The position numbers were made by a program, and so were the translations under genes. A model generated the notes under the pieces. It worked only from the letters and a program-made list of their open reading frames with translations. It did no database searches and was not told the DNA's origin. A DNA stretch of 64,000 bases from Halanaerobium praevalens DSM 2228. Its GTDB lineage: Bacteria > Bacillota > Halanaerobiia > Halanaerobiales > Halanaerobiaceae. Location: the NCBI RefSeq assembly GCF_000165465.1, contig NC_017455.1:620001-684000 (forward strand), given 5' to 3'. Below are positions 1 to 64,000 of the stretch, in pieces. The first letter of the stretch is position 1, and each line of letters starts with the position of its first letter.

Positions 1-2
1 TA

Positions 3-371
3 ACAGGAAAAATGCTGGTTGAAAGTGAGATTGTGAGAGCTCAACTGGAAAATAGTCTTAAAGGCTTAAAATCAGACCTTTTAAAACAGGGAATTAATAT
101 TGAGCAGTTTAAAATTGAGACTGCCAAAAATTCACCACAGCAGGTTGAAAAACAACAAGAATTTGCTTTTAATGATCAAAATTCTGCTTTTAGTGATGGA
201 GAGACAGGTCAAAATCAAGAGTTTGAACAGCGTCAATTTTTTCAGGGCCAGTATTATGTCCAGCGCCAGAATGGAAATTCTAATTTAAAGCAAGAAAATA
301 TTATTATGAAACAGCAAGAAATGATTAATAGAGCAGCTTTTTCGAATGAAAAGCTTAATCTGCTTGCTTAA
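3..371 (+). CDS. fliK: FliK-like flagellar hook-length control protein, C-terminal fragment
   Basis: Partial gene entering from the left edge; the reading frame is open from position 3, so the ATG at 12 is probably internal. The visible part resembles the end of the conserved FliK C-terminal domain (a valine/glutamate strand, then a helix of the type LxxLKxxLxxxGI), followed by a Gln/Asn-rich tail of about 75 residues. FliK measures hook length and switches the export gate through FlhB. Position directly before flgD is the usual place for fliK. The identification rests on this context plus the short helix match, so it is good but not certain. Confidence 0.7.
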   Translation, partial: TGKMLVESEIVRAQLENSLKGLKSDLLKQGINIEQFKIETAKNSPQQVEKQQEFAFNDQNSAFSDGETGQNQEFEQRQFFQGQYYVQRQNGNSNLKQENIIMKQQEMINRAAFSNEKLNLLA

Positions 372-384
372 AGGAGGTAGTTAA

Positions 385-891
385 ATGTCAGAAATTGCAG
401 GATTAACTTCTACTCAAAACCAGGCTATTAGTTCAACTAAAAATAAGGAACTTGAAACAGAACGTAAAAGTCTGGAAGGAAATGATGGTTTAGGCCAGGA
501 TGCTTTTTTTAAGCTTTTAATCACTCAGCTGCAAAATCAGGATCCGCTTAACCCAATGGAAGATCGAGAATTTGTTTCTCAAATGGCAGAATTTTCTTCG
601 CTAGAAAAAACTGAAAAACTTTATTCTTTACTGGAAGATAAGTTGAGTTCAAATCAAGTTATTAATAATAGTCATTTGATTGGTAAAGAAATAACTGCAA
701 ATGTTGATGAAGGTAATTCAACAGGTGTGAAAGGGGTTGTCGAATCGATTAAATCTCAAGGTGATCAAATATTTGCAGCTTTAGATAATGGTTTAGAAGT
801 TGACATTAATTATATTACTCAGATTCAATCAGTAACTGAGGGAAGTGAAGGCGAAACTGATGGTGAAAGTGGAGAAACAGAGGAAGCTTAA
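385..891 (+). CDS. flgD: Flagellar hook assembly (capping) protein FlgD
   Basis: 168 aa. FlgD forms the temporary cap on which hook subunits (FlgE) polymerise outside the cell. The diagnostic N-terminal block lies at about residues 36-75, with the pattern AFFKLLITQLQNQDPLNP followed by a conserved region ending in EFSSLEK. A small beta domain follows (about 95-150), then a Glu/Gly-rich acidic tail. It is shorter than enterobacterial FlgD (about 230 aa), as is common in Firmicutes. A strong AAAGGAGG site precedes the ATG, and it sits between fliK and flgE as expected. Confidence 0.93.
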   Translation: MSEIAGLTSTQNQAISSTKNKELETERKSLEGNDGLGQDAFFKLLITQLQNQDPLNPMEDREFVSQMAEFSSLEKTEKLYSLLEDKLSSNQVINNSHLIGKEITANVDEGNSTGVKGVVESIKSQGDQIFAALDNGLEVDINYITQIQSVTEGSEGETDGESGETEEA

Positions 892-906
892 AAAGGGGGT
901 TTAAAG

Positions 907-1302
907 ATGGATAATCGATTAAAAATTAATCACCCACTCCAACCTCTTCGTAAAATACAGCAGCAAAATAAGCCTGTAAAAGAAAATAAACAAGTTAAAG
1001 GTCCTTCTTTTAAGGACATTTTAGGCGATAAGATAAAAGGAAAAGAAAAATTATCATTTTCTAAGCACGCTAAAAAAAGACTTAATTCACGTTCAATTCC
1101 ATTTTCTCAAGCTGAATTGGCTAAATTGAATACTGGAGTAGAAAAGGCCAGAAACAAAGGGGCCAGAGATTCTTTAGTTATGGTTAATGATGTGGCTTAT
1201 ATTGTCAGTGTTGAAAACAATACAGTTGTCACAGCTGTAGATGAGGAAAGTATGGATGATAATGTTTTTACAAATATAGATAGTGCTGTTTTTATGAAAT
1301 AG
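907..1302 (+). CDS. Flagellar operon protein of the TIGR02530 type
   Basis: 131 aa, soluble, basic N-terminal half. The C-terminal two thirds (from about residue 55) carry the pattern FSKHAKKRLNSR followed by a conserved VNDVAYIVSVENNTVVTA segment. This is typical of the small protein that lies between flgD and flgE in many Firmicutes and Thermotogae. Its precise role is not established; the location suggests a part in hook assembly. A ribosome binding site (AAAAGGGGG) lies 9 nt before the ATG, and the gene is 15 nt after flgD. Confidence 0.8.
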   Translation: MDNRLKINHPLQPLRKIQQQNKPVKENKQVKGPSFKDILGDKIKGKEKLSFSKHAKKRLNSRSIPFSQAELAKLNTGVEKARNKGARDSLVMVNDVAYIVSVENNTVVTAVDEESMDDNVFTNIDSAVFMK

Positions 1303-1395
1303 GAACAAATTAATAAAGTGAAATGAGAATTAAGAAAATGTTATAAGTAAGCCTTTAAGCTTAAAAATTATTAAATTGAGCTTAAAATCGGATAT

Positions 1396-1444
1396 GAGCT
1401 GGACCTTTTTCAGGAAGCTCTGTCTTGCTGTCGATAACAGCAGG
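1396..1444 (+). ncRNA. Two-hairpin structured leader upstream of flgE
   Basis: In the 173-nt gap before flgE, hairpin 1 (1396-1420) pairs GAGCT with AGCTC around an inner CCT/AGG stem, with GGA on the 5' side and a single A on the 3' side. Hairpin 2 (1424-1444) is an 8-bp stem CTTGCTGT/ACAGCAGG with loop CGATA. The same two-hairpin arrangement recurs before flgG (19825-19877) with different bases in the stems but pairing kept. This suggests a conserved regulatory RNA rather than chance. Several GGA triplets suggest, but do not prove, CsrA binding. Confidence 0.6.
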
Positions 1445-1475
1445 ACTCCGATAAATACTGAAGGAGGAAAATTAT

Positions 1476-3122
1476 ATGTTAAGATCGATGTATGCCGGTG
1501 TTTCAGGATTGAATTCACACCAGCAGATGATGGATGTAACAGGTAATAATATTTCAAATGTAAATACAGTTGGTTTTAAAAGCAGTCGTGTTACTTTTAA
1601 AGAAATGTTAAGTCAGACCATTAGAGGTGCTTCTGCTCCTCAAGAAAATAGAGCAGGTACTAACCCACAACAGGTTGGCCTTGGTGTTGGTGTCGGAAGT
1701 ATTGATAGTGATATGTCTTCTGGTAACTTACAGTCAACTGGTAAAACTTCTGATGTAGCAATTCAGGGAGATGGATTTTTTGTGCTAAGAGATGGCAGTA
1801 CAGAAGTCTATTCTCGGGCTGGTAACTTTAATTTTGATGAACAGGGTAGACTATATTCTTCTAGTACTGGAATGTTAGTTCAGGGTTGGACAGCAAATGA
1901 AAATGGTGAATATAATAATGGATTAACTAGAAATAATCTGGGAGATATTCAACTAAAACAAGAAATTAATGCTGAAGCAACTGATAAAGTTAATTTTGCT
2001 AAAAATTTAAAGGCTAATATTATTAATGATTTAGGTATAGTCCAGGGAAGTATGCAGGTTAGTGATGGAGCTACAACTCCTGTTACTGATAATATTAATT
2101 TTTCAATGGAGCCAGTTGATGGCAGCCATAATGTTTGGGAATACACTTTGAAATCAGATGACCCAACTACAACCTTTACTGATCCCACTCCAACAACTAC
2201 CACCGGAGAATATACTGGTCAGATAGTTCTTGAAAATGATGGTAGTATTGATACAGCCAGCAGTGATGTTGATAATTTGACTGTTGATATTAATAATAGT
2301 GGTAATACAGACACATTAAATTTTGATGATACAATTAAATTAGATAAAGATGGTGAAAGCCTAATAACTAATGGAACAGGAGAATCTATTGATCTTTCCT
2401 ATCAACAAACAGCAAAAAGGGATGTTTCAATTAATGTTTTTGATAGTCAGGGCGGTAAGCACTCAGTTTTACTTCCAATAGAAAAAATTGATAACAACAC
2501 CTGGGAAATCGATGAAACTAAACTTGAAATTGATGGAAATACATTAACCACTCCTTTAGGTGGTAACCACGAAATCAAATTTAATGATAGTGGTGAAATT
2601 CTGAGTGGTGAAACTGTTGATTTAACTTTTACTCCAGCTGGTCCTGGTGTATCACAAACAGTTGAGCTAGATTTTTCCGCGATGACTCAGTTTGCTGATG
2701 GTGGTTCTTTAGAAACAAATAGTGATGGAATGACAGCTAATTTCTCTAGTGTTAATGGTTATGAAGCTGGATCTTTAGAATCATTTTCTTTCACTGAAAC
2801 AGGAGATATAGTAGGTTCCTTTAGTAATGGCTTAACTCAGATTCAGGGTAAAATTGCAATGGCTAATTTTGCTAACCCTGCTGGTTTAAGCAGACAGGAA
2901 GGTGTTTTTGAGGCAACTAGTAACTCTGGTGAAGCAGGTATAGGAGAGCCAGCTCAGGGCGGGTTTGGTTCTTTAGCACCTTCAACTTTAGAAATGTCAA
3001 ATGCTAACCTCTCACAAGAGTTTACAAATATGATTACAGCTCAAAGAGGTTTTCAGGCCAACTCTAAATTAATTACAACCTCAGATGAAATGCTGCAGGA
3101 ATTAGTTAATCTAAAAAGATAA
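1476..3122 (+). CDS. flgE: Flagellar hook protein FlgE
   Basis: 548 aa, the structural subunit of the hook. The N-terminal rod/hook signature (residues about 2-35, ending with TGNNISNVNTVGFK) and the C-terminal signature (last about 40 residues, with QEFTNMITAQRGFQANSK) form the coiled-coil core D0/D1. The central part is long, Asp/Asn/Thr-rich and beta-strand-like, and explains the extra length over the roughly 400-aa enteric protein. It starts at ATG with GGAGG 9 nt upstream. A long leader with two hairpins precedes it, unlike the tight spacing of its neighbours. Confidence 0.96.
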   Translation: MLRSMYAGVSGLNSHQQMMDVTGNNISNVNTVGFKSSRVTFKEMLSQTIRGASAPQENRAGTNPQQVGLGVGVGSIDSDMSSGNLQSTGKTSDVAIQGDGFFVLRDGSTEVYSRAGNFNFDEQGRLYSSSTGMLVQGWTANENGEYNNGLTRNNLGDIQLKQEINAEATDKVNFAKNLKANIINDLGIVQGSMQVSDGATTPVTDNINFSMEPVDGSHNVWEYTLKSDDPTTTFTDPTPTTTTGEYTGQIVLENDGSIDTASSDVDNLTVDINNSGNTDTLNFDDTIKLDKDGESLITNGTGESIDLSYQQTAKRDVSINVFDSQGGKHSVLLPIEKIDNNTWEIDETKLEIDGNTLTTPLGGNHEIKFNDSGEILSGETVDLTFTPAGPGVSQTVELDFSAMTQFADGGSLETNSDGMTANFSSVNGYEAGSLESFSFTETGDIVGSFSNGLTQIQGKIAMANFANPAGLSRQEGVFEATSNSGEAGIGEPAQGGFGSLAPSTLEMSNANLSQEFTNMITAQRGFQANSKLITTSDEMLQELVNLKR

Positions 3123-3133
3123 TTTGATCTAAA

Positions 3134-3172
3134 CTGTCAGGCTAATTGCTAAACTAGCTTTTAGCCTGACAG
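3134..3172 (+). repeat. 12-bp inverted repeat between flgE and flbD
   Basis: Perfect 12-bp stem CTGTCAGGCTAA / TTAGCCTGACAG with a 15-nt loop. No T-run follows, so it is a poor intrinsic terminator; an mRNA 3'-end stabiliser or processing site protecting the abundant flgE message is more likely. Confidence 0.6.
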
Positions 3173-3191
3173 ATAATAAAGGAAGTGGATA

Positions 3192-3401
3192 ATGATTAAA
3201 CTGACTAGAACAAGTGGAAAAGAATTTATCTTAAATGCAGATTTAATAGTTGAAGTTCAAGAAACTCCAGATACTGTAATTAGTTTAACTAATGGGAAGA
3301 AACTGCTTGTCAAAGACTCAGCAGATGATATAATTAATAAAGTAATAGGATATAGACAGGAGATAATGACTGGAATTTGTAGAACAGGGGAGAGATCTTA
3401 A
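3192..3401 (+). CDS. flbD: Small flagellar protein FlbD/SwrD
   Basis: 69 aa. The N-terminal pattern MIKLTRTSGKEFILNADLI, followed by VEVQETPDTVISLTNGKK, is characteristic of the FlbD/SwrD family. This small protein is encoded directly before motA or fliL in Firmicutes; in Bacillus subtilis SwrD raises flagellar motor power. It ends with TAA immediately followed by the motA ATG, so the two are likely translationally coupled. It is distinct from the Caulobacter transcription factor also named FlbD. Confidence 0.85.
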   Translation: MIKLTRTSGKEFILNADLIVEVQETPDTVISLTNGKKLLVKDSADDIINKVIGYRQEIMTGICRTGERS

Positions 3402-4214
3402 ATGGATTTAGCAACAATAGTTGGCTTAATAGCAGGAGCAGTTATCTTTGGGTCAGTAGCTCTACTAGGTGGAAATGTAGGGGTTTTTATTAGTGTGCAA
3501 TCTGCTTTAGTAGTTTTTGGTGGTACTTTAGCTGGGGTAATGATTAGTTATACCTTTGAAGATTTAAAAAATGTCCCTAATCTATTTAGAGTTTCTTTTC
3601 AAGATGATAACTTGGAATCAGAACATGTAATTGAAAATTTAGTTAATTTTGCTGAAAAAGCAAGAAGAGAAGGGCTTTTAGCTTTAGAAGATGATGCTTC
3701 CAAAATGGAAGATGAGTTTTTACAGAAAGGTATTCAGCTTGTAGTTGATGGTACTGATCCTGAATTAGTAAGAAATATATTAGAAACTAAGCTAACTTTT
3801 TTACAAGAAAGACATGCTAAAGGTCGGGGTATTTTTGCTACCATGGGAGAATTAGCACCTGCTTTTGGAATGGTTGGTACTTTAATTGGTTTAATTCAGA
3901 TGTTAAGTCAGCTAGATGATCCAGATCAGTTAGGAGGAGGAATGGCTGTAGCTTTGATTACAACTTTATATGGAGCCCTTTTAGCCAATTGGATTTTTAT
4001 TCCCCTTTCCAAAAATTTAAAAACTCAAAGTGATCATGAAATTCATGTTAAGGAAGTTATTATCGAAGGTATTTTATCTATTCAAGCTGGTGAAAACCCT
4101 AGAATAGTTAAAGAAAAATTACATGCTTTCCTTTCTGAAGGAGAAAAACAAGAAGTCGAGTCTAGAATAGGAGAAACAGGAGAGGTGGGTGCTGGCGAAA
4201 ATGCCCCGGAATAA
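3402..4214 (+). CDS. motA: Flagellar motor stator protein MotA
   Basis: 270 aa inner-membrane protein; with MotB it forms the ion channel that drives rotation. Two N-terminal membrane segments (about 5-50) and two later ones (about 150-205) flank a charged cytoplasmic domain that contacts FliG. The conserved Pro-containing stretch GELAPAFGMVGTLIGL is present at about residue 150. A Glu/Gly-rich C-terminal tail overlaps motB. The motAB pair lies inside the flagellar operon, as in Thermotoga and spirochaetes, rather than standing apart as in B. subtilis. Confidence 0.95.
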   Translation: MDLATIVGLIAGAVIFGSVALLGGNVGVFISVQSALVVFGGTLAGVMISYTFEDLKNVPNLFRVSFQDDNLESEHVIENLVNFAEKARREGLLALEDDASKMEDEFLQKGIQLVVDGTDPELVRNILETKLTFLQERHAKGRGIFATMGELAPAFGMVGTLIGLIQMLSQLDDPDQLGGGMAVALITTLYGALLANWIFIPLSKNLKTQSDHEIHVKEVIIEGILSIQAGENPRIVKEKLHAFLSEGEKQEVESRIGETGEVGAGENAPE

Positions 4215-5049
4215 AAAAAATAAAAGTGATGGAGATAGTGGTGGTGGCTCCCCTGCCTGGATGACAACTTTTGGTGATATGATGACTTTGCTTTTAGTTT
4301 TTTTCGTACTTTTGTTTTCTTTTTCCTCAATGGATGTTGAAAAATTTCAGGGCTTTATTTCAGCTTTGCAAAATCAGCTAGGTGTACTCCAAGGTGGAAA
4401 AACTATTACTGAAGATCCTAATATAGATGCTGGTAATTTAGGCCAGGACTATGCTCAAGCTCCAGAAAACATTCAACAAGTTATGAAGCAAATTGATAAC
4501 TATATAGAGAATAATAATTTAAGTGATAAAGTTAATGTTGAAAATAAAAGAAAGGGCTTGGTTATTAGTTTAACAGGAGAAATATTATATGAACTTGGCA
4601 AAGCAGATATTAGAGAACAGGGAAAAGAAGTTTTAACTAAAATTTCTGAGATTTTAAAAGAAATTCCAAATGATATTATGATTGAAGGTCATACAGATGA
4701 TTTACCAATTAGAACAGCAGAATTCCCATCAAATTGGGAGTTATCCACTGCCAGAGCTGTTAATGTCATTAAATATTTAATCGAAGAAAAAGATTTTGAT
4801 CCAGCTAGACTTTCAGCAGCTGGCTATTCTGAGTATCGGCCTGTAGCGACTAATAATAGTACTGAGGGAAGAGCAGAAAATAGAAGAGTTGAAGTAGTAG
4901 TTTTAAACTCTCAGTATCAATTAAATGGCAGAGATTTGCCAGCAACAAAAGCAGAGGATAAACCAGTACAAGCAAATTTATATAATCCTGTAAATTCAGA
5001 AAACATAGAACTTGATCAAGCTGAGGAAGGAGGAAATATAGATGGCTGA
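4201..5049 (+). CDS. motB: Flagellar motor stator protein MotB
   Basis: About 282 aa. One N-terminal membrane segment follows the conserved ion-binding aspartate (D26, in WMTTFGDMMTLLLVFF). A C-terminal OmpA-like peptidoglycan-binding domain (about residues 130-235) carries the signature IEGHTDDLPI and, further on, LSTARA and RRVEVVV. The ATG at 4201 is chosen because a GTG at 4189 lies directly against the GGAGAGGTGG ribosome binding site. The gene overlaps the 3' end of motA by 14 nt. Whether the ion is H+ or Na+ cannot be settled by eye, though Na+ would suit a halophile. Confidence 0.93.
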   Translation: MPRNKKNKSDGDSGGGSPAWMTTFGDMMTLLLVFFVLLFSFSSMDVEKFQGFISALQNQLGVLQGGKTITEDPNIDAGNLGQDYAQAPENIQQVMKQIDNYIENNNLSDKVNVENKRKGLVISLTGEILYELGKADIREQGKEVLTKISEILKEIPNDIMIEGHTDDLPIRTAEFPSNWELSTARAVNVIKYLIEEKDFDPARLSAAGYSEYRPVATNNSTEGRAENRRVEVVVLNSQYQLNGRDLPATKAEDKPVQANLYNPVNSENIELDQAEEGGNIDG

Positions 5050-5494
5050 AGAAGGAAAAATGAATTATAAAATGTTAGCCTTAATTGTAGTTTTAGTAAT
5101 TATTATCACAGGGGTGGCTAGTTTTACTTTTTTTACTTATTTTTCAGTTTCTAATGATGAAAAAGAAGAAAAAGAAGTTCAAAGCATTGAAGATATAAGA
5201 CCTACTTATGAGGCAGGTAGCTATACAGTTAATATATCTAATAATAATCGAATTAACTTTATTAGAGCAACTATAGTTTTTGAATTAGAAAAGTCTGATC
5301 TAGCTAAAGAATTAGACAAAAGAACCTCACAAATTAGAGACAGAGTTATTTCTACATTGAGGTCACAAAATCAAGAAATATTAGAAGAACCAGGTTCAAA
5401 CACTATAAAAAGAATTGTGAAAGAAAAAATAAACGAATTATTAATTTCAGGAGAAATCACAAATGTTTGGTTTACAGAACTGGTTGTGCAGTAG
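5042..5494 (+). CDS. fliL: Flagellar basal body-associated protein FliL
   Basis: 150 aa, single-span inner-membrane protein with a short cytoplasmic start, one membrane helix (about 10-32) and a periplasmic domain. The domain shows the FliL features YTVNISNNNRINFIRATIVFE and a C-terminal helix with RIVKEKINELL ending in a short strand. FliL surrounds the stator and supports torque. It overlaps motB by 8 nt and precedes fliM by 12 nt, matching the standard order. Confidence 0.9.
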   Translation: MAEEGKMNYKMLALIVVLVIIITGVASFTFFTYFSVSNDEKEEKEVQSIEDIRPTYEAGSYTVNISNNNRINFIRATIVFELEKSDLAKELDKRTSQIRDRVISTLRSQNQEILEEPGSNTIKRIVKEKINELLISGEITNVWFTELVVQ

Positions 5495-5506
5495 GGAGGA
5501 TAAAAG

Positions 5507-6514
5507 ATGGCTGATGTACTAAATCAAAACGAAATAGACTCTCTGCTCTCTGCAATTAATGATGGAAGTCTTGATGTAGAGGAAGCTAAAGAACAATCAG
5601 AAGAAAAAGAAGTTAAAGATTATGATTTTAGAAGACCTGATAAGCTTTCTAAAGAGCAGATGCGTACTTTACAGATGATTCACGAAAATTTATCAAGATT
5701 ATTTACAACAACTTTATCAACTAAACTCCGAAGTATGGTTAATTTTGAAGTAGCATCAATTGAACAGCTTTCCTATTCAGAATTTATACATTCTTTACCT
5801 GAACCAACAATTATTGGAATTAGCAAATTAGAACCATTAGAAGGACAATTTATTTTTGAAATTAATCCTGAAGTTGGTTTTGCGGTTATTGACCGTCTTT
5901 TTGGTGGCTTAGGTAATCCAATTGATGATATTCGCTCATTTACAGATATTGAACAAGTAGTTATTAAAAGAGTTATGAACTGGCTCTTAGGAGACTTTAG
6001 TGAGGCTTGGGAAAATATTTCTAAGTTAAAACCAAAGCTGCTTGAACTAGAATCAAATCCTCAATTTACCCAGATTGTTCCTGATAGTGATATGACAATA
6101 ATCATTACTCTTTCAGCTCGAATTGGTGGTAGTGAAGGATTGATGAATATTTGTTTACCATATATTATGCTGGAGCCAATTGTAAGTAATTTAAATGCTC
6201 AATACTGGTTTTCAAGCACAAGAGAAAAACAAACTCCAGAACATATAGCTAAACTGCGTAAAAGATTAAATGAGGCTCTGGTTGAAGTTGATGCAGTTTT
6301 AGGAAGTACTGAAATAACAGTTGAAGACTTTCTTTATCTTCAACCCGGAGATGTAGTTCGACTTGATAAAAAAGTTGAAGAAAATGCAGAACTTAAAATT
6401 GGTAGAAGTAGAAAATATGAAGCAGTTGTAGGTAATAAAAATAATCATAAAGCAATACAAATAATAGGTGTAGCGGAAAATTTGTTAGAGGAGAGTGAAG
6501 ATGATGACGAATGA
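5507..6514 (+). CDS. fliM: Flagellar motor switch protein FliM
   Basis: 335 aa. The N-terminal CheY-P-binding peptide ([13 protein letters not shown], residues 4-16) is followed by the CheC-like middle domain (about 45-230), with the typical [13 protein letters not shown] and [13 protein letters not shown] segments. The C-terminal SpoA/FliN-like domain covers about 250-325 with [10 protein letters not shown]. It forms part of the C-ring that sets rotation direction. The gene overlaps the start of fliY by 20 nt. Confidence 0.96.
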
Positions 6515-7757
6515 TGGTAACTTTTTATCACAAGATGAAATAGATGCTTTAATGAATGAGGAAGATGAAGAACCTGTAGCAGAAAGTCAAGGAGTTGGAA
6601 ATGAAACTGGTGCAGAAAGTGCTTCTGATCTAAATTCAGAAGAAATTGATGTTATTGGAGAAGTAAATAATATTGCTATGGGATCTTCAGCTACAGCGCT
6701 CTCCACATTACTTGATGAGAAAGTAGAGATTACAACTCCAGAAGTTGAAGTTCAAACTTTTAAGCAGCTAATCGAAGAATATGATAAGCCCTGTGTTTTA
6801 GTTAAAGTAGAATATGTAGAGGGGATAGAAGGTTTAAGTTTACTTGTGATTGACACTAAAGATGCTGCAGTAATTGCAGATTTAATGATGGGTGGAGATG
6901 GTCTGGAAGGAATGGACCAGGAAATGCTTAATGAAATTTCTATTAGTGCAGTTGGAGAAGCAATGAATCAAATGATGGGGGCAGCTTCAACAGCAATGTC
7001 TAATATTTTAGATGTTTTAGTTAATATTTCACCCCCAACAGCAGAGTTTATTGATTTAGATGATGTAATTGAAGAAGGAAGAGATTGGTTTGATCCAGCT
7101 GAAGAAATTGTTGTTACTTCTTTTAAATTAAAAGTTGGAGATGTAATAGATAGTAGCTTTAAACAAATTTCTTCTTATAAGTTTGTTAAAGATTTAGCAG
7201 ACTCTTTATTACATGGTGGAACTGGTTTAATGGATAATACTATTGATGAAGAAGAAATTGAAGAAGAGGTTGATACTTCTGTTAAAGAAGAGTATAAAGG
7301 TGAAACTGCAGCAGGCCCACAAAAATCTCAAAAAACAAAAACTGCAGCTGCCCCAGCTCAAAGTCAACCCAGTCAACAGCAGGCCCAACCAGCACCCCAA
7401 AGAAGAAGACCTCAAAATAGAAATATTGAGTCTGAAGAAAAAGTTGATGTTCAGTCAGCACAGTTCCCTGAGTTTGATCAGACTGCAACTCAACCATTAC
7501 CCAATAATATGGAATTAATAAAGGATGTTCCCTTAGAAGTAACTGTTAGATTAGGTAAAACAGTTATGAAAATTAGAGATATACTTGATTTAGGAGATGG
7601 ATCAATTATTGAATTAGATAAACTGGCAGGAGAACCAGTTGATTTACTAGTTAATGGTAAATTGGTGGCAAAAGGAGAAGTTGTTGTAATTGATGAAAAC
7701 TTTGGTTTTAGAGTCAAAGATATTATTAGTCCTGCTGAACGCTTAAGCAAACTATAG
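6495..7757 (+). CDS. fliY: Flagellar motor switch phosphatase FliY
   Basis: 420 aa. Three parts are visible. A CheY-P-binding peptide [10 protein letters not shown] lies near residues 11-20. A CheC-type phosphatase domain carries both active-site motifs ([14 protein letters not shown] at about 55 and [13 protein letters not shown] at about 150). A C-terminal FliN/SpoA domain (about 335-420) has [10 protein letters not shown] and [15 protein letters not shown] Gln/Pro-rich linker (about 265-320) joins them. It replaces FliN in the C-ring and removes phosphate from CheY-P. Both Glu/Asn pairs are intact, so it is predicted to be active. Confidence 0.94.
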
Positions 7758-7766
7758 GTCGGTGAT

Positions 7767-8144
7767 ATGATAATAATGGATTATCTTTGGGAAACATTTA
7801 AAATAACCTTTTATCTTTTTTTAGTAATCGGTTTTATTTTAGCAATTTATTATGTGGTCAAAAATAAGTTTAATTTAACAAATTCAAGAAAAATGGAAGT
7901 AATAGATACTATGAGGCTTGCTAATGGAGAAACTATTTATTTAATCAAGGTCTTTGATGAAATTGTAATGCTTGGTGGTAGTAAAGAAGAATTAAATTAT
8001 TTAAAAAGTTGGCCTTTAGCTGAAATTAATTTGGAAGCTGAAAAATCAAAAAAATCTTCAGCTAAAAAAAATACCTTCAAAGATAAGTTTAAAAATATTT
8101 TAGCTAAAAATAATAATTCAAATAGCAGTGATCAAGATGAATAA
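7767..8144 (+). CDS. fliO: Flagellar biosynthesis protein FliO/FliZ family
   Basis: 125 aa with one N-terminal membrane helix (about 10-32) and a short beta-rich cytoplasmic part (MEVIDTMRLANGETIYLIKV, then VMLGGSKEELNYL), followed by a Lys/Ser/Asn-rich tail. This is the pattern of FliO, a helper for FliP assembly in the export gate. Position between fliY and fliP supports it. Two ATG codons (7767 and 7776) are possible; the GGTCGGTGAT site fits the second slightly better. The 3' end overlaps fliP. Confidence 0.85.
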   Translation: MIIMDYLWETFKITFYLFLVIGFILAIYYVVKNKFNLTNSRKMEVIDTMRLANGETIYLIKVFDEIVMLGGSKEELNYLKSWPLAEINLEAEKSKKSSAKKNTFKDKFKNILAKNNNSNSSDQDE

Positions 8145-8901
8145 AAAATTAACTTTAGTATTTTTGGTTTTTTTAATATTATTTAGCTTAACAATAACTG
8201 TTTCAGCTCAAGATTTTCAGATCCCAAATATCTCTTTAGAAATAGGTAATGGAACAGCTAATAATCAAGGTGATGATTTAGTTTTATCATTACAAATTTT
8301 ATTACTATTAACTGTTTTATCTTTAGCTCCAGCGATTATAATTTTATTTACTTCTTTCACAAGAATAATAATTGTTTTTTCTATTTTAAAAAGAGCTTTA
8401 GCCTTAAATAATATGCCTCCAAATCAAGTTTTAATTGGGATTGCAATCTTTTTAACAATTTTTATTATGGCACCAGTTTGGCAAGGAGTAAACCAAGATG
8501 CTCTACAGCCATATTTAGCTCAAGATATATCCTTAGAGCAGGCTTATGAAAATACAATTACTCCAGTTAGGGAATTTATGTTTAACCAAGTTGATGAGCG
8601 CTCTTTAGCTCTATTTACTAACATAGCAGAAATTGAGCGACCGGAAAGTCGAGATGACCTTCCAACATATATTTTAATTCCAGCTTTTTTAATTAATGAA
8701 ATTAAAATTGCTTTTCAAATTGGATTTTTAATTTATATTCCCTTTTTGATGATTGACATGATAGTAGCCAGTATTTTAATGTCAATGGGAATGATGATGT
8801 TACCGCCAGTAATTATTTCATTACCTTTTAAAATATTATTATTTGTTTTGGCTGATGGTTGGCATATTTTAATTGGTTCACTTGTTAAAACTTTTTATTA
8901 A
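8137..8901 (+). CDS. fliP: Flagellar type III export protein FliP
   Basis: About 254 aa. A cleavable signal peptide (LTLVFLVFLILFSLTITVSA) precedes four membrane helices. FliP hallmarks are present: LLLLTVLSLAPAIIILFTSFTR, then LKRALALNNMPPNQVLIG, and near the end GMMMLPPVIISLPFKI. It forms the core of the FliPQR export channel. The start at 8137 (ATG) is preferred over the GTG at 8128 because it gives a normal signal peptide. The gene overlaps the end of fliO by 8 nt. Confidence 0.95.
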   Translation: MNKKLTLVFLVFLILFSLTITVSAQDFQIPNISLEIGNGTANNQGDDLVLSLQILLLLTVLSLAPAIIILFTSFTRIIIVFSILKRALALNNMPPNQVLIGIAIFLTIFIMAPVWQGVNQDALQPYLAQDISLEQAYENTITPVREFMFNQVDERSLALFTNIAEIERPESRDDLPTYILIPAFLINEIKIAFQIGFLIYIPFLMIDMIVASILMSMGMMMLPPVIISLPFKILLFVLADGWHILIGSLVKTFY

Positions 8902-8946
8902 AAATAATTTAATTTAATAGAATTCAAGAATTTAGGAGTTGGAAAA

Positions 8947-9216
8947 ATGGGAGAAGCAGTAGTCCTTGATATTGGACGTCAGGCATTATTTACAGTTATA
9001 ATAGTTGTCTTTCCTGTTTTAGGTGCAGGTTTAATTACAGGTCTTTTAGTAGCTATTTTTCAGGCTACAACCCAAATTCAAGAACAAACTTTAGCTTTTG
9101 TTCCTAAAATATTTGCTGTTTTGGGTTCCATAGCCTTTTTTGGTCCTTGGATTATGAGGACAGTAATTGAATTTGTTCAGGAACTTCTGCGAAATATCCC
9201 AACCTACTTAGGTTAG
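8947..9216 (+). CDS. fliQ: Flagellar type III export protein FliQ
   Basis: 89 aa with two membrane helices joined by a short loop. The family core is present: GLLVAIFQATTQIQEQTLAFVPK. FliQ packs around FliP and FliR in the export gate. The ATG has a TTTAGGAGTTGG ribosome site upstream. It follows fliP after a 45-nt gap and precedes fliR by 13 nt. Confidence 0.95.
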   Translation: MGEAVVLDIGRQALFTVIIVVFPVLGAGLITGLLVAIFQATTQIQEQTLAFVPKIFAVLGSIAFFGPWIMRTVIEFVQELLRNIPTYLG

Positions 9217-9229
9217 GGGCTGATTTAAT

Positions 9230-10015
9230 TTGATAGAAAATTTGATGATCAATCAACATTTATATTTCTTTTTTTTGATTTTAAGTCGTTATTTAGGGAT
9301 GATGCTGTTAACTCCTTTTTTTAGTAGTCAAGTTATCTTTTATCGTGCTAAAATTTTAATTGCTCTCACTTTAGCTGCTTTTAGTTATCCTTTAGTCTTA
9401 AGTATTTATCAGCCTCTGGCACCAGCTAATAATTTGTCATTAATTATCGAAATTATAAGTGAGTTTAGTATTGGCCTTTTTATGGGGCTGGCAGTTTTTT
9501 TAGTTTTTTCAGCTATTCAGCTGGGAGGTCAAATAATTGATATGAGGATGGGTTTTAGAATTGCCAATGTAGTAGACCCTTTTAGTGGTGCAAACTCACC
9601 TGTTATTGGTCAGCTAAAGAATATTTTTGTGACATTAATTTTTTTAGCTTTAAATGGCCATTTATATTTAATTAAACATTTATATAATTCTTTTAAGATT
9701 ATTCCTCCTGGTAGAGTTAAATTTAGTAATCAGCTCTGGCAGTATTTTTTTAGAAGAAGTGCTGATATGTTTGTTTTAGCAATTAAAATTGCTCTCCCAA
9801 TAGCAGGAGCTATCTTTTTTATTGATATTATACTAGCATTTTTAGCTAGATCAGTTCCACAAATGAACTTATTTGTAATTGGACTTCCAATTAAAATTAT
9901 GGCAGGTTTAATTTTATTGTATATTTTAATGCCAGTTTTAAATCATTATTATGCTGAAATTATTATGAATGTAATTAACGAAATACCTGCTCTTTTTCGA
10001 TTATTAGTTCCCTAA
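9230..10015 (+). CDS. fliR: Flagellar type III export protein FliR
   Basis: 261 aa with six or more membrane helices. The FliR pattern LSRYLGMMLLTPFF lies near the N-terminus, with GQIIDMRMGFRIANVVDPFSG at about residue 100 and an IGLPIKIMAGLILLYIL segment near the end. It forms one subunit of the export gate. A TTG start at 9230 is chosen because the AGGGG site lies 10 nt upstream; the next ATG (9245) would be too distant from it. Confidence 0.94.
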   Translation: MIENLMINQHLYFFFLILSRYLGMMLLTPFFSSQVIFYRAKILIALTLAAFSYPLVLSIYQPLAPANNLSLIIEIISEFSIGLFMGLAVFLVFSAIQLGGQIIDMRMGFRIANVVDPFSGANSPVIGQLKNIFVTLIFLALNGHLYLIKHLYNSFKIIPPGRVKFSNQLWQYFFRRSADMFVLAIKIALPIAGAIFFIDIILAFLARSVPQMNLFVIGLPIKIMAGLILLYILMPVLNHYYAEIIMNVINEIPALFRLLVP

Positions 10016-10069
10016 ATTTGAAATTATGCTTAAGTTGAATATTATGTTTTAAGTAAAGGAGTTAAAATC

Positions 10070-11128
10070 ATGGCTGATGATGGAACAGGAGAAAAAACGG
10101 AAGAACCTACGTCGAAAAGGAAAAAAGAAGCAAAAGAAGAAGGTAATGTAGCTAAAGGGAAAGAAATAGGTCAAGCCATAACTTTACTTGCCAGTTTTAT
10201 GTTTCTTTATTTTTTAATGCAGCAGATATTTTTTGGAGTTTTAAATGAAATTCAATATTATTTCAAAAATTTAATTATTGAACCTTTTACTATTAAAATG
10301 ACTTTTGAAATTTTGTATGACGCTTTTTTTTCTGTAATTGAAAAAATTTATCCAATCATGATTGTGACAGCTGCAGCAGGAATTTTAGTTAATTTTTTAC
10401 AGATTGGAGCACTTTTTACTACAAAGCCCTTAGTTCCAGATTTAAAAAAAGTAGATCCAATTAAAGGTGCTAAAAATATTTTCTCACTTAAAGGGGTAGT
10501 TGAGTTATTAAAATCACTATTTAAACTGGCTTTAATTGCTGTTATTGCCTATCATTTTTTAATGGGAAATCTTGATATTTTTCAAAAAAGCATTAATCAA
10601 GGCTTAGAAGAGGCTTTATCTGCTATTGCACATTTGATTTCTAGAATGGCCTTTGCTGTAATTATAGCTTTAATAATTTTAGGTATTTTAGATTTATTAT
10701 ATCAACGCTGGCAGCATAATAAAGATTTGAAAATGTCTAAATATGAAGTTAAGCAGGAAAGAAAAGAAATGGAAGGAGACCCAATGATTCAGCAGCAAAG
10801 AAAGCGGAGACAGCGTGAAATGAGTATGAATAGAATGATGTCTTCTGTTAAAGATGCTGATGTAGTTATTACTAACCCGACTCACATTGCTGTAGCCTTA
10901 GAGTATGATTTAGAGGAAATGGAAGCCCCAGTTATTGTTGCTAAAGGAGAAGATTTTGTAGCCCAAAAGATAAAAGAAAAAGCTAGAGAAGCAGAAGTGA
11001 AAATTATAGAAAATAAGCCTTTAGCTCGCTCACTAAATAAGATGTCAGAAATTGGAGATCAAGTCCCAATTGAACTTTATCAGGCAGTAGCTGAAATACT
11101 GGCTGAAATATTTAAAAATAGAAAATAG
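10070..11128 (+). CDS. flhB: Flagellar export switch protein FlhB
   Basis: 352 aa. An N-terminal EKTEEPTSKRKKEAKEEG signature is followed by four membrane helices (about 30-210) and a cytoplasmic domain. The self-cleavage site NPTH is at residues 269-272 (cut expected between N269 and P270). Cleavage changes export from hook/rod to filament substrates. It follows fliR by 54 nt with an AAAGGAG site. Confidence 0.97.
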   Translation: MADDGTGEKTEEPTSKRKKEAKEEGNVAKGKEIGQAITLLASFMFLYFLMQQIFFGVLNEIQYYFKNLIIEPFTIKMTFEILYDAFFSVIEKIYPIMIVTAAAGILVNFLQIGALFTTKPLVPDLKKVDPIKGAKNIFSLKGVVELLKSLFKLALIAVIAYHFLMGNLDIFQKSINQGLEEALSAIAHLISRMAFAVIIALIILGILDLLYQRWQHNKDLKMSKYEVKQERKEMEGDPMIQQQRKRRQREMSMNRMMSSVKDADVVITNPTHIAVALEYDLEEMEAPVIVAKGEDFVAQKIKEKAREAEVKIIENKPLARSLNKMSEIGDQVPIELYQAVAEILAEIFKNRK

Positions 11129-11239
11129 TTAATTGGAATTATTAATTTATATTTTGTGTTTTAATTTTAGCTAATAGTTGATATAATAGGTTTAGCTTAG
11201 CTATCGATTTTGTTTAATTAATGGAGGTTAATTTAATTA

Positions 11240-13315
11240 GTGGATAATAATACAGTTTTTAACAATATAACAAAAAATACTGATATTGTTTTTGCCTTAA
11301 TGGTAGTTGGAATTATAGTAATGTTTATTATTCCACTCCCAACAGTACTTTTAGATATGCTGCTGGCAGCAAATATAACCTTCTCAATGGTTGTGATTTT
11401 AGTAAGTATTTATACAACAGAGCCCTTAGATTTATCAGTTTTTCCATCTTTATTACTTTTTGCAACTTTATTTAGATTAGGGCTCAATGTGTCAACAACT
11501 AGATTGATTTTAGGAGAAGGTTATGCTGGTGAAATAGTTTTAAGTTTCGGTGACTTTGTGGTTGGAGGTAATTATGTTGTTGGTTTAATTATCTTTTTAA
11601 TCCTAGTTATTATTCAATTTGTTGTAATCACTAAAGGTGCCGAAAGAGTAGCAGAAGTTGCCGCTCGTTTTACCTTAGATGCGATGCCAGGTAAACAAAT
11701 GAGTATTGATGCAGACTTAAATGCCGGTGTTATCGATGAACATGAAGCCAAGCGGGAAAGAGAAAAAATTAGACAAGAGGCAGATTTTTATGGAGCCATG
11801 GATGGTGCTAGTAAATTTGTCAAAGGTGATGCAATTGCTGGTATAATAATTACTTTTATTAATATTATTGCTGGTTTAGTTATTGGAATGTTACAACAGA
11901 ATATGAGTTTTGGCCAAGCTGCTCAAACTTATGTTTTGCTAACTGTTGGAGATGGACTTGTTTCTCAAATTCCAGCTCTTTTAATTTCTACAGCAACAGG
12001 TATGGTTGTAACAAGAGCTGCTTCAGATAATAATATGGGTAATGAGATGACAGAGCAATTATTAAAACAACCTAAAGCACTCTTTATTGCTTCAGGTGTA
12101 TTATTGATTTTAGGTTTTATTCCTGGTTTACCTACAATTCCATTTTTAGTTTTAGCTATTTTTATAGCTACAATGGCTTATTTAATTGTTAGAACTGCTC
12201 AAGTGGAAGCTCCAAAAGAAAAAGCTAAAAAACAAAAACAGCAGGAATTAAGTCCAGAAGAAAAGCAAAAAATGAAAGAACAAGAAATAAAACAGTTAAT
12301 TAAAGTAGATAAATTGGAAATTGAAGTTGGTTATAATTTAATCTCACTTGTTTTACCAGAACAAGGAGGAGATTTTTTAGATAGAGTTGCTAATATTCGA
12401 AAACAGATAGCAATGGAATTAGGGATTATTATTCCTCCAGTTCGCATTGTAGATAACCTGCAGCTTCAACCTAATACATATAAAATAAAATTGCAGGGAG
12501 TAGAAATTAGCGAATACCAGCTTTTTGCTGAAAAGTATTTAGCAATGGATCCTGGTGATACTTTTGAAGATATTAAAGGAACTGAAACAAAAGAACCAGC
12601 TTTTGGTACACCTGCTATTTGGATTGAAGAAGAACAGCGAGAAAGAGCAGAAATGGCTAATTATACAGTTGTTGACCCAGGTTCAGTTATGGCAACTCAT
12701 TTGACCGAAATTATTAAAGCTCATGCTTATGAATTATTAGGTAGAGAAGAAGTTAAAAACTTAATTGATAATGTAAAAGAAGAAAACCAGGCAGTTGTAG
12801 ATGAACTAATTCCTGATTTAATGAATTTAGGTGAAATTCAGAAAATATTACAAAATCTACTTTGGGAAAATATACCTATTAAAAATTTAGTTTTAATTTT
12901 AGAAACTTTAGCTGACCATGCTAGTAGAACTAAAGATCAAACAATTTTAACTGAGTATGTAAGACAAGGATTATCCAGACAAATTAGTAATCAATTTACT
13001 GATTTTAAAAATAATTTAAATGTCTTTACTATAGATCCTCAAAAAGAAGAAAAGTTAGCTCAATCATTAGAACAGTCAGATCAGGGTAATTATTTATCTT
13101 TACAGCCTGCTGAAGCTCAAAATTTAATTAATAGTATTGTCGAACAGGCTAAACAACTTTTAGAAAAGGGAAATGAGCCAATTTTATTGACTTCACCAAT
13201 GATTAGACGCCCAATAAAAGAAATGGTACACCGCACATTTTCTAATTTAACGGTCTTATCTTTTAATGAGTTAGAATCTGAAGTTGAGTTACAGGTGCAG
13301 GGGGTTGTTAAATAA
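11240..13315 (+). CDS. flhA: Flagellar export gate protein FlhA
   Basis: 691 aa. About eight membrane helices fill residues 15-325, including the conserved block from about 145 to 215 with GAERVAEVAARFTLDAMPGK and MDGASKFVKGDAIAG. A large cytoplasmic domain (about 350-690) forms the ring that docks chaperone-substrate pairs. The start is GTG at 11240 with GGAGG 11 nt upstream. The 111-nt gap before it has a possible TATAAT (11175-11180) but no convincing -35. The stop codon directly abuts flhF. Confidence 0.96.
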   Translation: MDNNTVFNNITKNTDIVFALMVVGIIVMFIIPLPTVLLDMLLAANITFSMVVILVSIYTTEPLDLSVFPSLLLFATLFRLGLNVSTTRLILGEGYAGEIVLSFGDFVVGGNYVVGLIIFLILVIIQFVVITKGAERVAEVAARFTLDAMPGKQMSIDADLNAGVIDEHEAKREREKIRQEADFYGAMDGASKFVKGDAIAGIIITFINIIAGLVIGMLQQNMSFGQAAQTYVLLTVGDGLVSQIPALLISTATGMVVTRAASDNNMGNEMTEQLLKQPKALFIASGVLLILGFIPGLPTIPFLVLAIFIATMAYLIVRTAQVEAPKEKAKKQKQQELSPEEKQKMKEQEIKQLIKVDKLEIEVGYNLISLVLPEQGGDFLDRVANIRKQIAMELGIIIPPVRIVDNLQLQPNTYKIKLQGVEISEYQLFAEKYLAMDPGDTFEDIKGTETKEPAFGTPAIWIEEEQRERAEMANYTVVDPGSVMATHLTEIIKAHAYELLGREEVKNLIDNVKEENQAVVDELIPDLMNLGEIQKILQNLLWENIPIKNLVLILETLADHASRTKDQTILTEYVRQGLSRQISNQFTDFKNNLNVFTIDPQKEEKLAQSLEQSDQGNYLSLQPAEAQNLINSIVEQAKQLLEKGNEPILLTSPMIRRPIKEMVHRTFSNLTVLSFNELESEVELQVQGVVK

Positions 13316-14716
13316 ATGAAGGTTAAAAAATATACTGGGGAAACAATGCAAGATGTTATATTTCAAGTTAAAGCAGATTTAGGTCCAGAAGCAGTGATTG
13401 TTAACAAAAGAAAATTTAAGCAGGGTGGTATTTTTGGATTTTTTGCTAAAGAAATGTTTGAAATTGTAGCTGCTTTAGAAGCTGAAAATAATGGCCGCTC
13501 AACATCTGCAGAAGAAGCTTTAGATGATGTTGTTGAAATTTCAAATTATGGTCGAGATTCCAGGAAAATAAAAAGAAATGATATTCAAAAAACAGCAAGT
13601 GAAGATCCTGCTAATAAAAATGCAATTAAAGAATTTATCAATGATTTAAAAACTGAAAGAAATACTAATTCTACTAACTTTAGTGCTTCAAATTCAGCTA
13701 AAAAAGAAAAAAAATTTCGTCAACAGTTAAATCAAAAGCAAAGAGTAGAATCTGAAATTACAAAAAATAAAACTAATGTTTTAAAAAAAGAGCCACTTAA
13801 ATCAGAAAAAAAACAAAATTTAGCAGAATCTGAAGCAAAAGTTGAAACAGAATCTCAAAACAAGTTGACAGCAGCTCAGAAATTACAAAACAAATTTCAA
13901 GCCAAAAACATAAAAAATAATAATAAAACTTTTAAAAATAGTAATCAACTATATAATTATTTATTAGATCATGGAGTAGAGAGTAAAAATGTTAACCTTT
14001 TTTTAAAAGGAATGAAAAGCAAGTTAGAAGAAAATCAAGCTGAATTTGATTTTGAAACTAATTTAAAAAACTTTTTAGAATTTTATTTTGCAGATAATAA
14101 GGAAATAGAAATTGATAACTCTCAAAGAATAGTTTCTTTTATTGGTCCAACTGGAGTTGGTAAGACAACAACAATGGCTAAAATAGCAGCTGCTTTTGCT
14201 CTAGATAAAGATAAAAATGTAGGTTTAATTACTGCAGATACTTATAGAATTGCTGCTGTTGAACAATTAAAAACTTATAGTGAGATTATTGATATTCCTT
14301 TTGCAGTTTGTTATAGCAGTTCTAAATTACCGAGTTTAATTGCCAACCAATTTAATCATTGTGACTTGATTTTAATTGATACTCCTGGTAGTAGTTGGAG
14401 AGATAAAGAGCAGTTAAAGCGTTTAAATGGTTATGTTAACCATGATTTTATAGATGAGGTGCATTTACTATTAAGTTTAAATACTAAAAGTAGAGATTTG
14501 CGCAATATTATTAGTAAATTCTCGACTTTAAACCCTGACAAAGCTCTGCTAACTAAGATTGATGAAACAAGCAGTTATGGTGATATTTTAAATATTAAAG
14601 AAAATTATAATTTACCTCTTTCTTATTTAACTTGTGGGCAGGATGTGCCAGAAGATTTAGAAATTGCTAATTCTGAGACAATTTATAAATATCTATTTGG
14701 TGATTTTTATGCGTAG
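13316..14716 (+). CDS. flhF: Flagellar placement GTPase FlhF
   Basis: 466 aa, SRP-type GTPase that controls number and site of flagella. The N-terminal B domain (1-60) starts MKVKKYTGETMQDVIFQVK. A long Lys/Asn-rich linker (about 75-215) follows, then the NG domain with G1 GPTGVGKTTTMAK (about residue 279), G2 DTYRIAAVEQLKTY, G3 DTPGSS and G4 TKIDETSSYG. The linker makes it about 100 aa longer than B. subtilis FlhF. G3 is DTPG rather than the usual DTAG. It overlaps flhG by 8 nt. Confidence 0.94.
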   Translation: MKVKKYTGETMQDVIFQVKADLGPEAVIVNKRKFKQGGIFGFFAKEMFEIVAALEAENNGRSTSAEEALDDVVEISNYGRDSRKIKRNDIQKTASEDPANKNAIKEFINDLKTERNTNSTNFSASNSAKKEKKFRQQLNQKQRVESEITKNKTNVLKKEPLKSEKKQNLAESEAKVETESQNKLTAAQKLQNKFQAKNIKNNNKTFKNSNQLYNYLLDHGVESKNVNLFLKGMKSKLEENQAEFDFETNLKNFLEFYFADNKEIEIDNSQRIVSFIGPTGVGKTTTMAKIAAAFALDKDKNVGLITADTYRIAAVEQLKTYSEIIDIPFAVCYSSSKLPSLIANQFNHCDLILIDTPGSSWRDKEQLKRLNGYVNHDFIDEVHLLLSLNTKSRDLRNIISKFSTLNPDKALLTKIDETSSYGDILNIKENYNLPLSYLTCGQDVPEDLEIANSETIYKYLFGDFYA

Positions 14717-15602
14717 TCAGGCAGCTAAACTCAAAGAAATTATGAAAAAAAAGAAAGCAGAAAGTAAGGTGCAAAATTTTAATACTGTATCAACTAGAAC
14801 AATTGCAATTGCTAGTGGTAAAGGTGGGGTAGGTAAATCAACTTTTACTGTTAATTTCGCCTATAATTTAAGGAAGTTAGATAAAAAAGTATTGATTATT
14901 GATAGTGATATTGGAATGGCTAACTTAGATATTATGTTAGGTGTACAACCCAATTATGATATGGGACACCTTTTAAGAGAAGAATGTAGTTTAGAAGAAG
15001 CTGTAATTGAAGGTCCAGCTGGGATTAAACTTTTAAGTGGAATTACTGGTGATGATAGTTTTATTGATATTAAAAATGAGGCTATGAAAAAATTAATTGA
15101 ATTAGGTGATAAAATAGAAAAAAATTATGATTATCTTTTAATTGATTTAGGAGCAGGTGCAGCTAAAAGTATAGTTAATACAATTTTAGCTGCTGAAGAA
15201 TTAATTTTATTATTAACTACTGAGCCAACCTCAGTTATGGATAGTTATAGTTTAATTAAAATTTTATCTAAACATCAATATAAGAAAAAAATAAAATTAG
15301 TAATTAATCAAAGTCAAAGTAAAAAAGATACAGATAAGACTGCTCAAAGAATTATTAAAACTGTTAAAAATTATCTTGATTTAGATTTAACTTTAGTTGG
15401 AAGTATTAGTTATGACCGCAAAATTAGTGAGGCTCTAAGGAAACAAAAACCATACTCTGAAATTTTTTCAAAGAGAAAAGCAGCTCAAGATTTTGAAAAT
15501 TTAACTAGAAAAATTAGTGGTGAAGAAAAAGAACAAAGTTCTAAGGGTGTTAAAAGTTATTTTTATAAAATGGTTGGTTTTTTTAATAAACACGTTAAAT
15601 AG
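14709..15602 (+). CDS. flhG: Flagellar number regulator FlhG (MinD/ParA ATPase)
   Basis: About 297 aa. A short N-terminal helix of the form SQAAKLKEIM resembles the FlhF-activating motif of FlhG. The deviant Walker A motif SGKGGVGKSTFTVNFA follows, then DSDIGMANLDIMLG and LIDLGAGAA, and a C-terminal amphipathic tail with Phe/Lys residues for membrane attachment. It partners FlhF to set flagellar number. The ATG at 14709 is chosen because it starts inside the end of flhF and gives the expected N-terminal helix; an upstream in-frame start would add an atypical 15 residues. Confidence 0.93.
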   Translation: MRSQAAKLKEIMKKKKAESKVQNFNTVSTRTIAIASGKGGVGKSTFTVNFAYNLRKLDKKVLIIDSDIGMANLDIMLGVQPNYDMGHLLREECSLEEAVIEGPAGIKLLSGITGDDSFIDIKNEAMKKLIELGDKIEKNYDYLLIDLGAGAAKSIVNTILAAEELILLLTTEPTSVMDSYSLIKILSKHQYKKKIKLVINQSQSKKDTDKTAQRIIKTVKNYLDLDLTLVGSISYDRKISEALRKQKPYSEIFSKRKAAQDFENLTRKISGEEKEQSSKGVKSYFYKMVGFFNKHVK

Positions 15603-15619
15603 TTGATGGAGTTGAGAAT

Positions 15620-16261
15620 ATGAAGGAGCTAAATGTAAATCAAAAATTAGAAATTGAAATTTTATCAGGTACTTATCAAGGCAATTATTTGACTAAAGTT
15701 GCTGACTTTTTAGATGAGGGAATTATTATTACTGGTCTTTATCGAGAAGGTGCCCCTTTACCAGTTAGATTAAAACAGCCAATTATTGTTTATTATACTA
15801 CTGATCGGGCAGCTTATAAATTTAAATCTAAAATTTTAAAAAGAACTAATAAACCGATACCTTTACTCTTAATTGAAAGTTCAGACTCAGTAACTAGAAT
15901 TCAAAGGCGTGATTATTTTAGGTTAGATGTAACTGGAACAGTTGATGTTTATAAAATGCAGCCTAAAAAAGGATATCCTCGCAAATTATCTGAGGCGCGT
16001 TTGCTTGATATTAGTGGTGGAGGAATTCAAATGCAGTTGAAAAAGAAATTTGAATTAGGGGAAGAATTATTAATAAGTTTAAAAGATATTTTACCTCCAA
16101 AAGAATTTATTAAATCAGAAATTGTTAGGGTTCAAAAAGAAAATGAGGAGCTTTATAATTATGGAGTTAATTTCCTAGAAGTAGAAGCAGAGCAGAGAGA
16201 AGAAATTATTCAATGGATTTTTGCTTATCAACGTAAGACTCGCAAAAAAGGTTTGAGATAA
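15620..16261 (+). CDS. PilZ-domain flagellar brake protein (YcgR/MotI-like)
   Basis: 213 aa, soluble. The N-terminal half (1-90) resembles the YcgR N-terminal beta domain. The C-terminal half is a PilZ domain with the c-di-GMP-binding arginines in IQRRDYFRLD (about residues 94-103) and the DISGGGIQM motif at about 133. Proteins of this type bind c-di-GMP and slow the motor through MotA or FliG. Both binding motifs are intact. The location next to flhG and fliA fits motility control. The stop overlaps the next ATG region with no gap. Confidence 0.88.
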   Translation: MKELNVNQKLEIEILSGTYQGNYLTKVADFLDEGIIITGLYREGAPLPVRLKQPIIVYYTTDRAAYKFKSKILKRTNKPIPLLLIESSDSVTRIQRRDYFRLDVTGTVDVYKMQPKKGYPRKLSEARLLDISGGGIQMQLKKKFELGEELLISLKDILPPKEFIKSEIVRVQKENEELYNYGVNFLEVEAEQREEIIQWIFAYQRKTRKKGLR

Positions 16262-16657
16262 ATGCTAGCTTACTCACTTATTATTGGGCTAATAACATAT
16301 GCGGTTTCCATAATTTACAATTTACTGAATGCTAGAAGCTTAGAAACTGTCTTTTTTATTGGACTTAGATTTTTATTTTATTCTACTTTAATGAGCTTTT
16401 TTCTGCAGTTGAGTTATTATTTGATTAAAAATTATCAGGTTGAACCTGAGTCTGAAGCAGAAACAAATGCTGAAGCTCTAAAGCAGGAAACTCAAGCAAG
16501 CCAAACAGAAGCAGAAACAGAAACTGCTTCTGCAGAAAAAATAGATCCAGAATTTGCAGCTGCAGCAATAAGCAATGAATTTGAAGATTCAGCTGAGCAA
16601 GGGTTTTCTGCTTTAGATCCAGAAGAAGTTGATTATCAGCAAAATGACAGTCAATAA
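16262..16657 (+). CDS. Unknown membrane protein with acidic tail
   Basis: 131 aa. Two membrane helices (about 3-21 and 29-53) are followed by a cytoplasmic tail of about 75 residues very rich in Glu, Ala, Gln and Thr. I do not recognise the family. It starts directly after the PilZ gene's stop and lies 21 nt before fliA, so it is co-transcribed with motility genes. The place is comparable to, but not the same as, that of SwrB beside sigD in B. subtilis. No sequence evidence supports that identity. Confidence 0.75.
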   Translation: MLAYSLIIGLITYAVSIIYNLLNARSLETVFFIGLRFLFYSTLMSFFLQLSYYLIKNYQVEPESEAETNAEALKQETQASQTEAETETASAEKIDPEFAAAAISNEFEDSAEQGFSALDPEEVDYQQNDSQ

Positions 16658-16678
16658 ATTTACTAAAGGAAGATTATT

Positions 16679-17434
16679 ATGGCTTTAGATAAATCGCTCT
16701 GGAAAAAATATAAAGTTGATGATAATCAGCAAGCTAGAGAAGAGATTATCTTAAAAAATCTTGGTTTAGTTAGATATGCAGTTGGTAGAATTAACATTAT
16801 GCTGCCAGAGCATATAGAAGATCAAGATCTAGAAAGTTATGGAATTATTGGACTAATTGAAGCAATAGAGAACTTTAATTACCAAAGAGGGGTTAAGTTT
16901 TCCACTTTTGCCCTTCCCAGAATTAAAGGAGAAATTTATGATTATTTAAGAAGTAAAGATTGGCTGCCTGACAATATGCGGAGGGAGCTAAAAAAAGTAG
17001 ATGAGCAAAAGAGAAGCTATAAAGCTAAAACTGGTAAAAAACCAGATCAAAAAGAATTATCAAAATTAACAGGTATCAAAAAATCAAGGTTAGAAAAAAT
17101 AGAGAGACACAGCCAACTTGCAAATTGGATTTCACTTTCACATGATTTTGATGGAACAGAATTAATAGAGTTAGTTGCTGCTGATTTTAAACAAGCTGTA
17201 GATAGATTAACTGAAAAAGAAGCTGTTGATTTTTTAGCTAAAAAAATTGATTTACTTTCTGAAAAAGAAAAACTTGTTTTAAGTTTATATTATTATGAAG
17301 AATTAACTCAAGTTGAAATAGCAGAGATAATAGAATTATCAGCTGCTAGAGTTTCTCAAATTCATGGTCGAGCTATTCGTCGTTTAAGAGGAATGCTAAG
17401 TAGAGCCAAAGAATATTTTTTTAATGAGAGGTAG
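16679..17434 (+). CDS. fliA: RNA polymerase sigma factor for flagellar operon, FliA/SigD (sigma-28)
   Basis: 251 aa. Region 2 is clear (DLESYGIIGLIEAIENFNY, then KFSTFALPRIKGEIYDYLR), with the SKDWLPDNMRR segment typical of FliA. Region 3 covers about 105-150 and region 4 has LTQVEIAEIIELSAARVSQIHG. It directs late flagellar genes such as flagellin. An AAAGGAAG site precedes the ATG. No FlgM anti-sigma gene is present in this window. Confidence 0.96.
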   Translation: MALDKSLWKKYKVDDNQQAREEIILKNLGLVRYAVGRINIMLPEHIEDQDLESYGIIGLIEAIENFNYQRGVKFSTFALPRIKGEIYDYLRSKDWLPDNMRRELKKVDEQKRSYKAKTGKKPDQKELSKLTGIKKSRLEKIERHSQLANWISLSHDFDGTELIELVAADFKQAVDRLTEKEAVDFLAKKIDLLSEKEKLVLSLYYYEELTQVEIAEIIELSAARVSQIHGRAIRRLRGMLSRAKEYFFNER

Positions 17435-19038
17435 TGAATAAATTGGTTGAAACTCAAGTACATAGAGAAGATAAAAACTGCTTAATTAAACTAGAAGCAG
17501 ATTCTGTATTATTAAAATTAAAGTTAGAAAACAAGCCTGATTTAATAGAAATTGAAAACTTTTTAGAAGAAAATAGTATTATGGAAGCAGATTATGATAA
17601 AATTAAAGCTAAATTAGAAGAAGCTGAAGCTGATTGGTTTAAAGTCGCTGAAAATATTGACTTACCAGCTGAAGATGACAAACTAGAAATAGCAGTTACT
17701 AAAGATCGTCTCCAAGCTGTTATGGAATTTATTCCAGGCCGTGATGGTAAAGAATTTGATTTAACGGAACTAAAAAAAATATTAGCAGAAAAAAGTATTA
17801 GCTATGGGATTAAAGAAAATAAAATTAAGAAAATATTAGAAAAAAGAAATCCAGTTAACAAAGAAGTAATTGCTGAGGGAACTGAAGCAGAGCCAGGTGA
17901 AGATGGTTATTTAATTTATCATTTTGAAGAGCAAGATGAATCTGTTGGAACTTTAAGAGATGATGGAACAATGGATTTTCACTCTAAAAATTTGATTAAT
18001 AATGTTCGTCGAGGTGAAAAAATTGTAACTAAGGTGGAAGCAGTTGAAGGCCAAGCAGGAAGAGATGTTTTTGGGCTTAAGGTTAGACCGCCTAAAGTTA
18101 AGAATGTGAAATTACCAAAAGCTAAAAATACTGTTATTAAAAATAATAGTGTTTATGCTGCTATAGATGGCCAAGTAGTTAGAAATGGTAAAAAAATATC
18201 AATTGATCCTGTTTATAAAGTAAGAGGAGATGTTGATTTAAAAGAAGGAAATATAGACTTTGTTGGCAGTGTTAAAATCGGAGGTAATGTCCAAGAAGGT
18301 TTTGAGGTTAAGGCTTCTGGAGATATAGAAATTGCAGGTAATGTAGCTGCTGCTAGTATAGAATCTGGGGCCAATGTATTAATAAAAAAAGGTTTTCTAG
18401 GTAGAAATAAAGGCCAAATAAAAGCCGCTGGTGATGTCAATGTTAATTTTGTTGAAAATGCAACCATTAAAGCTAATAATGTTCGAGTAAAAGAAGCAAT
18501 TATGCACAGCCATGTAACAGCTAAAGATAGTATTACAGTTACTGGAGGTAAAGGCTTAATTGTAGGTGGACGAGTAATGGCTCAAAATAAAATAGAAGCT
18601 AATTTAATGGGATCTAGTTTAGCTACCAAAACATATGTCGAAATTGGTTTAGATCCAGAATTAAGAAAAAATTGTAAAGCTGCTAAAGATGAGTTATTAA
18701 GAATAGAAGATAATCTTGATAAAGTAAATAAAAGTATAGATTTATTAAATACTATGAAAAGTAAAGGGGTAAAATTACCACCTAATAAAATTAAAATGTT
18801 TGCTAAATTAAAAACAACAAAAAAAGAATTTGAAGCTAAAAAAGAAAAATTGGAAGCTGAAATTGCTGAAATGAAAGAGCAATTAACTTCATCTGAAGAT
18901 GCTGTAATTAAAGTTAACAAGTGTATTTTTCCTGGTGTTCAGTTATTAAGTAGTAAAGATAAAATGATAATTAGAAATAAGCTTTCTAAATGTGCTTTTA
19001 CTGAAATAAATAAAGAATTAAGGCAAAAAACTAATTAA
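17434..19038 (+). CDS. FapA/DUF342 polymer-forming family protein
   Basis: 534 aa. The central region (about residues 160-400) contains the DUF342 core, a right-handed beta-helix with repeated Gly/Val/Ile strands such as VKIGGNVQEGFEVKASGDIE. A coiled-coil segment follows at about 410-490. Proteins of this family (FapA in Vibrio, YlxF-neighbour types in Firmicutes) are commonly encoded beside fliA/flhG; some affect flagellar placement. The start is GTG overlapping the last base of the fliA stop codon. The function is inferred from context. Confidence 0.85.
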   Translation: MNKLVETQVHREDKNCLIKLEADSVLLKLKLENKPDLIEIENFLEENSIMEADYDKIKAKLEEAEADWFKVAENIDLPAEDDKLEIAVTKDRLQAVMEFIPGRDGKEFDLTELKKILAEKSISYGIKENKIKKILEKRNPVNKEVIAEGTEAEPGEDGYLIYHFEEQDESVGTLRDDGTMDFHSKNLINNVRRGEKIVTKVEAVEGQAGRDVFGLKVRPPKVKNVKLPKAKNTVIKNNSVYAAIDGQVVRNGKKISIDPVYKVRGDVDLKEGNIDFVGSVKIGGNVQEGFEVKASGDIEIAGNVAAASIESGANVLIKKGFLGRNKGQIKAAGDVNVNFVENATIKANNVRVKEAIMHSHVTAKDSITVTGGKGLIVGGRVMAQNKIEANLMGSSLATKTYVEIGLDPELRKNCKAAKDELLRIEDNLDKVNKSIDLLNTMKSKGVKLPPNKIKMFAKLKTTKKEFEAKKEKLEAEIAEMKEQLTSSEDAVIKVNKCIFPGVQLLSSKDKMIIRNKLSKCAFTEINKELRQKTN

Positions 19039-19061
19039 TAAAAGATAAAGGAGGTGAGAAA

Positions 19062-19814
19062 ATGATTAGAGGACTTTATACAGCTGCTTCTTCAATGGGA
19101 GTTCTAGAAAAAAAGACCAATATTCGATCAAATAATTTAGCTAATGTTAATACTAATGGTTTTAAAAAATCAGAAGCTATAACGGCTTCATTCCCAGAAA
19201 TGCTTTTGAGTAAGATTGAAGCGGATAAAGCAGATCAGCAAATAGGGTCACTAGCAACTGGTGCTTATCTAGAAAGAAGTTTTAAAGATATGAGCCAAGG
19301 TGACTTTAAAAGAACTGATAATGCACTTGATTTTGCTATTGAAGGCTCAGGCTTTTTTGTGATTGAAACTGAAAATGGTGAAAAATATAGTAGAGATGGT
19401 AATTTCACTATAAATGCAGATTCTGAATTAATTACTCAAAGTGGAAATAATGTTTTAGATAGTAATGGGAATAGAATTCAAATTATACCTGATCAAGATT
19501 TTAGGGTTAGTGCAGAGGGTCAAATAACTTTCAATAATGGTTTGCAGGGAGCTCAAATTGGTTTAGTTGATTTTGAGAATGAAGCTGAATTAGCTCAAAC
19601 AGGTGATAATCTTTATGAGCTTCAGGGAGAAACAGAACCAATTGCAAGTCAAGCAGGTATTGCTCAAGGCTATGTAGAAGGTTCTAATGTTCAGATTGTA
19701 GAAGAAATGGCTAAGATGATTAAGACTACTCGTCATTATGAATCAAACCAAAAAGTAATTAGTAGTATTGATGAGTCATTAAACAAAGTAATTAATGAAG
19801 TAGGGAGAGCATAA
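19062..19814 (+). CDS. flgF: Flagellar rod/hook-basal body protein FlgF
   Basis: 250 aa. The N-terminal rod signature (MIRGLYTAASSMGVLEKK, then NNLANVNTNGFKKSE) and the C-terminal one (VQIVEEMAKMIKTTRHYESNQK) show a rod-class axial protein. A shorter middle domain and position just before flgG make it FlgF, the proximal rod (it could also be labelled FlgG-like or FlhO). An AAAGGAGGTGAG site precedes the ATG. Confidence 0.88.
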   Translation: MIRGLYTAASSMGVLEKKTNIRSNNLANVNTNGFKKSEAITASFPEMLLSKIEADKADQQIGSLATGAYLERSFKDMSQGDFKRTDNALDFAIEGSGFFVIETENGEKYSRDGNFTINADSELITQSGNNVLDSNGNRIQIIPDQDFRVSAEGQITFNNGLQGAQIGLVDFENEAELAQTGDNLYELQGETEPIASQAGIAQGYVEGSNVQIVEEMAKMIKTTRHYESNQKVISSIDESLNKVINEVGRA

Positions 19815-19824
19815 TTTTTTAATT

Positions 19825-19877
19825 GGGCTGGACCTTTACAGGAAGCCTTACTGTTGTGGATTGAAAGAAACAGCAGT
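19825..19877 (+). ncRNA. Two-hairpin structured leader upstream of flgG
   Basis: Counterpart of the element before flgE. Hairpin 1 (19825-19848) pairs GGGCT with AGCCT around GGA, CCT-TTAC-AGG and A. Hairpin 2 (19850-19877) is the 8-bp stem ACTGTTGT/ACAGCAGT with a 12-nt loop. Relative to the flgE copy, an A-T pair has become G-C in stem 1, and C-G to A-T and T-G to C-G changes are seen in stem 2. The unpaired GGA, the CCT/AGG and the lone A are kept. It lies about 60 nt before the flgG start. Confidence 0.6.
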
Positions 19878-19937
19878 TTAATTAAAATGATTATTTTAAC
19901 TCTTTATTTCCAAAAAAAATAATTGAGGTGGAAAAAA

Positions 19938-20720
19938 ATGATAAGTGCACTATGGACTTCAGCAACTGGCATGAATTCACAACAGACAAATATTGATGTA
20001 ATTTCTAATAACTTGGCTAATGTTAATACAAGTGGTTTTAAAAAATCAAAAATAAATTTTGCAGATTTAATTTATACCCAGATGAGACAACCAGGTACTC
20101 CTAATGCTCAGGGGGCAGAAGTACCTACTGGGATTGAGATTGGACACGGTTCCAAGGTAAATAGTACTCAAAAAATATTTACCCAAGGTAATATTCAAAA
20201 TACAGATAGTCCTTTAGATATGGTAATTGAAGGAGATGGGCTTTTTAGAGTCCAACTGCCAGATGGCAATTTCGCTTATACAAGAGATGGTTCTTTTAAA
20301 CAGGATAGTAATGGTAATGTTGTTACTTCAGATGGTTATCAGCTTGATCCTGGCTTTCAAATTCCACAAGAAGCAACAGAAATTTCAATTACTTCTGATG
20401 GAACCATTAATGCTCTAGTAGATGGTGAAAATCAGCAGTTAGGACAGATTCAGTTATATCGTTTTGCTAATCCAGCTGGACTTTCCAGTGAAGGCCGTAA
20501 TCTCTATTCTGATACAGTAGCATCTGGTCAGGCAATGCAGGGTGTGCCAGGAGAGCAGGGATTTGGTACTGTTACTCAAGGATTTTTAGAAATGTCAAAT
20601 GTTAAAGTAGTAGAAGAAATGGTAAATATGATTGCAGCTCAAAGAGCTTATGAAACTAATTCGAAGTCAATTCAGGCCTCAGATGAGATGCTGCAGACTG
20701 CAAATCAGCTAAAAAGATAA
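19938..20720 (+). CDS. flgG: Flagellar distal rod protein FlgG
   Basis: About 260 aa. The N-terminal motif (LWTSATGMNSQQTNIDVISN, then NLANVNTSGFKKS) and C-terminal motif (NMIAAQRAYETNSKSIQASD) are those of the distal rod. The middle has the FlgG-type GDGLFRVQLPDG and YTRDGSFK segments. The start at 19938 is used because an upstream in-frame TTG (19923) lies in the TTGAGGTGG ribosome site. The protein must cross the peptidoglycan and, here, run up to the P and L rings. Confidence 0.95.
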   Translation: MISALWTSATGMNSQQTNIDVISNNLANVNTSGFKKSKINFADLIYTQMRQPGTPNAQGAEVPTGIEIGHGSKVNSTQKIFTQGNIQNTDSPLDMVIEGDGLFRVQLPDGNFAYTRDGSFKQDSNGNVVTSDGYQLDPGFQIPQEATEISITSDGTINALVDGENQQLGQIQLYRFANPAGLSSEGRNLYSDTVASGQAMQGVPGEQGFGTVTQGFLEMSNVKVVEEMVNMIAAQRAYETNSKSIQASDEMLQTANQLKR

Positions 20721-20760
20721 TTTTTAAGTTAAAATAGGCAGTAGTTAGAGGTGGATTAGT

Positions 20761-21732
20761 TTGAAAAGAATAATTGTGATTTTAACTGTTATGATAGTTT
20801 TAACTTTAAGTTTTAATACTGCTGCTTTTCAGGTTATTATTCCTTCTCAAGTTGAGGTTAGTTCTGAGCAGATAACTTTAGCAGAAATAGCTAAAATTGA
20901 GGCTCCAGAGTTATCTACTTCTGCTTTAGAAAATATAGAAAATTTAGTCTTAAAAGCAGCTCCTAATCCAGGTTATAGTAAGCGTTTAAGTCGGATTTTA
21001 GTTGATTTAAGTATCAAAAATATGGGTTATCAAGCTTCTAATTTTAGTCTTAAAATGCCTAAAACAGTAATTGTAAAACGCAAAAGCACTTTAATTAAGG
21101 CAGAGGAAATATTTGAATTGACTAAATCCTATTTGAAATCTAAATTTAATTTTAAAGATGCTCAAATTATTATTGAAAGTAAATCTCCAGCTAAATCTAT
21201 AAAAATTCCAGCTGGAGATTATGAACTTAAAATAGACGAAAAGCAAAATTTAAGTTTTCCAAACCTAAGTTTAAAATTAGAAATTTGGCAGCATGAAAAT
21301 AAGATCAAAAATATTTTTTATCCTGTAAAAATAAGTTTAAAAACAAAAGTATTAACAGCAAATAAAAAATTGGCTAGAAATTCCAAATTGAAAAAATCTG
21401 ATTTTGAAAGAGAAGAAAAAATTGTTTCTGGTAATTTAGAAAAAATAGTAAGAGATTATGCAGAGATAGATTTTAATAAAGTACAGTTAACTAGAGACCT
21501 AAACCAAGGAGAAGTTTTAAATAAAAGCTATTTAAAAATCCCTTATGTAGTTAAATGGGGGCAAAAGTTAAATTTGAGGGTAAAGGTTAATAATATTAAA
21601 ATTTCTACTTTGGTTAAAGCAAAGGAAAGAGGAAAAATTGGTGATATTATAAAAGTTGAAAACCTTAGAACTGGTTATGATTTTCAAGTTTTAGTTATTT
21701 CGCCAACTGAGGTTAAATTGATCTCTGATTAA
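20761..21732 (+). CDS. flgA: Flagellar P-ring chaperone FlgA
   Basis: 323 aa. An N-terminal signal peptide (about 1-22) leads to a periplasmic protein. The C-terminal third shows the SAF/FlgA chaperone features, with a segment on laying down derived hydroxyls (about 200-265) and a final strand pair ending in GDIIKVENLRTGYDFQVLV. FlgA assists FlgI polymerisation into the P ring. The start is TTG at 20761 with GAGGTGG 6 nt upstream. It is longer than enteric FlgA (about 220 aa). Confidence 0.87.
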   Translation: MKRIIVILTVMIVLTLSFNTAAFQVIIPSQVEVSSEQITLAEIAKIEAPELSTSALENIENLVLKAAPNPGYSKRLSRILVDLSIKNMGYQASNFSLKMPKTVIVKRKSTLIKAEEIFELTKSYLKSKFNFKDAQIIIESKSPAKSIKIPAGDYELKIDEKQNLSFPNLSLKLEIWQHENKIKNIFYPVKISLKTKVLTANKKLARNSKLKKSDFEREEKIVSGNLEKIVRDYAEIDFNKVQLTRDLNQGEVLNKSYLKIPYVVKWGQKLNLRVKVNNIKISTLVKAKERGKIGDIIKVENLRTGYDFQVLVISPTEVKLISD

Positions 21733-21746
21733 GTGAGGTGTAAAAT

Positions 21747-22331
21747 ATGAATTTTAAAAAAATGAAAATTTTTATTCTATTAGTATTTTTAGTTCTAATC
21801 TTAAGTCCTGTTATAATGGCTACATCACTTTGGAGTGATGAATCACAGGATTTATATCAAGATTATCCAGATTATCATTTGGGGGATATTATAACTGTGA
21901 TGATTGAAGAAAATGCTAGTGCTATTCAAAGTGCTAATTCAGATGCTAGCCAAAGTAGTAATTATAATGCAGCAGAAGGTGGTGGAATTTTAGATTTTAT
22001 ACCATTTTTTGATTTCAGTTATTCAGACTCTGAAACTGCAGATGGAGAAACCCAAAGGAGTGGAACTTTACAGGCTGATATTACTACTGAAATTGTAGGA
22101 TTACAAGAAAATGGTAACCTTAAAATTAGAGGTAATAAAAGGGTTAAAATCAATGGAGAAATTCAAACTATTGTTTTAGAAGGGGTAATTAGGCCTAAAG
22201 ATATAAATTTTGATAATGAAATTTCTTCTAAAAGAGTTAGTAATGCTAATATAGAGTATGAAGGAGAAGGCGTAGTTGGTGATAAACAAAATTCAGGCTT
22301 GTTAACTAAAGTTTTCAATTTTATTTTTTAG
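21747..22331 (+). CDS. flgH: Flagellar L-ring protein FlgH, apparently not lipidated
   Basis: 194 aa. An N-terminal signal peptide (about 1-25) is followed by the FlgH features YHLGDIITVMIEENASA and, later, ADITTEIVGLQENGNLKIRGNKRV and EGVIRPKDINFDNEISS. It forms the outer-membrane L ring. No Cys occurs anywhere in the protein, so the usual lipobox of FlgH is missing. Length is slightly below the enteric 230 aa. Presence of flgH is strong evidence for an outer membrane in this lineage. Confidence 0.92.
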   Translation: MNFKKMKIFILLVFLVLILSPVIMATSLWSDESQDLYQDYPDYHLGDIITVMIEENASAIQSANSDASQSSNYNAAEGGGILDFIPFFDFSYSDSETADGETQRSGTLQADITTEIVGLQENGNLKIRGNKRVKINGEIQTIVLEGVIRPKDINFDNEISSKRVSNANIEYEGEGVVGDKQNSGLLTKVFNFIF

Positions 22332-22351
22332 TGGATGAAAGAAGGGGTACT

Positions 22352-23482
22352 TTGATTAATTTAAAAAAGAAGATGACTTCAGTTATTATAATTTTTTCGA
22401 TATTTTTATTTAGTTTTGGAAGTTTAGTATTGGCTGCTCAAGATCCAGAAGTTGAAATTGGAAATATTACTCGTTTAAGAGGAGAAAGACCTAATCAACT
22501 CATTGGTTATGGAATTGTAGTTGGTTTAAATGGTAGTGGTGATTCTAATCGGAGCCAGGCAACAGTTCAAAGTGTTGCAAATATGTTACAAAATTTTGGA
22601 GTAAATGTAACTGATAATCAAGTTGCAAGTCAAAATATTGCTGCAGTAATGGTAACTGCAGAATTACCTTCTGTAGCACATAATGGTGATGAATTAAATA
22701 TAACTGTTAGTTCAATTGGAGATGCTGATAGTTTACAAGGAGGAACTTTACTTTTAACTCCACTCCAAGCTCCAAATGGTAAAGTTTATGCCTCAGCTCA
22801 GGGTCCACTTTCTGTTGGGGGCTATAGTGCTGGAGGAGGAGGTAATTCTCAACAACAAAACCATCCTACAGTTGGTAAAATTCCCAATGGTGCTTTAGTA
22901 GAAAGAGAAATTAGCTCTCATTTAGATGCCAAAAATTTAACTTATGTTTTAACAAATCCTAGTTATAAAACTGCAAGTCAAATAGCTTCTAAAATCAATA
23001 ATAGTTTTGGAACTGGAACTGCTAAAGCTTTAAATAATTCAACTGTTAATATTTCTAAACCTGATAATTTCAGTTATGATATGGTTGATTTTATAGCAGA
23101 AGTTAATAGTTTAAAAGTAAGACCAGCTTTAAAAGCTAGGGTTGTAATTGATGAAAGAACTGGTACTGTAGTCTTTAGTCATAATGTTCATATTTCAACT
23201 GTAGCAGTTGCTCATGGTAATTTATCTGTTAGTATTTCTACTCAAGAAAATGTTTCTCAGCCAAATCCTTTGAGTGAAGGAGAAACAACAACAACTGAAG
23301 ATGTTCAGATTGAGGTTGATGAGGGTCAGGAAGGTAATATGTTAATAGTAAGTCAAGAAAATACAATAGAAGATTTAGTAACAGCCTTAAATGCTATTGG
23401 TGCAACTCCCAGAGATATTATCTCAATTATTCAAAAAATTGATGCTGCTGGTGCCTTACATGCCGACTTAATTATTGAATAG
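22352..23482 (+). CDS. flgI: Flagellar P-ring protein FlgI
   Basis: About 376 aa. A signal peptide (about residues 5-29) precedes the mature protein. Hallmarks are GNITRLRGERPNQLIGYGIV and VGLNGSGDS near the N-terminus and AALHADL-type end (AGALHADLIIE). It forms the P ring in the peptidoglycan layer. A TTG start at 22352 is preferred since AAGGGG lies 5-6 nt upstream; an in-frame GTG at 22331 has no ribosome site and overlaps the end of flgH. Confidence 0.95.
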   Translation: MINLKKKMTSVIIIFSIFLFSFGSLVLAAQDPEVEIGNITRLRGERPNQLIGYGIVVGLNGSGDSNRSQATVQSVANMLQNFGVNVTDNQVASQNIAAVMVTAELPSVAHNGDELNITVSSIGDADSLQGGTLLLTPLQAPNGKVYASAQGPLSVGGYSAGGGGNSQQQNHPTVGKIPNGALVEREISSHLDAKNLTYVLTNPSYKTASQIASKINNSFGTGTAKALNNSTVNISKPDNFSYDMVDFIAEVNSLKVRPALKARVVIDERTGTVVFSHNVHISTVAVAHGNLSVSISTQENVSQPNPLSEGETTTTEDVQIEVDEGQEGNMLIVSQENTIEDLVTALNAIGATPRDIISIIQKIDAAGALHADLIIE

Positions 23483-23523
23483 CTTTAATTTGGAAAACTA
23501 GTTAAAAAAGAAGGTGTTTAATT

Positions 23524-23847
23524 TTGAAAATTAATAATAATTATCATCAAATGGCTCAATATCAATTAAATAATCAAAAAGATTTAGCAGCTCAAGCCAA
23601 ACTGCAAAAAAATTCAAATTCAGAAGAAAAATTAGAAAAAGTAGCTGAAGAATTTAGTTCAATCTTTATAGAAAAAATGTTTGCTTCTATGAAAAAAACT
23701 TTGGCAGATGATAAGATGGTTGATGGTGGTTATGCCGAAGATGTATTTTCTGATATGTTATATAAAGAATATAGTCAAATGGCAGGTCAGCAGGGAGTTT
23801 TAGCAGAATTAAATCAAGCTTTAGTACAACAACTAAAAGAAAGTTAA
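23524..23847 (+). CDS. flgJ: Rod-binding protein FlgJ, N-terminal domain only
   Basis: 107 aa. The rod-binding domain (about residues 40-105) is visible: VAEEFSSIFIEKMFASMKKT, then GGYAEDVFSDMLYKEYSQ. The muramidase domain of enteric FlgJ (about 200 more residues) is absent, as is usual outside gammaproteobacteria. A TTG start with AAGAAGGTG upstream is used. It is the last gene of the flagellar block; a promoter for the next unit begins 25 nt after its stop. Confidence 0.88.
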   Translation: MKINNNYHQMAQYQLNNQKDLAAQAKLQKNSNSEEKLEKVAEEFSSIFIEKMFASMKKTLADDKMVDGGYAEDVFSDMLYKEYSQMAGQQGVLAELNQALVQQLKES

Positions 23848-23872
23848 AATCTAATTTAATCTGCTTTATACT

Positions 23873-23901
23873 TTGACAACTGCTTTATTCTGCTGTATAA
23901 T
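23873..23901 (+). promoter_or_regulatory. Sigma-A-type promoter of trpP
   Basis: TTGACA (23873-23878) and TATAAT (23896-23901) separated by 17 nt, a perfect consensus. The expected start of transcription is about 23908, giving a leader of about 85 nt. Confidence 0.85.
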
Positions 23902-23916
23902 TATTAATAATTAGAA

Positions 23917-23936
23917 AAGCTAATAGAGATTAGCTT
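23917..23936 (+). promoter_or_regulatory. 5' stem-loop of the trpP leader
   Basis: 8-bp stem AAGCTAAT/ATTAGCTT with a 4-nt AGAG loop, lying about 10 nt after the predicted transcription start. In B. subtilis trp leaders a 5' stem-loop next to the triplet repeats helps TRAP bind; this hairpin has the same place. That role is an inference. Confidence 0.5.
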
Positions 23937-23942
23937 AAAAAT

Positions 23943-24001
23943 TAGTTGAGATGAGAGATAGTAAAAATTAAAAAGGAGAGATGAGTTGAGATGAGAATTA
24001 G
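23943..24001 (+). promoter_or_regulatory. Probable TRAP binding site spanning the trpP ribosome site and start
   Basis: Nine (G/T)AG triplets: TAG 23943, GAG 23948, GAG 23953, TAG 23959, then after a 16-nt gap GAG 23978, 23983, 23988, 23993 and TAG 23999. Within each cluster they are spaced by 2-3 nt. The second cluster covers the region between the AAGGAG ribosome site and the first codons. This is the arrangement by which tryptophan-bound TRAP (MtrB) blocks trpP translation in B. subtilis. No mtrB gene is in the window. Confidence 0.65.
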
Positions 24002-24524
24002 TACAAAAGATTTAGCACAGGCAGCTTTGTTGGTAGCGGTAGGATTTATTTTACATGCTTTTTTTCCTCCAATTGTGATGGGGATGAAGCCTGATTTTGC
24101 TTTAGCGATGATGTTTATCTTATTAATAGTTAAACATGACTTTAAATTGGGCTTTTTAGTAGCTATTTCTACTGGTATTTTTACTGCTCTAACAACAGGA
24201 TTTCCAGGAGGACAGGTTGCAAATATAGTAGATAAGATATTTACTTTTATAATTATTTATCCTTTGATTCCTGTTATTACAAAACTACCTTCAGCTAAAT
24301 TAGCTACCGGAATTATTACTGTCTTGGGTACAATGTTAAGTGGGTCAATTTTTCTCGCTACTGCTTCGCTTTTAGTTGGTTTACCTGGGCCATTTGTAGT
24401 TTTATTTTCTACAGTTGTAATTCCAGCAGCAGTAGTTAATACAATTACTTCTGTAATGGTTTTTAGTATAGTTAATTTCGCACTGGATGTTGAAGTCCAG
24501 GGAGTTGAAAATGAAGTTCTTTAG
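23991..24524 (+). CDS. trpP: Tryptophan transporter TrpP (YhaG-like, ECF S-component fold)
   Basis: 177 aa, about six membrane helices. The N-terminal part (KDLAQAALLVAVGFILHAFF, then MGMKPDFALAMMFILL) and the middle (ALTTGFPGGQVANIVDK) agree with the TrpP family of Gram-positive bacteria. The TRAP-like triplets at its start support a tryptophan-related role. The ATG at 23991 has AAGGAG upstream. It is monocistronic, with its own promoter and a strong terminator. Confidence 0.85.
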   Translation: MRISTKDLAQAALLVAVGFILHAFFPPIVMGMKPDFALAMMFILLIVKHDFKLGFLVAISTGIFTALTTGFPGGQVANIVDKIFTFIIIYPLIPVITKLPSAKLATGIITVLGTMLSGSIFLATASLLVGLPGPFVVLFSTVVIPAAVVNTITSVMVFSIVNFALDVEVQGVENEVL

Positions 24525-24539
24525 TTAAAAAATTATATG

Positions 24540-24577
24540 GGCCTCCCCTTATAGATTGGGAGGCCATTTTGTTTTTT
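24540..24577 (+). terminator. Intrinsic terminator after trpP
   Basis: Stem GGCCTCCC/GGGAGGCC with a 10-nt loop, then ATTTTG and a run of seven T. Confidence 0.95.
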
Positions 24578-24612
24578 TATTTAAAACAATAAATATTTTT
24601 TTACAAAATAAG

Positions 24613-24641
24613 TTGCACTCTCAACTATTTTTTGTTATAAT
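24613..24641 (+). promoter_or_regulatory. Promoter of the marR-RND operon
   Basis: TTGCAC (24613-24618), 17-nt spacer, TATAAT (24636-24641). An imperfect inverted repeat (ACTCTCAAC at 24617-24625 and GTTAGAGT at 24650-24657) brackets the -10 box and could be the autoregulatory site of the MarR protein. Confidence 0.75.
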
Positions 24642-24680
24642 TTTATAAAGTTAGAGTACAAGTAAAAATGAGGTGTAATT

Positions 24681-25112
24681 ATGAAAATTGATGCTCCAAT
24701 TGGAAAATGGATAGCTAAATTATATAAAGATCATGATCAATTTGTAGATAGTTTGCTGGTTGATTATAATTTAAATCATAGTGAAGCTAATTTGTTGGTT
24801 TATTTATATAAAGATGGTGATGGTATTAGTCAAAATAAGTTAAAGAAAAATTTAGCAGTTGATAAAGCTACTATTTCAAGAGCTATTTATTCTTTAATTG
24901 AAAAAGATTATCTTATAAAAAATAAATCTCCTTTAGATGGGCGAGTTAATTTGATTTATTTAAGTTCCAAGGCAAAATCAATTAAAGATAAAGTAATAGA
25001 TATTTATCAAAGTTGGTTTCAGATTTTTACGGATCAGATTGGAGAAGAAGAGGCTCAAAGAGTTTTAAACACCCTAAAAAAAATGTATAAGATTGTTAAA
25101 AACAGACAATAA
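24681..25112 (+). CDS. MarR-family transcriptional regulator
   Basis: 143 aa. A winged helix-turn-helix at about residues 30-95 (NHSEANLLVYLYKDGDGISQ, then AVDKATISRAIYSLIEKDYL and the wing with DGRVNLIYLSSK) with flanking dimerisation helices. It is the first gene of an operon with an RND exporter 38 nt downstream. It is therefore likely the local repressor, responding to a hydrophobic ligand. The ligand is unknown. Confidence 0.88.
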   Translation: MKIDAPIGKWIAKLYKDHDQFVDSLLVDYNLNHSEANLLVYLYKDGDGISQNKLKKNLAVDKATISRAIYSLIEKDYLIKNKSPLDGRVNLIYLSSKAKSIKDKVIDIYQSWFQIFTDQIGEEEAQRVLNTLKKMYKIVKNRQ

Positions 25113-25150
25113 ATAACAAAGTTATTTTGAGAGCAATAGGAGGACTAGGA

Positions 25151-27883
25151 ATGAAAAAAATATTAAAACATAATAAATTAATAGTAATTATAATTTCTTT
25201 AATAACTTTATTTTTTCTTTTTCAATTACCAAAAATAGAAATAAATAATGATATTGAGGTCTTTTTGCCAGATACTCATCCAACTAAAATAAGCAATAAT
25301 CAATTAGATGATATATTTGGTGAAAGTGATAGCATAGTCACAGCACTTAAGTTTAAAAAGGGAGATATTTTTACTCCTGCTAACTTAGAAACTATATCTA
25401 AATTAAGTTCTGAATTAGAAAATTTAAAAGATGTTGATGAAGTTACTTCTTTAACTGGAGTTGACTATATCAAAGGTAGTGCTGAAGGGATGGTTGTTGA
25501 AGATTTAGTAGAAGACTTACCTCAGACTGAAGCAGAAGGCAGAAAGGTAAAAAATAAAGTCTTAAGTTGGGATCTTTACTCAGATAATTTATATGCTAAA
25601 GATTTTAAATCAACTCAGGTTTTAATTTCTTTAAATGATGGTTTAACTAATGCAGATAAAGAAAAAGCATATTATCAGATCAAAGATGTAACTAATAATT
25701 ATAAAAATAATAATACCGAAATTCATTTAGCCGGAGCCACTGCTGTTAATGTTTTGATGGGCAGTAGTATGGTAGAGGATATTAAATATTTAATCCCCTT
25801 TATTATAGCAGTATTAATTTTAGTTTTATATTTATTTTTCAAAAGAGCTTTAGCTGTTGTTTTAATTTTAATGACCGTTTTAGTCAGTAGTATTTGGGCA
25901 ATTGGTTTAATGGCCTTTTTGGGTATTAATCTGACTCTAGTTTCAACGGTAATTCCCGTTTTATTAATAGCGGTTGGTAGTGCCTATGGTATTCATATTC
26001 TGAGTCATTATTATGATTATTTAAATGAATATCAAGGTGAGATTACAGTTGCTGAACAGCAAAATTTAGTGATTAAAACAGTAAATAAAATGGGAAAAGC
26101 TGTCTTTTTAGCCGCTCTAACTACAGTAGCTGGTTTTGGTTCTTTGGCCTCAAGTGAAATTGTACCAATTAAAAGTTTTGGTATTTTTACAGCTTTTGGT
26201 ATTGCTGCTGCTTTTATAGTTGCTTTATTTTTGATTCCATCATTATTAATTATAATTGCAAATTATAAAGATGATTTTAAAACTAAAAATACTGATACTC
26301 CAGAATTTGAATCTGTTTTAGAAAAATTACATTCATTTTATTCAAAGCGAAGAATTAGTATTATTATTATTGCAGTTTTAATTTTAAGTGGTTCTTTACT
26401 TGGTTTTGAGGATATTGTTGTTGATACTCCTTTAATTGAAATGTTTAAAGAAGATACTCAAATTAGACAGGCAGATAATTTTATTAATGAAAATTTTGCC
26501 GGAACTAATATTATGCGGGTCATGATAGAAGGTAAAGAGAGTGGTGATTTAAATAATCCTGAAATTTTAAAAGACATGGATGGATTACAAAAACATTTAC
26601 TTACTAATTTTAAAGAAGTAGGTAAGGCTTCTTCTATTACTGATTATATTAAGCGAATGAATCAGGTGATGAATTATCCAGAAGAAGAAATTGAAAGTGC
26701 TTCTGATCAAACTGCAGCTGGAACTGAACAGTTAAGTAAAAGTGAAGCAGCAAGTTCAAGTTTTTATGCAGACGAAAGTCAGGCTACTAGTTCAAGTTTT
26801 TATCAGGCTGATGAGAATCAGGAAAGTGAAATGTCTAGTTCCAGCTTTTATAGTGATTCTGAGTCTGAAAAAGATACAGAAGGCTCCAGTTTTTATCAAG
26901 GTGAAAGTGAATCAGAGACTGAATCTAGTTCAGAAAGGGAAATTTTAAAAGGGCCAGATAAGCAAAAAAATATTTCAGAATATCAATTTATTCAGCTTTT
27001 AAATTCTGCCTTTGCTAGAGCAGATAGAAAAGATATTGATGCCAGAGAACTAATTGATTTACTAGAAAAAGAGATGAATTATAAAGCAGCTGCTTATTAT
27101 GAAATACCAGCTGATTTAGATAAATATGGGGCAGCTTCTCAACAAAACTTGCAAAATTTAATTTCTCAATATCTACTTTTATATTCTGGTAGTGTTGATG
27201 ATTTAATTAATGATCAATTAGAACCAGATAAAGGTCAAATGCTATTACAGCTAAATGATCCTAGTAATCTAGTTGCAAAAAAAGTTAGAGCAGAAATCTA
27301 TGATTATACCAGTGATTTTCCAGAAAAGTATAATTTGACTGTAGCAGGAAATGCAACTATGGCTTTAGAAGCTAATAATTTAATAGTTAGTAGTCAAGAA
27401 AAAAGTATAATGATTTCTTTTCTAATAGTCTTTTTAATTGTTGCTCTTTCTTTTAGATCTGTTATTGCTGGTTTTTATGGAATTATTCCTTTGGCTTTTG
27501 CTTTAATTATTAATTTTGGTTTAATGGGTCATTTGGGAATAAAACTAGATGTTGGAACTGCAATGGTGGCTTCGATTGCAATTGGTATTGGAGTTGATTA
27601 TACAATTCATTTTCTCCATTCATACCATCAAGAAAGGCTCAAAGAGGATGATCTTTATTTAGTAACTCAAAGAACCTTAACTAGTACAGGAAAGGCCATA
27701 ATATTTAATGCTATTTCTGTAGCAGCAGGCTTTTTGGTACTCTTATTTTCTAATTTTTATCCTTTGATTTACCTTGGTTTCTTAATTGCGGTAACAATGT
27801 TTACATCTTCAGTAGCTTCTTTAACAATTTTGCCGTTATTATTAAATATGTTTAAGCCGAAGTTTATTAGTAAAGAATATTAA
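25151..27883 (+). CDS. RND/MMPL-family transporter (HAE3 type)
   Basis: About 910 aa inner-membrane transporter with two repeats. Each has one helix, a large extracytoplasmic domain and a bundle of five helices (about 220-380 and 750-910). Motifs include VGSAYGIHILSHYYD in the first half and GIGVDYTIHFLHSYHQE in the second. The ATG at 25151 follows AGGAGGA, so the upstream TTG is rejected. Unusually, the second extracytoplasmic domain holds a Ser/Glu-rich insert (about 533-596) with four copies of the SSFY motif. Adjacent LolA-like and barrel genes suggest transport of lipid or hydrophobic molecules across the envelope. Confidence 0.9.
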   Translation: MKKILKHNKLIVIIISLITLFFLFQLPKIEINNDIEVFLPDTHPTKISNNQLDDIFGESDSIVTALKFKKGDIFTPANLETISKLSSELENLKDVDEVTSLTGVDYIKGSAEGMVVEDLVEDLPQTEAEGRKVKNKVLSWDLYSDNLYAKDFKSTQVLISLNDGLTNADKEKAYYQIKDVTNNYKNNNTEIHLAGATAVNVLMGSSMVEDIKYLIPFIIAVLILVLYLFFKRALAVVLILMTVLVSSIWAIGLMAFLGINLTLVSTVIPVLLIAVGSAYGIHILSHYYDYLNEYQGEITVAEQQNLVIKTVNKMGKAVFLAALTTVAGFGSLASSEIVPIKSFGIFTAFGIAAAFIVALFLIPSLLIIIANYKDDFKTKNTDTPEFESVLEKLHSFYSKRRISIIIIAVLILSGSLLGFEDIVVDTPLIEMFKEDTQIRQADNFINENFAGTNIMRVMIEGKESGDLNNPEILKDMDGLQKHLLTNFKEVGKASSITDYIKRMNQVMNYPEEEIESASDQTAAGTEQLSKSEAASSSFYADESQATSSSFYQADENQESEMSSSSFYSDSESEKDTEGSSFYQGESESETESSSEREILKGPDKQKNISEYQFIQLLNSAFARADRKDIDARELIDLLEKEMNYKAAAYYEIPADLDKYGAASQQNLQNLISQYLLLYSGSVDDLINDQLEPDKGQMLLQLNDPSNLVAKKVRAEIYDYTSDFPEKYNLTVAGNATMALEANNLIVSSQEKSIMISFLIVFLIVALSFRSVIAGFYGIIPLAFALIINFGLMGHLGIKLDVGTAMVASIAIGIGVDYTIHFLHSYHQERLKEDDLYLVTQRTLTSTGKAIIFNAISVAAGFLVLLFSNFYPLIYLGFLIAVTMFTSSVASLTILPLLLNMFKPKFISKEY
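26753..26908 (+). repeat. SSFY-repeat coding insert in the RND transporter
   Basis: In-frame degenerate repeats encode four SSFY tetrads, with the Phe at about residues 538, 550, 566 and 581. They are separated by acidic Ser/Glu/Gln spacers. Codon use varies between copies, so it is not a recent slippage product. Confidence 0.75.
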
Positions 27884-27909
27884 AATAATACATTAGGAGG
27901 AAAATTATA

Positions 27910-28728
27910 ATGAAGAATAAAATAAAAATAATTTCAATTTGTTTAATAGCTTTGTTTATTGTTAGTAGTTTAACTATGGCAGCAGCTGCAGTTGATGGAC
28001 GTGAGGTTATGGAAAAAGTTGATGAACGAGATACTGGTGAAAGTAGACATGCTTTAATGGGAATGGATTTAATTGATGCTAGTGGTGATGTTAGACCAAG
28101 AGTTTTAGAAGTTTGGTCCCAAAAAGTTGATTTTGAGCGAGATCTAGACAATACTATTATGGTTTTTCACGAGCCTTCTTCCATTAAGAATACAAGATTT
28201 TTACAGAAAGAAAATGATGGTGAAGATGATGATCAGTGGATTTATTTACCTGATTTAGGTCGAGTTCGTAGAATTTCTGGTGGTCAAGGTGGAGATTCAT
28301 TTATGGGATCTGATTTTACCTATGATGATATGAAATCTAGAGAAATTGATGATTTTGAGTATGAATTATTAAAAGAAGAAGAATATAATGGTCATCAGAC
28401 TTATGTAGTTGAAGCACTTCCTAAAGATCCAGCAGAGGAACAGTATGCTAAAACTATTAGTTGGATAACTAAAGAACATTATATTCCAGTAAAAGTTGAA
28501 ATGTATGATAAAGATAGTAAAGAGCTTTATAAAGAAATGAGAGTTGAAAGTGAAATTAAAAAAGTAGATGGTATTTGGACTGTTTTTGCAACTGTAATGG
28601 AAGATTTAGATAGTGGCCATAAAACTAATCTATATGTTAAACAGAGAAATAATAATTATCTTCTAGAGTATAATATGGATGTTAATGATAGAAGATTTAC
28701 CCAGCAGTTCTTAAAAACAGGTAGATAA
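27910..28728 (+). CDS. Outer-membrane lipoprotein-sorting (LolA-like, TP0789-type) protein
   Basis: 272 aa. A signal peptide (1-27, ending in AAAAAV) is followed by a beta-rich domain with the features typical of the LolA-like TP0789 family: DQWIYLPDLGRVRRISGG, then GSDFTYDDM, and a later ISWITKEHYIPVKVEMYD. Such proteins usually sit beside RND transporters and are thought to carry a hydrophobic cargo through the periplasm. No Cys occurs near the cleavage site. A TAGGAGG site precedes the ATG. Confidence 0.85.
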   Translation: MKNKIKIISICLIALFIVSSLTMAAAAVDGREVMEKVDERDTGESRHALMGMDLIDASGDVRPRVLEVWSQKVDFERDLDNTIMVFHEPSSIKNTRFLQKENDGEDDDQWIYLPDLGRVRRISGGQGGDSFMGSDFTYDDMKSREIDDFEYELLKEEEYNGHQTYVVEALPKDPAEEQYAKTISWITKEHYIPVKVEMYDKDSKELYKEMRVESEIKKVDGIWTVFATVMEDLDSGHKTNLYVKQRNNNYLLEYNMDVNDRRFTQQFLKTGR

Positions 28729-28759
28729 AATAGAAATTTACCCGGGGGAGGGTTTTTAG

Positions 28760-30166
28760 ATGCGGAAAGAGATTAAAGTGTCAATGGTTATTGCTTTTGC
28801 AGTATTTGTACTCTTTGCTTTAGTTATTCCAGCAGCCGCTTTCGAAGGTGGTGGCTTTTATACAACGGAAACTAAAGATGAGAGTTTAGAGATAAGTGGA
28901 GAAATTTCACCTGAATTTAGATTATTTAGTGATGATGGTGATTTAGAAGAAAATCTTAAAGGTGATTTAGAATTTGTTTATCCAGGTCTAGAAAATGAAT
29001 TTACAGTTCAGATGGATTATCAGGTGGGAGCTGTAGAAGAAATTGATTTTAATGAAGTCTACTATAAACATTATGGTACAAAATATAATGTTACTATTGG
29101 TAAAAATATAGTAATCTGGGGTAAAGGAGATAAAGTCCATGTTTTAGATAATATTAATGCAGAAGATTTAAGTGACTTTATTAACCCTGAATATAAAGAG
29201 CGTCAAATTGGAGAAGAAATGATTAAAATTGATCGCTTTTTTAGAGGTGGTAATGCAAATTTAGAATTTATTTATACACCTAATTTTACCCCTCATCGTT
29301 TTGCAAATGATCCAGATAGTCCTTTAGGCAATTGGGTTATTAATCCTTTTGCAGGCCAGTTTACTTTAAAAGAAGTTGCTAATAAAACTGGCAAAACAGA
29401 GACACAGGTTTTTGAGGATATAGAAGATTCAATTCCAGATGAGGATAATCAATTTGGTTTAAGGTTTACAGATAGCCGGGGTGGAACAGATTATGGTTTT
29501 AGTTATTATCACGGTTATTTGAGAACTCCTAGTTATGATAAAAAAGCATTTCAAAAACTTAAAAGCAGTTTAATAAAAGGAAGCCTTGATAAAAGTCTTT
29601 TTAATTCTAGTTTAAAAGCTGCTGACTTGCATTATGATGAGGTAGATATTTTTGGTTTTGAAATGGCTAGAGTAATTGCTGATATTAACAGTCGTTTAGA
29701 GCTAGCCTATTATAGAACAGATGATACTGCTGGTGATGACCCAACTATTAGAAATAATAAAATAGCCTGGGTAATTGGAGGAGATCGTGATCTTCCAATT
29801 AGTAATCTTAATTTAAATCTGCAGTTTACTGGAGAAAAAATATTAGATGATGATCAGATTGAAGATAATATAAGTTCTGGTAAGAATATAGATCTTCAGT
29901 ATAATCAAGATGGAGATTATACTACTAATAGGGCTATTTTAAAATTAGAAGACAGCTATCAAAATGAAAAAATAATTCCAGAATTAACCTGGGTTTATAA
30001 TTTAAAAGATCATGATTATAGTTTAAAAGCAGCAGTAGATTATGAGTTAAAGCAGGATTTAGTTTTAACTTTTGCTCATAAGATCTTTAGAGGAGATTCT
30101 GATACTCAGTTAGGAAGATTTGAAGATAATGATTATTCTTCATTTGCTTTAAAATATAGTTTTTAA
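28760..30166 (+). CDS. Outer-membrane beta-barrel protein (DUF1302-like)
   Basis: 468 aa. A signal peptide (1-28, ending PAAAFE) is followed by many alternating strands and a C-terminal Phe (strand ending FALKYSF), the usual signal for the BAM machine. The segment NVTIGKNIVIWGKGDKVHV, with the FINPEYKER stretch that follows, resembles DUF1302 porin-like proteins found with RND/LolA-like pairs. It is the third gene of the set, so it could be the outer-membrane end of the transport route. The GGGGGAGGG ribosome site lies between short ACCC/GGGT arms. Confidence 0.8.
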   Translation: MRKEIKVSMVIAFAVFVLFALVIPAAAFEGGGFYTTETKDESLEISGEISPEFRLFSDDGDLEENLKGDLEFVYPGLENEFTVQMDYQVGAVEEIDFNEVYYKHYGTKYNVTIGKNIVIWGKGDKVHVLDNINAEDLSDFINPEYKERQIGEEMIKIDRFFRGGNANLEFIYTPNFTPHRFANDPDSPLGNWVINPFAGQFTLKEVANKTGKTETQVFEDIEDSIPDEDNQFGLRFTDSRGGTDYGFSYYHGYLRTPSYDKKAFQKLKSSLIKGSLDKSLFNSSLKAADLHYDEVDIFGFEMARVIADINSRLELAYYRTDDTAGDDPTIRNNKIAWVIGGDRDLPISNLNLNLQFTGEKILDDDQIEDNISSGKNIDLQYNQDGDYTTNRAILKLEDSYQNEKIIPELTWVYNLKDHDYSLKAAVDYELKQDLVLTFAHKIFRGDSDTQLGRFEDNDYSSFALKYSF

Positions 30167-30192
30167 TTAAATGAATAAATATAATTAAATTC

Positions 30193-30240
30193 TCTTTAAG
30201 TTGGAATTTTGACTTTAAAAGAGAAATTCCAACTTAAAGA
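30193..30240 (+). repeat. 17-bp inverted repeat after the barrel gene
   Basis: Perfect 17-bp stem (TCTTTAAGTTGGAATTT and its complement) with a 14-nt loop. No T-run follows on the + strand. The loop includes TTTAAAAGAGA, which can pair instead with the left arm TCTCTTTAA. It may end or protect the marR operon transcript. Confidence 0.6.
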
Positions 30241-30292
30241 ATCACAATTAGTAAAAAATATTAATTAATCTAAATAATAAATTGTAAAGTAG

Positions 30293-30321
30293 TTGACAAT
30301 TTAGTTTTAGCTAGTTATAAT
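30293..30321 (+). promoter_or_regulatory. Consensus promoter of the ferredoxin gene
   Basis: TTGACA (30293-30298), 17-nt spacer, TATAAT (30316-30321). Both boxes are perfect, implying strong constitutive expression. Confidence 0.9.
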
Positions 30322-30380
30322 AGTTTTGTGAACTTTTTATAAGTAACTTTAAAAGCTGAATAGCAGGAGGTGAATAATAA

Positions 30381-30551
30381 ATGGCTCATGTAATTTCAGA
30401 TGACTGTATTCTTTGTGGTGCTTGTGCACCTGAATGTCCTGTAGAATGTATTAGTGAAGGTGATACTCAGTATGAAATAGCAGCTGATGACTGTATTGAT
30501 TGTGCAGCTTGTGTATCAGTTTGTCCAGTAGATGCTATTAGCCAAGCATAA
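30381..30551 (+). CDS. 2[4Fe-4S] ferredoxin (clostridial type)
   Basis: 56 aa, small acidic electron carrier. Two cluster motifs are seen: C9-xx-C12-xx-C15-xxx-C19-P and C38-xx-C41-xx-C44-xxx-C48-P, with one extra Cys at 23. Each motif is followed by VE/VDAIS-type residues as in clostridial ferredoxins. It would serve pyruvate:ferredoxin oxidoreductase and hydrogenase in a fermenter. It has a CAGGAGGTG site, its own perfect promoter and a terminator, so it is a monocistronic, strongly expressed gene. Confidence 0.95.
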   Translation: MAHVISDDCILCGACAPECPVECISEGDTQYEIAADDCIDCAACVSVCPVDAISQA

Positions 30552-30568
30552 GTTTATAAATTTTTACA

Positions 30569-30596
30569 ACCGGAGATTTTTCTCCGGTCTTTTTCA
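30569..30596 (+). terminator. Intrinsic terminator after ferredoxin
   Basis: Stem ACCGGAGA/TCTCCGGT with a 4-nt T loop, followed by CTTTTTC. Confidence 0.93.
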
Positions 30597-30727
30597 TATT
30601 TAAATCATTTTTCTTTAAAGAAGAGAGTAATTAAGCAGGATTAAAAGTAGTTTTAGCGAAATAATAATATACATAGGTAACTAAAAAATTAAATTAATAA
30701 TTATCAAATTAAGGAGATGAGCTTTAA

Positions 30728-31957
30728 ATGCCAGAATTAAAAAAAGTTGATCCGGAAATAGCAGCTATTATTGCAGAAGAAGAAAAAAGACAGGCTCAGA
30801 ATATTGAATTGATTGCCTCAGAAAACTTTGTTAGTTCTGCTGTAATGGAAGCGGCTGGTTCAGTTTTAACTAATAAATATGCTGAAGGTTATCCTCATAA
30901 AAGATATTATGGTGGCTGTGAGGTTATTGATCAAGCTGAAGAATTGGCTATAGCAAGAGCTAAAAAGTTATTTAAAGCTGAACATGCAAATGTCCAGCCA
31001 CATTCTGGTTCTCAGGCTAATCAGGCAGTTTATTTTTCTCAAGTTGAAAAAGGTGATACAATTTTAGCAATGGACTTAACTCATGGGGGTCATTTAACTC
31101 ATGGTAGTCCAGTTAATATGTCAGGTAGTTATTATAATTTTGTTCATTATGGAGTTACAAAAGAAAAAGAAATTATTGATTATGATCAAGTACAGGCTCT
31201 AGCAGATGAATATCAACCAGAATTGATAGTTGCAGGAGCAAGTGCTTATCCAAGAGTAATTAATTTTAAAAGATTTAAACAAATTGCTGATTCAGTTGGA
31301 GCTAAATTAATGGTAGATATGGCTCATATCGCAGGATTAGTAGCTGCTGGTCTCCATCCTAATCCAGTAGAAGTTGCTGATTTTGTGACAACAACCACTC
31401 ATAAAACCTTAAGAGGGACTAGAGGTGGAATGATTCTCTGTAAACAGGAATATGCTAAAGCAATAGATAAAGCTATTTTCCCAGGTCTACAGGGAGGACC
31501 GTTAATGCATATTATTGCAGCTAAAGCAGTTGCTTTTAAAGAAGCTTTAACTCCAGAATTCAATAATTATCAACAACAAATAATTGATAATGCTCGTGCT
31601 TTAGCACAAGCATTAAAAAATTATGGTTTGCGTCTTGTATCTGGTGGTACAGATAATCATTTAATGTTAGTAGATTTAAATAATCTTGAGTTAACTGGAA
31701 AAGAAGCAGAGACAGTTTTAGATAAAATTGGTATTACAGTTAATAAAAATACTATTCCATTTGAAACTAAAAGTCCTTTTGTTACAAGTGGAATTAGAAT
31801 TGGAACACCAGCAATTACAACCCAAGGTATGAAAGAAAAAGATATGGAAAAAATAGCTAAATTTATTTTTGACGCTTTAAAAAATATTGAGCAAGAAGAA
31901 AAATTAAAATCTTTGAAAAAAGAAGTATATGCTTTTTCAGCTAAGTTCAAAAATTAA
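30728..31957 (+). CDS. glyA: Serine hydroxymethyltransferase GlyA
   Basis: 409 aa cytoplasmic PLP enzyme that converts serine and tetrahydrofolate to glycine and methylene-tetrahydrofolate. Motifs: [11 protein letters not shown] near the start, [24 protein letters not shown], and the PLP lysine K226 in [11 protein letters not shown]. Length and motifs are fully normal. It is a single gene between two terminators. The 130 nt before it hold no recognised riboswitch. The ATG follows AAGGAGATGAG. Confidence 0.97.
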
Positions 31958-31976
31958 TGATAACAATAGTAAACTA

Positions 31977-32001
31977 GGTCGGGGAAACCCGGCCATTTTT
32001 T
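31977..32001 (+). terminator. Intrinsic terminator after glyA
   Basis: Stem GGTCGGG/CCCGGCC with a GAAA loop, then ATTTTTT. Confidence 0.93.
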
Positions 32002-32037
32002 AAAATATAAGATTATAAGAAAATAAAGGTGGTAAAA

Positions 32038-32853
32038 ATGAAAACTAAAATGATCGTTTTTGATTTAGATGGAACTTTATTAAATGATGAACATCAACTT
32101 GACTCTAAAACTATTGCAGCTATCAAGTTGCTGAGAAAAAAAGGTATTAAGACAATGATTGCAACTGGAAGAATGTATTGTTCAGCTCAGCCTCATATTG
32201 AAAAGTTAGAAATAAAAGAACCAGCTATCACTTATAATGGAGCTTTAGTTGTTAATCCTGAAAATCAGGAATCTATTTTTCATGCTCCAATTCCTTTCAA
32301 AATAGCTAAAAAAATTACAAAGATGGTTGAAGAAAATAATTATCATCTCCAATTATATATTAATGATACTCTTTATGTTCGCCATGAAAATGAGATTACT
32401 GAAAAATATACTAAAATTTCTGGAATTGCACCTAACTCTGTGGGCAGTTTAAATGACTTTTTAGAAGAAGAACCTACCAAAATGTTAATTATTGAAGAAG
32501 ATGAAGCAAAACAAATTGAAATAAATAATTTTTTAAAGCAAAATTTTAATGGTGAAATTGAATTAGCTTCTTCTTATCCTTCTTTTATTGAGATTACTAA
32601 AAAAGGAATGTCAAAAGCAGTTCCATTAAAAAAAATAGCTCAAAGATTTGGGATCAAGCAAAAAGAAATAATGGCTTTTGGTGATGGCTTAAATGATTTA
32701 AAAATGATAGAATGGGCAGGCCGTGGAGTTGCTATGCAAAATGCTCATCCAGAACTAAAGGCTAAAGCAGATGATATTGCTCTTAATAACAGTAATTTAG
32801 GTATAGCTAGGTATTTAAAAAAAGAATTTAAACTTGATTTAGAGCTTAATTAA
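32038..32853 (+). CDS. Cof-type HAD-family phosphatase
   Basis: About 271 aa. HAD motif I is DLDGTLLNDEHQ near the start (first Asp the nucleophile), a motif II ATGR segment follows, and motif III/IV is FGDGLNDLKMIEWAG near residue 210. A type IIB cap lies between about 85 and 190. Such enzymes dephosphorylate sugar phosphates or cofactors; the substrate cannot be told. The ATG at 32038 follows AAGGTGG, so the upstream GTG is rejected. Confidence 0.9.
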   Translation: MKTKMIVFDLDGTLLNDEHQLDSKTIAAIKLLRKKGIKTMIATGRMYCSAQPHIEKLEIKEPAITYNGALVVNPENQESIFHAPIPFKIAKKITKMVEENNYHLQLYINDTLYVRHENEITEKYTKISGIAPNSVGSLNDFLEEEPTKMLIIEEDEAKQIEINNFLKQNFNGEIELASSYPSFIEITKKGMSKAVPLKKIAQRFGIKQKEIMAFGDGLNDLKMIEWAGRGVAMQNAHPELKAKADDIALNNSNLGIARYLKKEFKLDLELN

Positions 32854-32957
32854 ATTTATTTTGGTTCTAGCTATTGTGAATTATGCATTTTTTAATTATT
32901 TATGTTATAATTAATTAAAAGTTGTGTCTTTTTTAGACTCTGCTTGGAGGTGCTTGC

Positions 32958-33620
32958 TTGGAAATATTTTCGGTTTTAAAATTCACTTTCAAAAGATTTT
33001 ATGAAGATTTATTTAAATTAGCTTTATTAAGTATAATTTGGTTTATTATTAGTGCAAGTCTTTTATTTCTGATCTTTATTGGTCTAAATAGTGGTTGGTA
33101 TTTTCTTTTATTATTACCATTATTATTTTTAGGACCTATTTTTTTGACTTTTCTTTATGCTGGTAATCAAATTTTAACTAAAGGAAGTACTTCTTTTAAG
33201 TCACTTTTAGTTTTTTTAAAAGCTAATTTTGGACGTGGCTTTTTTATATTTATTGTTTCTATTACTTTGTATATAATTTTTATAGTAGATTTAAGATTTT
33301 TTCTAATCAAAGGTCAAGCAAATATTTGGCTTCTAGCTTTTGCTTTTTTATTTGCTTATTTAATTATTTATTTTTCTGTTTATCAAGCTTATATCTGGAG
33401 TCTTTTAGTTATTCAACAAAATAGAAATCTAAAAGAAATTTGCAAAAATGCCTTAGTACTTAGTTTAGATAATATAATATTTTCTTTAATTTGGTTTTTA
33501 GCAATTTTCTTATTAATAATTGTTTTAACTATAATTGGAATAGGACTTCCACTTGGATTTATTGGAATTATTGGTTTATTAATGCTGCAGGGAACTAAAA
33601 CAATGCTGGGGAAATATTAA
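32958..33620 (+). CDS. DUF624-like integral membrane protein
   Basis: 220 aa, very hydrophobic, with about six membrane helices in three pairs. Overall shape and the spacing of helices resemble DUF624 (YesL-like) proteins, which often accompany carbohydrate transporters. The match is by pattern only. The start is TTG at 32958 with GGAGGTG 5 nt before. A TATAAT-like box lies upstream near 32904 without a clear -35. The next gene, a sugar kinase, starts 35 nt downstream. Confidence 0.65.
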   Translation: MEIFSVLKFTFKRFYEDLFKLALLSIIWFIISASLLFLIFIGLNSGWYFLLLLPLLFLGPIFLTFLYAGNQILTKGSTSFKSLLVFLKANFGRGFFIFIVSITLYIIFIVDLRFFLIKGQANIWLLAFAFLFAYLIIYFSVYQAYIWSLLVIQQNRNLKEICKNALVLSLDNIIFSLIWFLAIFLLIIVLTIIGIGLPLGFIGIIGLLMLQGTKTMLGKY

Positions 33621-33655
33621 ATTATTTTTTCAATTTGTTGTGAAGGGAGAATATT

Positions 33656-34630
33656 ATGCAAGAATATTATTTAGGACTTGATTTAGGAGGAACTAAAATC
33701 CTAACTGGTCTAGCAGATGATAAAGGAAAGATTATAACAAGATCAAGAAGAGATACTGAAGCTGAGCTTGGTGAAGATAAAATAATAAAGAATATGATTA
33801 AGACTATAAAAGATGTTTTAAATAAGGCAAATGTTAATAAAAATCAAATTAGAGCCTTGGGAATTGGTAGTCCTGGCCCTTTGGATGCTCAAAAGGGAAT
33901 TATAATTGAAAATTCTAATTTGCCTTGGAAAAATGTACCTTTAGTAAAAAAAATTGAATCTGCTTTAGGAATTAAAACTTTACTTAAAAATGACGCAAAT
34001 GCAGCTGCTTTAGGTGAAAAATGGTTTGGAGCTGGTAAAGATGTTGATAATTTAGTTTATCTTACAATTTCAACTGGAGTTGGCGGAGGAGCTATTATTA
34101 ATAAAAAATTATTTACTGGAGTTAATGATAATGCCTGTGAATTAGGTCATACTATTATTGATCCTAATGGTCCTTTATGTGGTTGTGGAAATCATGGTTG
34201 TTTAGAAGCTTTTGCAGCAGGTACTTCTATTGCCAAAAGAGCTAGAGAAGCAGCAGCAGCAGGAAAAAGTAAAAAAATATTAGATTTAGCTGATAATATT
34301 ATTTCAGATATTGATGCTGTCATTTGTGCTCAAGCTGCTTATCAAGGTGACCAAGTTGCTAAAGATATTTTTCAAAATGCAGGTTATTATTTAGGTCTAG
34401 GTTTAGCTAATGTAATTAATATTTTTAATACTGAAATGATAATTTTAGGTGGAGGAGTAATGAAAGCTTCTGACCTATTTTTAGATAAGGCTTTAGCTAC
34501 TATGAAAGAATTTGCTTTAGCGGGCTCTTTAGAACTAGTTACAGTAAAAGAGGCAGAATTAGGATCAGATATTGGCTTAATGGGTGCTATTGCAGTAGCA
34601 ATGGAAGCTAGGTTGATCAAAAATGATTAA
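33656..34630 (+). CDS. glcK: ROK-family sugar kinase, probable glucokinase
   Basis: 324 aa. The phosphate-binding motif GLDLGGTKILTGL is at the N-terminus. The ROK zinc site with pattern CGCGNHGCLE occurs at about residue 178, following the ELGHTIID segment with its His. It likely phosphorylates glucose with ATP. It overlaps hprK by 8 nt, so the kinase and the regulator of carbon catabolism are in one unit. Substrate specificity (glucose rather than another hexose) is inferred. Confidence 0.85.
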   Translation: MQEYYLGLDLGGTKILTGLADDKGKIITRSRRDTEAELGEDKIIKNMIKTIKDVLNKANVNKNQIRALGIGSPGPLDAQKGIIIENSNLPWKNVPLVKKIESALGIKTLLKNDANAAALGEKWFGAGKDVDNLVYLTISTGVGGGAIINKKLFTGVNDNACELGHTIIDPNGPLCGCGNHGCLEAFAAGTSIAKRAREAAAAGKSKKILDLADNIISDIDAVICAQAAYQGDQVAKDIFQNAGYYLGLGLANVINIFNTEMIILGGGVMKASDLFLDKALATMKEFALAGSLELVTVKEAELGSDIGLMGAIAVAMEARLIKND

Positions 34631-35540
34631 AGAAGATAAAGTTTTAGTACTTGATGTTTTTAATCGATTTGATTTAGAAATTCAAGCTGGGCGTTCGGGT
34701 ATTAAAAGAGAGATTAGGGTTAGTGATATTAAAAGACCCGGGATTGAATTAGCTGGATTTTGGAAACATTTTGCCCCTGAAAGGGTTAATTTATTAGGTA
34801 GAACAGAACTTTCTTTTTTAAGATCTTTAGAAAATGATTTATTAAAAGATAGAATTGATGAATATGTAGAATATAATCCGATAACAATTATAGTTGCTAG
34901 AGGTGAAAAAATACCTAGCTACTTATTAGAGCGGGCTGAACAAAAAGGAATTCCATTGTTATCCACAAATATTTCTACTACTAGATTTAGTAGTATGCTT
35001 TTAAATTATTTAGAAGAAAAATTAGCTCCTATCAAAGTTATTCATGGTGTTTTAGTAGATATTTATGGAATTGGAGTTTTAATTAGAGGTCAAAGTGGTA
35101 TCGGTAAGAGTGAGACAGCAATAGAACTTGTTAAAAGAGGACATCGTTTAGTAGCTGATGATATAATAGAAATTAAGAAAGTAGGAGAGCTTAGTTTAAC
35201 TGGAACTGCTCCTGCTAATGCTCGTTATTTTTTAGAAATGCGTGGGATTGGAATAATTAATGTCAAAACATTATTTGGTGCAGGTGCTGTAAAACATGAT
35301 TCACCCATTAATTTAACTGTTAAATTAGAAAAATGGCAAGAAGGTAAAGAATATGAAAGACTTGGTCTTGATAATAATAAGGCTGAAATTATGGGGCTTA
35401 AAATTGATGCGATCACAATTCCAGTTAAACCTGGCCGAAATTTAGCTTTAGTTTTAGAAGTTGCAGCTATGAATTATAGAATGAAAACAATGGGTTATAA
35501 TGCAGCAGTTGATTTTACAGAAAATATAAATCAGCGTTAA
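34623..35540 (+). CDS. hprK: HPr kinase/phosphorylase HprK
   Basis: 305 aa. Walker A GQSGIGKSE is at about residue 157, followed by LVADDIIEI and the HprK signature EMRGIGIINVKTLFG. The N-terminal half is the DRTGG-like substrate domain. It phosphorylates Ser46 of HPr and reverses this, controlling catabolite repression and sugar uptake. It overlaps the preceding kinase gene. HprK with CggR downstream shows Firmicute-type central carbon control. Confidence 0.95.
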   Translation: MIKEDKVLVLDVFNRFDLEIQAGRSGIKREIRVSDIKRPGIELAGFWKHFAPERVNLLGRTELSFLRSLENDLLKDRIDEYVEYNPITIIVARGEKIPSYLLERAEQKGIPLLSTNISTTRFSSMLLNYLEEKLAPIKVIHGVLVDIYGIGVLIRGQSGIGKSETAIELVKRGHRLVADDIIEIKKVGELSLTGTAPANARYFLEMRGIGIINVKTLFGAGAVKHDSPINLTVKLEKWQEGKEYERLGLDNNKAEIMGLKIDAITIPVKPGRNLALVLEVAAMNYRMKTMGYNAAVDFTENINQR

Positions 35541-35568
35541 AAATAGTATTTATAGTAGGTGTGTGCAA

Positions 35569-36519
35569 ATGGACTTTAAAAAAATAAAAAATAAAAAAAC
35601 TAAATTTTTAATTTTATTTATGCTTTGTCTTTTTATCTTACCTATTACTGTAAATGCTAAAGAAGCTAGAGTGGTATTTAATCATTTAGATGGTATAGGA
35701 GATGATTATGGACCTGGAAATTATTATTATCCTCGAAATCATATTTTTCAAAATCAAGGTAATTTGTTTGATCTAAAGTCATTAACTATTTTAGAAAAAG
35801 AGAAAGAATATCAATTTTGTTTTGATTTTGTTAAATTAACGGACCCTTGGGGAGCAAAATATGGTTTTTCTTTGCCTTTAATAGAAATTTATCTTGATAA
35901 TCAAGCTAAGGGGAGTAATAAACTTTTTCATAAGGGAGCAAATATTAGTTTTAGTCAGGATTTTTATTGGAATAAATTTATTAAAATTAGCGGTTGGTGG
36001 GTTCGAGTTTTTAATCCTGATAGTAAAAAAGAGAATATTTTAAATATTAATGACTTATCATTTGCAAATCCGAATAAAATTGAAAATATGAATTTGATTA
36101 AAAAAGGAAATAGTATTTATTTAAGTTTAGCAAAAAAAGATTTAGGGTCCTTAAAAAATAGCAAAATAGTAGTTTTAGTTGGTAGTTTTGATCCTTTTGG
36201 TTATGATCATTTTAGATCTTTATCTAAAAATAAAGATTATTGGAAAATTTATTCTAAAAATCAAACAAAAATTGACCAAGCTCCAAGAGTACTCGATATT
36301 TTAGTTCCACGGGCTCAAAGTCAAAAAGAAGTACTAAAAGGTGAAATGCCAGAAGTTCCTTATTTAAGAGTTTCTGCTCAAGTGTCTAAACCTCAGCCAA
36401 CATTAGTAGATTATTTGATGCCTGTGAACAAGTTATCTATAATTATCCTTTTGTTTTATCTAGTAGCTATCTATATCATAATTTATAAATTTAAATATGA
36501 AAATAAAAATAAAAATTAA
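35569..36519 (+). CDS. Secreted, membrane-anchored glucodextranase C-domain-like protein
   Basis: About 316 aa. A signal or membrane helix (about 12-30) is followed by a beta-sandwich with the DxxGDDyGPGxYxYP pattern (HLDGIGDDYGPGNYYYPRN), the mark of the glucodextranase C-terminal/DUF2223 domain. A second hydrophobic helix (about 285-305) near the C-terminus would anchor it. In larger proteins this domain follows glycoside hydrolases; here it stands alone. The ATG at 35569 sits after TAGGTG. Role unknown; binding of a polysaccharide is possible. Confidence 0.7.
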   Translation: MDFKKIKNKKTKFLILFMLCLFILPITVNAKEARVVFNHLDGIGDDYGPGNYYYPRNHIFQNQGNLFDLKSLTILEKEKEYQFCFDFVKLTDPWGAKYGFSLPLIEIYLDNQAKGSNKLFHKGANISFSQDFYWNKFIKISGWWVRVFNPDSKKENILNINDLSFANPNKIENMNLIKKGNSIYLSLAKKDLGSLKNSKIVVLVGSFDPFGYDHFRSLSKNKDYWKIYSKNQTKIDQAPRVLDILVPRAQSQKEVLKGEMPEVPYLRVSAQVSKPQPTLVDYLMPVNKLSIIILLFYLVAIYIIIYKFKYENKNKN

Positions 36520-36545
36520 TTTAATTAAGTTAATGAGGTGGAAAA

Positions 36546-37505
36546 ATGTCAACCGAGTCAATGAAATTTGCTAGAAAAATATTAAAAAAAGTCTCTAGAA
36601 GTTTTGCTTTAACTATTCCGATGCTTGATAAAGAAATACAGGATGAAGTTTTATTGACTTATTTACAGGATAGAATTTTAGATAATTTTGAAGATGAGAT
36701 TCAGCCTCCAAATTTCAAATTACAACAGGATCTGATGGATCGAGTTAGCAGGATTTTTTCTACTGAAGATTATAATCGAAATCAAGACTTTAAGTTAATT
36801 AAAGAAAATAGTAGTTTGATTGAAAAAGCTGATTTAGAAAAATTAACTAGAAATATTGATTTGATTTATCAGGTTTATCAAAGTTTTGATGATCAAATTC
36901 AAAAGATTTCTCATAAATGGTTAGAAGAAATGAATCAGGGAATGCAGAAATTTTTAAATAAGGAAGTTAATACTTTTGCGGATTTAGATGAATATTGTTA
37001 TTATGTAGCAGGTACAGTTGGAGGATTTTTAACTGAAACGATTATTTATAAATTTGAAATTAAAGGTGAACAAAAAAAACTATTAAAAGAAAATTTTAAT
37101 GAGGCAGGTTTATTTTTACAAAAAGTAAATTTGATTAGAGATATTAGAGAAGATTTAGAAAATAGAAATAAAAATTTTTGGCCTTTAAAAGATTTAGATG
37201 TTACAGCTAAAGATTTAATTGAACCTCAGCAAAAAGAGAAGTCAATGGCTGCTTTATCAGTGATGTTAAAGGATTTAAAAGAACATATCCCAGCTTTAAA
37301 AAAATATTATCAAGCCTTACCCTCTGAATTAAATGGTTATAAAAAATTTTTTGCAGTTAATAATTCTTTAGGATTAGCTACTTTGGAAAAATTAGAAAAT
37401 AATCCTAAGGTTTTTTATGGTAAAAAGCCAGTTAAAACATCTAAACTGACATTTTTAAATATTATGAGAGCACCTGAAAAATATTTTTTAGCTTATAATG
37501 ATTGA
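36546..37505 (+). CDS. Squalene/phytoene synthase family protein
   Basis: 319 aa, all-helical. Two aspartate-rich regions of trans-isoprenoid head-to-head synthases are present. The first is in RILDNFEDE (about residue 50). The second is in LIRDIREDLENRNKNFWP (about 200-217), which looks closer to squalene synthase (NxxRDxxEDxxxxRxFWP) than to phytoene synthase. SRSFALTIPML at the N-terminus also agrees. There is no C-terminal membrane anchor. No other isoprenoid gene lies nearby, so the substrate and product are open. Confidence 0.82.
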   Translation: MSTESMKFARKILKKVSRSFALTIPMLDKEIQDEVLLTYLQDRILDNFEDEIQPPNFKLQQDLMDRVSRIFSTEDYNRNQDFKLIKENSSLIEKADLEKLTRNIDLIYQVYQSFDDQIQKISHKWLEEMNQGMQKFLNKEVNTFADLDEYCYYVAGTVGGFLTETIIYKFEIKGEQKKLLKENFNEAGLFLQKVNLIRDIREDLENRNKNFWPLKDLDVTAKDLIEPQQKEKSMAALSVMLKDLKEHIPALKKYYQALPSELNGYKKFFAVNNSLGLATLEKLENNPKVFYGKKPVKTSKLTFLNIMRAPEKYFLAYND

Positions 37506-37551
37506 TAATTCAATAAAAGTTTTTATTTGTTAGGAAGGAGAATAATTTAGA

Positions 37552-38400
37552 ATGGATTTTTTGCTTATTACTGGTATGTCAGGGGCTGGAAAATCATTGG
37601 CCTTAAATCATTTCGAAGATCGAGGTTATTTTTGTGTTGATAATTTGCCTCCAGCTTTAATTTCGAAATTTGCTAAATTGTGTTTACAGTCTGATTTAAA
37701 TAAAATAGCTCTTGTTAGTGATATTAGAGGTAGAGAATTTTTTAATGAACTTTTTCAAGAGCTAGCTAAAATAGAGAAAATGAATTTAAATTATAATATT
37801 CTTTTTTTAGAAGCTTCAGATGATGTTTTAATCCGAAGGTATAAAGAAAGTAGAAGAAGACATCCTCTAGATGAAGAAGGAAGAGTCTTAGATTCAATTG
37901 AACGGGAAAGAAAATTATTAGAAGAATTAAGAGGTAGGGCAACAAAAATAATTGATACGGGTGAATTAAAGATAGATGAATTAAAAGCAGAATTAAATCA
38001 ATTATTTTTTAGTGGACAAAAAAAGGACTTATTACATTTGAGTCTAATTTCTTTTGGCTTTAAATATGGAATTCCAAGAGATGCTGATTTAGTAATGGAT
38101 GTTCGGTTTTTGCCAAATCCTTATTATGTAGACTCTTTAAAAGAAAAAACTGGTAATCAAATCGAGGTTCAAGATTATGTTTTAAAATGGCCAGTGACTA
38201 ATAAATTTTATCATAAGTTTTTTGATTTAATCGATTTTTTACTGCCAGAATATGAAAAAGAAGGTAAAAGCCATTTATCGATAGCAATTGGATGTACTGG
38301 TGGTAAGCACCGCTCAGTGACTACAGTTAATAAATTAAAAGAATTTTTAGCAGAAAAAGATTTTAAAATTAGCATTGAACATCGTGATTTAGATAAATAA
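37552..38400 (+). CDS. rapZ: RNase adapter / nucleotide-binding protein RapZ
   Basis: 282 aa. Walker A GMSGAGKSLAL is at the N-terminus with the typical FVDNLPPALI-type segment just after (here CVDNLPPALISKF). The second domain shows FKYGIPRDADLVMDVRFLPNP and GCTGGKHRSV. In Firmicutes (YvcJ) it binds nucleotides and affects competence; in enterics it steers RNase E on glmZ. It is grouped with yvcK and whiA, the standard Firmicute trio. Confidence 0.95.
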   Translation: MDFLLITGMSGAGKSLALNHFEDRGYFCVDNLPPALISKFAKLCLQSDLNKIALVSDIRGREFFNELFQELAKIEKMNLNYNILFLEASDDVLIRRYKESRRRHPLDEEGRVLDSIERERKLLEELRGRATKIIDTGELKIDELKAELNQLFFSGQKKDLLHLSLISFGFKYGIPRDADLVMDVRFLPNPYYVDSLKEKTGNQIEVQDYVLKWPVTNKFYHKFFDLIDFLLPEYEKEGKSHLSIAIGCTGGKHRSVTTVNKLKEFLAEKDFKISIEHRDLDK

Positions 38401-38456
38401 TTTTTTGATATTTATTTAAATTTTAATTTTTTAACTATCTAAAAGGAAGTGTAATT

Positions 38457-39737
38457 ATGAACCTGCCCAAATGGTTTTTTCCAGGCTTGGGAGTAAAAAG
38501 ATGGTTTTTAGTAATCATTTTTGCTTTTATATTAATTAGTTTAGGTATTACCCCTTTATTTGGTTTTGATCTTAGTGTTTATATTACAAATAGTTTATTA
38601 ATAATGTTAAATGACTTATTTGGTGCAAATGCCAAATTTATTTTAAAATTAACTGCTTTACTGATGTTAATTAGTGGAATTTCTTTAACTTATTATTCTT
38701 TAGTAAAAATAAGATCAGAACTAAATACTCATATAACCCCTAATGGAGAAATTTTAGATTTACTCTATCAAAATAGAAAAACAAATAAGGGGCCAGAAAT
38801 TGTTGCTTTTGGTGGGGGGACTGGGCTTTCTAATTTATTAAGAGGTTTAAAGAAAAAGAGTGATAATTTGACAGCAGTCGTCACAGTTGCTGATGATGGT
38901 GGTAGTTCTGGTAGATTAAGAGCTGAAATGGGAATTTTACCTCCAGGTGATATCCGAAACTGTTTAGTTGCTTTAGCTGATCGCGAACCTTTAATGGAAG
39001 AATTATTTCAGCATCGTTTTCAGGCAGAAGGTGGTTTAGAAGGACATAGTTTTGGTAATTTATATATTGCTGCAATGACTGAAGTATTAGGTGATTTTGA
39101 GGAAGCAATAAGAGCTTCTAGTAAAGTTCTAGCAATTAAAGGTAAAGTTTTACCAGCTACAAATGAAGATATAAAATTGGGAGCAATTTATCATGATCAA
39201 AAAAAAATAATGGGTGAATCTGCTATTCCAATTTTTGATAAGCAGATAAATAATGTTTTTTTATATCCTGAAAATGCTAGTACTACTCCTGAGGTAAAAG
39301 AATCTATTCAAAATGCAGATGTAATTGTGATTGGACCGGGCAGTCTTTATACAAGTATTTTACCTAATTTATTAGTTAAAGGTATTAGTCAAGAAATAAA
39401 GAAAACAAAGGCCTTAAAATTATATATATGTAATGTAATGACTCAGCCTGGTGAGACTGATAATTATACAGCAGCTGACCATGCTCAAGCGATAATTGAT
39501 CATTGTGGTCAAGGTGTTTTTGATTATATTATAGTTAATAATTGTCAGGGTACTAAGCAATTAAGGAAAAAGTATGAAGCAGAAGGTGCTTATCCTGTGA
39601 AAATAGATCACAAACGTTTAAAAAAATTAGGGCTTAAAGTTATAGAAGCCAATCTCTTAAAAAAGAATAGTTATTTAAGACATGATCCAGAAGCTTTGTC
39701 AGAATTAATTTATGATTTAAATAAAAAATATAATTAA
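38457..39737 (+). CDS. yvcK: YvcK/GlmR-type gluconeogenesis factor with membrane-bound N-terminus
   Basis: 426 aa. The catalytic-like CofD/YvcK domain begins at about residue 110 with VAFGGGTGLSNLLRGL and VVTVADDGGSSGRLR, then PPGDIRNCLVALAD. Ahead of it are two membrane helices (about 15-40 and 60-85) absent from the 317-aa B. subtilis protein. YvcK binds UDP-GlcNAc and is needed for cell wall precursors during growth on gluconeogenic carbon. The extension would hold it at the membrane. Similar long forms are known in other Clostridia-related bacteria. Confidence 0.92.
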   Translation: MNLPKWFFPGLGVKRWFLVIIFAFILISLGITPLFGFDLSVYITNSLLIMLNDLFGANAKFILKLTALLMLISGISLTYYSLVKIRSELNTHITPNGEILDLLYQNRKTNKGPEIVAFGGGTGLSNLLRGLKKKSDNLTAVVTVADDGGSSGRLRAEMGILPPGDIRNCLVALADREPLMEELFQHRFQAEGGLEGHSFGNLYIAAMTEVLGDFEEAIRASSKVLAIKGKVLPATNEDIKLGAIYHDQKKIMGESAIPIFDKQINNVFLYPENASTTPEVKESIQNADVIVIGPGSLYTSILPNLLVKGISQEIKKTKALKLYICNVMTQPGETDNYTAADHAQAIIDHCGQGVFDYIIVNNCQGTKQLRKKYEAEGAYPVKIDHKRLKKLGLKVIEANLLKKNSYLRHDPEALSELIYDLNKKYN

Positions 39738-39821
39738 ATTGATAGTTTAGTTTTTGAAATGAGAAATAAAATTTTTGAAAAGCAGTAATCCTTAATTTAT
39801 TGCTCCAAGGAGGGTCAAAAA

Positions 39822-40745
39822 ATGTCTTTTACTGATCAAGTAAAAGAAGAGTTAACACATAAAGATAAATATAGTTATTCAGAACAACTATCAGAACTTG
39901 CTGCTTTGATTAGGGTTGATGGTTCAATACAAATTTCAAATAAACATTTAGCAGTAAAAGTTACTTTATATCAGGGTAATTTGGCTCGTAGAATTTATTC
40001 TTTAATTAAAAAACGTTTTGGTTTTAATATAGAAATTAGAATTAGACAAGATAAAAGATTTAATCTGAGCCATAGTTATGATCTGATTGTAACTCCTCAA
40101 CCAGGAGTGAGAGAATTTTTAATGGAGTTAGGATTTTTAACTCCAGCTAATAATCTTGTTTTTCATATTAAAGAAGAGTATCTAAATTCGAGGAAATTAT
40201 CACAAGCTTATTTAAGAGGAATATTTTTAGGTGGGGGTTCAGTTAATGGACCTCAAAGTGAATATCATTTAGAGTTTCGCTGTGAAAAAGAAAGTTTGGC
40301 TGAAGATTTAAAATTAATATTGGCTAAGTTTAATTTAACAGCTCATCAGACTGAGCATAAAGGATATTATGTTATTTATTTTAAAAGTTATGCTGAAGTA
40401 ATAAAAGTTTTAAATATAATTGGAGCTCATAAAACAATTTTAAAGATGGAGAATGATCATATAGTAAAAGAATTAAAAAATGATGTAAATCGCAGAGTTA
40501 ACTTCGAAACTGCTAATTTAGAAAAATCAGTTGCAGCAGCTTTAGACCAATTAGAGTATATTGACCTTATAGAAAGAGAAAAGGGTTTAGAGACCTTAAG
40601 CCCCGGTTTACAAGAAATGGCAGAGTTAAGACGAGAAAATCCTTATGCTTCCTTAAAAGAATTAGGAGAAATTTTGAATTTAAGTAAATCAGGTGTAAAT
40701 CATCGTTTAAGAAGAATTAAAAAAATAGCTAAAAATTTAACTTGA
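39822..40745 (+). CDS. whiA: DNA-binding protein WhiA
   Basis: 307 aa. A LAGLIDADG-like fold (about 20-200, with LAALIRVDGSIQI and AYLRGIFLGGGSVNGP) is followed by a C-terminal helix-turn-helix (about 255-300; NPYASLKELGEILNLSKSGV, then NHRLRRIKKIA). WhiA regulates cell division or sporulation-linked genes in Gram-positives and is not a nuclease. It follows rapZ and yvcK as in most Firmicutes. An AAGGAGGG site precedes the ATG. Confidence 0.95.
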   Translation: MSFTDQVKEELTHKDKYSYSEQLSELAALIRVDGSIQISNKHLAVKVTLYQGNLARRIYSLIKKRFGFNIEIRIRQDKRFNLSHSYDLIVTPQPGVREFLMELGFLTPANNLVFHIKEEYLNSRKLSQAYLRGIFLGGGSVNGPQSEYHLEFRCEKESLAEDLKLILAKFNLTAHQTEHKGYYVIYFKSYAEVIKVLNIIGAHKTILKMENDHIVKELKNDVNRRVNFETANLEKSVAAALDQLEYIDLIEREKGLETLSPGLQEMAELRRENPYASLKELGEILNLSKSGVNHRLRRIKKIAKNLT

Positions 40746-40769
40746 AATAATATTTAAAGATGATATAAT
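40742..40769 (+). promoter_or_regulatory. Candidate promoter of the cggR-gap operon
   Basis: TTGAAA (40742-40747), 16-nt spacer, TATAAT (40764-40769). It overlaps the end of whiA and lies about 70 nt before the CggR-like operator, so bound repressor would act as a roadblock. Confidence 0.6.
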
Positions 40770-40838
40770 ACACTTGGAAGTCAGAAATTAAGTTAAATAT
40801 TCTGCTAATTTAAATATTATATTTGTTTTTGGTCATAT

Positions 40839-40874
40839 CGGGACATTTTTGTTCCGCAAGGGCAAAAGCGTTCC
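40839..40874 (+). promoter_or_regulatory. Tandem CggR-like operator
   Basis: CGGGAC-ATTTTT-GTTCC (40839-40855) is followed by a weaker copy, AGGGC-AAAAGC-GTTCC (40859-40874), in direct repeat with about 20-nt period. B. subtilis CggR recognises two CGGGAC-N6-TGTC direct repeats just before cggR. The first copy is a good match and the second degenerate. It lies between promoter and the GGAGG ribosome site. Confidence 0.65.
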
Positions 40875-40890
40875 AACCTGGAGGCTAAGC

Positions 40891-41949
40891 ATGAATAAAT
40901 TGTTAAAAATTCAGCAAAAAATTGTGCCAGAAATTGTAGAAACTGCTCAACAAAGATATAATATTCTACGGGGAATTTATTATAATCAACCAATTGGCAG
41001 AAGAGCTTTAGCCAGAATTCTGGGTCTTAGTGAAAGAACTATTCGCAATGATTTAGAATTTTTCGAAAAAAATGCTTTTATTCGAATAACTCCAGCTGGC
41101 ACTCAGATAACTAGAATTGGAGAAGAATTTTTAAAAGAATTAGATGAATATATCAAGGAACTCAGAGATATAAGTCATTTAGAAAAAAAATTACAGAAAA
41201 TTCTGGGGATCCAAAAAGTTAAACTAGTTAATGGAGTTGTGGCAGCAGGAGACTTGAAGGCAGAGATTGGGCGGATGGCCTCAAAATTTCTGCAGCAGGA
41301 AATCGAAAATGGAGATATACTTGCTGTAACTGGAGGTACAACTTTAGCTCAAATAGCAGCAGAAATGAGTTATAGTACTGAAGCCAGAGAGGTAACAGTA
41401 GTCCCTGGTAGAGGTGGTTTGGGTGAAGATGTAGAAATCCAAGCAAATACAATTGCTGCCAAAATAGCAAAAAAAATTGGTGGTACTTATCATTTGCTCC
41501 ATATACCAGATAATATAGCTGAAGAAAATATTTATTATTTAACTAAAGAGCCATCCATCAAAAAAACTTTAGAGATTTTAAAACAAGCTAATATTTTAAT
41601 TCATGGTGTGGGAACTGCCAAAAATATGGCGAAACGTAGAGGTATGAAAAAAAATGAAATCAAAGACTTAGTTGAAGCGGGAGCAGTTGGAGAAGCTTTT
41701 GGCTTTTATTTTAACTCACTTGGGGAAATAATTTATTCAACAACAAGTGTTGGGTTGAATCTAGATGACCTTGAGGCAACTAAAAAAGTTATAGTTGTTG
41801 CTGGGGGGGAAGATAAAGCAGAAGCAATAATAGCTGCAGTTTCTTCTAAGTATCAAGATATTTTAATTACTGATGAAATTACAGCACGAAAGATTATCTC
41901 TTTACAGGGAGGTGAGGCCAAAAATAGGCTTAAAAATAAAAATCAGTAG
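40891..41949 (+). CDS. cggR: Central glycolytic genes regulator CggR (SorC family)
   Basis: About 352 aa. An N-terminal helix-turn-helix (about 20-65, with GRRALARILGLSERTIRNDLEF) leads to a C-terminal SorC sugar-binding domain (VTGGTTLAQIAAEM and VVPGRGGLGEDVEIQANTIA; later GVGTAKNMA and EAFGFYF). Fructose-1,6-bisphosphate is the effector in B. subtilis. ATG 40891 is chosen because TGGAGG lies 8 nt upstream. The longer reading frame from 40849 would run through the operator. The five glycolytic genes follow. Confidence 0.92.
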   Translation: MNKLLKIQQKIVPEIVETAQQRYNILRGIYYNQPIGRRALARILGLSERTIRNDLEFFEKNAFIRITPAGTQITRIGEEFLKELDEYIKELRDISHLEKKLQKILGIQKVKLVNGVVAAGDLKAEIGRMASKFLQQEIENGDILAVTGGTTLAQIAAEMSYSTEAREVTVVPGRGGLGEDVEIQANTIAAKIAKKIGGTYHLLHIPDNIAEENIYYLTKEPSIKKTLEILKQANILIHGVGTAKNMAKRRGMKKNEIKDLVEAGAVGEAFGFYFNSLGEIIYSTTSVGLNLDDLEATKKVIVVAGGEDKAEAIIAAVSSKYQDILITDEITARKIISLQGGEAKNRLKNKNQ

Positions 41950-42025
41950 TTTATATTAAATTTTAAATTTTTGTTTGAAAAATTAATTTATAAATGATTC
42001 ATCATCTTATAAGGAGGAATAAAAA

Positions 42026-43021
42026 ATGAAAAAAGTAGCAATTAATGGTTTTGGTCGTATTGGTAGAGGATACTTAAGGTTAGTAGAAGAAAGAGGAGAA
42101 GATATTGAAATCGTTGCAATTAACGATTTAGTAAATGTTGAAAATTTAGCGTATTTACTTAAGTATGATTCTGTACATGGTCGTTTTGATGGTACAGTAG
42201 AAATCAAAGGTGATGATGCATTAGTAGTTAACGGTAAAGAGATAAAAGTAACTGCTGTTAAAGATCCTGCAGATTTACCATGGGCCGAAAATAATATTGA
42301 TGTTGTTATCGAATCAACAGGTGTATTCCGCCATAAAGAACAGTTAATGAAGCATATTGAAGCTGGTGCTAAGAAAGTTATTTTAACTGTACCTGCTAAA
42401 GATGAAATAGATAGTACTATAGTTTTAGGAGTTAATGATGATGATCTTTCTGAAGATGATTTAATTGTTTCTAATGCTTCTTGTACTACAAACTGTTTAG
42501 CTCCTTTAGCTAAAGCTCTTAATGATGAATTCGGAATTGAAAAAGGTTTAATTACTACAGTTCACGGTTATACTTCTAGTCAGGCAATTTTGGATATGCC
42601 AGCTAGCAAAACTAGAAGAGGTAGAACAGCTGCCGAAAATATTATTCCTACAACTACAGGTGCTGCTATTGCAACAACCAAAGTAATGCCTGAACTAGAT
42701 GGTAAAATTGATGGAATGGCTATTAGAGTTCCAGTACCTAATGGTTCTTGTGTTGATGGAGTCTTTACTTTAAGTCAAGATGTAACTGTAGAAGAAGTAA
42801 ATGCAATGTTTAAAAAGAAAGCAGAAGGTGAAATGAAAGGTATCTTAGGCTATACTGAAGATGAATTAGTATCTAGAGATATTATGGGACAATTTGAGTC
42901 TTCTAAAATAGATGCTCAATCCACTATGGTAGTTAATGGTAATATGGTTAAAGTTATTTCTTGGTATGATAATGAATTAAGTTATACAAATAGAGTTGTT
43001 GACTTAACTTTAAAACTATAA
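42026..43021 (+). CDS. gapA: Glyceraldehyde-3-phosphate dehydrogenase GapA
   Basis: 331 aa. The Rossmann start GFGRIGRGYLR is followed by INDLV (Asp, favouring NAD). The active-site Cys is C153 in SNASCTTNCLAPLAK. It catalyses oxidation of glyceraldehyde-3-phosphate to 1,3-bisphosphoglycerate in glycolysis. Length and motifs are normal. A strong AAGGAGG site and a hairpin after the stop suggest a highly expressed, separately stable message. Confidence 0.97.
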   Translation: MKKVAINGFGRIGRGYLRLVEERGEDIEIVAINDLVNVENLAYLLKYDSVHGRFDGTVEIKGDDALVVNGKEIKVTAVKDPADLPWAENNIDVVIESTGVFRHKEQLMKHIEAGAKKVILTVPAKDEIDSTIVLGVNDDDLSEDDLIVSNASCTTNCLAPLAKALNDEFGIEKGLITTVHGYTSSQAILDMPASKTRRGRTAAENIIPTTTGAAIATTKVMPELDGKIDGMAIRVPVPNGSCVDGVFTLSQDVTVEEVNAMFKKKAEGEMKGILGYTEDELVSRDIMGQFESSKIDAQSTMVVNGNMVKVISWYDNELSYTNRVVDLTLKL

Positions 43022-43036
43022 TTAATTTAAAACTTA

Positions 43037-43074
43037 TTTCAGGGTGGATTGACTAAGTACCACCCTGAAATTTT
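43037..43074 (+). terminator. Hairpin/terminator after gapA
   Basis: 11-bp stem TTTCAGGGTGG/CCACCCTGAAA with a 12-nt loop, then TTTTAATC. The short T-run suggests partial termination within the glycolytic cluster, giving more gapA than pgk message. Confidence 0.75.
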
Positions 43075-43166
43075 AATCTAAATAAATTTTTTTGCTTAAT
43101 TTTTAAAATATTTTAAAACTTATTTGTTAAATTAGTAATTGCTAATTAATAACGGAGGTATAGAAA

Positions 43167-44351
43167 ATGAAAAAGACACTTAAAGATATGGATTTTAAAG
43201 GAAAAAAAGTCTTAGTTCGAGTTGATTTTAATGTTCCTCTTAAAGATGGTGTTGTAGGAGATAAAACTAGAATTAAAGCTGCTTTGCCTACAATTGAGTA
43301 TTTAATTAAAGAAGAAGCTAAAGTTCTTTTAATTTCTCACTTAGGTCGTCCAGGTGGAGAAGTTAAATCTGACTTAAAAATGGATCCAGTTGCTAAAGCT
43401 TTGGCTAACTTATTAAATAAAGAGGTAAAAAAAGCTGATGATTGTATCGGAGATGAACTAAAAAAAGCTGCTAACAACTTAGAAAATGGAGAAGTATTAT
43501 TACTTGAAAATAGTCGTTTCTATGCTGGAGAAAAGAAAAATGATCCAGAATTTGCTAAAAAATTAGCTTCTCTTGCTGATCTTTATGTCAATGATGCTTT
43601 TGGAGCTGCTCATCGTGCTCATGCTACTACAGTTGGAGTAACAGAATATTTACCAGCTGCTGCAGGGTTTTTAATGCAGAGAGAATTAAATGCCTTAGGT
43701 GAAGTAATGGAAAATCCAGCTAGTCCTTTTGTAGCAATTATGGGTGGAGCTAAAGTTTCTGATAAAATTGATGTTATTAAAAATTTAATTAATAAAGTTG
43801 ATAAATTAATAGTTGCTGGGGGTATAGCAAATACCTTTTTGCTAGCAAAGGGATATGAAGTAGGAGATTCTTTAGTAGAAGCTGACAAAGTTGAGTTAGC
43901 TAAAGAGTTAATGGCGGAAGCAGAAGAAAAAGGAGTAGAAATTGTACTTCCAATTGATGTTGTAATTGCCGATGATTTTTCTAATGATGCTAATACTAAA
44001 ACAGTTTCTGTTGAAAAAGTGCCTGCAGGTTGGCAAATTCTAGATTGTGGTGGCCCTCAGAGCTTAGAAAATTATAAAGAAATTATTAAAACTGCTAAAA
44101 CAGTTATTTGGAATGGTCCTTTAGGAGTATTTGAAATGGAAAAATTTGCTCACGGAACTGTTGAATTAGCAAAAGCTTTAGCTGAATCAGATGCTCATTC
44201 AGTAATTGGTGGTGGAGATTCAGCTGCAGCTATTAACGAAGCTGGTGTTGCTGAAAAAATGAGCCATATTTCGACTGGTGGTGGAGCTTCTCTAATGTTT
44301 TTTGAAGGAAAAGAATTACCAGGAGTAGCTGCTTTAGATGATGTAGAATAA
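43167..44351 (+). CDS. pgk: Phosphoglycerate kinase Pgk
   Basis: 394 aa. Signature segment [15 protein letters not shown] near residue 12, then [10 protein letters not shown]. The C-terminal half has [12 protein letters not shown] and the end motif [18 protein letters not shown]. It transfers phosphate from 1,3-bisphosphoglycerate to ADP. It is a stand-alone kinase, with no fused triosephosphate isomerase. An AACGGAGG site precedes the ATG; it follows gapA after a hairpin. Confidence 0.97.
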
Positions 44352-44408
44352 TTTTTGTTAAAATAGAAGCTAAAAATAAAACTGCTTAATTATAGAATTC
44401 TAAACAAT

Positions 44409-44428
44409 AACTTTGCTTAGCCAAAGTT
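44409..44428 (+). repeat. Hairpin just before the tpiA ribosome site
   Basis: 7-bp stem AACTTTG/CAAAGTT with a 6-nt loop, ending 2 nt before the AGGAGG site of tpiA. It may be an mRNA cleavage or stabilising element in the glycolytic transcript. Confidence 0.5.
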
Positions 44429-44443
44429 TGAGGAGGAATATTA

Positions 44444-45208
44444 ATGCGTAAACCATTTATTTGTGGAAATTGGAAAATGAATAAAAATGTTGATGAAGCT
44501 GAAAAAATGATTAACAATTTAAAAGCTAAAGTAAAAGATGTAGATAATGTAGAAATGGGTATTTGTTCAACAGCACTGTGTTTAACAACAGTTAAAGAAG
44601 CTGCTCAGGGTAGTGAGCTTGTAACTGGTGCTGAAAATATTTACTGGAAAGATTCTGGTGCTTATACTGGAGAAATTTCTGCTAAGATGTTAGCTGCTAG
44701 TGATATAGAATACACTATTGTAGGTCATTCTGAGCGCAGAGAAATTTTTGGAGAAAGTGATTATGAGGTGAATAAAAAAGTTCTTTCAGCACTAGCACAT
44801 GGAGTAAAACCAATTATTTGTGTTGGAGAAACTTTAGAAGAAAGAAAAGCTGAACAAATAGAAGCAAAAGTTAATTTTCAAGTTGATTCTGCTCTAGCTG
44901 GATTAACTGAAGCAGAAGTTGCAGATCTAGTTATTGCTTATGAACCTATTTGGGCAATTGGTACAGGTGAAACTGCTTCCGCGGAAGAGGCAAATCGAGT
45001 TATTGGAATTATTAGAGAAAATATTAGAAAAGAATATCCAGAAGCTGCTGATAAAGTTAGAATTCAATATGGTGGTAGTGTTAAACCACATAATGTAGAA
45101 GAAATTATGGCTCAACCTGAAATTGATGGTGCCTTAGTTGGTGGAGCCAGTTTAGAAGCGGAGTCTTTTTCTGAAATAATATTAAAGACTGCCAAAATCT
45201 ATAAGTAA
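44444..45208 (+). CDS. tpiA: Triosephosphate isomerase TpiA
   Basis: 254 aa TIM barrel. It starts RKPFICGNWKMNK (catalytic Lys), has the histidine in YTIVGHSERREIFGE and the glutamate in AYEPIWAIGTGETAS, and the phosphate loop GGSVKP. It interconverts dihydroxyacetone phosphate and glyceraldehyde-3-phosphate. Strong GAGGAGG site. It lies 92 nt after pgk and 25 nt before gpmI. Confidence 0.97.
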   Translation: MRKPFICGNWKMNKNVDEAEKMINNLKAKVKDVDNVEMGICSTALCLTTVKEAAQGSELVTGAENIYWKDSGAYTGEISAKMLAASDIEYTIVGHSERREIFGESDYEVNKKVLSALAHGVKPIICVGETLEERKAEQIEAKVNFQVDSALAGLTEAEVADLVIAYEPIWAIGTGETASAEEANRVIGIIRENIRKEYPEAADKVRIQYGGSVKPHNVEEIMAQPEIDGALVGGASLEAESFSEIILKTAKIYK

Positions 45209-45233
45209 TTAAAAGATTATAAGGAGGATTATT

Positions 45234-46775
45234 ATGGCAAGACCAAAACCACTAGCCCTAATTATTGCAGATGGGTTAGGAGTGAATGAGAATGCAGAAG
45301 GAAATGCTGTTTATCAAGCAGAGACTCCTTTTTTAGATAAATTAAATAAAGAATATCCCCATTCAATTTTAAAACCTTCAGGAGAAGCTGTAGGTTTACC
45401 AGATGGTCAAATGGGTAACTCTGAGGTTGGTCATTTAAATATTGGGGCTGGTCGGATTGTTTATCAGGATTTTACAAGAATTAATAAGGCTGTAGCAGAA
45501 AAAGAATTATTAACTAATGAAGCATTGAAAAAAGCAGTAGATCATGCTAAAGAAAACGATGGAGCTCTTCATTTAATTGGATTACTTTCTGATGGTGGTG
45601 TGCACAGTCATATTAAACATCTTTTTGGTTTAATTGAAATGGCTGATCGAGCTGGCTTAGAAAAAGTATATATTCATCCGATTTTAGATGGAAGAGATAC
45701 ACCTCCGGCAAGTGGTACTGGTTATTTAAAAGAATTAGAAACAGAGTTAGAAAGAGTTGGAACTGGTGAAATTGCTACTGTTAGTGGTCGTTATTACACT
45801 ATGGATCGTGATAATCGCTGGGAAAGAACTAAAAAGGCTTATGATATGTTAGTTTTAGGAGAAGGAAATAAAGCTGAAGATCCTATTCAAGCTGTGGAAA
45901 GTTCTTATGCAGAAGATATAGAAGATGAATTTGTTATTCCAACTGTAATTACTAAAAATGGTAAAGCAGTTGGTCCGATGAATGATCATGATTCAGTTAT
46001 TTTCTTTAACTTTAGAGCTGATAGAGCCCGTCAAATTACTCAAGCTTTAACTATTGATGGTTTTGATGGCTTTGAGCGGGAGCCTGAACACCCAGAAGAT
46101 CTATATTATGTAACAATGACAGAATATGATGAAGAATTTGATTTACCAGTTGCTTTTGAACCAGTAGAAATTGAAGATGGATTAGGTGAGGTTTTAAGTA
46201 GAGAGGGTTTAAAACAGCTTAGAATTGCTGAAACTGAAAAATATGCTCATGTAACTTTCTTCTTTAATGGAGGAGTTGAAGAACCAAATAAAGGTGAAGA
46301 TCGCCTATTAATTCCATCACCACAAGTTGCAACTTATGAGATGCAACCAGAAATGAGTGCTTATGAGGTAACAGATAAACTTTTAGAAAAAATAGAAGCT
46401 GACGAATATGATGTAATTATTCTTAACTATGCGAATATAGATATGGTAGGACACACTGGTTTTATGGATGCAGCTATTAAAGCAGTAGAAACTGTTGATG
46501 AATGTTTGTCTAAGCTTGTGCCTGTTATTTTAGAAAAAGGAGGTCAGGCTTTAATTACAGCTGACCATGGTAATGGAGAAAAAATGAAAGAAGATGATGG
46601 ATCTCCATTTACAGCTCATACTTCTAATATTGTTCCTCTTTATTATGTAGGAGGCCCTAAAAATACTGGAATTGCTACTGGCAAATTAGCTGATTTAGCA
46701 CCAACAATGTTAGATATCTTAGGAATTGAAAAACCAGAAAAGATGACTGGTGAATCATTAATTATCAATGAATAA
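45234..46775 (+). CDS. gpmI: 2,3-bisphosphoglycerate-independent phosphoglycerate mutase GpmI
   Basis: 513 aa. The metal-site motif is [15 protein letters not shown] (the usual form is DGWG), the phosphoserine motif is [16 protein letters not shown], and further metal ligands appear in [12 protein letters not shown] and [10 protein letters not shown]. It converts 3- to 2-phosphoglycerate using Mn2+. Length is typical. It follows tpiA closely and precedes eno after a 136-nt gap with a weak hairpin. Confidence 0.96.
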
Positions 46776-46837
46776 TAAGCTAATTTCAAATTGAATTAAG
46801 CTAATTGTTTACTGACTAAATTAACTGTTTAAAATGT

Positions 46838-46858
46838 GGGGTCAATTATATTGGCCCT
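46838..46858 (+). repeat. Hairpin between gpmI and eno
   Basis: 8-bp stem GGGGTCAA/TTGGCCCT with a 5-nt loop and two wobble pairs. No T-run follows, so full termination is unlikely. Confidence 0.45.
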
Positions 46859-46911
46859 GCTAATTATAAATAAAAAATATTTTATTGTAAAATTCTAAGG
46901 AGGCCAATTAA

Positions 46912-48201
<1,290 letters not shown>

Positions 48202-48227
48202 TTTTAATTAAATAGAATAATTATTTC

Positions 48228-48266
48228 AAAGGCTAAGTAGACAAGTTTATCTACTTAGCCTTTTTT
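48228..48266 (+). terminator. Intrinsic terminator after eno
   Basis: Stem of about 14 bp (AAAGGCTAAGTAGA with TCTACTTAGCCTTT), 8-nt loop and six T. Ends the glycolytic operon. Confidence 0.95.
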
Positions 48267-48348
48267 AAAATATTTTTAAAAAAATAAATGTTTTAAAAAT
48301 AAAATAAATTTGTATAATAATAAATATCATCTTTTTAGGTATAAAATA

Positions 48349-48377
48349 TTGTATTTTTAGTTTTTATATGTTAAAAT
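48349..48377 (+). promoter_or_regulatory. Candidate promoter of secG
   Basis: TTGTAT (48349-48354), 17-nt spacer, TAAAAT (48372-48377). A moderate match between the eno terminator and secG. Confidence 0.5.
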
Positions 48378-48441
48378 TAAAGCTGAGTTGAATTAGCTAT
48401 TGTTAATAATATTTTACTTAACTCTTGGAGGTGAGATAAGA

Positions 48442-48663
48442 ATGTTTATTCTTAAAATTTTACATTTTATTATAGCAATTGCGGTAATTGTAGGAGTCTT
48501 ACTGCAGTCTGGTAAAAGCGCAGGTCTATCTGGTGCTATCGACGGTGGAGCCACAACTTTTTTTGGGAAATCTGGAAAAAGAATGGAGGATACAATTAGT
48601 AAGGCTACAACTGTTGCTGCAGTCTTATTTATGATTAATTCTCTAATTTTGGCTATATTTTAA
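48442..48663 (+). CDS. secG: Preprotein translocase subunit SecG
   Basis: 73 aa with two membrane helices (about 2-20 and 50-70). The SecG pattern VIVGVLLQSGKSAGLSGAI, then GKSGKRMEDTISKATTVAA, is clear. It is part of the SecYEG channel. The ATG at 48442 has GGAGGTGAG upstream, so the longer frame from 48400 is not used. secG directly after eno is frequent in Firmicutes. Confidence 0.95.
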   Translation: MFILKILHFIIAIAVIVGVLLQSGKSAGLSGAIDGGATTFFGKSGKRMEDTISKATTVAAVLFMINSLILAIF

Positions 48664-48722
48664 ACTTCATATTTAAGTAAATAATTAGCTAAGCTAGAAA
48701 TTTTATTTTTTTGCTAAAATTG

Positions 48723-48750
48723 ATCATCTATATTATATAGATGATTTATT
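48723..48750 (+). terminator. Likely weak terminator after secG
   Basis: 10-bp A/T-rich stem ATCATCTATA/TATAGATGAT with a 3-nt loop followed by TTATT. The T-run is poor. Confidence 0.5.
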
Positions 48751-48838
48751 AAAGTTTGAATGCAATAAATACCAAATAAGATGCTGAATTCAAATTAGCA
48801 TATATAAGAAAAACATTAAATAATAAGGAGGTTGGTGC

Positions 48839-50791
48839 ATGAATTTTTATACACCTCTAGCAGGTATAGTAGCATTAATTTTTGCTTTTATTCTTGCTGG
48901 AAAAGTTAAAAAAGAAAGTATGGGAACGGAAAGAATGGCAGAATTATCAGATGCAATCAATGAGGGGGCTATGGCATTTTTAGGACGTGAGTATAAAATG
49001 CTTGCTGTTTTTGTAGCTGTAGTAGCTGTAATAATGGCAGTTGTACCTAGTCTTGGTTGGCAGTATGCAGCTTCATTTATTTTAGGAGCTTTATTTTCTG
49101 CTTTAGCTGGATTTATTGGGATGCAAATTGCTACTCAGGCAAATGCAAGAACAACTAATGCAGCTCGTTCAGGTTTAAATGCTGCTTTAAAGGTGGCTTT
49201 TTCTGGTGGAACTGTAATGGGAATGTCTGTTGTTGGTTTAGGAACTTTAGGTCTTGGAATTTTATATATGTTCTTTTCTAGTAATGTAGAGTTTATTAGA
49301 GGTTTTGCTTTTGGAGCTAGTTCTATTGCTTTATTTGCTCGTGTTGGTGGCGGTATTTATACCAAAGCTGCTGATGTTGGAGCTGACTTAGTTGGTAAAG
49401 TAGAAGCTGGAATTCCTGAAGATGATCCTCGTAACCCAGCTGTAATCGCTGATAATGTTGGTGATAATGTTGGTGATGTTGCAGGTATGGGAGCAGATTT
49501 ATTTGAGTCTTATGTAGGTTCTATTGTAGCTGCTATGACTTTAGGAGCTGCTATAAGTCTAGACCATGTTTTATTACCAATGTTAATTGCTGCATTAGGA
49601 ATCGTGGCTGCTATTATTGGTACTCGTTTTGTTAAAGCCAAAGAAGGTGGAAATCCTGCTAAAGCTTTAGAAAGAGGTACTATGAGTGCAGCTGGACTAA
49701 CAATTATTGGAGCTTACTTTTTAGTAACTTCTTTAACTGGTCAAGTAGGTATTTTTATTGCGATAATTTCTGGCTTAATTGCTGGAACTTTAATTGGTAG
49801 AATTACTGAATACTATACTTCAGAACACTATGGACCAGTAAAACATATTGCTCGTCAGTCACAAACTGGTACAGCAACTAATATAATTAGTGGTCTTTCT
49901 GTTGGAATGAGAAGTACTGCACTTCCAATTTTAGTAATTGCAGTTGCAATCTTTTTAGCCTTTAAATTTGCTGGCCTTTATGGTATTGCTATGGCTGCAG
50001 TTGGTATGCTTTCTACTACAGGGATTACTCTTTCTGTTGATGCTTATGGTCCCATTGCTGATAATGCAGGTGGAATTGCTGAAATGGCAGAATTAGATTC
50101 TTCAGTTAGAGATATTACTGATAAGTTAGACTCTGTTGGTAATACAACAGCTGCTATGGGTAAAGGATTTGCAATTGGTTCTGCTGCTTTAACAGCTTTA
50201 TCATTATTTGCAGCTTTTTCACAGGCAGTTGGTCTAGAGTCTATTTCTTTAACAAATCCACAAGTTATTATTGGATTGTTTATTGGAGCTATGCTTCCTT
50301 TCTTATTCTCCGCAATTACAATGGAAGCAGTTGGTAAAGCTGCAGGAGAAATGATTGAAGAAGTGAGAAGACAATTTAAAGAAAAACCAGGTATTATGAA
50401 AGGTACTGAAAAGCCTGATCACAGAAAATGTGTTGACATTAGTACAACAGCAGCTTTAAAAGAAATGATTTTACCAGGTCTTTTAGCTGTAGTTGTCCCA
50501 GTAGTAGTTGGACTCTGGGATGTACAAGCACTTGGTGGTCTTTTAGGTGGAGCTTTATCTTCTGGAGTTCTTTTAGCTATTATGATGGCTAACTCTGGTG
50601 GAGCCTGGGATAATGCTAAAAAATATATTGAATCAGGAGCTTTTGGTGGTAAAGGTACAGATACTCATGCTGCCGCAGTTGTTGGTGATACAGTAGGAGA
50701 TCCATTTAAAGATACATCTGGTCCATCATTAAATATTTTAATTAAATTAATGACTATTGTTTCACTTGTATTTGCTCCTTTATTCATGTAA
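48839..50791 (+). CDS. hppA: Membrane-bound ion-pumping pyrophosphatase (K+-dependent type)
   Basis: 650 aa, about 16 membrane helices. The substrate site carries [20 protein letters not shown] and then [18 protein letters not shown]; the C-terminal copy is [17 protein letters not shown]. In the [10 protein letters not shown] segment Ala occupies the place that is Lys in K+-independent enzymes. This points to the K+-dependent class, which includes Na+ pumps. It turns pyrophosphate energy into an ion gradient, useful to a salt-adapted fermenter. Na+ versus H+ is not resolved here. Confidence 0.95.
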
Positions 50792-50817
50792 AATTAATAT
50801 AGTAGTAAAGGATAATT

Positions 50818-50855
50818 ACCCTCCTTGTAGTTGATGCTACTGGGAGGGTTTTTTG
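50818..50855 (+). terminator. Intrinsic terminator after hppA
   Basis: ACCCTCC/GGAGGGT stem with an inner GTAG/CTAC pair, followed by a T-run. Confidence 0.93.
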
Positions 50856-50879
50856 TTAGAAAGGTAGTGAATTAAATTA

Positions 50880-51284
50880 ATGAATAATAATGAAGCGAAA
50901 ATGTGTTTTGCTTGTGGGCCAGAAAATCCTATTTCTTTAGGCCTGAAATTTGAAGAAATTTCTCAAAATAGGGTTAGAGCAGAGTTTACACCGACTGCAA
51001 ATCATCAAGGTTATACAGGAATTATTCATGGTGGTCTAACAGCAACTTTATTAGATGAAGCTATGGCTTATGTAGTTGGATTCAAAGGAATTAAGGCTTT
51101 TACTGCCGAACTAAATATAAGATTTAGAAAAGCAATAGAGGTCGGGAAGCCTTTAGAAATTATTGGTGAATATAAGAAGTCTAAAAAATCTTCAATCGCT
51201 AATATATATTACACAGAAGCAAAGATTTTTGATAAAGATGGTAATTTGAAAGCAAAAGCAGAAGCTAAATTTATAGAAGAATAG
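50880..51284 (+). CDS. PaaI-type hotdog thioesterase
   Basis: 134 aa. The hotdog-fold pattern GIIHGGLTATLLDEAMAYVV (catalytic His-Gly-Gly and Asp/Glu) is at about residue 45, and a conserved MCFACGPENPISLGL stretch near the start. Such enzymes hydrolyse acyl-CoA; the acyl group is unknown. The ribosome site (AAAGGTAG) is about 13 nt from ATG, longer than normal, so expression may be modest. It lies alone before rnr. Confidence 0.82.
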   Translation: MNNNEAKMCFACGPENPISLGLKFEEISQNRVRAEFTPTANHQGYTGIIHGGLTATLLDEAMAYVVGFKGIKAFTAELNIRFRKAIEVGKPLEIIGEYKKSKKSSIANIYYTEAKIFDKDGNLKAKAEAKFIEE

Positions 51285-51336
51285 ATTTGTTTAAACAATA
51301 AACTCAGAATCACCAAAAGAGTGGGGATGATTATTA

Positions 51337-53484
51337 ATGAGTGCAAGAAGTGAATTATTAAAAAAGTTAAGAGAAAATGTACATCGTCCATTAACCAAAA
51401 AAGAAATTTTTGAAAAATTTGAAATTAGTCAAGAGCAAGAAAAAATTTTTTCCGATCTTTTAAATGATTTAATTGAATCAGGAAAAATCTTTAAAAATTC
51501 AAAAGGATTATATGGAGTTCCAGAAAAATTTAACTTAATTGGAGGCAGAATTGAAAAGATTGCTTCAGGAAATGCTTTTTTAATTCCAGATGATCCAGCA
51601 AAAGAAGATATTTATATTTCTTCCGCTAATATTAATGGGGCAATGCACAATGATAAAGTTTTTGTACGTCCTGTTCCTTCAGATAGAGGTAAAAGTCAGG
51701 CAGGAGAAGTTGCAGAAATTATAGAAAGAGTTAATACTGAAATAGTTGGGAATTTAGAAAAATATAAAAATTATGGTTTTTTAATTCCTGATAATAAAAG
51801 AATTTGTAGTGATATTTTTATTCCACCAGAAGCCTTAAATGAGGCTCAGAATGGTCAAAAAGTAGTGGCTGAAATAACTCGCTGGCCAGCAAAAAATAGA
51901 AATCCTGAAGGTGAAATTACAGAAATTTTGGGAGATAAAGATGATGCTGGTGTTGATATTGAAGCAATAATTAGGCAACTTAATTTACCAGGAGAATTTC
52001 CAGATAAAGTTTTAAAAGAGATTGCAAATATTCCAGATCAAATAAATGAAAAATCTGTAACAGAAGATGATGAGCGTGAAGATTTAAGAGAACTTAAACT
52101 AGTAACCATTGATGGAGCAGATGCTAAAGATTTAGATGACGCAGTTTCTTTAGAAAAATTAAGTGAAAATAATTATCGTTTGGGAGTTCATATTGCTGAT
52201 GTAAGTCATTATGTAACAGAAGCAAGTCCTTTAGATCAGGAAGCTTATGCAAGGGCTACTAGCATTTATTTAGTTGATCGAGTAATTCCTATGTTACCAC
52301 AAAAGCTTTCAAATGGTCTTTGTAGTTTAAATCCACAAGTTGATCGTTTAACAATGTCAGTTTTTATAGAATATAATTTAATTGGTCAAGATGAAATAGA
52401 AATTATTGATCATAAAATAACTAAGTCTGTAATCAATTCTAATCATCGTCTAACTTATGATCAGGTCCAAAATATTTTAGAATCTAAAGAGTCAGCTGAA
52501 AGAAAAGAATATAGTGATTTTGTAGAAGAATTAGAAATGATGAATGAATTAAGAAGGCGCTTACGTAAAAATCGTTTTGAAGAGGGAAGTATGGACTTTA
52601 ATTTTACAGAAGTTAAAGTTGAACTTGATGATTCTGGAAATCCAATTAATTTAAAGAAAAGATCTCATAGAGAAGCTGAACAACTAATTGAAGAATTTAT
52701 GATTGCAGCTAATAGAATTGTTGCAGCTGAGATGGCTTGGAGAGAAATGCCTTTTATTTATAGAGTTCATGAAGAACCAGATTTAGATAGGATGAAACAA
52801 TTTAATGAATTTATTCATAATTTTGATTATCGTTTAAAAGGAATTAAGAATGGAGTTCATCCACGAGCTTTACAAGCAATTTTAGAAGATGTAAGAGGAA
52901 GTAAAGAAGAAAAAATAATTGAAACAGTAATGTTGCGTTCATTAAAAAAGGCTGTTTATTCTGAAAAAAATATTGGTCACTTTGGCTTAGGTATTAGTCA
53001 TTATAGTCATTTTACTTCTCCAATTAGACGTTATCCAGATTTGATTGCTCATCGAATAATTAAAGAAACGATTACTGCTGGTTATTTAAGTGAAGAACGT
53101 CAAGATGAATTAGAAAATCAGATTCCTAAAATTGCAGATCATTGTTCACTGCAAGAAAGAAGAGCAATGGATGCAGAGCGTGATTCAGTAGACTTGAAAA
53201 AAATTGAATTTATGGAAGATCAAATTGGAGAAGAATTTGAAGGGATTATCAGTGGAATTACAGGTTTTGGAATGTTTGTCGAATTAGAAAACACTGTTGA
53301 AGGTTTAGTTCATATTAAAAATTTAAGAGATGATTACTATCATTATGATGAAGAAAAATATCATTTGATTGGTGAGAGAACTAAAAAGATTTATAGAATC
53401 GGAGATCAAGTGCGAATTAAAATAGCTAAAGTCAATCGTGATGAAAGAAAATTAGACTTTGAATTATTAGAAAAAATAGATTAA
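51337..53484 (+). CDS. rnr: Ribonuclease R
   Basis: 715 aa 3'-5' exoribonuclease. An N-terminal winged helix (1-65) and two cold-shock domains (about 70-215) precede the RNB catalytic domain (about 250-580) with TIDGADAKDLDDAVSLE (the Asp cluster) and HFTSPIRRYPDLIAHR. A C-terminal S1 domain (about 625-705) follows, with FEGIISGITGFGMFVELE. It degrades structured RNA and works with tmRNA/SmpB, encoded next. Confidence 0.96.
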   Translation: MSARSELLKKLRENVHRPLTKKEIFEKFEISQEQEKIFSDLLNDLIESGKIFKNSKGLYGVPEKFNLIGGRIEKIASGNAFLIPDDPAKEDIYISSANINGAMHNDKVFVRPVPSDRGKSQAGEVAEIIERVNTEIVGNLEKYKNYGFLIPDNKRICSDIFIPPEALNEAQNGQKVVAEITRWPAKNRNPEGEITEILGDKDDAGVDIEAIIRQLNLPGEFPDKVLKEIANIPDQINEKSVTEDDEREDLRELKLVTIDGADAKDLDDAVSLEKLSENNYRLGVHIADVSHYVTEASPLDQEAYARATSIYLVDRVIPMLPQKLSNGLCSLNPQVDRLTMSVFIEYNLIGQDEIEIIDHKITKSVINSNHRLTYDQVQNILESKESAERKEYSDFVEELEMMNELRRRLRKNRFEEGSMDFNFTEVKVELDDSGNPINLKKRSHREAEQLIEEFMIAANRIVAAEMAWREMPFIYRVHEEPDLDRMKQFNEFIHNFDYRLKGIKNGVHPRALQAILEDVRGSKEEKIIETVMLRSLKKAVYSEKNIGHFGLGISHYSHFTSPIRRYPDLIAHRIIKETITAGYLSEERQDELENQIPKIADHCSLQERRAMDAERDSVDLKKIEFMEDQIGEEFEGIISGITGFGMFVELENTVEGLVHIKNLRDDYYHYDEEKYHLIGERTKKIYRIGDQVRIKIAKVNRDERKLDFELLEKID

Positions 53485-53512
53485 CAGAACTAAAAGTTGA
53501 GGATGTGTTAAA

Positions 53513-53989
53513 ATGGCTAAGAAAAAAGAAATAGATATTATTGCAAGAAATAAAAAAGCAAGACATGATTTTTATATAGAAGAAACCTATGAAGCTGGAA
53601 TCAAACTTAAAGGTACAGAAATTAAATCTATTCGTAATCATAAAGTTAATTTAAAAGATAGTTTTGCTTTAGTTAGAAATGGAGAAGTTTATCTGCATAA
53701 TATGCATATTAGTCCTTATAAAGAAGGCAATCGTTATAATCATCGCCCTGAAAGAAGAAGAAAACTTTTATTGCATAAAAATGAAATTAGAAAATTAATT
53801 GGATATACAACTCAAAAGGGTTATACCTTAGTACCTTTAACTCTTTATTTGAAAAAAAATATTTGTAAAGTAGAATTAGCTGTGGCAAAAGGTAAGCAGC
53901 AGCATGATAAGCGGAGAGATATTGCTAAAAAAACAGCTAAAAGGGAAATGGAAAAAGCTTTTAGACGCCGTCAAAAAGGTGATATTTAA
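53513..53989 (+). CDS. smpB: tmRNA-binding protein SmpB
   Basis: 158 aa. Family features: [20 protein letters not shown] and [12 protein letters not shown], then [16 protein letters not shown] and a basic C-terminal tail ([17 protein letters not shown]). It carries tmRNA to stalled ribosomes. Located 28 nt after rnr and just before ssrA, the classical order. Confidence 0.97.
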
Positions 53990-53996
53990 AAGTGAT

Positions 53997-54025
53997 TTGA
54001 CATTTTCTGACCATTAAGTTATAAT
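53997..54025 (+). promoter_or_regulatory. Consensus promoter of ssrA
   Basis: TTGACA (53997-54002), 17-nt spacer, TATAAT (54020-54025): a perfect promoter about 28 nt before the mature tmRNA 5' end. Confidence 0.92.
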
Positions 54026-54053
54026 AAATATGCTGAAAAGGAATTAATTTTCT

Positions 54054-54409
54054 GGGGGTGTTCTGGCTTCGCCTGGATGGTGAACCCTTTAGAAGCGAGT
54101 CGAGGAGTTCCTTTCACTCGTTAAACACTGGGAACTATAAATTATCTGCAAACGATAATAATTACACTTTAGCTGCCGCGTAGGCAGTTAACGCCTGAGC
54201 GGGTCCTGTCTGTGGAGTCGTTTCAGGTGTCATAAAAAGCAGGCTAACCTTCTTCTAATGTCTGTAGGAAGAAGGGACATTTAGCAGACTGGCAGTAAGT
54301 AATCTTGTTTAGCGGAGTGCTTACTGTAAGATTAAAAGCTAAACTACACTCGTAGAAACTACTGGGTGGGCCATTTAGTACGTGGGTTCGACTCCCACCA
54401 CCTCCACCA
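54054..54409 (+). ncRNA. ssrA: Transfer-messenger RNA (tmRNA)
   Basis: The 5' end GGGGGTG pairs with CACCTCC of the 3' end to form the tRNA-like acceptor stem, followed by an encoded CCA. A T-arm (GTGGGTTCGACTCCCAC) is present at the 3' end. The tag reading frame runs from 54148 to the TAG at 54181-54183 and encodes ANDNNYTLAAA, ending in the usual LAA-like degradation signal. Pseudoknot-forming segments occur after the tag. It rescues stalled ribosomes together with SmpB. Confidence 0.97.
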
Positions 54410-54443
54410 TTTAAGTTTAGATATTTTAATAATTATTAACTTT

Positions 54444-54473
54444 AAGAACCTGATTACTTAGGTTCTTTTTTTT
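54444..54473 (+). terminator. Intrinsic terminator after ssrA
   Basis: Stem AAGAACCT/AGGTTCTT with an 8-nt loop, then a long T-run. Confidence 0.95.
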
Positions 54474-54524
54474 ATAAGAAAATCAATTTTAACTAAAAGT
54501 AATGCAGATTAAGGGGGAATTTAG

Positions 54525-55595
54525 GTGAATAAATTATTTTTAGAAAAGATAATTTTAGGTAATAGCCTAGCAAATTATATTTTAGCTGTTTTATTTTTAA
54601 GTTTAGTATTTTTAATAATAAAAATATTTGATAAATTTATTTTAAAAAAAATTGATTCATTTATTGAAAAATTTTCTAATTCTTTTTCATCTCTAGTCAA
54701 AGAAATAGTTAAAAAAAGAATTTATCCTTTGTTATATTTATTTTCTTTTTATTTAATTTTTTTAAATTTAAAAACTAGTAATCAAATTAGTCAGTTTCTT
54801 AATTTAGTTTTAATGTTTCTAACAGTTATTTTTACAGTTTTAGCTGTTTTAGATTTAATTAGCTATAGTCTTAAAAAATATTGGTCTAAAAAATTGCAAA
54901 GTGAAGAACAACAAAAACTTTTAAGTATAACTCTCTTTATTGTAAAATCATTTATTTGGATAATTGCACTTTTATTTATTTTAGATAATTTAAATATTCA
55001 AATTAAAGGTCTGATAACAGGTTTAGGTGTCGGTGGAGTTGCTATTGCTTTTGCAGCTCAAAATATTTTATCTGATTTATTTAACTATTTCACTATTTTT
55101 TTTGATAAACCTTTTGCAATTGGAGACTTTATTATTACAGGAGATTATAGAGGTACTATAGAACATATTGGTTTAAAAACAACTAGAATTAGAAGTTTAA
55201 GTGGTGAACAGTTAATTATTGCTAATACTGATCTTGTTAATTCACGAATTAATAATTATCAAAGAATGGAACAAAGAAGAATAAATTTTAGTTTTGGTTT
55301 AACATATAATACTTCTTTAGTTAATTTAAAAAAAGTTCCACTAATTGTAGAAGAGATTATTAATTCAGTTGAAAAAACAAAATTTGATCGCGCTCACTTT
55401 GCTGAATATGCACCATTTAGCCTTGTTTTTCAAGTTGTTTATTATGTTCAAGCAAGTGATTATAAAATATATATGGATCTTCAGCAGCAAATAAATTTTA
55501 AATTAAAAGAAAGATTTGAAGAATTAGGAGTTAGTTTTGCTTTTCCAACTCAAACTATTTATTTAGAAAATCAAAATCAATTTGAGAACAATTAA
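54525..55595 (+). CDS. MscS-family mechanosensitive channel
   Basis: 356 aa. Four membrane helices lie in the first 180 residues; the pore-lining region has ITGLGVGGVAIAFAAQNILSD (about 165-190) and then the beta domain (FFDKPFAIGDFIITGDYRGT, then RIRSLSGEQLIIANTDLV). The C-terminal alpha/beta vestibule ends near 350. It releases solutes under osmotic down-shock, important for a halophile. The start is GTG at 54525 with AAGGGGG about 8 nt before. Confidence 0.9.
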   Translation: MNKLFLEKIILGNSLANYILAVLFLSLVFLIIKIFDKFILKKIDSFIEKFSNSFSSLVKEIVKKRIYPLLYLFSFYLIFLNLKTSNQISQFLNLVLMFLTVIFTVLAVLDLISYSLKKYWSKKLQSEEQQKLLSITLFIVKSFIWIIALLFILDNLNIQIKGLITGLGVGGVAIAFAAQNILSDLFNYFTIFFDKPFAIGDFIITGDYRGTIEHIGLKTTRIRSLSGEQLIIANTDLVNSRINNYQRMEQRRINFSFGLTYNTSLVNLKKVPLIVEEIINSVEKTKFDRAHFAEYAPFSLVFQVVYYVQASDYKIYMDLQQQINFKLKERFEELGVSFAFPTQTIYLENQNQFENN

Positions 55596-55621
55596 ATTTT
55601 TAAATTTAATTGGGTTCATAA

Positions 55622-55685
55622 AAAATTATCGGCACTAAAACAATTAAGTTAAATTTAACTGATTAAATGCCGATTTTCTTTTTAT
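55622..55685. terminator. Bidirectional terminator between mscS and nagB
   Basis: ATCGGCA/TGCCGAT arms enclose an inner AGTTAAATTTAACT palindrome, with a T-rich tract on the + strand side and an A-rich tract (T on the minus strand) on the other. It serves both converging genes. Confidence 0.85.
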
Positions 55686-56452
55686 TTTGCTGAATCACAA
55701 TTAAAATCAGTTTCTAAATCTTCTTCTTTGATCAAAGAGGCAGCTTCTTGATCTAATAACATAGTAATGTTAGGATGAGTCTGTAAAAGTGAAGCTGGAA
55801 TTTGAGTAGATATTTTTCCACTAACAGTTTTTTTAATTGCTTCTGCTTTATTTTTTCCACTTGCTAAAAGGATTATTCTATTTGATTTTAAAATAGTAGC
55901 AATTCCCATTGAAATTGCTCTTTTTGGAACATCAGCTTTACTTTCAAAAAATCTACTATTTGCAGTAATTGTTTCTTTAGTTAATTTAACTATTTCTGTA
56001 TTTACATTTAGATTTTTAGCTGGCTCATTAAAACCAATATGGCCATTAGAACCAATCCCTAAAACTTGCAAATCAATTCCACCTGCTTTTTTGATTGAAT
56101 TTTCATATTCTCTGCATTCTTTATTTAAATTTTTAGCATTTCCATTCGGAATATTTATTCTATCTTTTTTAATATTTATTTGATTAAAAAAATTATGATT
56201 CATATAATAATGATAGCTGTTTGGATTAGATTCTGATAAACCACAATATTCATCTAGATTAAAAGTCTGAACTTTACTAAAATCTATTTCATCTTTTTTA
56301 TACATTTTAATTAAATTCTTATACATAGCAAGGGGAGTTCCGCCAGTAGCTAAGCCTAAATTACTATTAGGTTTTAAGGTTATTTGACTTGCTAATATTA
56401 GAGCAGCTTTTTTACTTAAAGTTTGATAGTCTTTTTCAATAATAATTCTCAT
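55682..56452 (-). CDS. nagB: Glucosamine-6-phosphate deaminase NagB
   Basis: 256 aa. Motifs: LGLATGGTPLAMYKNLI near residue 33, FNLDEYCGLSESNPNSYHYYM at about 64 (catalytic Asp), and LGIGSNGHIGFNEPA at about 130 (catalytic His). It turns glucosamine-6-phosphate into fructose-6-phosphate and ammonia, feeding amino sugars to glycolysis. It ends the nagR-nagB operon; an AGGATGTG ribosome site precedes its ATG. Confidence 0.95.
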   Translation of the reverse strand: MRIIIEKDYQTLSKKAALILASQITLKPNSNLGLATGGTPLAMYKNLIKMYKKDEIDFSKVQTFNLDEYCGLSESNPNSYHYYMNHNFFNQINIKKDRINIPNGNAKNLNKECREYENSIKKAGGIDLQVLGIGSNGHIGFNEPAKNLNVNTEIVKLTKETITANSRFFESKADVPKRAISMGIATILKSNRIILLASGKNKAEAIKKTVSGKISTQIPASLLQTHPNITMLLDQEAASLIKEEDLETDFNCDSAK

Positions 56453-56467
56453 TTTTACACATCCTTT

Positions 56468-57199
56468 TTAATTTAGATCAAATTTAAATTTGAATTTATA
56501 ATTGTCATTTCTATAATAAGCAGAAGTGAATTCAATAATTTCTCTATTTTTATTTTTACTAATCTGCTCAAAATAAAGACCTAATAAGCCTTCTTTTATT
56601 TGCATTTTTTTAGAAATTTTTTGGTCAAAGATTAGAGCCTCCACTTCAGCTTCAGCTTTATTTAATTGAATATGATACTTACTTTTTATAATTTCAAAAA
56701 GCGAGTTATTTTTTAATTCTTCTTTTTTTAAATCCTTGAATCTTTTAAATTCTAAAAAAGTTTTTTCTAATAAAAATGGTTTTTTTTCTATTAGTCTTAA
56801 TCTTTCGAGTTCTAAAAGTTTTGTTTCAGCTTTTAAATTCATTTTAGCTGCTATTTTTTTATTTTGAACTTGTTTAAATGCTAAAATCTTGCTACTATAG
56901 TTTAAATTCTTTTTTTCCATTTCTTGACTAAAACTCAGCAAAGGAGAGATGCTATAGTTTTTCTGATAGTCATTGACAAAAGTGCCACTACCTTGTTTTC
57001 TAATTAAATAATTATTATCTACTAAAATATCAATTGCTTTTTTTACAGTCATTCGACTTATATTATGATATTCAGCCAATTCTCTTTCAGCCGGTAGGCG
57101 TTCTCCAACTTTAAATTCTTCTTTTTTTAAAGCCTTTAATATATTTTCTTTAAGTTGATAATAAAGTGGTAAAGGGCTATTTTTATTAATTATTTCCAT
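56468..57199 (-). CDS. nagR: GntR/HutC-family regulator, probable NagR (YvoA-like)
   Basis: 243 aa. The winged helix at about 10-75 has VGERLPAERELAEYHNISRM and TVKKAIDILVDNNYL; the C-terminal UTRA effector domain (about 95-240) has KLLELERLRLIEKKPFLLE. It directly precedes nagB, and its promoter carries a TGGTCTATACCA palindrome as bound by NagR/DasR proteins. The expected effector is a phosphorylated amino sugar. No nagA is adjacent, unlike the B. subtilis nagA-nagB-nagR operon. Confidence 0.9.
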   Translation of the reverse strand: MEIINKNSPLPLYYQLKENILKALKKEEFKVGERLPAERELAEYHNISRMTVKKAIDILVDNNYLIRKQGSGTFVNDYQKNYSISPLLSFSQEMEKKNLNYSSKILAFKQVQNKKIAAKMNLKAETKLLELERLRLIEKKPFLLEKTFLEFKRFKDLKKEELKNNSLFEIIKSKYHIQLNKAEAEVEALIFDQKISKKMQIKEGLLGLYFEQISKNKNREIIEFTSAYYRNDNYKFKFKFDLN

Positions 57200-57231
57200 T
57201 TTTGAACCTCCAATTAGGAATATACAACATA

Positions 57232-57243
57232 TGGTCTATACCA
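57232..57243 (-). promoter_or_regulatory. NagR (dre-type) operator
   Basis: TGGTCTATACCA, a near-perfect palindrome matching the TGGTCTAGACCA-type sites of NagR/DasR regulators. It starts right next to the -10 box of the nagR promoter, so binding would block transcription start. Confidence 0.85.
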
Positions 57244-57272
57244 ATTATATTATAAAAAATTATTAGCTGCAA
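57244..57272 (-). promoter_or_regulatory. Promoter of nagR-nagB
   Basis: On the minus strand TTGCAG (57272-57267), 17-nt spacer, TATAAT (57249-57244). Confidence 0.85.
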
Positions 57273-57304
57273 GTTAAAATTAAGCTAATAATTTTAATTT
57301 ATAT

Positions 57305-57868
57305 TTAAAATTTAAAAATGATTCCAATTAAAGCAGAGCTAATAATATAAATTATTGGATGTTGCTTGAACTTTCTAATACTAATAAAAACAATTAAAAG
57401 TAAAATTAATGCTTTTAAATCAAAAAATTGAATTAAATTTTTATTCAAGCTTAAATATTTAAACTTGAAAATATTTCCTTGAGCTAATTGAAAAGCAGCA
57501 GAGCCAATTAAGCCTGCAACTGCTGGTCTAATTCCAGTAAAAGCTGATTTGACTATTGGATGTTGATTAAATTTTTTAAAGTAATGAGCAATAATAGTGA
57601 TTATAATAATTGAAGGTGCAGTTAAACCTAGAGAAGCAATAATTCCTCCTAAAATCCCCGCTGTATTAAAGCCAATAAAAGTAGCTGTATTAATGCCAAT
57701 AGCACCTGGAGTTGATTCCGAAATTGCAATCATATTTAGCAGTTCTGGGCCAGTCATCCAGCCATATTTAATAATTAAGTTTTGTAAAAAAGGAAGAGCT
57801 GCTAAACCTCCACCTAAAGCAAAAAGACCTACTTTAAAAAATTCTAAGAATAAAATTAAATAAATCAT
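57305..57868 (-). CDS. Chromate transporter ChrA-domain subunit (second of pair)
   Basis: About 187 aa, five to six membrane helices. The ChrA start pattern FFKVGLFALGGGLAALPFL, then TPGAIGINTATFIGFNTAG, is present. Short ChrA proteins work as pairs of oppositely oriented halves. The ATG at 57868 shares bases with the stop codon of the upstream subunit (TAATG), so they are coupled. Chromate is the named substrate; other anions are possible. Confidence 0.88.
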   Translation of the reverse strand: MIYLILFLEFFKVGLFALGGGLAALPFLQNLIIKYGWMTGPELLNMIAISESTPGAIGINTATFIGFNTAGILGGIIASLGLTAPSIIIITIIAHYFKKFNQHPIVKSAFTGIRPAVAGLIGSAAFQLAQGNIFKFKYLSLNKNLIQFFDLKALILLLIVFISIRKFKQHPIIYIISSALIGIIFKF

Positions 57869-58455
57869 TAACAATCACTATCCTTAACTTCATTTTGATA
57901 ATCAAGATAAGCAGCCTGCAGTTCACCATTTAAATATTTAATTAGTACTCCAGTTACTGCTGCAGCTAAAATTACAAATACAGGTGAAATTCTAAAAATA
58001 CTTAAAAGTAAAAAAGAAAATAAGAAAATAAAAAAACTAATTCTACTTTTATCTGACTTCTGCCACATTTTAATAACTATATCTATGATTAAAGCAACAA
58101 CTGCAATTTGAACTGCTGCAAAAGCATGTTGAAAAATAGTGATAGTTTGAAAGCTCTTAAAAAAAGAGGCAATTAAAGTTATAATTATTAATGAAGGACT
58201 AATAAAGCCAGCTGTTGCTGCCAAAGCACCTTTAAGTCCTCTTAAACTGTAGCCTGTCATTGTAGCTGTATTAACTGCTATAATACCAGGTGTGCTTTGA
58301 CCAATAGCATAGTAATTGTAAATATCTTTTTCACTAATCCAGCCTAAATTGTCTACTAATTCTCTTTTGATAATTGGCAGCATTGCATAACCGCCTCCAA
58401 AGGTAAAAGAACCAATTTTAAAAAATATAAAAAAAATCTTGTTTAAACTCTTCAA
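57868..58455 (-). CDS. Chromate transporter ChrA-domain subunit (first of pair)
   Basis: About 195 aa. N-terminal pattern FFKIGSFTFGGGYAMLPII, then GQSTPGIIAVNTATMTGYSL, as in the ChrA domain; five to six helices. A TTG start at 58455 is preferred because TAGGTGAT lies 6-8 nt upstream; the longer frame begins in that site. A minus-strand extended -10 box (TGTTATAAT near 58479-58487) is a possible promoter without a good -35. Confidence 0.86.
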   Translation of the reverse strand: MKSLNKIFFIFFKIGSFTFGGGYAMLPIIKRELVDNLGWISEKDIYNYYAIGQSTPGIIAVNTATMTGYSLRGLKGALAATAGFISPSLIIITLIASFFKSFQTITIFQHAFAAVQIAVVALIIDIVIKMWQKSDKSRISFFIFLFSFLLLSIFRISPVFVILAAAVTGVLIKYLNGELQAAYLDYQNEVKDSDC

Positions 58456-58632
58456 TTTTTTATCACCTACCAATTAATATTATAACATAAGATTTAATTG
58501 AGGGTGAAATTAGATTTTTGAGATTATTATTTAAAAGCTTGAAGAAAGAGGATAATAAATTTTTTTCGAGAATAAATAAATATAGACTACATTTTAAAAG
58601 TTGATTTAAGTTATTGAAAGGAGGATTTGTTA

Positions 58633-58704
58633 ATGGCAGAATTAGTAGGTATTATTGTAATTGTTTGGGCACTTGTTTACTTTTTTGATAGAATGGCTCC
58701 ATAA
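58633..58704 (+). CDS. Small single-helix membrane peptide, 23 aa
   Basis: A 23-codon frame starting ATG with an excellent AAAGGAGG site 9 nt upstream. It encodes MAELVGIIVIVWALVYFFD then RMAP, a single hydrophobic helix with a short charged end. It is followed 10 nt later by a strong intrinsic terminator, so it forms a transcription unit of its own in the divergent gap between chrA and the ABC operon. I do not recognise it; small accessory subunits of transporters have this form. No clear promoter is seen. Confidence 0.65.
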   Translation: MAELVGIIVIVWALVYFFDRMAP

Positions 58705-58714
58705 TGAAAATTGG

Positions 58715-58744
58715 AAGGGAGGATTATTTAATTCTCCCTTTTTT
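58715..58744 (+). terminator. Intrinsic terminator after the 23-aa gene
   Basis: Stem AAGGGAG/CTCCCTT with a 12-nt A/T loop and a run of six T. Confidence 0.93.
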
Positions 58745-58789
58745 GAAACTCAATAAATTAATCAAATTTATTTAAATAGGGGAATTTTA

Positions 58790-59851
58790 ATGTTTAATTT
58801 AAGTGAAAATTTTAAGATAATAACTTTAATTATCAAAAAAGATATTAAAGAATCATTAAAAAATAGAACAGCAGTAATGATAATTTTACTTCCGCTTTTT
58901 GCTTCACTAATGTTTTCTCTTGTTAATTCACAACAGTTAATGAGAAATTTTGAAATAGGAATCAGTGGTCCTAAAACTGAAAAATTAGTAGAATTTGTTA
59001 ATGCTAATTATAAAAATTTTGAAATTAAGAAGTATCAAGAATTAGAAAAAGGAAGAGAAGCTACTGCAGCAGGCAGTATTGATGCAGTTATGGCTTATAA
59101 TCCTAATTTATCTGGTATAGAAAATAAGTATAAAATTTATCTTGATAGTAGAGATACAATCAATTTTTTTATTTTAAAGGAAAATATAACTCAATTATTA
59201 AGTGATTTCCATCAGTTAAAGCAGGGACCAGAATTTAAATTTCAAGCAGCTGCTGATTTTAAGGTTAGTAGTTCTATTTTACCAGTCTGGTTAACAGTTA
59301 CTATCACAATGATTGGTTTAATGCTAATTTCTGCCTCTTTATCTGAAGAAAAAGATAATAAGACTTTAGCAGCCTTATTAGTAACTAGAGTTAATATTTA
59401 TCAAATTATAGCGGCTAAATCATTTTTCGCATTATTTTTAACTTTAGTTACAACAATTTTGATGGGGGCTTTAAATGGAGTTTTAACAATTGGTTTTGAA
59501 AGATTATTTTGGGCATTGATCATTATTAGTTTAGCTACTTTTGTTTTTAGTGGTTTAGGTCTAATTATTAGTTTGTTTACTAAATCGCAATCAGCTGCCA
59601 GATCAATTTCAACAGTAATTTATTTTCCTATAATTTTTCCAGCTTTAGTTGCTGATGTATCACCTTTAACTCAAAAATTAGCTCAATTTTTTCCTAGTCA
59701 CTATTTATATCAGGCTTTAGATAAAGTATTAGTTTATCAAGGTGAAAATAGTGAAATAAGAAAGGAAATTTTATTTTTGCTCTTATTTATTTTTATTTTT
59801 TATTCTATAATTTTAATTTATATTAGAAAGGCTGATTCTATTGCTGAATAA
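58790..59851 (+). CDS. ABC-2-type transporter permease
   Basis: 353 aa. One N-terminal helix (about 22-42) is followed by an extracytoplasmic domain (about 45-165) and five helices (about 168-345), the NatB-like layout. The SEEKDNKTLAALLVTRVNIYQI stretch after helix 2 is typical of ABC-2 permeases. It works with the ATPase encoded two genes later; the substrate is unknown. It overlaps the next gene by 11 nt. Confidence 0.85.
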   Translation: MFNLSENFKIITLIIKKDIKESLKNRTAVMIILLPLFASLMFSLVNSQQLMRNFEIGISGPKTEKLVEFVNANYKNFEIKKYQELEKGREATAAGSIDAVMAYNPNLSGIENKYKIYLDSRDTINFFILKENITQLLSDFHQLKQGPEFKFQAAADFKVSSSILPVWLTVTITMIGLMLISASLSEEKDNKTLAALLVTRVNIYQIIAAKSFFALFLTLVTTILMGALNGVLTIGFERLFWALIIISLATFVFSGLGLIISLFTKSQSAARSISTVIYFPIIFPALVADVSPLTQKLAQFFPSHYLYQALDKVLVYQGENSEIRKEILFLLLFIFIFYSIILIYIRKADSIAE

Positions 59852-60338
59852 AAAAATTGTTATTTTATTTTTTCTTTCGCTACTTTTTTTGACCCCAGTT
59901 GTTCAGGCTGAAGATTTTGAAAACCCAGAAGCTTTTACAGATTATATATATTCTAATTATGCAGCAAAAAATTTTAGAACAGTATATAATAATTTTGCAG
60001 CAGAACTTAAGCGGATTTTTGGACTTAAAACTTATGTTGATTTTCAAAAAACTAATTTTAATAAATATAATTTAAAATATACAAAAATAGATGTAGGGAA
60101 AGCTGAAAAAGTTGATTTTAAAGAAATAAAGAAAAATTTTGATTATGCGCGTGATTTTGGTGATTATTATAAATTAAAAGTAAAATATTTATTAAATTTT
60201 GATCATTTTGGTAGTAGAGAAAAAGAATCTGAAAAAATTGTTTATTTAAGAAAGATAAATTCTGATTTTCAAATTTTTTGGGATCATAAAGCAGCTCTAG
60301 AAAATAAAAAAGCTATAAATGATGATCAAAATGAATAA
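59841..60338 (+). CDS. Secreted protein of unknown function in the ABC operon
   Basis: 165 aa. A signal peptide (about 1-23, ending VVQAED) is followed by a Lys/Tyr/Phe-rich alpha+beta domain, possibly NTF2-like (start with ENPEAFTDYIYSNYAAK). I do not recognise the family with confidence. The TTG start lies inside the end of the permease gene, and its own end overlaps the ATPase gene. It is thus made together with both transporter parts and could be a periplasmic partner. Confidence 0.65.
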   Translation: MLNKKIVILFFLSLLFLTPVVQAEDFENPEAFTDYIYSNYAAKNFRTVYNNFAAELKRIFGLKTYVDFQKTNFNKYNLKYTKIDVGKAEKVDFKEIKKNFDYARDFGDYYKLKVKYLLNFDHFGSREKESEKIVYLRKINSDFQIFWDHKAALENKKAINDDQNE

Positions 60339-61077
60339 AAAAATCATTGAAATTAAAAATTTAACTAAAATTTTTTCAGGTTTTAAAGCCTTAAATGGTA
60401 TTAATTTGGAAGTTGAAAAAGGAGAAATTGTAGGACTTTTAGGGCCAAATGGAGCTGGAAAGACAACTACCTTGAAAATATTAATGGGGCTTTTAAAACC
60501 TACTGAGGGTAGTATTAAAATAATGGGAGAAAAAATTAAAAAACAGCTTCCAACTTGGTTAAAAAATAAAATAGGAGTAGTCTTTGAAGAAAGTAATCTT
60601 TATTTACGTTTAAATGCAATTGATAATTTAAAATTATTTGCCGGGATTAATAATGTTAATCAAAGTAAAATAAAAGAATTATTAGCTGAATACCATTTAG
60701 AAGCTGCAGCTAAACGAGAAATCAGAACTTTTTCTAAAGGTATGAAAAAAAGATTAATGATTTGCCGTTCTTTAATTGCTGAGCCAGAAATTTTGATTTT
60801 AGATGAGGCAACAGGTGGTTTAGATCCGATTTCGGCCGAAATTATTCAGCAAAAAGTTTTAGCTTTAAAAAAACAGGGTAAAACTGTTATTTTAAGTACT
60901 CATTATTTAGAAGAGGCAGCTCATTTATGTGATCGAGTTGCTTTTATTAATCAAGGTCAAGTTATTGCAGTTGATAAACCAGCAGCTTTTAAAAAAGGAC
61001 TTAAAGCGAAATTTTTAGAACTTAATTTAACAAATGAAAATAATTTAGAGAAAATAATTGATGATTTAAATAATTAA
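60319..61077 (+). CDS. ABC transporter ATP-binding protein
   Basis: About 250 aa. Walker A GPNGAGKTTTLKIL (about residue 43), signature FSKGMKKRLMICRSLIAEPE (about 139), Walker B ILILDEATGGLDP and the H-loop STHYLEEAAHLCDR. It drives the ABC-2 permease encoded upstream. Two starts (60319 and 60331) are possible with no clear ribosome site; coupling to the preceding gene, which it overlaps, is likely. Confidence 0.93.
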   Translation: MMIKMNKKIIEIKNLTKIFSGFKALNGINLEVEKGEIVGLLGPNGAGKTTTLKILMGLLKPTEGSIKIMGEKIKKQLPTWLKNKIGVVFEESNLYLRLNAIDNLKLFAGINNVNQSKIKELLAEYHLEAAAKREIRTFSKGMKKRLMICRSLIAEPEILILDEATGGLDPISAEIIQQKVLALKKQGKTVILSTHYLEEAAHLCDRVAFINQGQVIAVDKPAAFKKGLKAKFLELNLTNENNLEKIIDDLNN

Positions 61078-61096
61078 TTTTAGTTGGAGGTCATAG

Positions 61097-62662
61097 ATGC
61101 AGCAGATTAAGCCTGAATTTGATTTTTTATTTAATAATTTAAATAAGATAAGTTATATTTTATTTAAACCAACTCATTTTGGAGATGTTAATCAGAAAAT
61201 GGCTGATTTTTGTTCTTGTCAACGTTCTGATTTAAGAGGTAAGCCTATTGCTAGTATTCTAAATTCTCAAGAATTAAAAACAGTTAAAAAATTTAACCAA
61301 GAGGTTTTTGCAGAAGGTAAAAGAAAAAAAGCAAAAATTGAACTAGAAGTTGAAAGTGAAATGAGAATGATTGAGGTTGATGTAATTCCTCATCATAATG
61401 TAAATGGAGAAGTTGATTATTTACTTTGTTTAGCTGAAGATATAACTGAAGAATTAAAACAAGAAGAAAAATTGTATAGAGCTACTAAAAGGTATAGAAG
61501 TATTTTTAAAAATGCACCTTTAGCTTTTGTTGTTTCTGATAGAGAAACAAATATAATTGATTGGAATGATAAAGCTGAAGAAATATTTGGCTGGAAAAAA
61601 GATGAAGTAATAGGTGAAAAATTTAATTTAATAGTAGCAGCTGATTCTTATTCAAAGATTACAGATTTGATAGTAAATGTTTTTGAAAATAATGAGAGTT
61701 ATAATGTTCATAAAAATATTGCTAAAGACGGTAGTGAACTCTATTGTGAATGGAATACTGCTTTAATTAAAGATCGGAATGATAAAATATTAGAGATTAT
61801 ATCAATTGCTCAGGATATTAGTGAGAAGATCAAAATTCAAAAAAGAATAAAAAATCAAAAAGAAAAATTAGAATATAATCAATTAAGAACTATATTTTTT
61901 GCAAATATTTCACATGAATTAAAAACACCGTTAAATCTAATCTTTTCTAGTTTACAAATTTTAGAATATAAATTAGCAAGTGAAGATCATTTAGAAAATA
62001 AATTTGATAAATATTTAAGCTCAATTAAAAATAATGGTTTTCGTCTTTTAAGATTAGTTAACAATTTAATTGATATTACCAAAATAGGTGTTAATACATT
62101 TTGTCTTCATAAGGGTAATTTTGATATTATTAAACTAGTAAAATCAATAGTGAAAAGTACAGCTGATTATTTAGAAACTAAAAATAGAAAATTTATTTTT
62201 CAAAGTAATTTAGAAAGTCAAATTATAGCTTGTGATCCTTTTAACCTTGAAAGGGTAATTTTGAATTTGATTTCTAATGCAGTTAAGTTTACTGAAGCTG
62301 GAGATGAAATTTTATTAAAAATAGAGAAAATAGAAAATGAAATTGTGATTTCAATCAAAGATACTGGGATTGGAATTAAAAAAGAAAATCAGGCTATTAT
62401 TTTTGAAGAATTTAGGCAGGTTGATCAAAGCTTTAATAAAAAACGAGAAGGTAGTGGTATTGGTCTATCTTTAGCTAAATCAATTGTAGAAATGCATGGA
62501 GGTAGAATTGAATTAACTAGTGAATATGGAGTTTATAGTAAGTTTAGTATTTATTTACCGATTGAAAAAATAGCAGCAAAAAATTTGGAAACAGATAATT
62601 TTTCTGCCGATAGTTTAATTAATAAAGTTGAGCTTGAATTTAGTGACATTAATAATATTTAA
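61097..62662 (+). CDS. PAS-domain sensor histidine kinase
   Basis: 521 aa, no membrane helix. Two PAS domains (about 12-120 and 130-245) precede HisKA with the phosphorylated His273 in FFANISHELKTPLN, and a HATPase domain with LNLISNAVKFTEAGDE (N box), DTGIGI, FEEFRQVDQSFNKK and GSGIGLSLAKSIVEMHGG. It is a soluble sensor of an unknown internal signal. No response regulator is encoded next to it in this window. Confidence 0.93.
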   Translation: MQQIKPEFDFLFNNLNKISYILFKPTHFGDVNQKMADFCSCQRSDLRGKPIASILNSQELKTVKKFNQEVFAEGKRKKAKIELEVESEMRMIEVDVIPHHNVNGEVDYLLCLAEDITEELKQEEKLYRATKRYRSIFKNAPLAFVVSDRETNIIDWNDKAEEIFGWKKDEVIGEKFNLIVAADSYSKITDLIVNVFENNESYNVHKNIAKDGSELYCEWNTALIKDRNDKILEIISIAQDISEKIKIQKRIKNQKEKLEYNQLRTIFFANISHELKTPLNLIFSSLQILEYKLASEDHLENKFDKYLSSIKNNGFRLLRLVNNLIDITKIGVNTFCLHKGNFDIIKLVKSIVKSTADYLETKNRKFIFQSNLESQIIACDPFNLERVILNLISNAVKFTEAGDEILLKIEKIENEIVISIKDTGIGIKKENQAIIFEEFRQVDQSFNKKREGSGIGLSLAKSIVEMHGGRIELTSEYGVYSKFSIYLPIEKIAAKNLETDNFSADSLINKVELEFSDINNI

Positions 62663-62681
62663 AAGAAAGGGGGTAATTTTA

Positions 62682-64000
62682 TTGTCGAATTTTAAAAAAT
62701 ATATTCTATTAGTTTTATTTGTTAGTTTTCTAATTATCTTTAGTCAAGGAGCTGCTGCTCAAAATAAAGTTTTTTTTAATGGAGAAGATATTACTGAGCA
62801 GGTAAAATTAGCTAGTCATAAAGGAGAACTTTTAATTAGGGCCCGTGATTTAGCAAATTTATTAGATGCTGATTTGACCTGGAGAGCAGCTATTAAGTCT
62901 TTAAAAATGGAATCTCAATCTACTAGTATTAAAATTATGCAAAATAATCCTTATATTCAGATTGGTACTGATGCTTTAAGAACAAAGGCTGGCCTGCAAT
63001 TAATTGATGATCAAGCTTATATTCCATTAGCTAAATCTATAGAAGCTTTTGGTTATTTATTAGAATATCAAAGAAATAAAGAGGAACTATATATTTTTCA
63101 ACCTGAAACCACAATTAGTGATGTATCTTGGCAAGAAGATGGAAATCAGCTGCAAATTAAAATGGATGAGATTAGTCCTTATCGAGTTTTACATAGTGAA
63201 GACGGCAGAAAAATAACTATAGAAATTGATAAGGCTGAAATTGATCAAGAATTTAGTGATAATATTTCGAACAATAATTATTACCTAAAAGTGGTCAATG
63301 TTCCAGATAGAGCTTTACTTAGATTAGTTATTAAAAGTAGGACTCCAATTCCTTTTCAAATTGATGGTGGAGTTTATGAATATCAAGATTCTTTAGTTTT
63401 AAGTTTTTTGCCACAACTGAAAAATATTCAAATAGCTAATAATAATATTTTACAAATAGAAGCAACAGGAGAAATACCAACACCTAAAACTGAATATTTA
63501 TCAGAAGAGAAAAAAATGATAATTGATATTCCATCGATTGTTATTGGTAACTTTAATTTAGATTTGAAAGAAAATAAATTGATTGAAAATATTAAAGTTA
63601 GTCAACATAGTTTAGATCCTGTTGTACTTAGAATAGAAGCTAAACTGAAAAATGGAGATATATTTAAACCTCTTAAAAGAACGAATAATAAATTATTAGC
63701 ATTTAAAGCTGGGCAGAGATCAGAAATCAAAGATTTAAAATATAAAGATGGTAGTTTTAGTTTTAGTTCTTCTTCAGCTTTAAATCCTGAAATATTTTTA
63801 CTGAAATCTCCCCCCAGATTAGTAATGAATCTTTATCATGTTAACCGTGGGAGTGGAATTAGAGATGAGCTTAGCGTGAAAAATTCTCAAATCAAGAGCA
63901 TTAGAACTGCTCGTTTTGATGATCAAACAGTTAGGATAGTAGCTGATTTAAATGAACTAACCGAATATGATTTAGTTGAAGAACATAAAGAAGATCTTTA
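62682..64000 (+). CDS. AMIN-domain envelope protein, probable N-acetylmuramoyl-L-alanine amidase (partial)
   Basis: Runs off the right edge with 439 codons visible. A TTG start follows AAAGGGGG at 8 nt. A signal peptide (about 1-24, ending SQGAAA) leads to a copper-amine-oxidase-N-like domain (about 27-130, with LIRARDLANLLDADLTWR and YIPLAKSIEAFGY). Two or three repeated beta-domains of AMIN type follow. AMIN domains target cell-wall amidases to the envelope; the catalytic domain would lie beyond the window, so the enzyme call is an inference. Confidence 0.7.
   Translation, partial: MSNFKKYILLVLFVSFLIIFSQGAAAQNKVFFNGEDITEQVKLASHKGELLIRARDLANLLDADLTWRAAIKSLKMESQSTSIKIMQNNPYIQIGTDALRTKAGLQLIDDQAYIPLAKSIEAFGYLLEYQRNKEELYIFQPETTISDVSWQEDGNQLQIKMDEISPYRVLHSEDGRKITIEIDKAEIDQEFSDNISNNNYYLKVVNVPDRALLRLVIKSRTPIPFQIDGGVYEYQDSLVLSFLPQLKNIQIANNNILQIEATGEIPTPKTEYLSEEKKMIIDIPSIVIGNFNLDLKENKLIENIKVSQHSLDPVVLRIEAKLKNGDIFKPLKRTNNKLLAFKAGQRSEIKDLKYKDGSFSFSSSSALNPEIFLLKSPPRLVMNLYHVNRGSGIRDELSVKNSQIKSIRTARFDDQTVRIVADLNELTEYDLVEEHKEDL

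Follow-up and report, generated by a model that had tools for sequence, protein, structure and literature searches.

A split run of (G/U)AG triplets over the trpP start of Halanaerobium praevalens as a probable TRAP-binding site in a genome without trpE, trpC and trpB

In Bacillus subtilis the tryptophan transporter gene trpP (yhaG) is under TRAP control (Sarsero et al. 2000 and Yakhnin et al. 2004, as cited in PMC11255114), TRAP being a ring-shaped protein that senses tryptophan, and direct blocking of the ribosome by Trp-loaded TRAP has been described there (PMC11255114, PMC13170310). A 64-kb stretch of the genome of the salt-lake bacterium Halanaerobium praevalens (the window) contains a trpP gene in whose leader, ribosome site and start codon an earlier note had counted nine (G/U)AG triplets with 2–3 nt spacers, placed behind a 5′ stem-loop. 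This raises the question of whether TRAP represses trpP in this organism as well and, if it does, how a site divided into four and five triplets is occupied.

Both the count and the coordinates of the triplets proved correct (Table 1), and the stem-loop is an 8-bp hairpin, the sole helix in the centroid fold of a leader that as a whole is weak as structure (z = –1.2). Of the 9–11 (G/U)AG triplets with 2–3 nt spacers by which a TRAP site is recognised the leader has nine, but with one 16-nt gap. Transcription probably starts near 23908, giving a leader of ∼83 nt, and the layout of the promoter recurs in most relatives within the genus. Block 2 overlaps the end of the Shine-Dalgarno sequence, which finishes in its first triplet, as well as the start codon, whose G is shared with its fourth triplet. 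A scan of positions 23800–24650 found no terminator-like site between the promoter and the trpP start codon, and a search of the window with Rfam returned tmRNA as the sole match. The arrangement is thus that of translational repression of trpP, with a site overlapping the Shine-Dalgarno sequence and the start of the TrpP gene in a leader without a terminator, and no terminator/antiterminator pair of the kind that defines a transcription attenuator lies 3′ of the triplets. An otherwise conserved upstream mini-ORF in block 2 (ATG-AGT-TGA) is lost in two relatives (G014 and G020) and was regarded as incidental to the triplets. Elsewhere in the window, positions 19923–23847 hold flgG-, flgA-, flgH-, flgI- and flgJ-like flagellar ORFs, named mostly by eye; H. 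praevalens is described as non-motile (PMC3156398).

Table 1. Features of the trpP leader and gene (positions in the window)
Feature	Position	Strand	Description	Basis
Promoter, sigma-70/A-type	23873..23901	+	TTGACA-17-TATAAT	12/12 consensus matches
5′ stem-loop	23917..23936	+	AAGCUAAU-AGAG-AUUAGCUU	near inferred transcription start; centroid-fold helix
TRAP site block 1 (predicted)	23943..23961	+	UAG-GAG-GAG-UAG, spacers 2,2,3; UAG 23943, GAG 23948, GAG 23953, UAG 23959	sequence; conserved with G/U swaps
Inter-block spacer	23962..23977	+	16 nt, A-rich, contains most of Shine-Dalgarno	
Shine-Dalgarno of trpP	23973..23978	+	AAGGAG	sequence
TRAP site block 2 (predicted)	23978..24001	+	GAG-GAG-GAG-GAG-UAG, spacers 2,2,2,3; GAG 23978, 23983, 23988, 23993; UAG 23999–24001	
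trpP, tryptophan transporter	23991..24524	+	177 aa; start codon ATG 23991–23993	Pfam PF17099 TrpP, E 2.5e-45, 154.8 bits

Such an arrangement is rarely reached by chance. Blocks 1 and 2 are the sole pair of such triplet chains in the window, the opposite strand of which has no chain of four or more triplets, and in 200 simulated 64-kb sequences (third-order Markov) there was no case of two chains, each of at least four triplets, lying within 60 nt and adding up to nine or more. Across the genome (2,309,262 bp, one contig) a five-triplet pattern has a single match, the trpP leader, and a four-triplet pattern has eight, three of them in that leader. The remaining five lie within or at the edge of other, unrelated genes; a control with the pattern reversed (10 + 11) puts them at the level of chance, and they were rejected as further TRAP targets.

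If TRAP acts on this leader, its gene should be in the same genome, and the earlier note had named the absence of any mtrB homologue as fatal to its proposal. An intact mtrB is present (G000:C1:1746772-1746975; PF02081, E 1.5e-38, 132 bits against a cut-off of 21.3), beside what is presumably a phosphofructokinase-like gene. Its product matches the NCBIfam equivalog NF009724 above the family threshold (132 against 117 bits) and shares ∼56% identity with an MtrB sequence from the PDB. The region contacting RNA and tryptophan is intact, with EKLDKGE, QFTE and SAMKIRG conserved, which we take to include the Lys/Lys/Arg RNA contacts and the Trp-pocket residues of TRAP. The search for an anti-TRAP gave one PF15777 match, near the cut-off and inside a 378-codon frame; as the same model also matches E. 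coli it was rejected, and it is probably a DnaJ-type zinc motif. Genome searches found neither trpE nor trpC (indole-glycerol-phosphate synthase) in H. praevalens, and for trpB only weak matches of other PLP enzymes. With these three genes missing from a 99.99%-complete genome, H. praevalens should depend on tryptophan from outside.

To what extent the site is kept can be seen in the 38 genomes of the order, 32 of which have mtrB and 25 TrpP. In an alignment of 16 Halanaerobiaceae leaders with seven triplets in common, 220 of the 224 cells at positions 2 and 3 hold the expected A and G, and 110 of the 112 at position 1 hold G or U, between which this position alternates; G and U are the letters that TRAP reads there. 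These relatives are not independent samples, the leaders of the genus being closely related. The earlier note had regarded the division into four and five as unusual and perhaps the mark of one ring bound across a looped RNA or of a lower-affinity site, either of which may still apply; the division is, however, a conserved trait of the Halanaerobiaceae and no isolated weak site, since 15 of the 17 leaders have a gap of 15–17 nt, the exceptions being G020 (13) and G022 (21). The 5′ helix is also found in G012, G014–G017 and G019 and not clearly in G011 or G013. Some leaders have an additional, correctly spaced UAG where six nucleotides (ATTAGT) are inserted in frame behind the start codon. Tandem trpP copies (G014, G015, G018 and G020) each have their own site, and for the second copy in G014, G015 and G020 both blocks lie within the trpP–trpP junction. 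Elsewhere in the order the layout varies: part of the triplets lies downstream of the start codon in family f3 (G002–G005), and G001 has a single, nearly continuous run.

The prediction that triplets should persist in relatives keeping trpP was borne out in nearly all that also keep mtrB, and the site is absent where mtrB is absent. The leaders of G007, a weak case, and of the divergent TrpP paralogue in G006, which has no clear site and is not convincing, do not exceed shuffles, and that of G008 does so on its longest run only (P about 0.04). Three single loci deserve mention. In one relative (G010:C2, L023) block 2 is intact before trpP, and about 110 nt of other sequence set it apart from the TAGctGAGatTAG further upstream, which makes this leader a natural test of the need for block 1. 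In another (G008:C32, minus strand, L010) the trpP leader consists of an upstream triplet cluster, a terminator-like CCGUAAC-GUUACGG hairpin, a U run and block 2 at the start, making attenuation plus a translation block possible there. The mtrB of G023 (L060) encodes KIQG in place of the otherwise conserved KIRG, so that an arginine which probably contacts RNA is replaced.

The mtrB-negative relatives, whose trpP leaders lack triplet runs and have a T-box instead, provide a natural comparison. In family f7 mtrB is missing from all five genomes (three of the five ≤80% complete), and all three of its trpP genes (G033, G036 and G037, that of G036 broken by stops) lie behind a T-box, with scores of 118.5, 105.9 and 108.9 against a gathering threshold of 93 and a specifier that reads, in an alignment judged by eye, as UGG, the Trp codon. 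Genomes with mtrB have 22 trpP loci, and no T-box was found at any of them; Fisher's test on this 22/3 table gives P about 0.0004, although the f7 genomes are one clade and hence one event. The H. praevalens genome has six T-boxes, none of which appears, again by eye, to have a UGG specifier.

We then weighed other explanations of the leader. The triplets could simply reflect a ribosome-binding region rich in purines together with shared ancestry, with no TRAP bound at all: the needs of the Shine-Dalgarno sequence partly favour GAG close to a start codon, block 2 overlaps the Shine-Dalgarno sequence and the start, and the genus leaders have a recent history in common. However, block 1 lies upstream of the Shine-Dalgarno sequence, and the first letter of its triplets varies between G and U against a constant A and G; both the exchange of runs for a T-box in mtrB-negative relatives and the failure of all 200 simulated sequences to match also speak against a by-product, which we consider very improbable. 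That the leader instead works by transcription attenuation is likewise very improbable, since no terminator-like site occurs from promoter to start codon in the window, even though the trp operon leaders of relatives combine triplets with a terminator and the G008 trpP leader places a hairpin and U run between its triplet cluster and the start.

A closer competitor is that TRAP binds block 2 only, block 1 and the stem-loop serving as a separate loading site or as the site of a second ring. This is a sub-variant of the TRAP explanation, and its likelihood overlaps that of the main one. Block 2 by itself covers the start, and it is perfect behind the insertion in G010, but a gap held to 15–17 nt in nearly all Halanaerobiaceae leaders would be expected if the ring is shared, and we therefore regard binding to block 2 only as possible though rather unlikely.

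The explanation that we favour, and hold to be very probable on the sequence evidence, is that the trpP leader is a TRAP-binding site repressing trpP translation. From what can be read directly (the triplets, the promoter, the start region, the intact TRAP gene and conservation) we infer TRAP binding, its dependence on tryptophan, repression and a one-ring geometry. In this model trpP would be transcribed from its own promoter; when tryptophan is plentiful, Trp-loaded TRAP would bind the nine triplets and cover the Shine-Dalgarno sequence and start codon, blocking initiation by the ribosome, and when tryptophan is scarce TRAP would be released and TrpP made. The lack of a terminator in the leader points to translation control rather than attenuation. 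For such a block a single overlapping repeat is said to be enough (PMC4347634).

By arithmetic only, we infer that one ring takes both blocks. With four plus five triplets bound, an 11-mer would have two unfilled subunits and a 12-mer three, spanning 12–15 nt or 17–21 nt, respectively, and the observed gap is mostly 15–17 nt. Our fuller proposal, that the split Halanaerobiaceae site is bridged by one ring with the A-rich Shine-Dalgarno gap over two or three unfilled subunits, and that TRAP in H. praevalens has outlived the trp operon mainly as an import switch, is a tentative one in which we have somewhat less than even confidence.

The earlier note had also suggested looking for triplet runs before trp biosynthetic genes, which could not succeed in H. 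praevalens, where these genes are gone, and did so in its relatives. Their trp operon leaders have long triplet runs followed by hairpin and U-run terminators (e.g. G011, G008, G002, G029 and G031), and when folded with the triplets held open most retain the terminator hairpin, a simple test without a control that is suggestive. Several of the f4 genomes have trp genes just downstream of mtrB. At one locus (G024:C5:92000-101000, L108) mtrB adjoins a downstream trpB, and the interval separating the two holds triplets, a terminator-like hairpin and another triplet run that covers the trpB start. The relative G021, in which TRAP is present but no trpB is clearly so, offers a candidate for a further TRAP target: a series of eight (G/U)AG triplets, spaced by 2–3 nt, and a possible terminator (G021:C5:13500-17400, minus strand, L255) precede the gene of a TIGR04076/ferredoxin-type protein and that of an aldehyde ferredoxin oxidoreductase. 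In G005 about eight spaced (G/U)AG triplets extend across the start codon of each of two paralogous genes (G005:C1:1623700-1627000 and 2448000-2451800, L250 and L251), which lack a Pfam match and precede a tautomerase gene.

How does this compare with known systems? B. subtilis and H. praevalens share the TrpP transporter, the (G/U)AG triplets over Shine-Dalgarno and start, and the proposed direct ribosome block. The Bacilli trpP leaders that we sampled have runs of 3–8 triplets over the start, most of them as one run of 4–8 behind a different 5′ hairpin, whereas the H. praevalens site comprises two blocks (4 + 5) with a conserved 15–17 nt gap and has fewer contiguous triplets than the well-characterised B. 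subtilis trp-leader sites. Unlike B. subtilis, the host has no trp biosynthetic genes and no anti-TRAP was found. Attenuation of B. subtilis trpEDCFBA uses the same protein and triplet code, and such leaders precede trp operons in Halanaerobiales relatives, but H. praevalens trpP has no terminator and its genome no trp operon. The Trp T-box leaders, in contrast to TRAP, read tRNA charging, yet control the same gene in f7 of the same order. TRAP outside the Bacilli, to which the earlier note had drawn attention, turned out to be common and not exceptional, a scan of species genomes giving at least 567 confirmed TRAP relatives among the matches listed, many in Clostridia-type lineages. A search of the literature limited to an open-access library found no account of TRAP sites in Halanaerobiales, and an earlier description may exist. 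The mechanism is probably the one known from Bacillus, in a group far removed from it and with a changed site layout.

Together these data place probable TRAP control of tryptophan import in an order of anaerobic halophiles distant from Bacillus, in which a natural exchange of TRAP for a T-box has occurred on one gene, trpP, and in which the split site could test how much of the TRAP ring must be filled. In H. praevalens itself TRAP has persisted beyond the trp operon, its classic target: with trpE, trpC and trpB missing here, and the trp operons of relatives preceded by triplet-plus-terminator leaders, TRAP seems to have been retained mainly to control tryptophan import.
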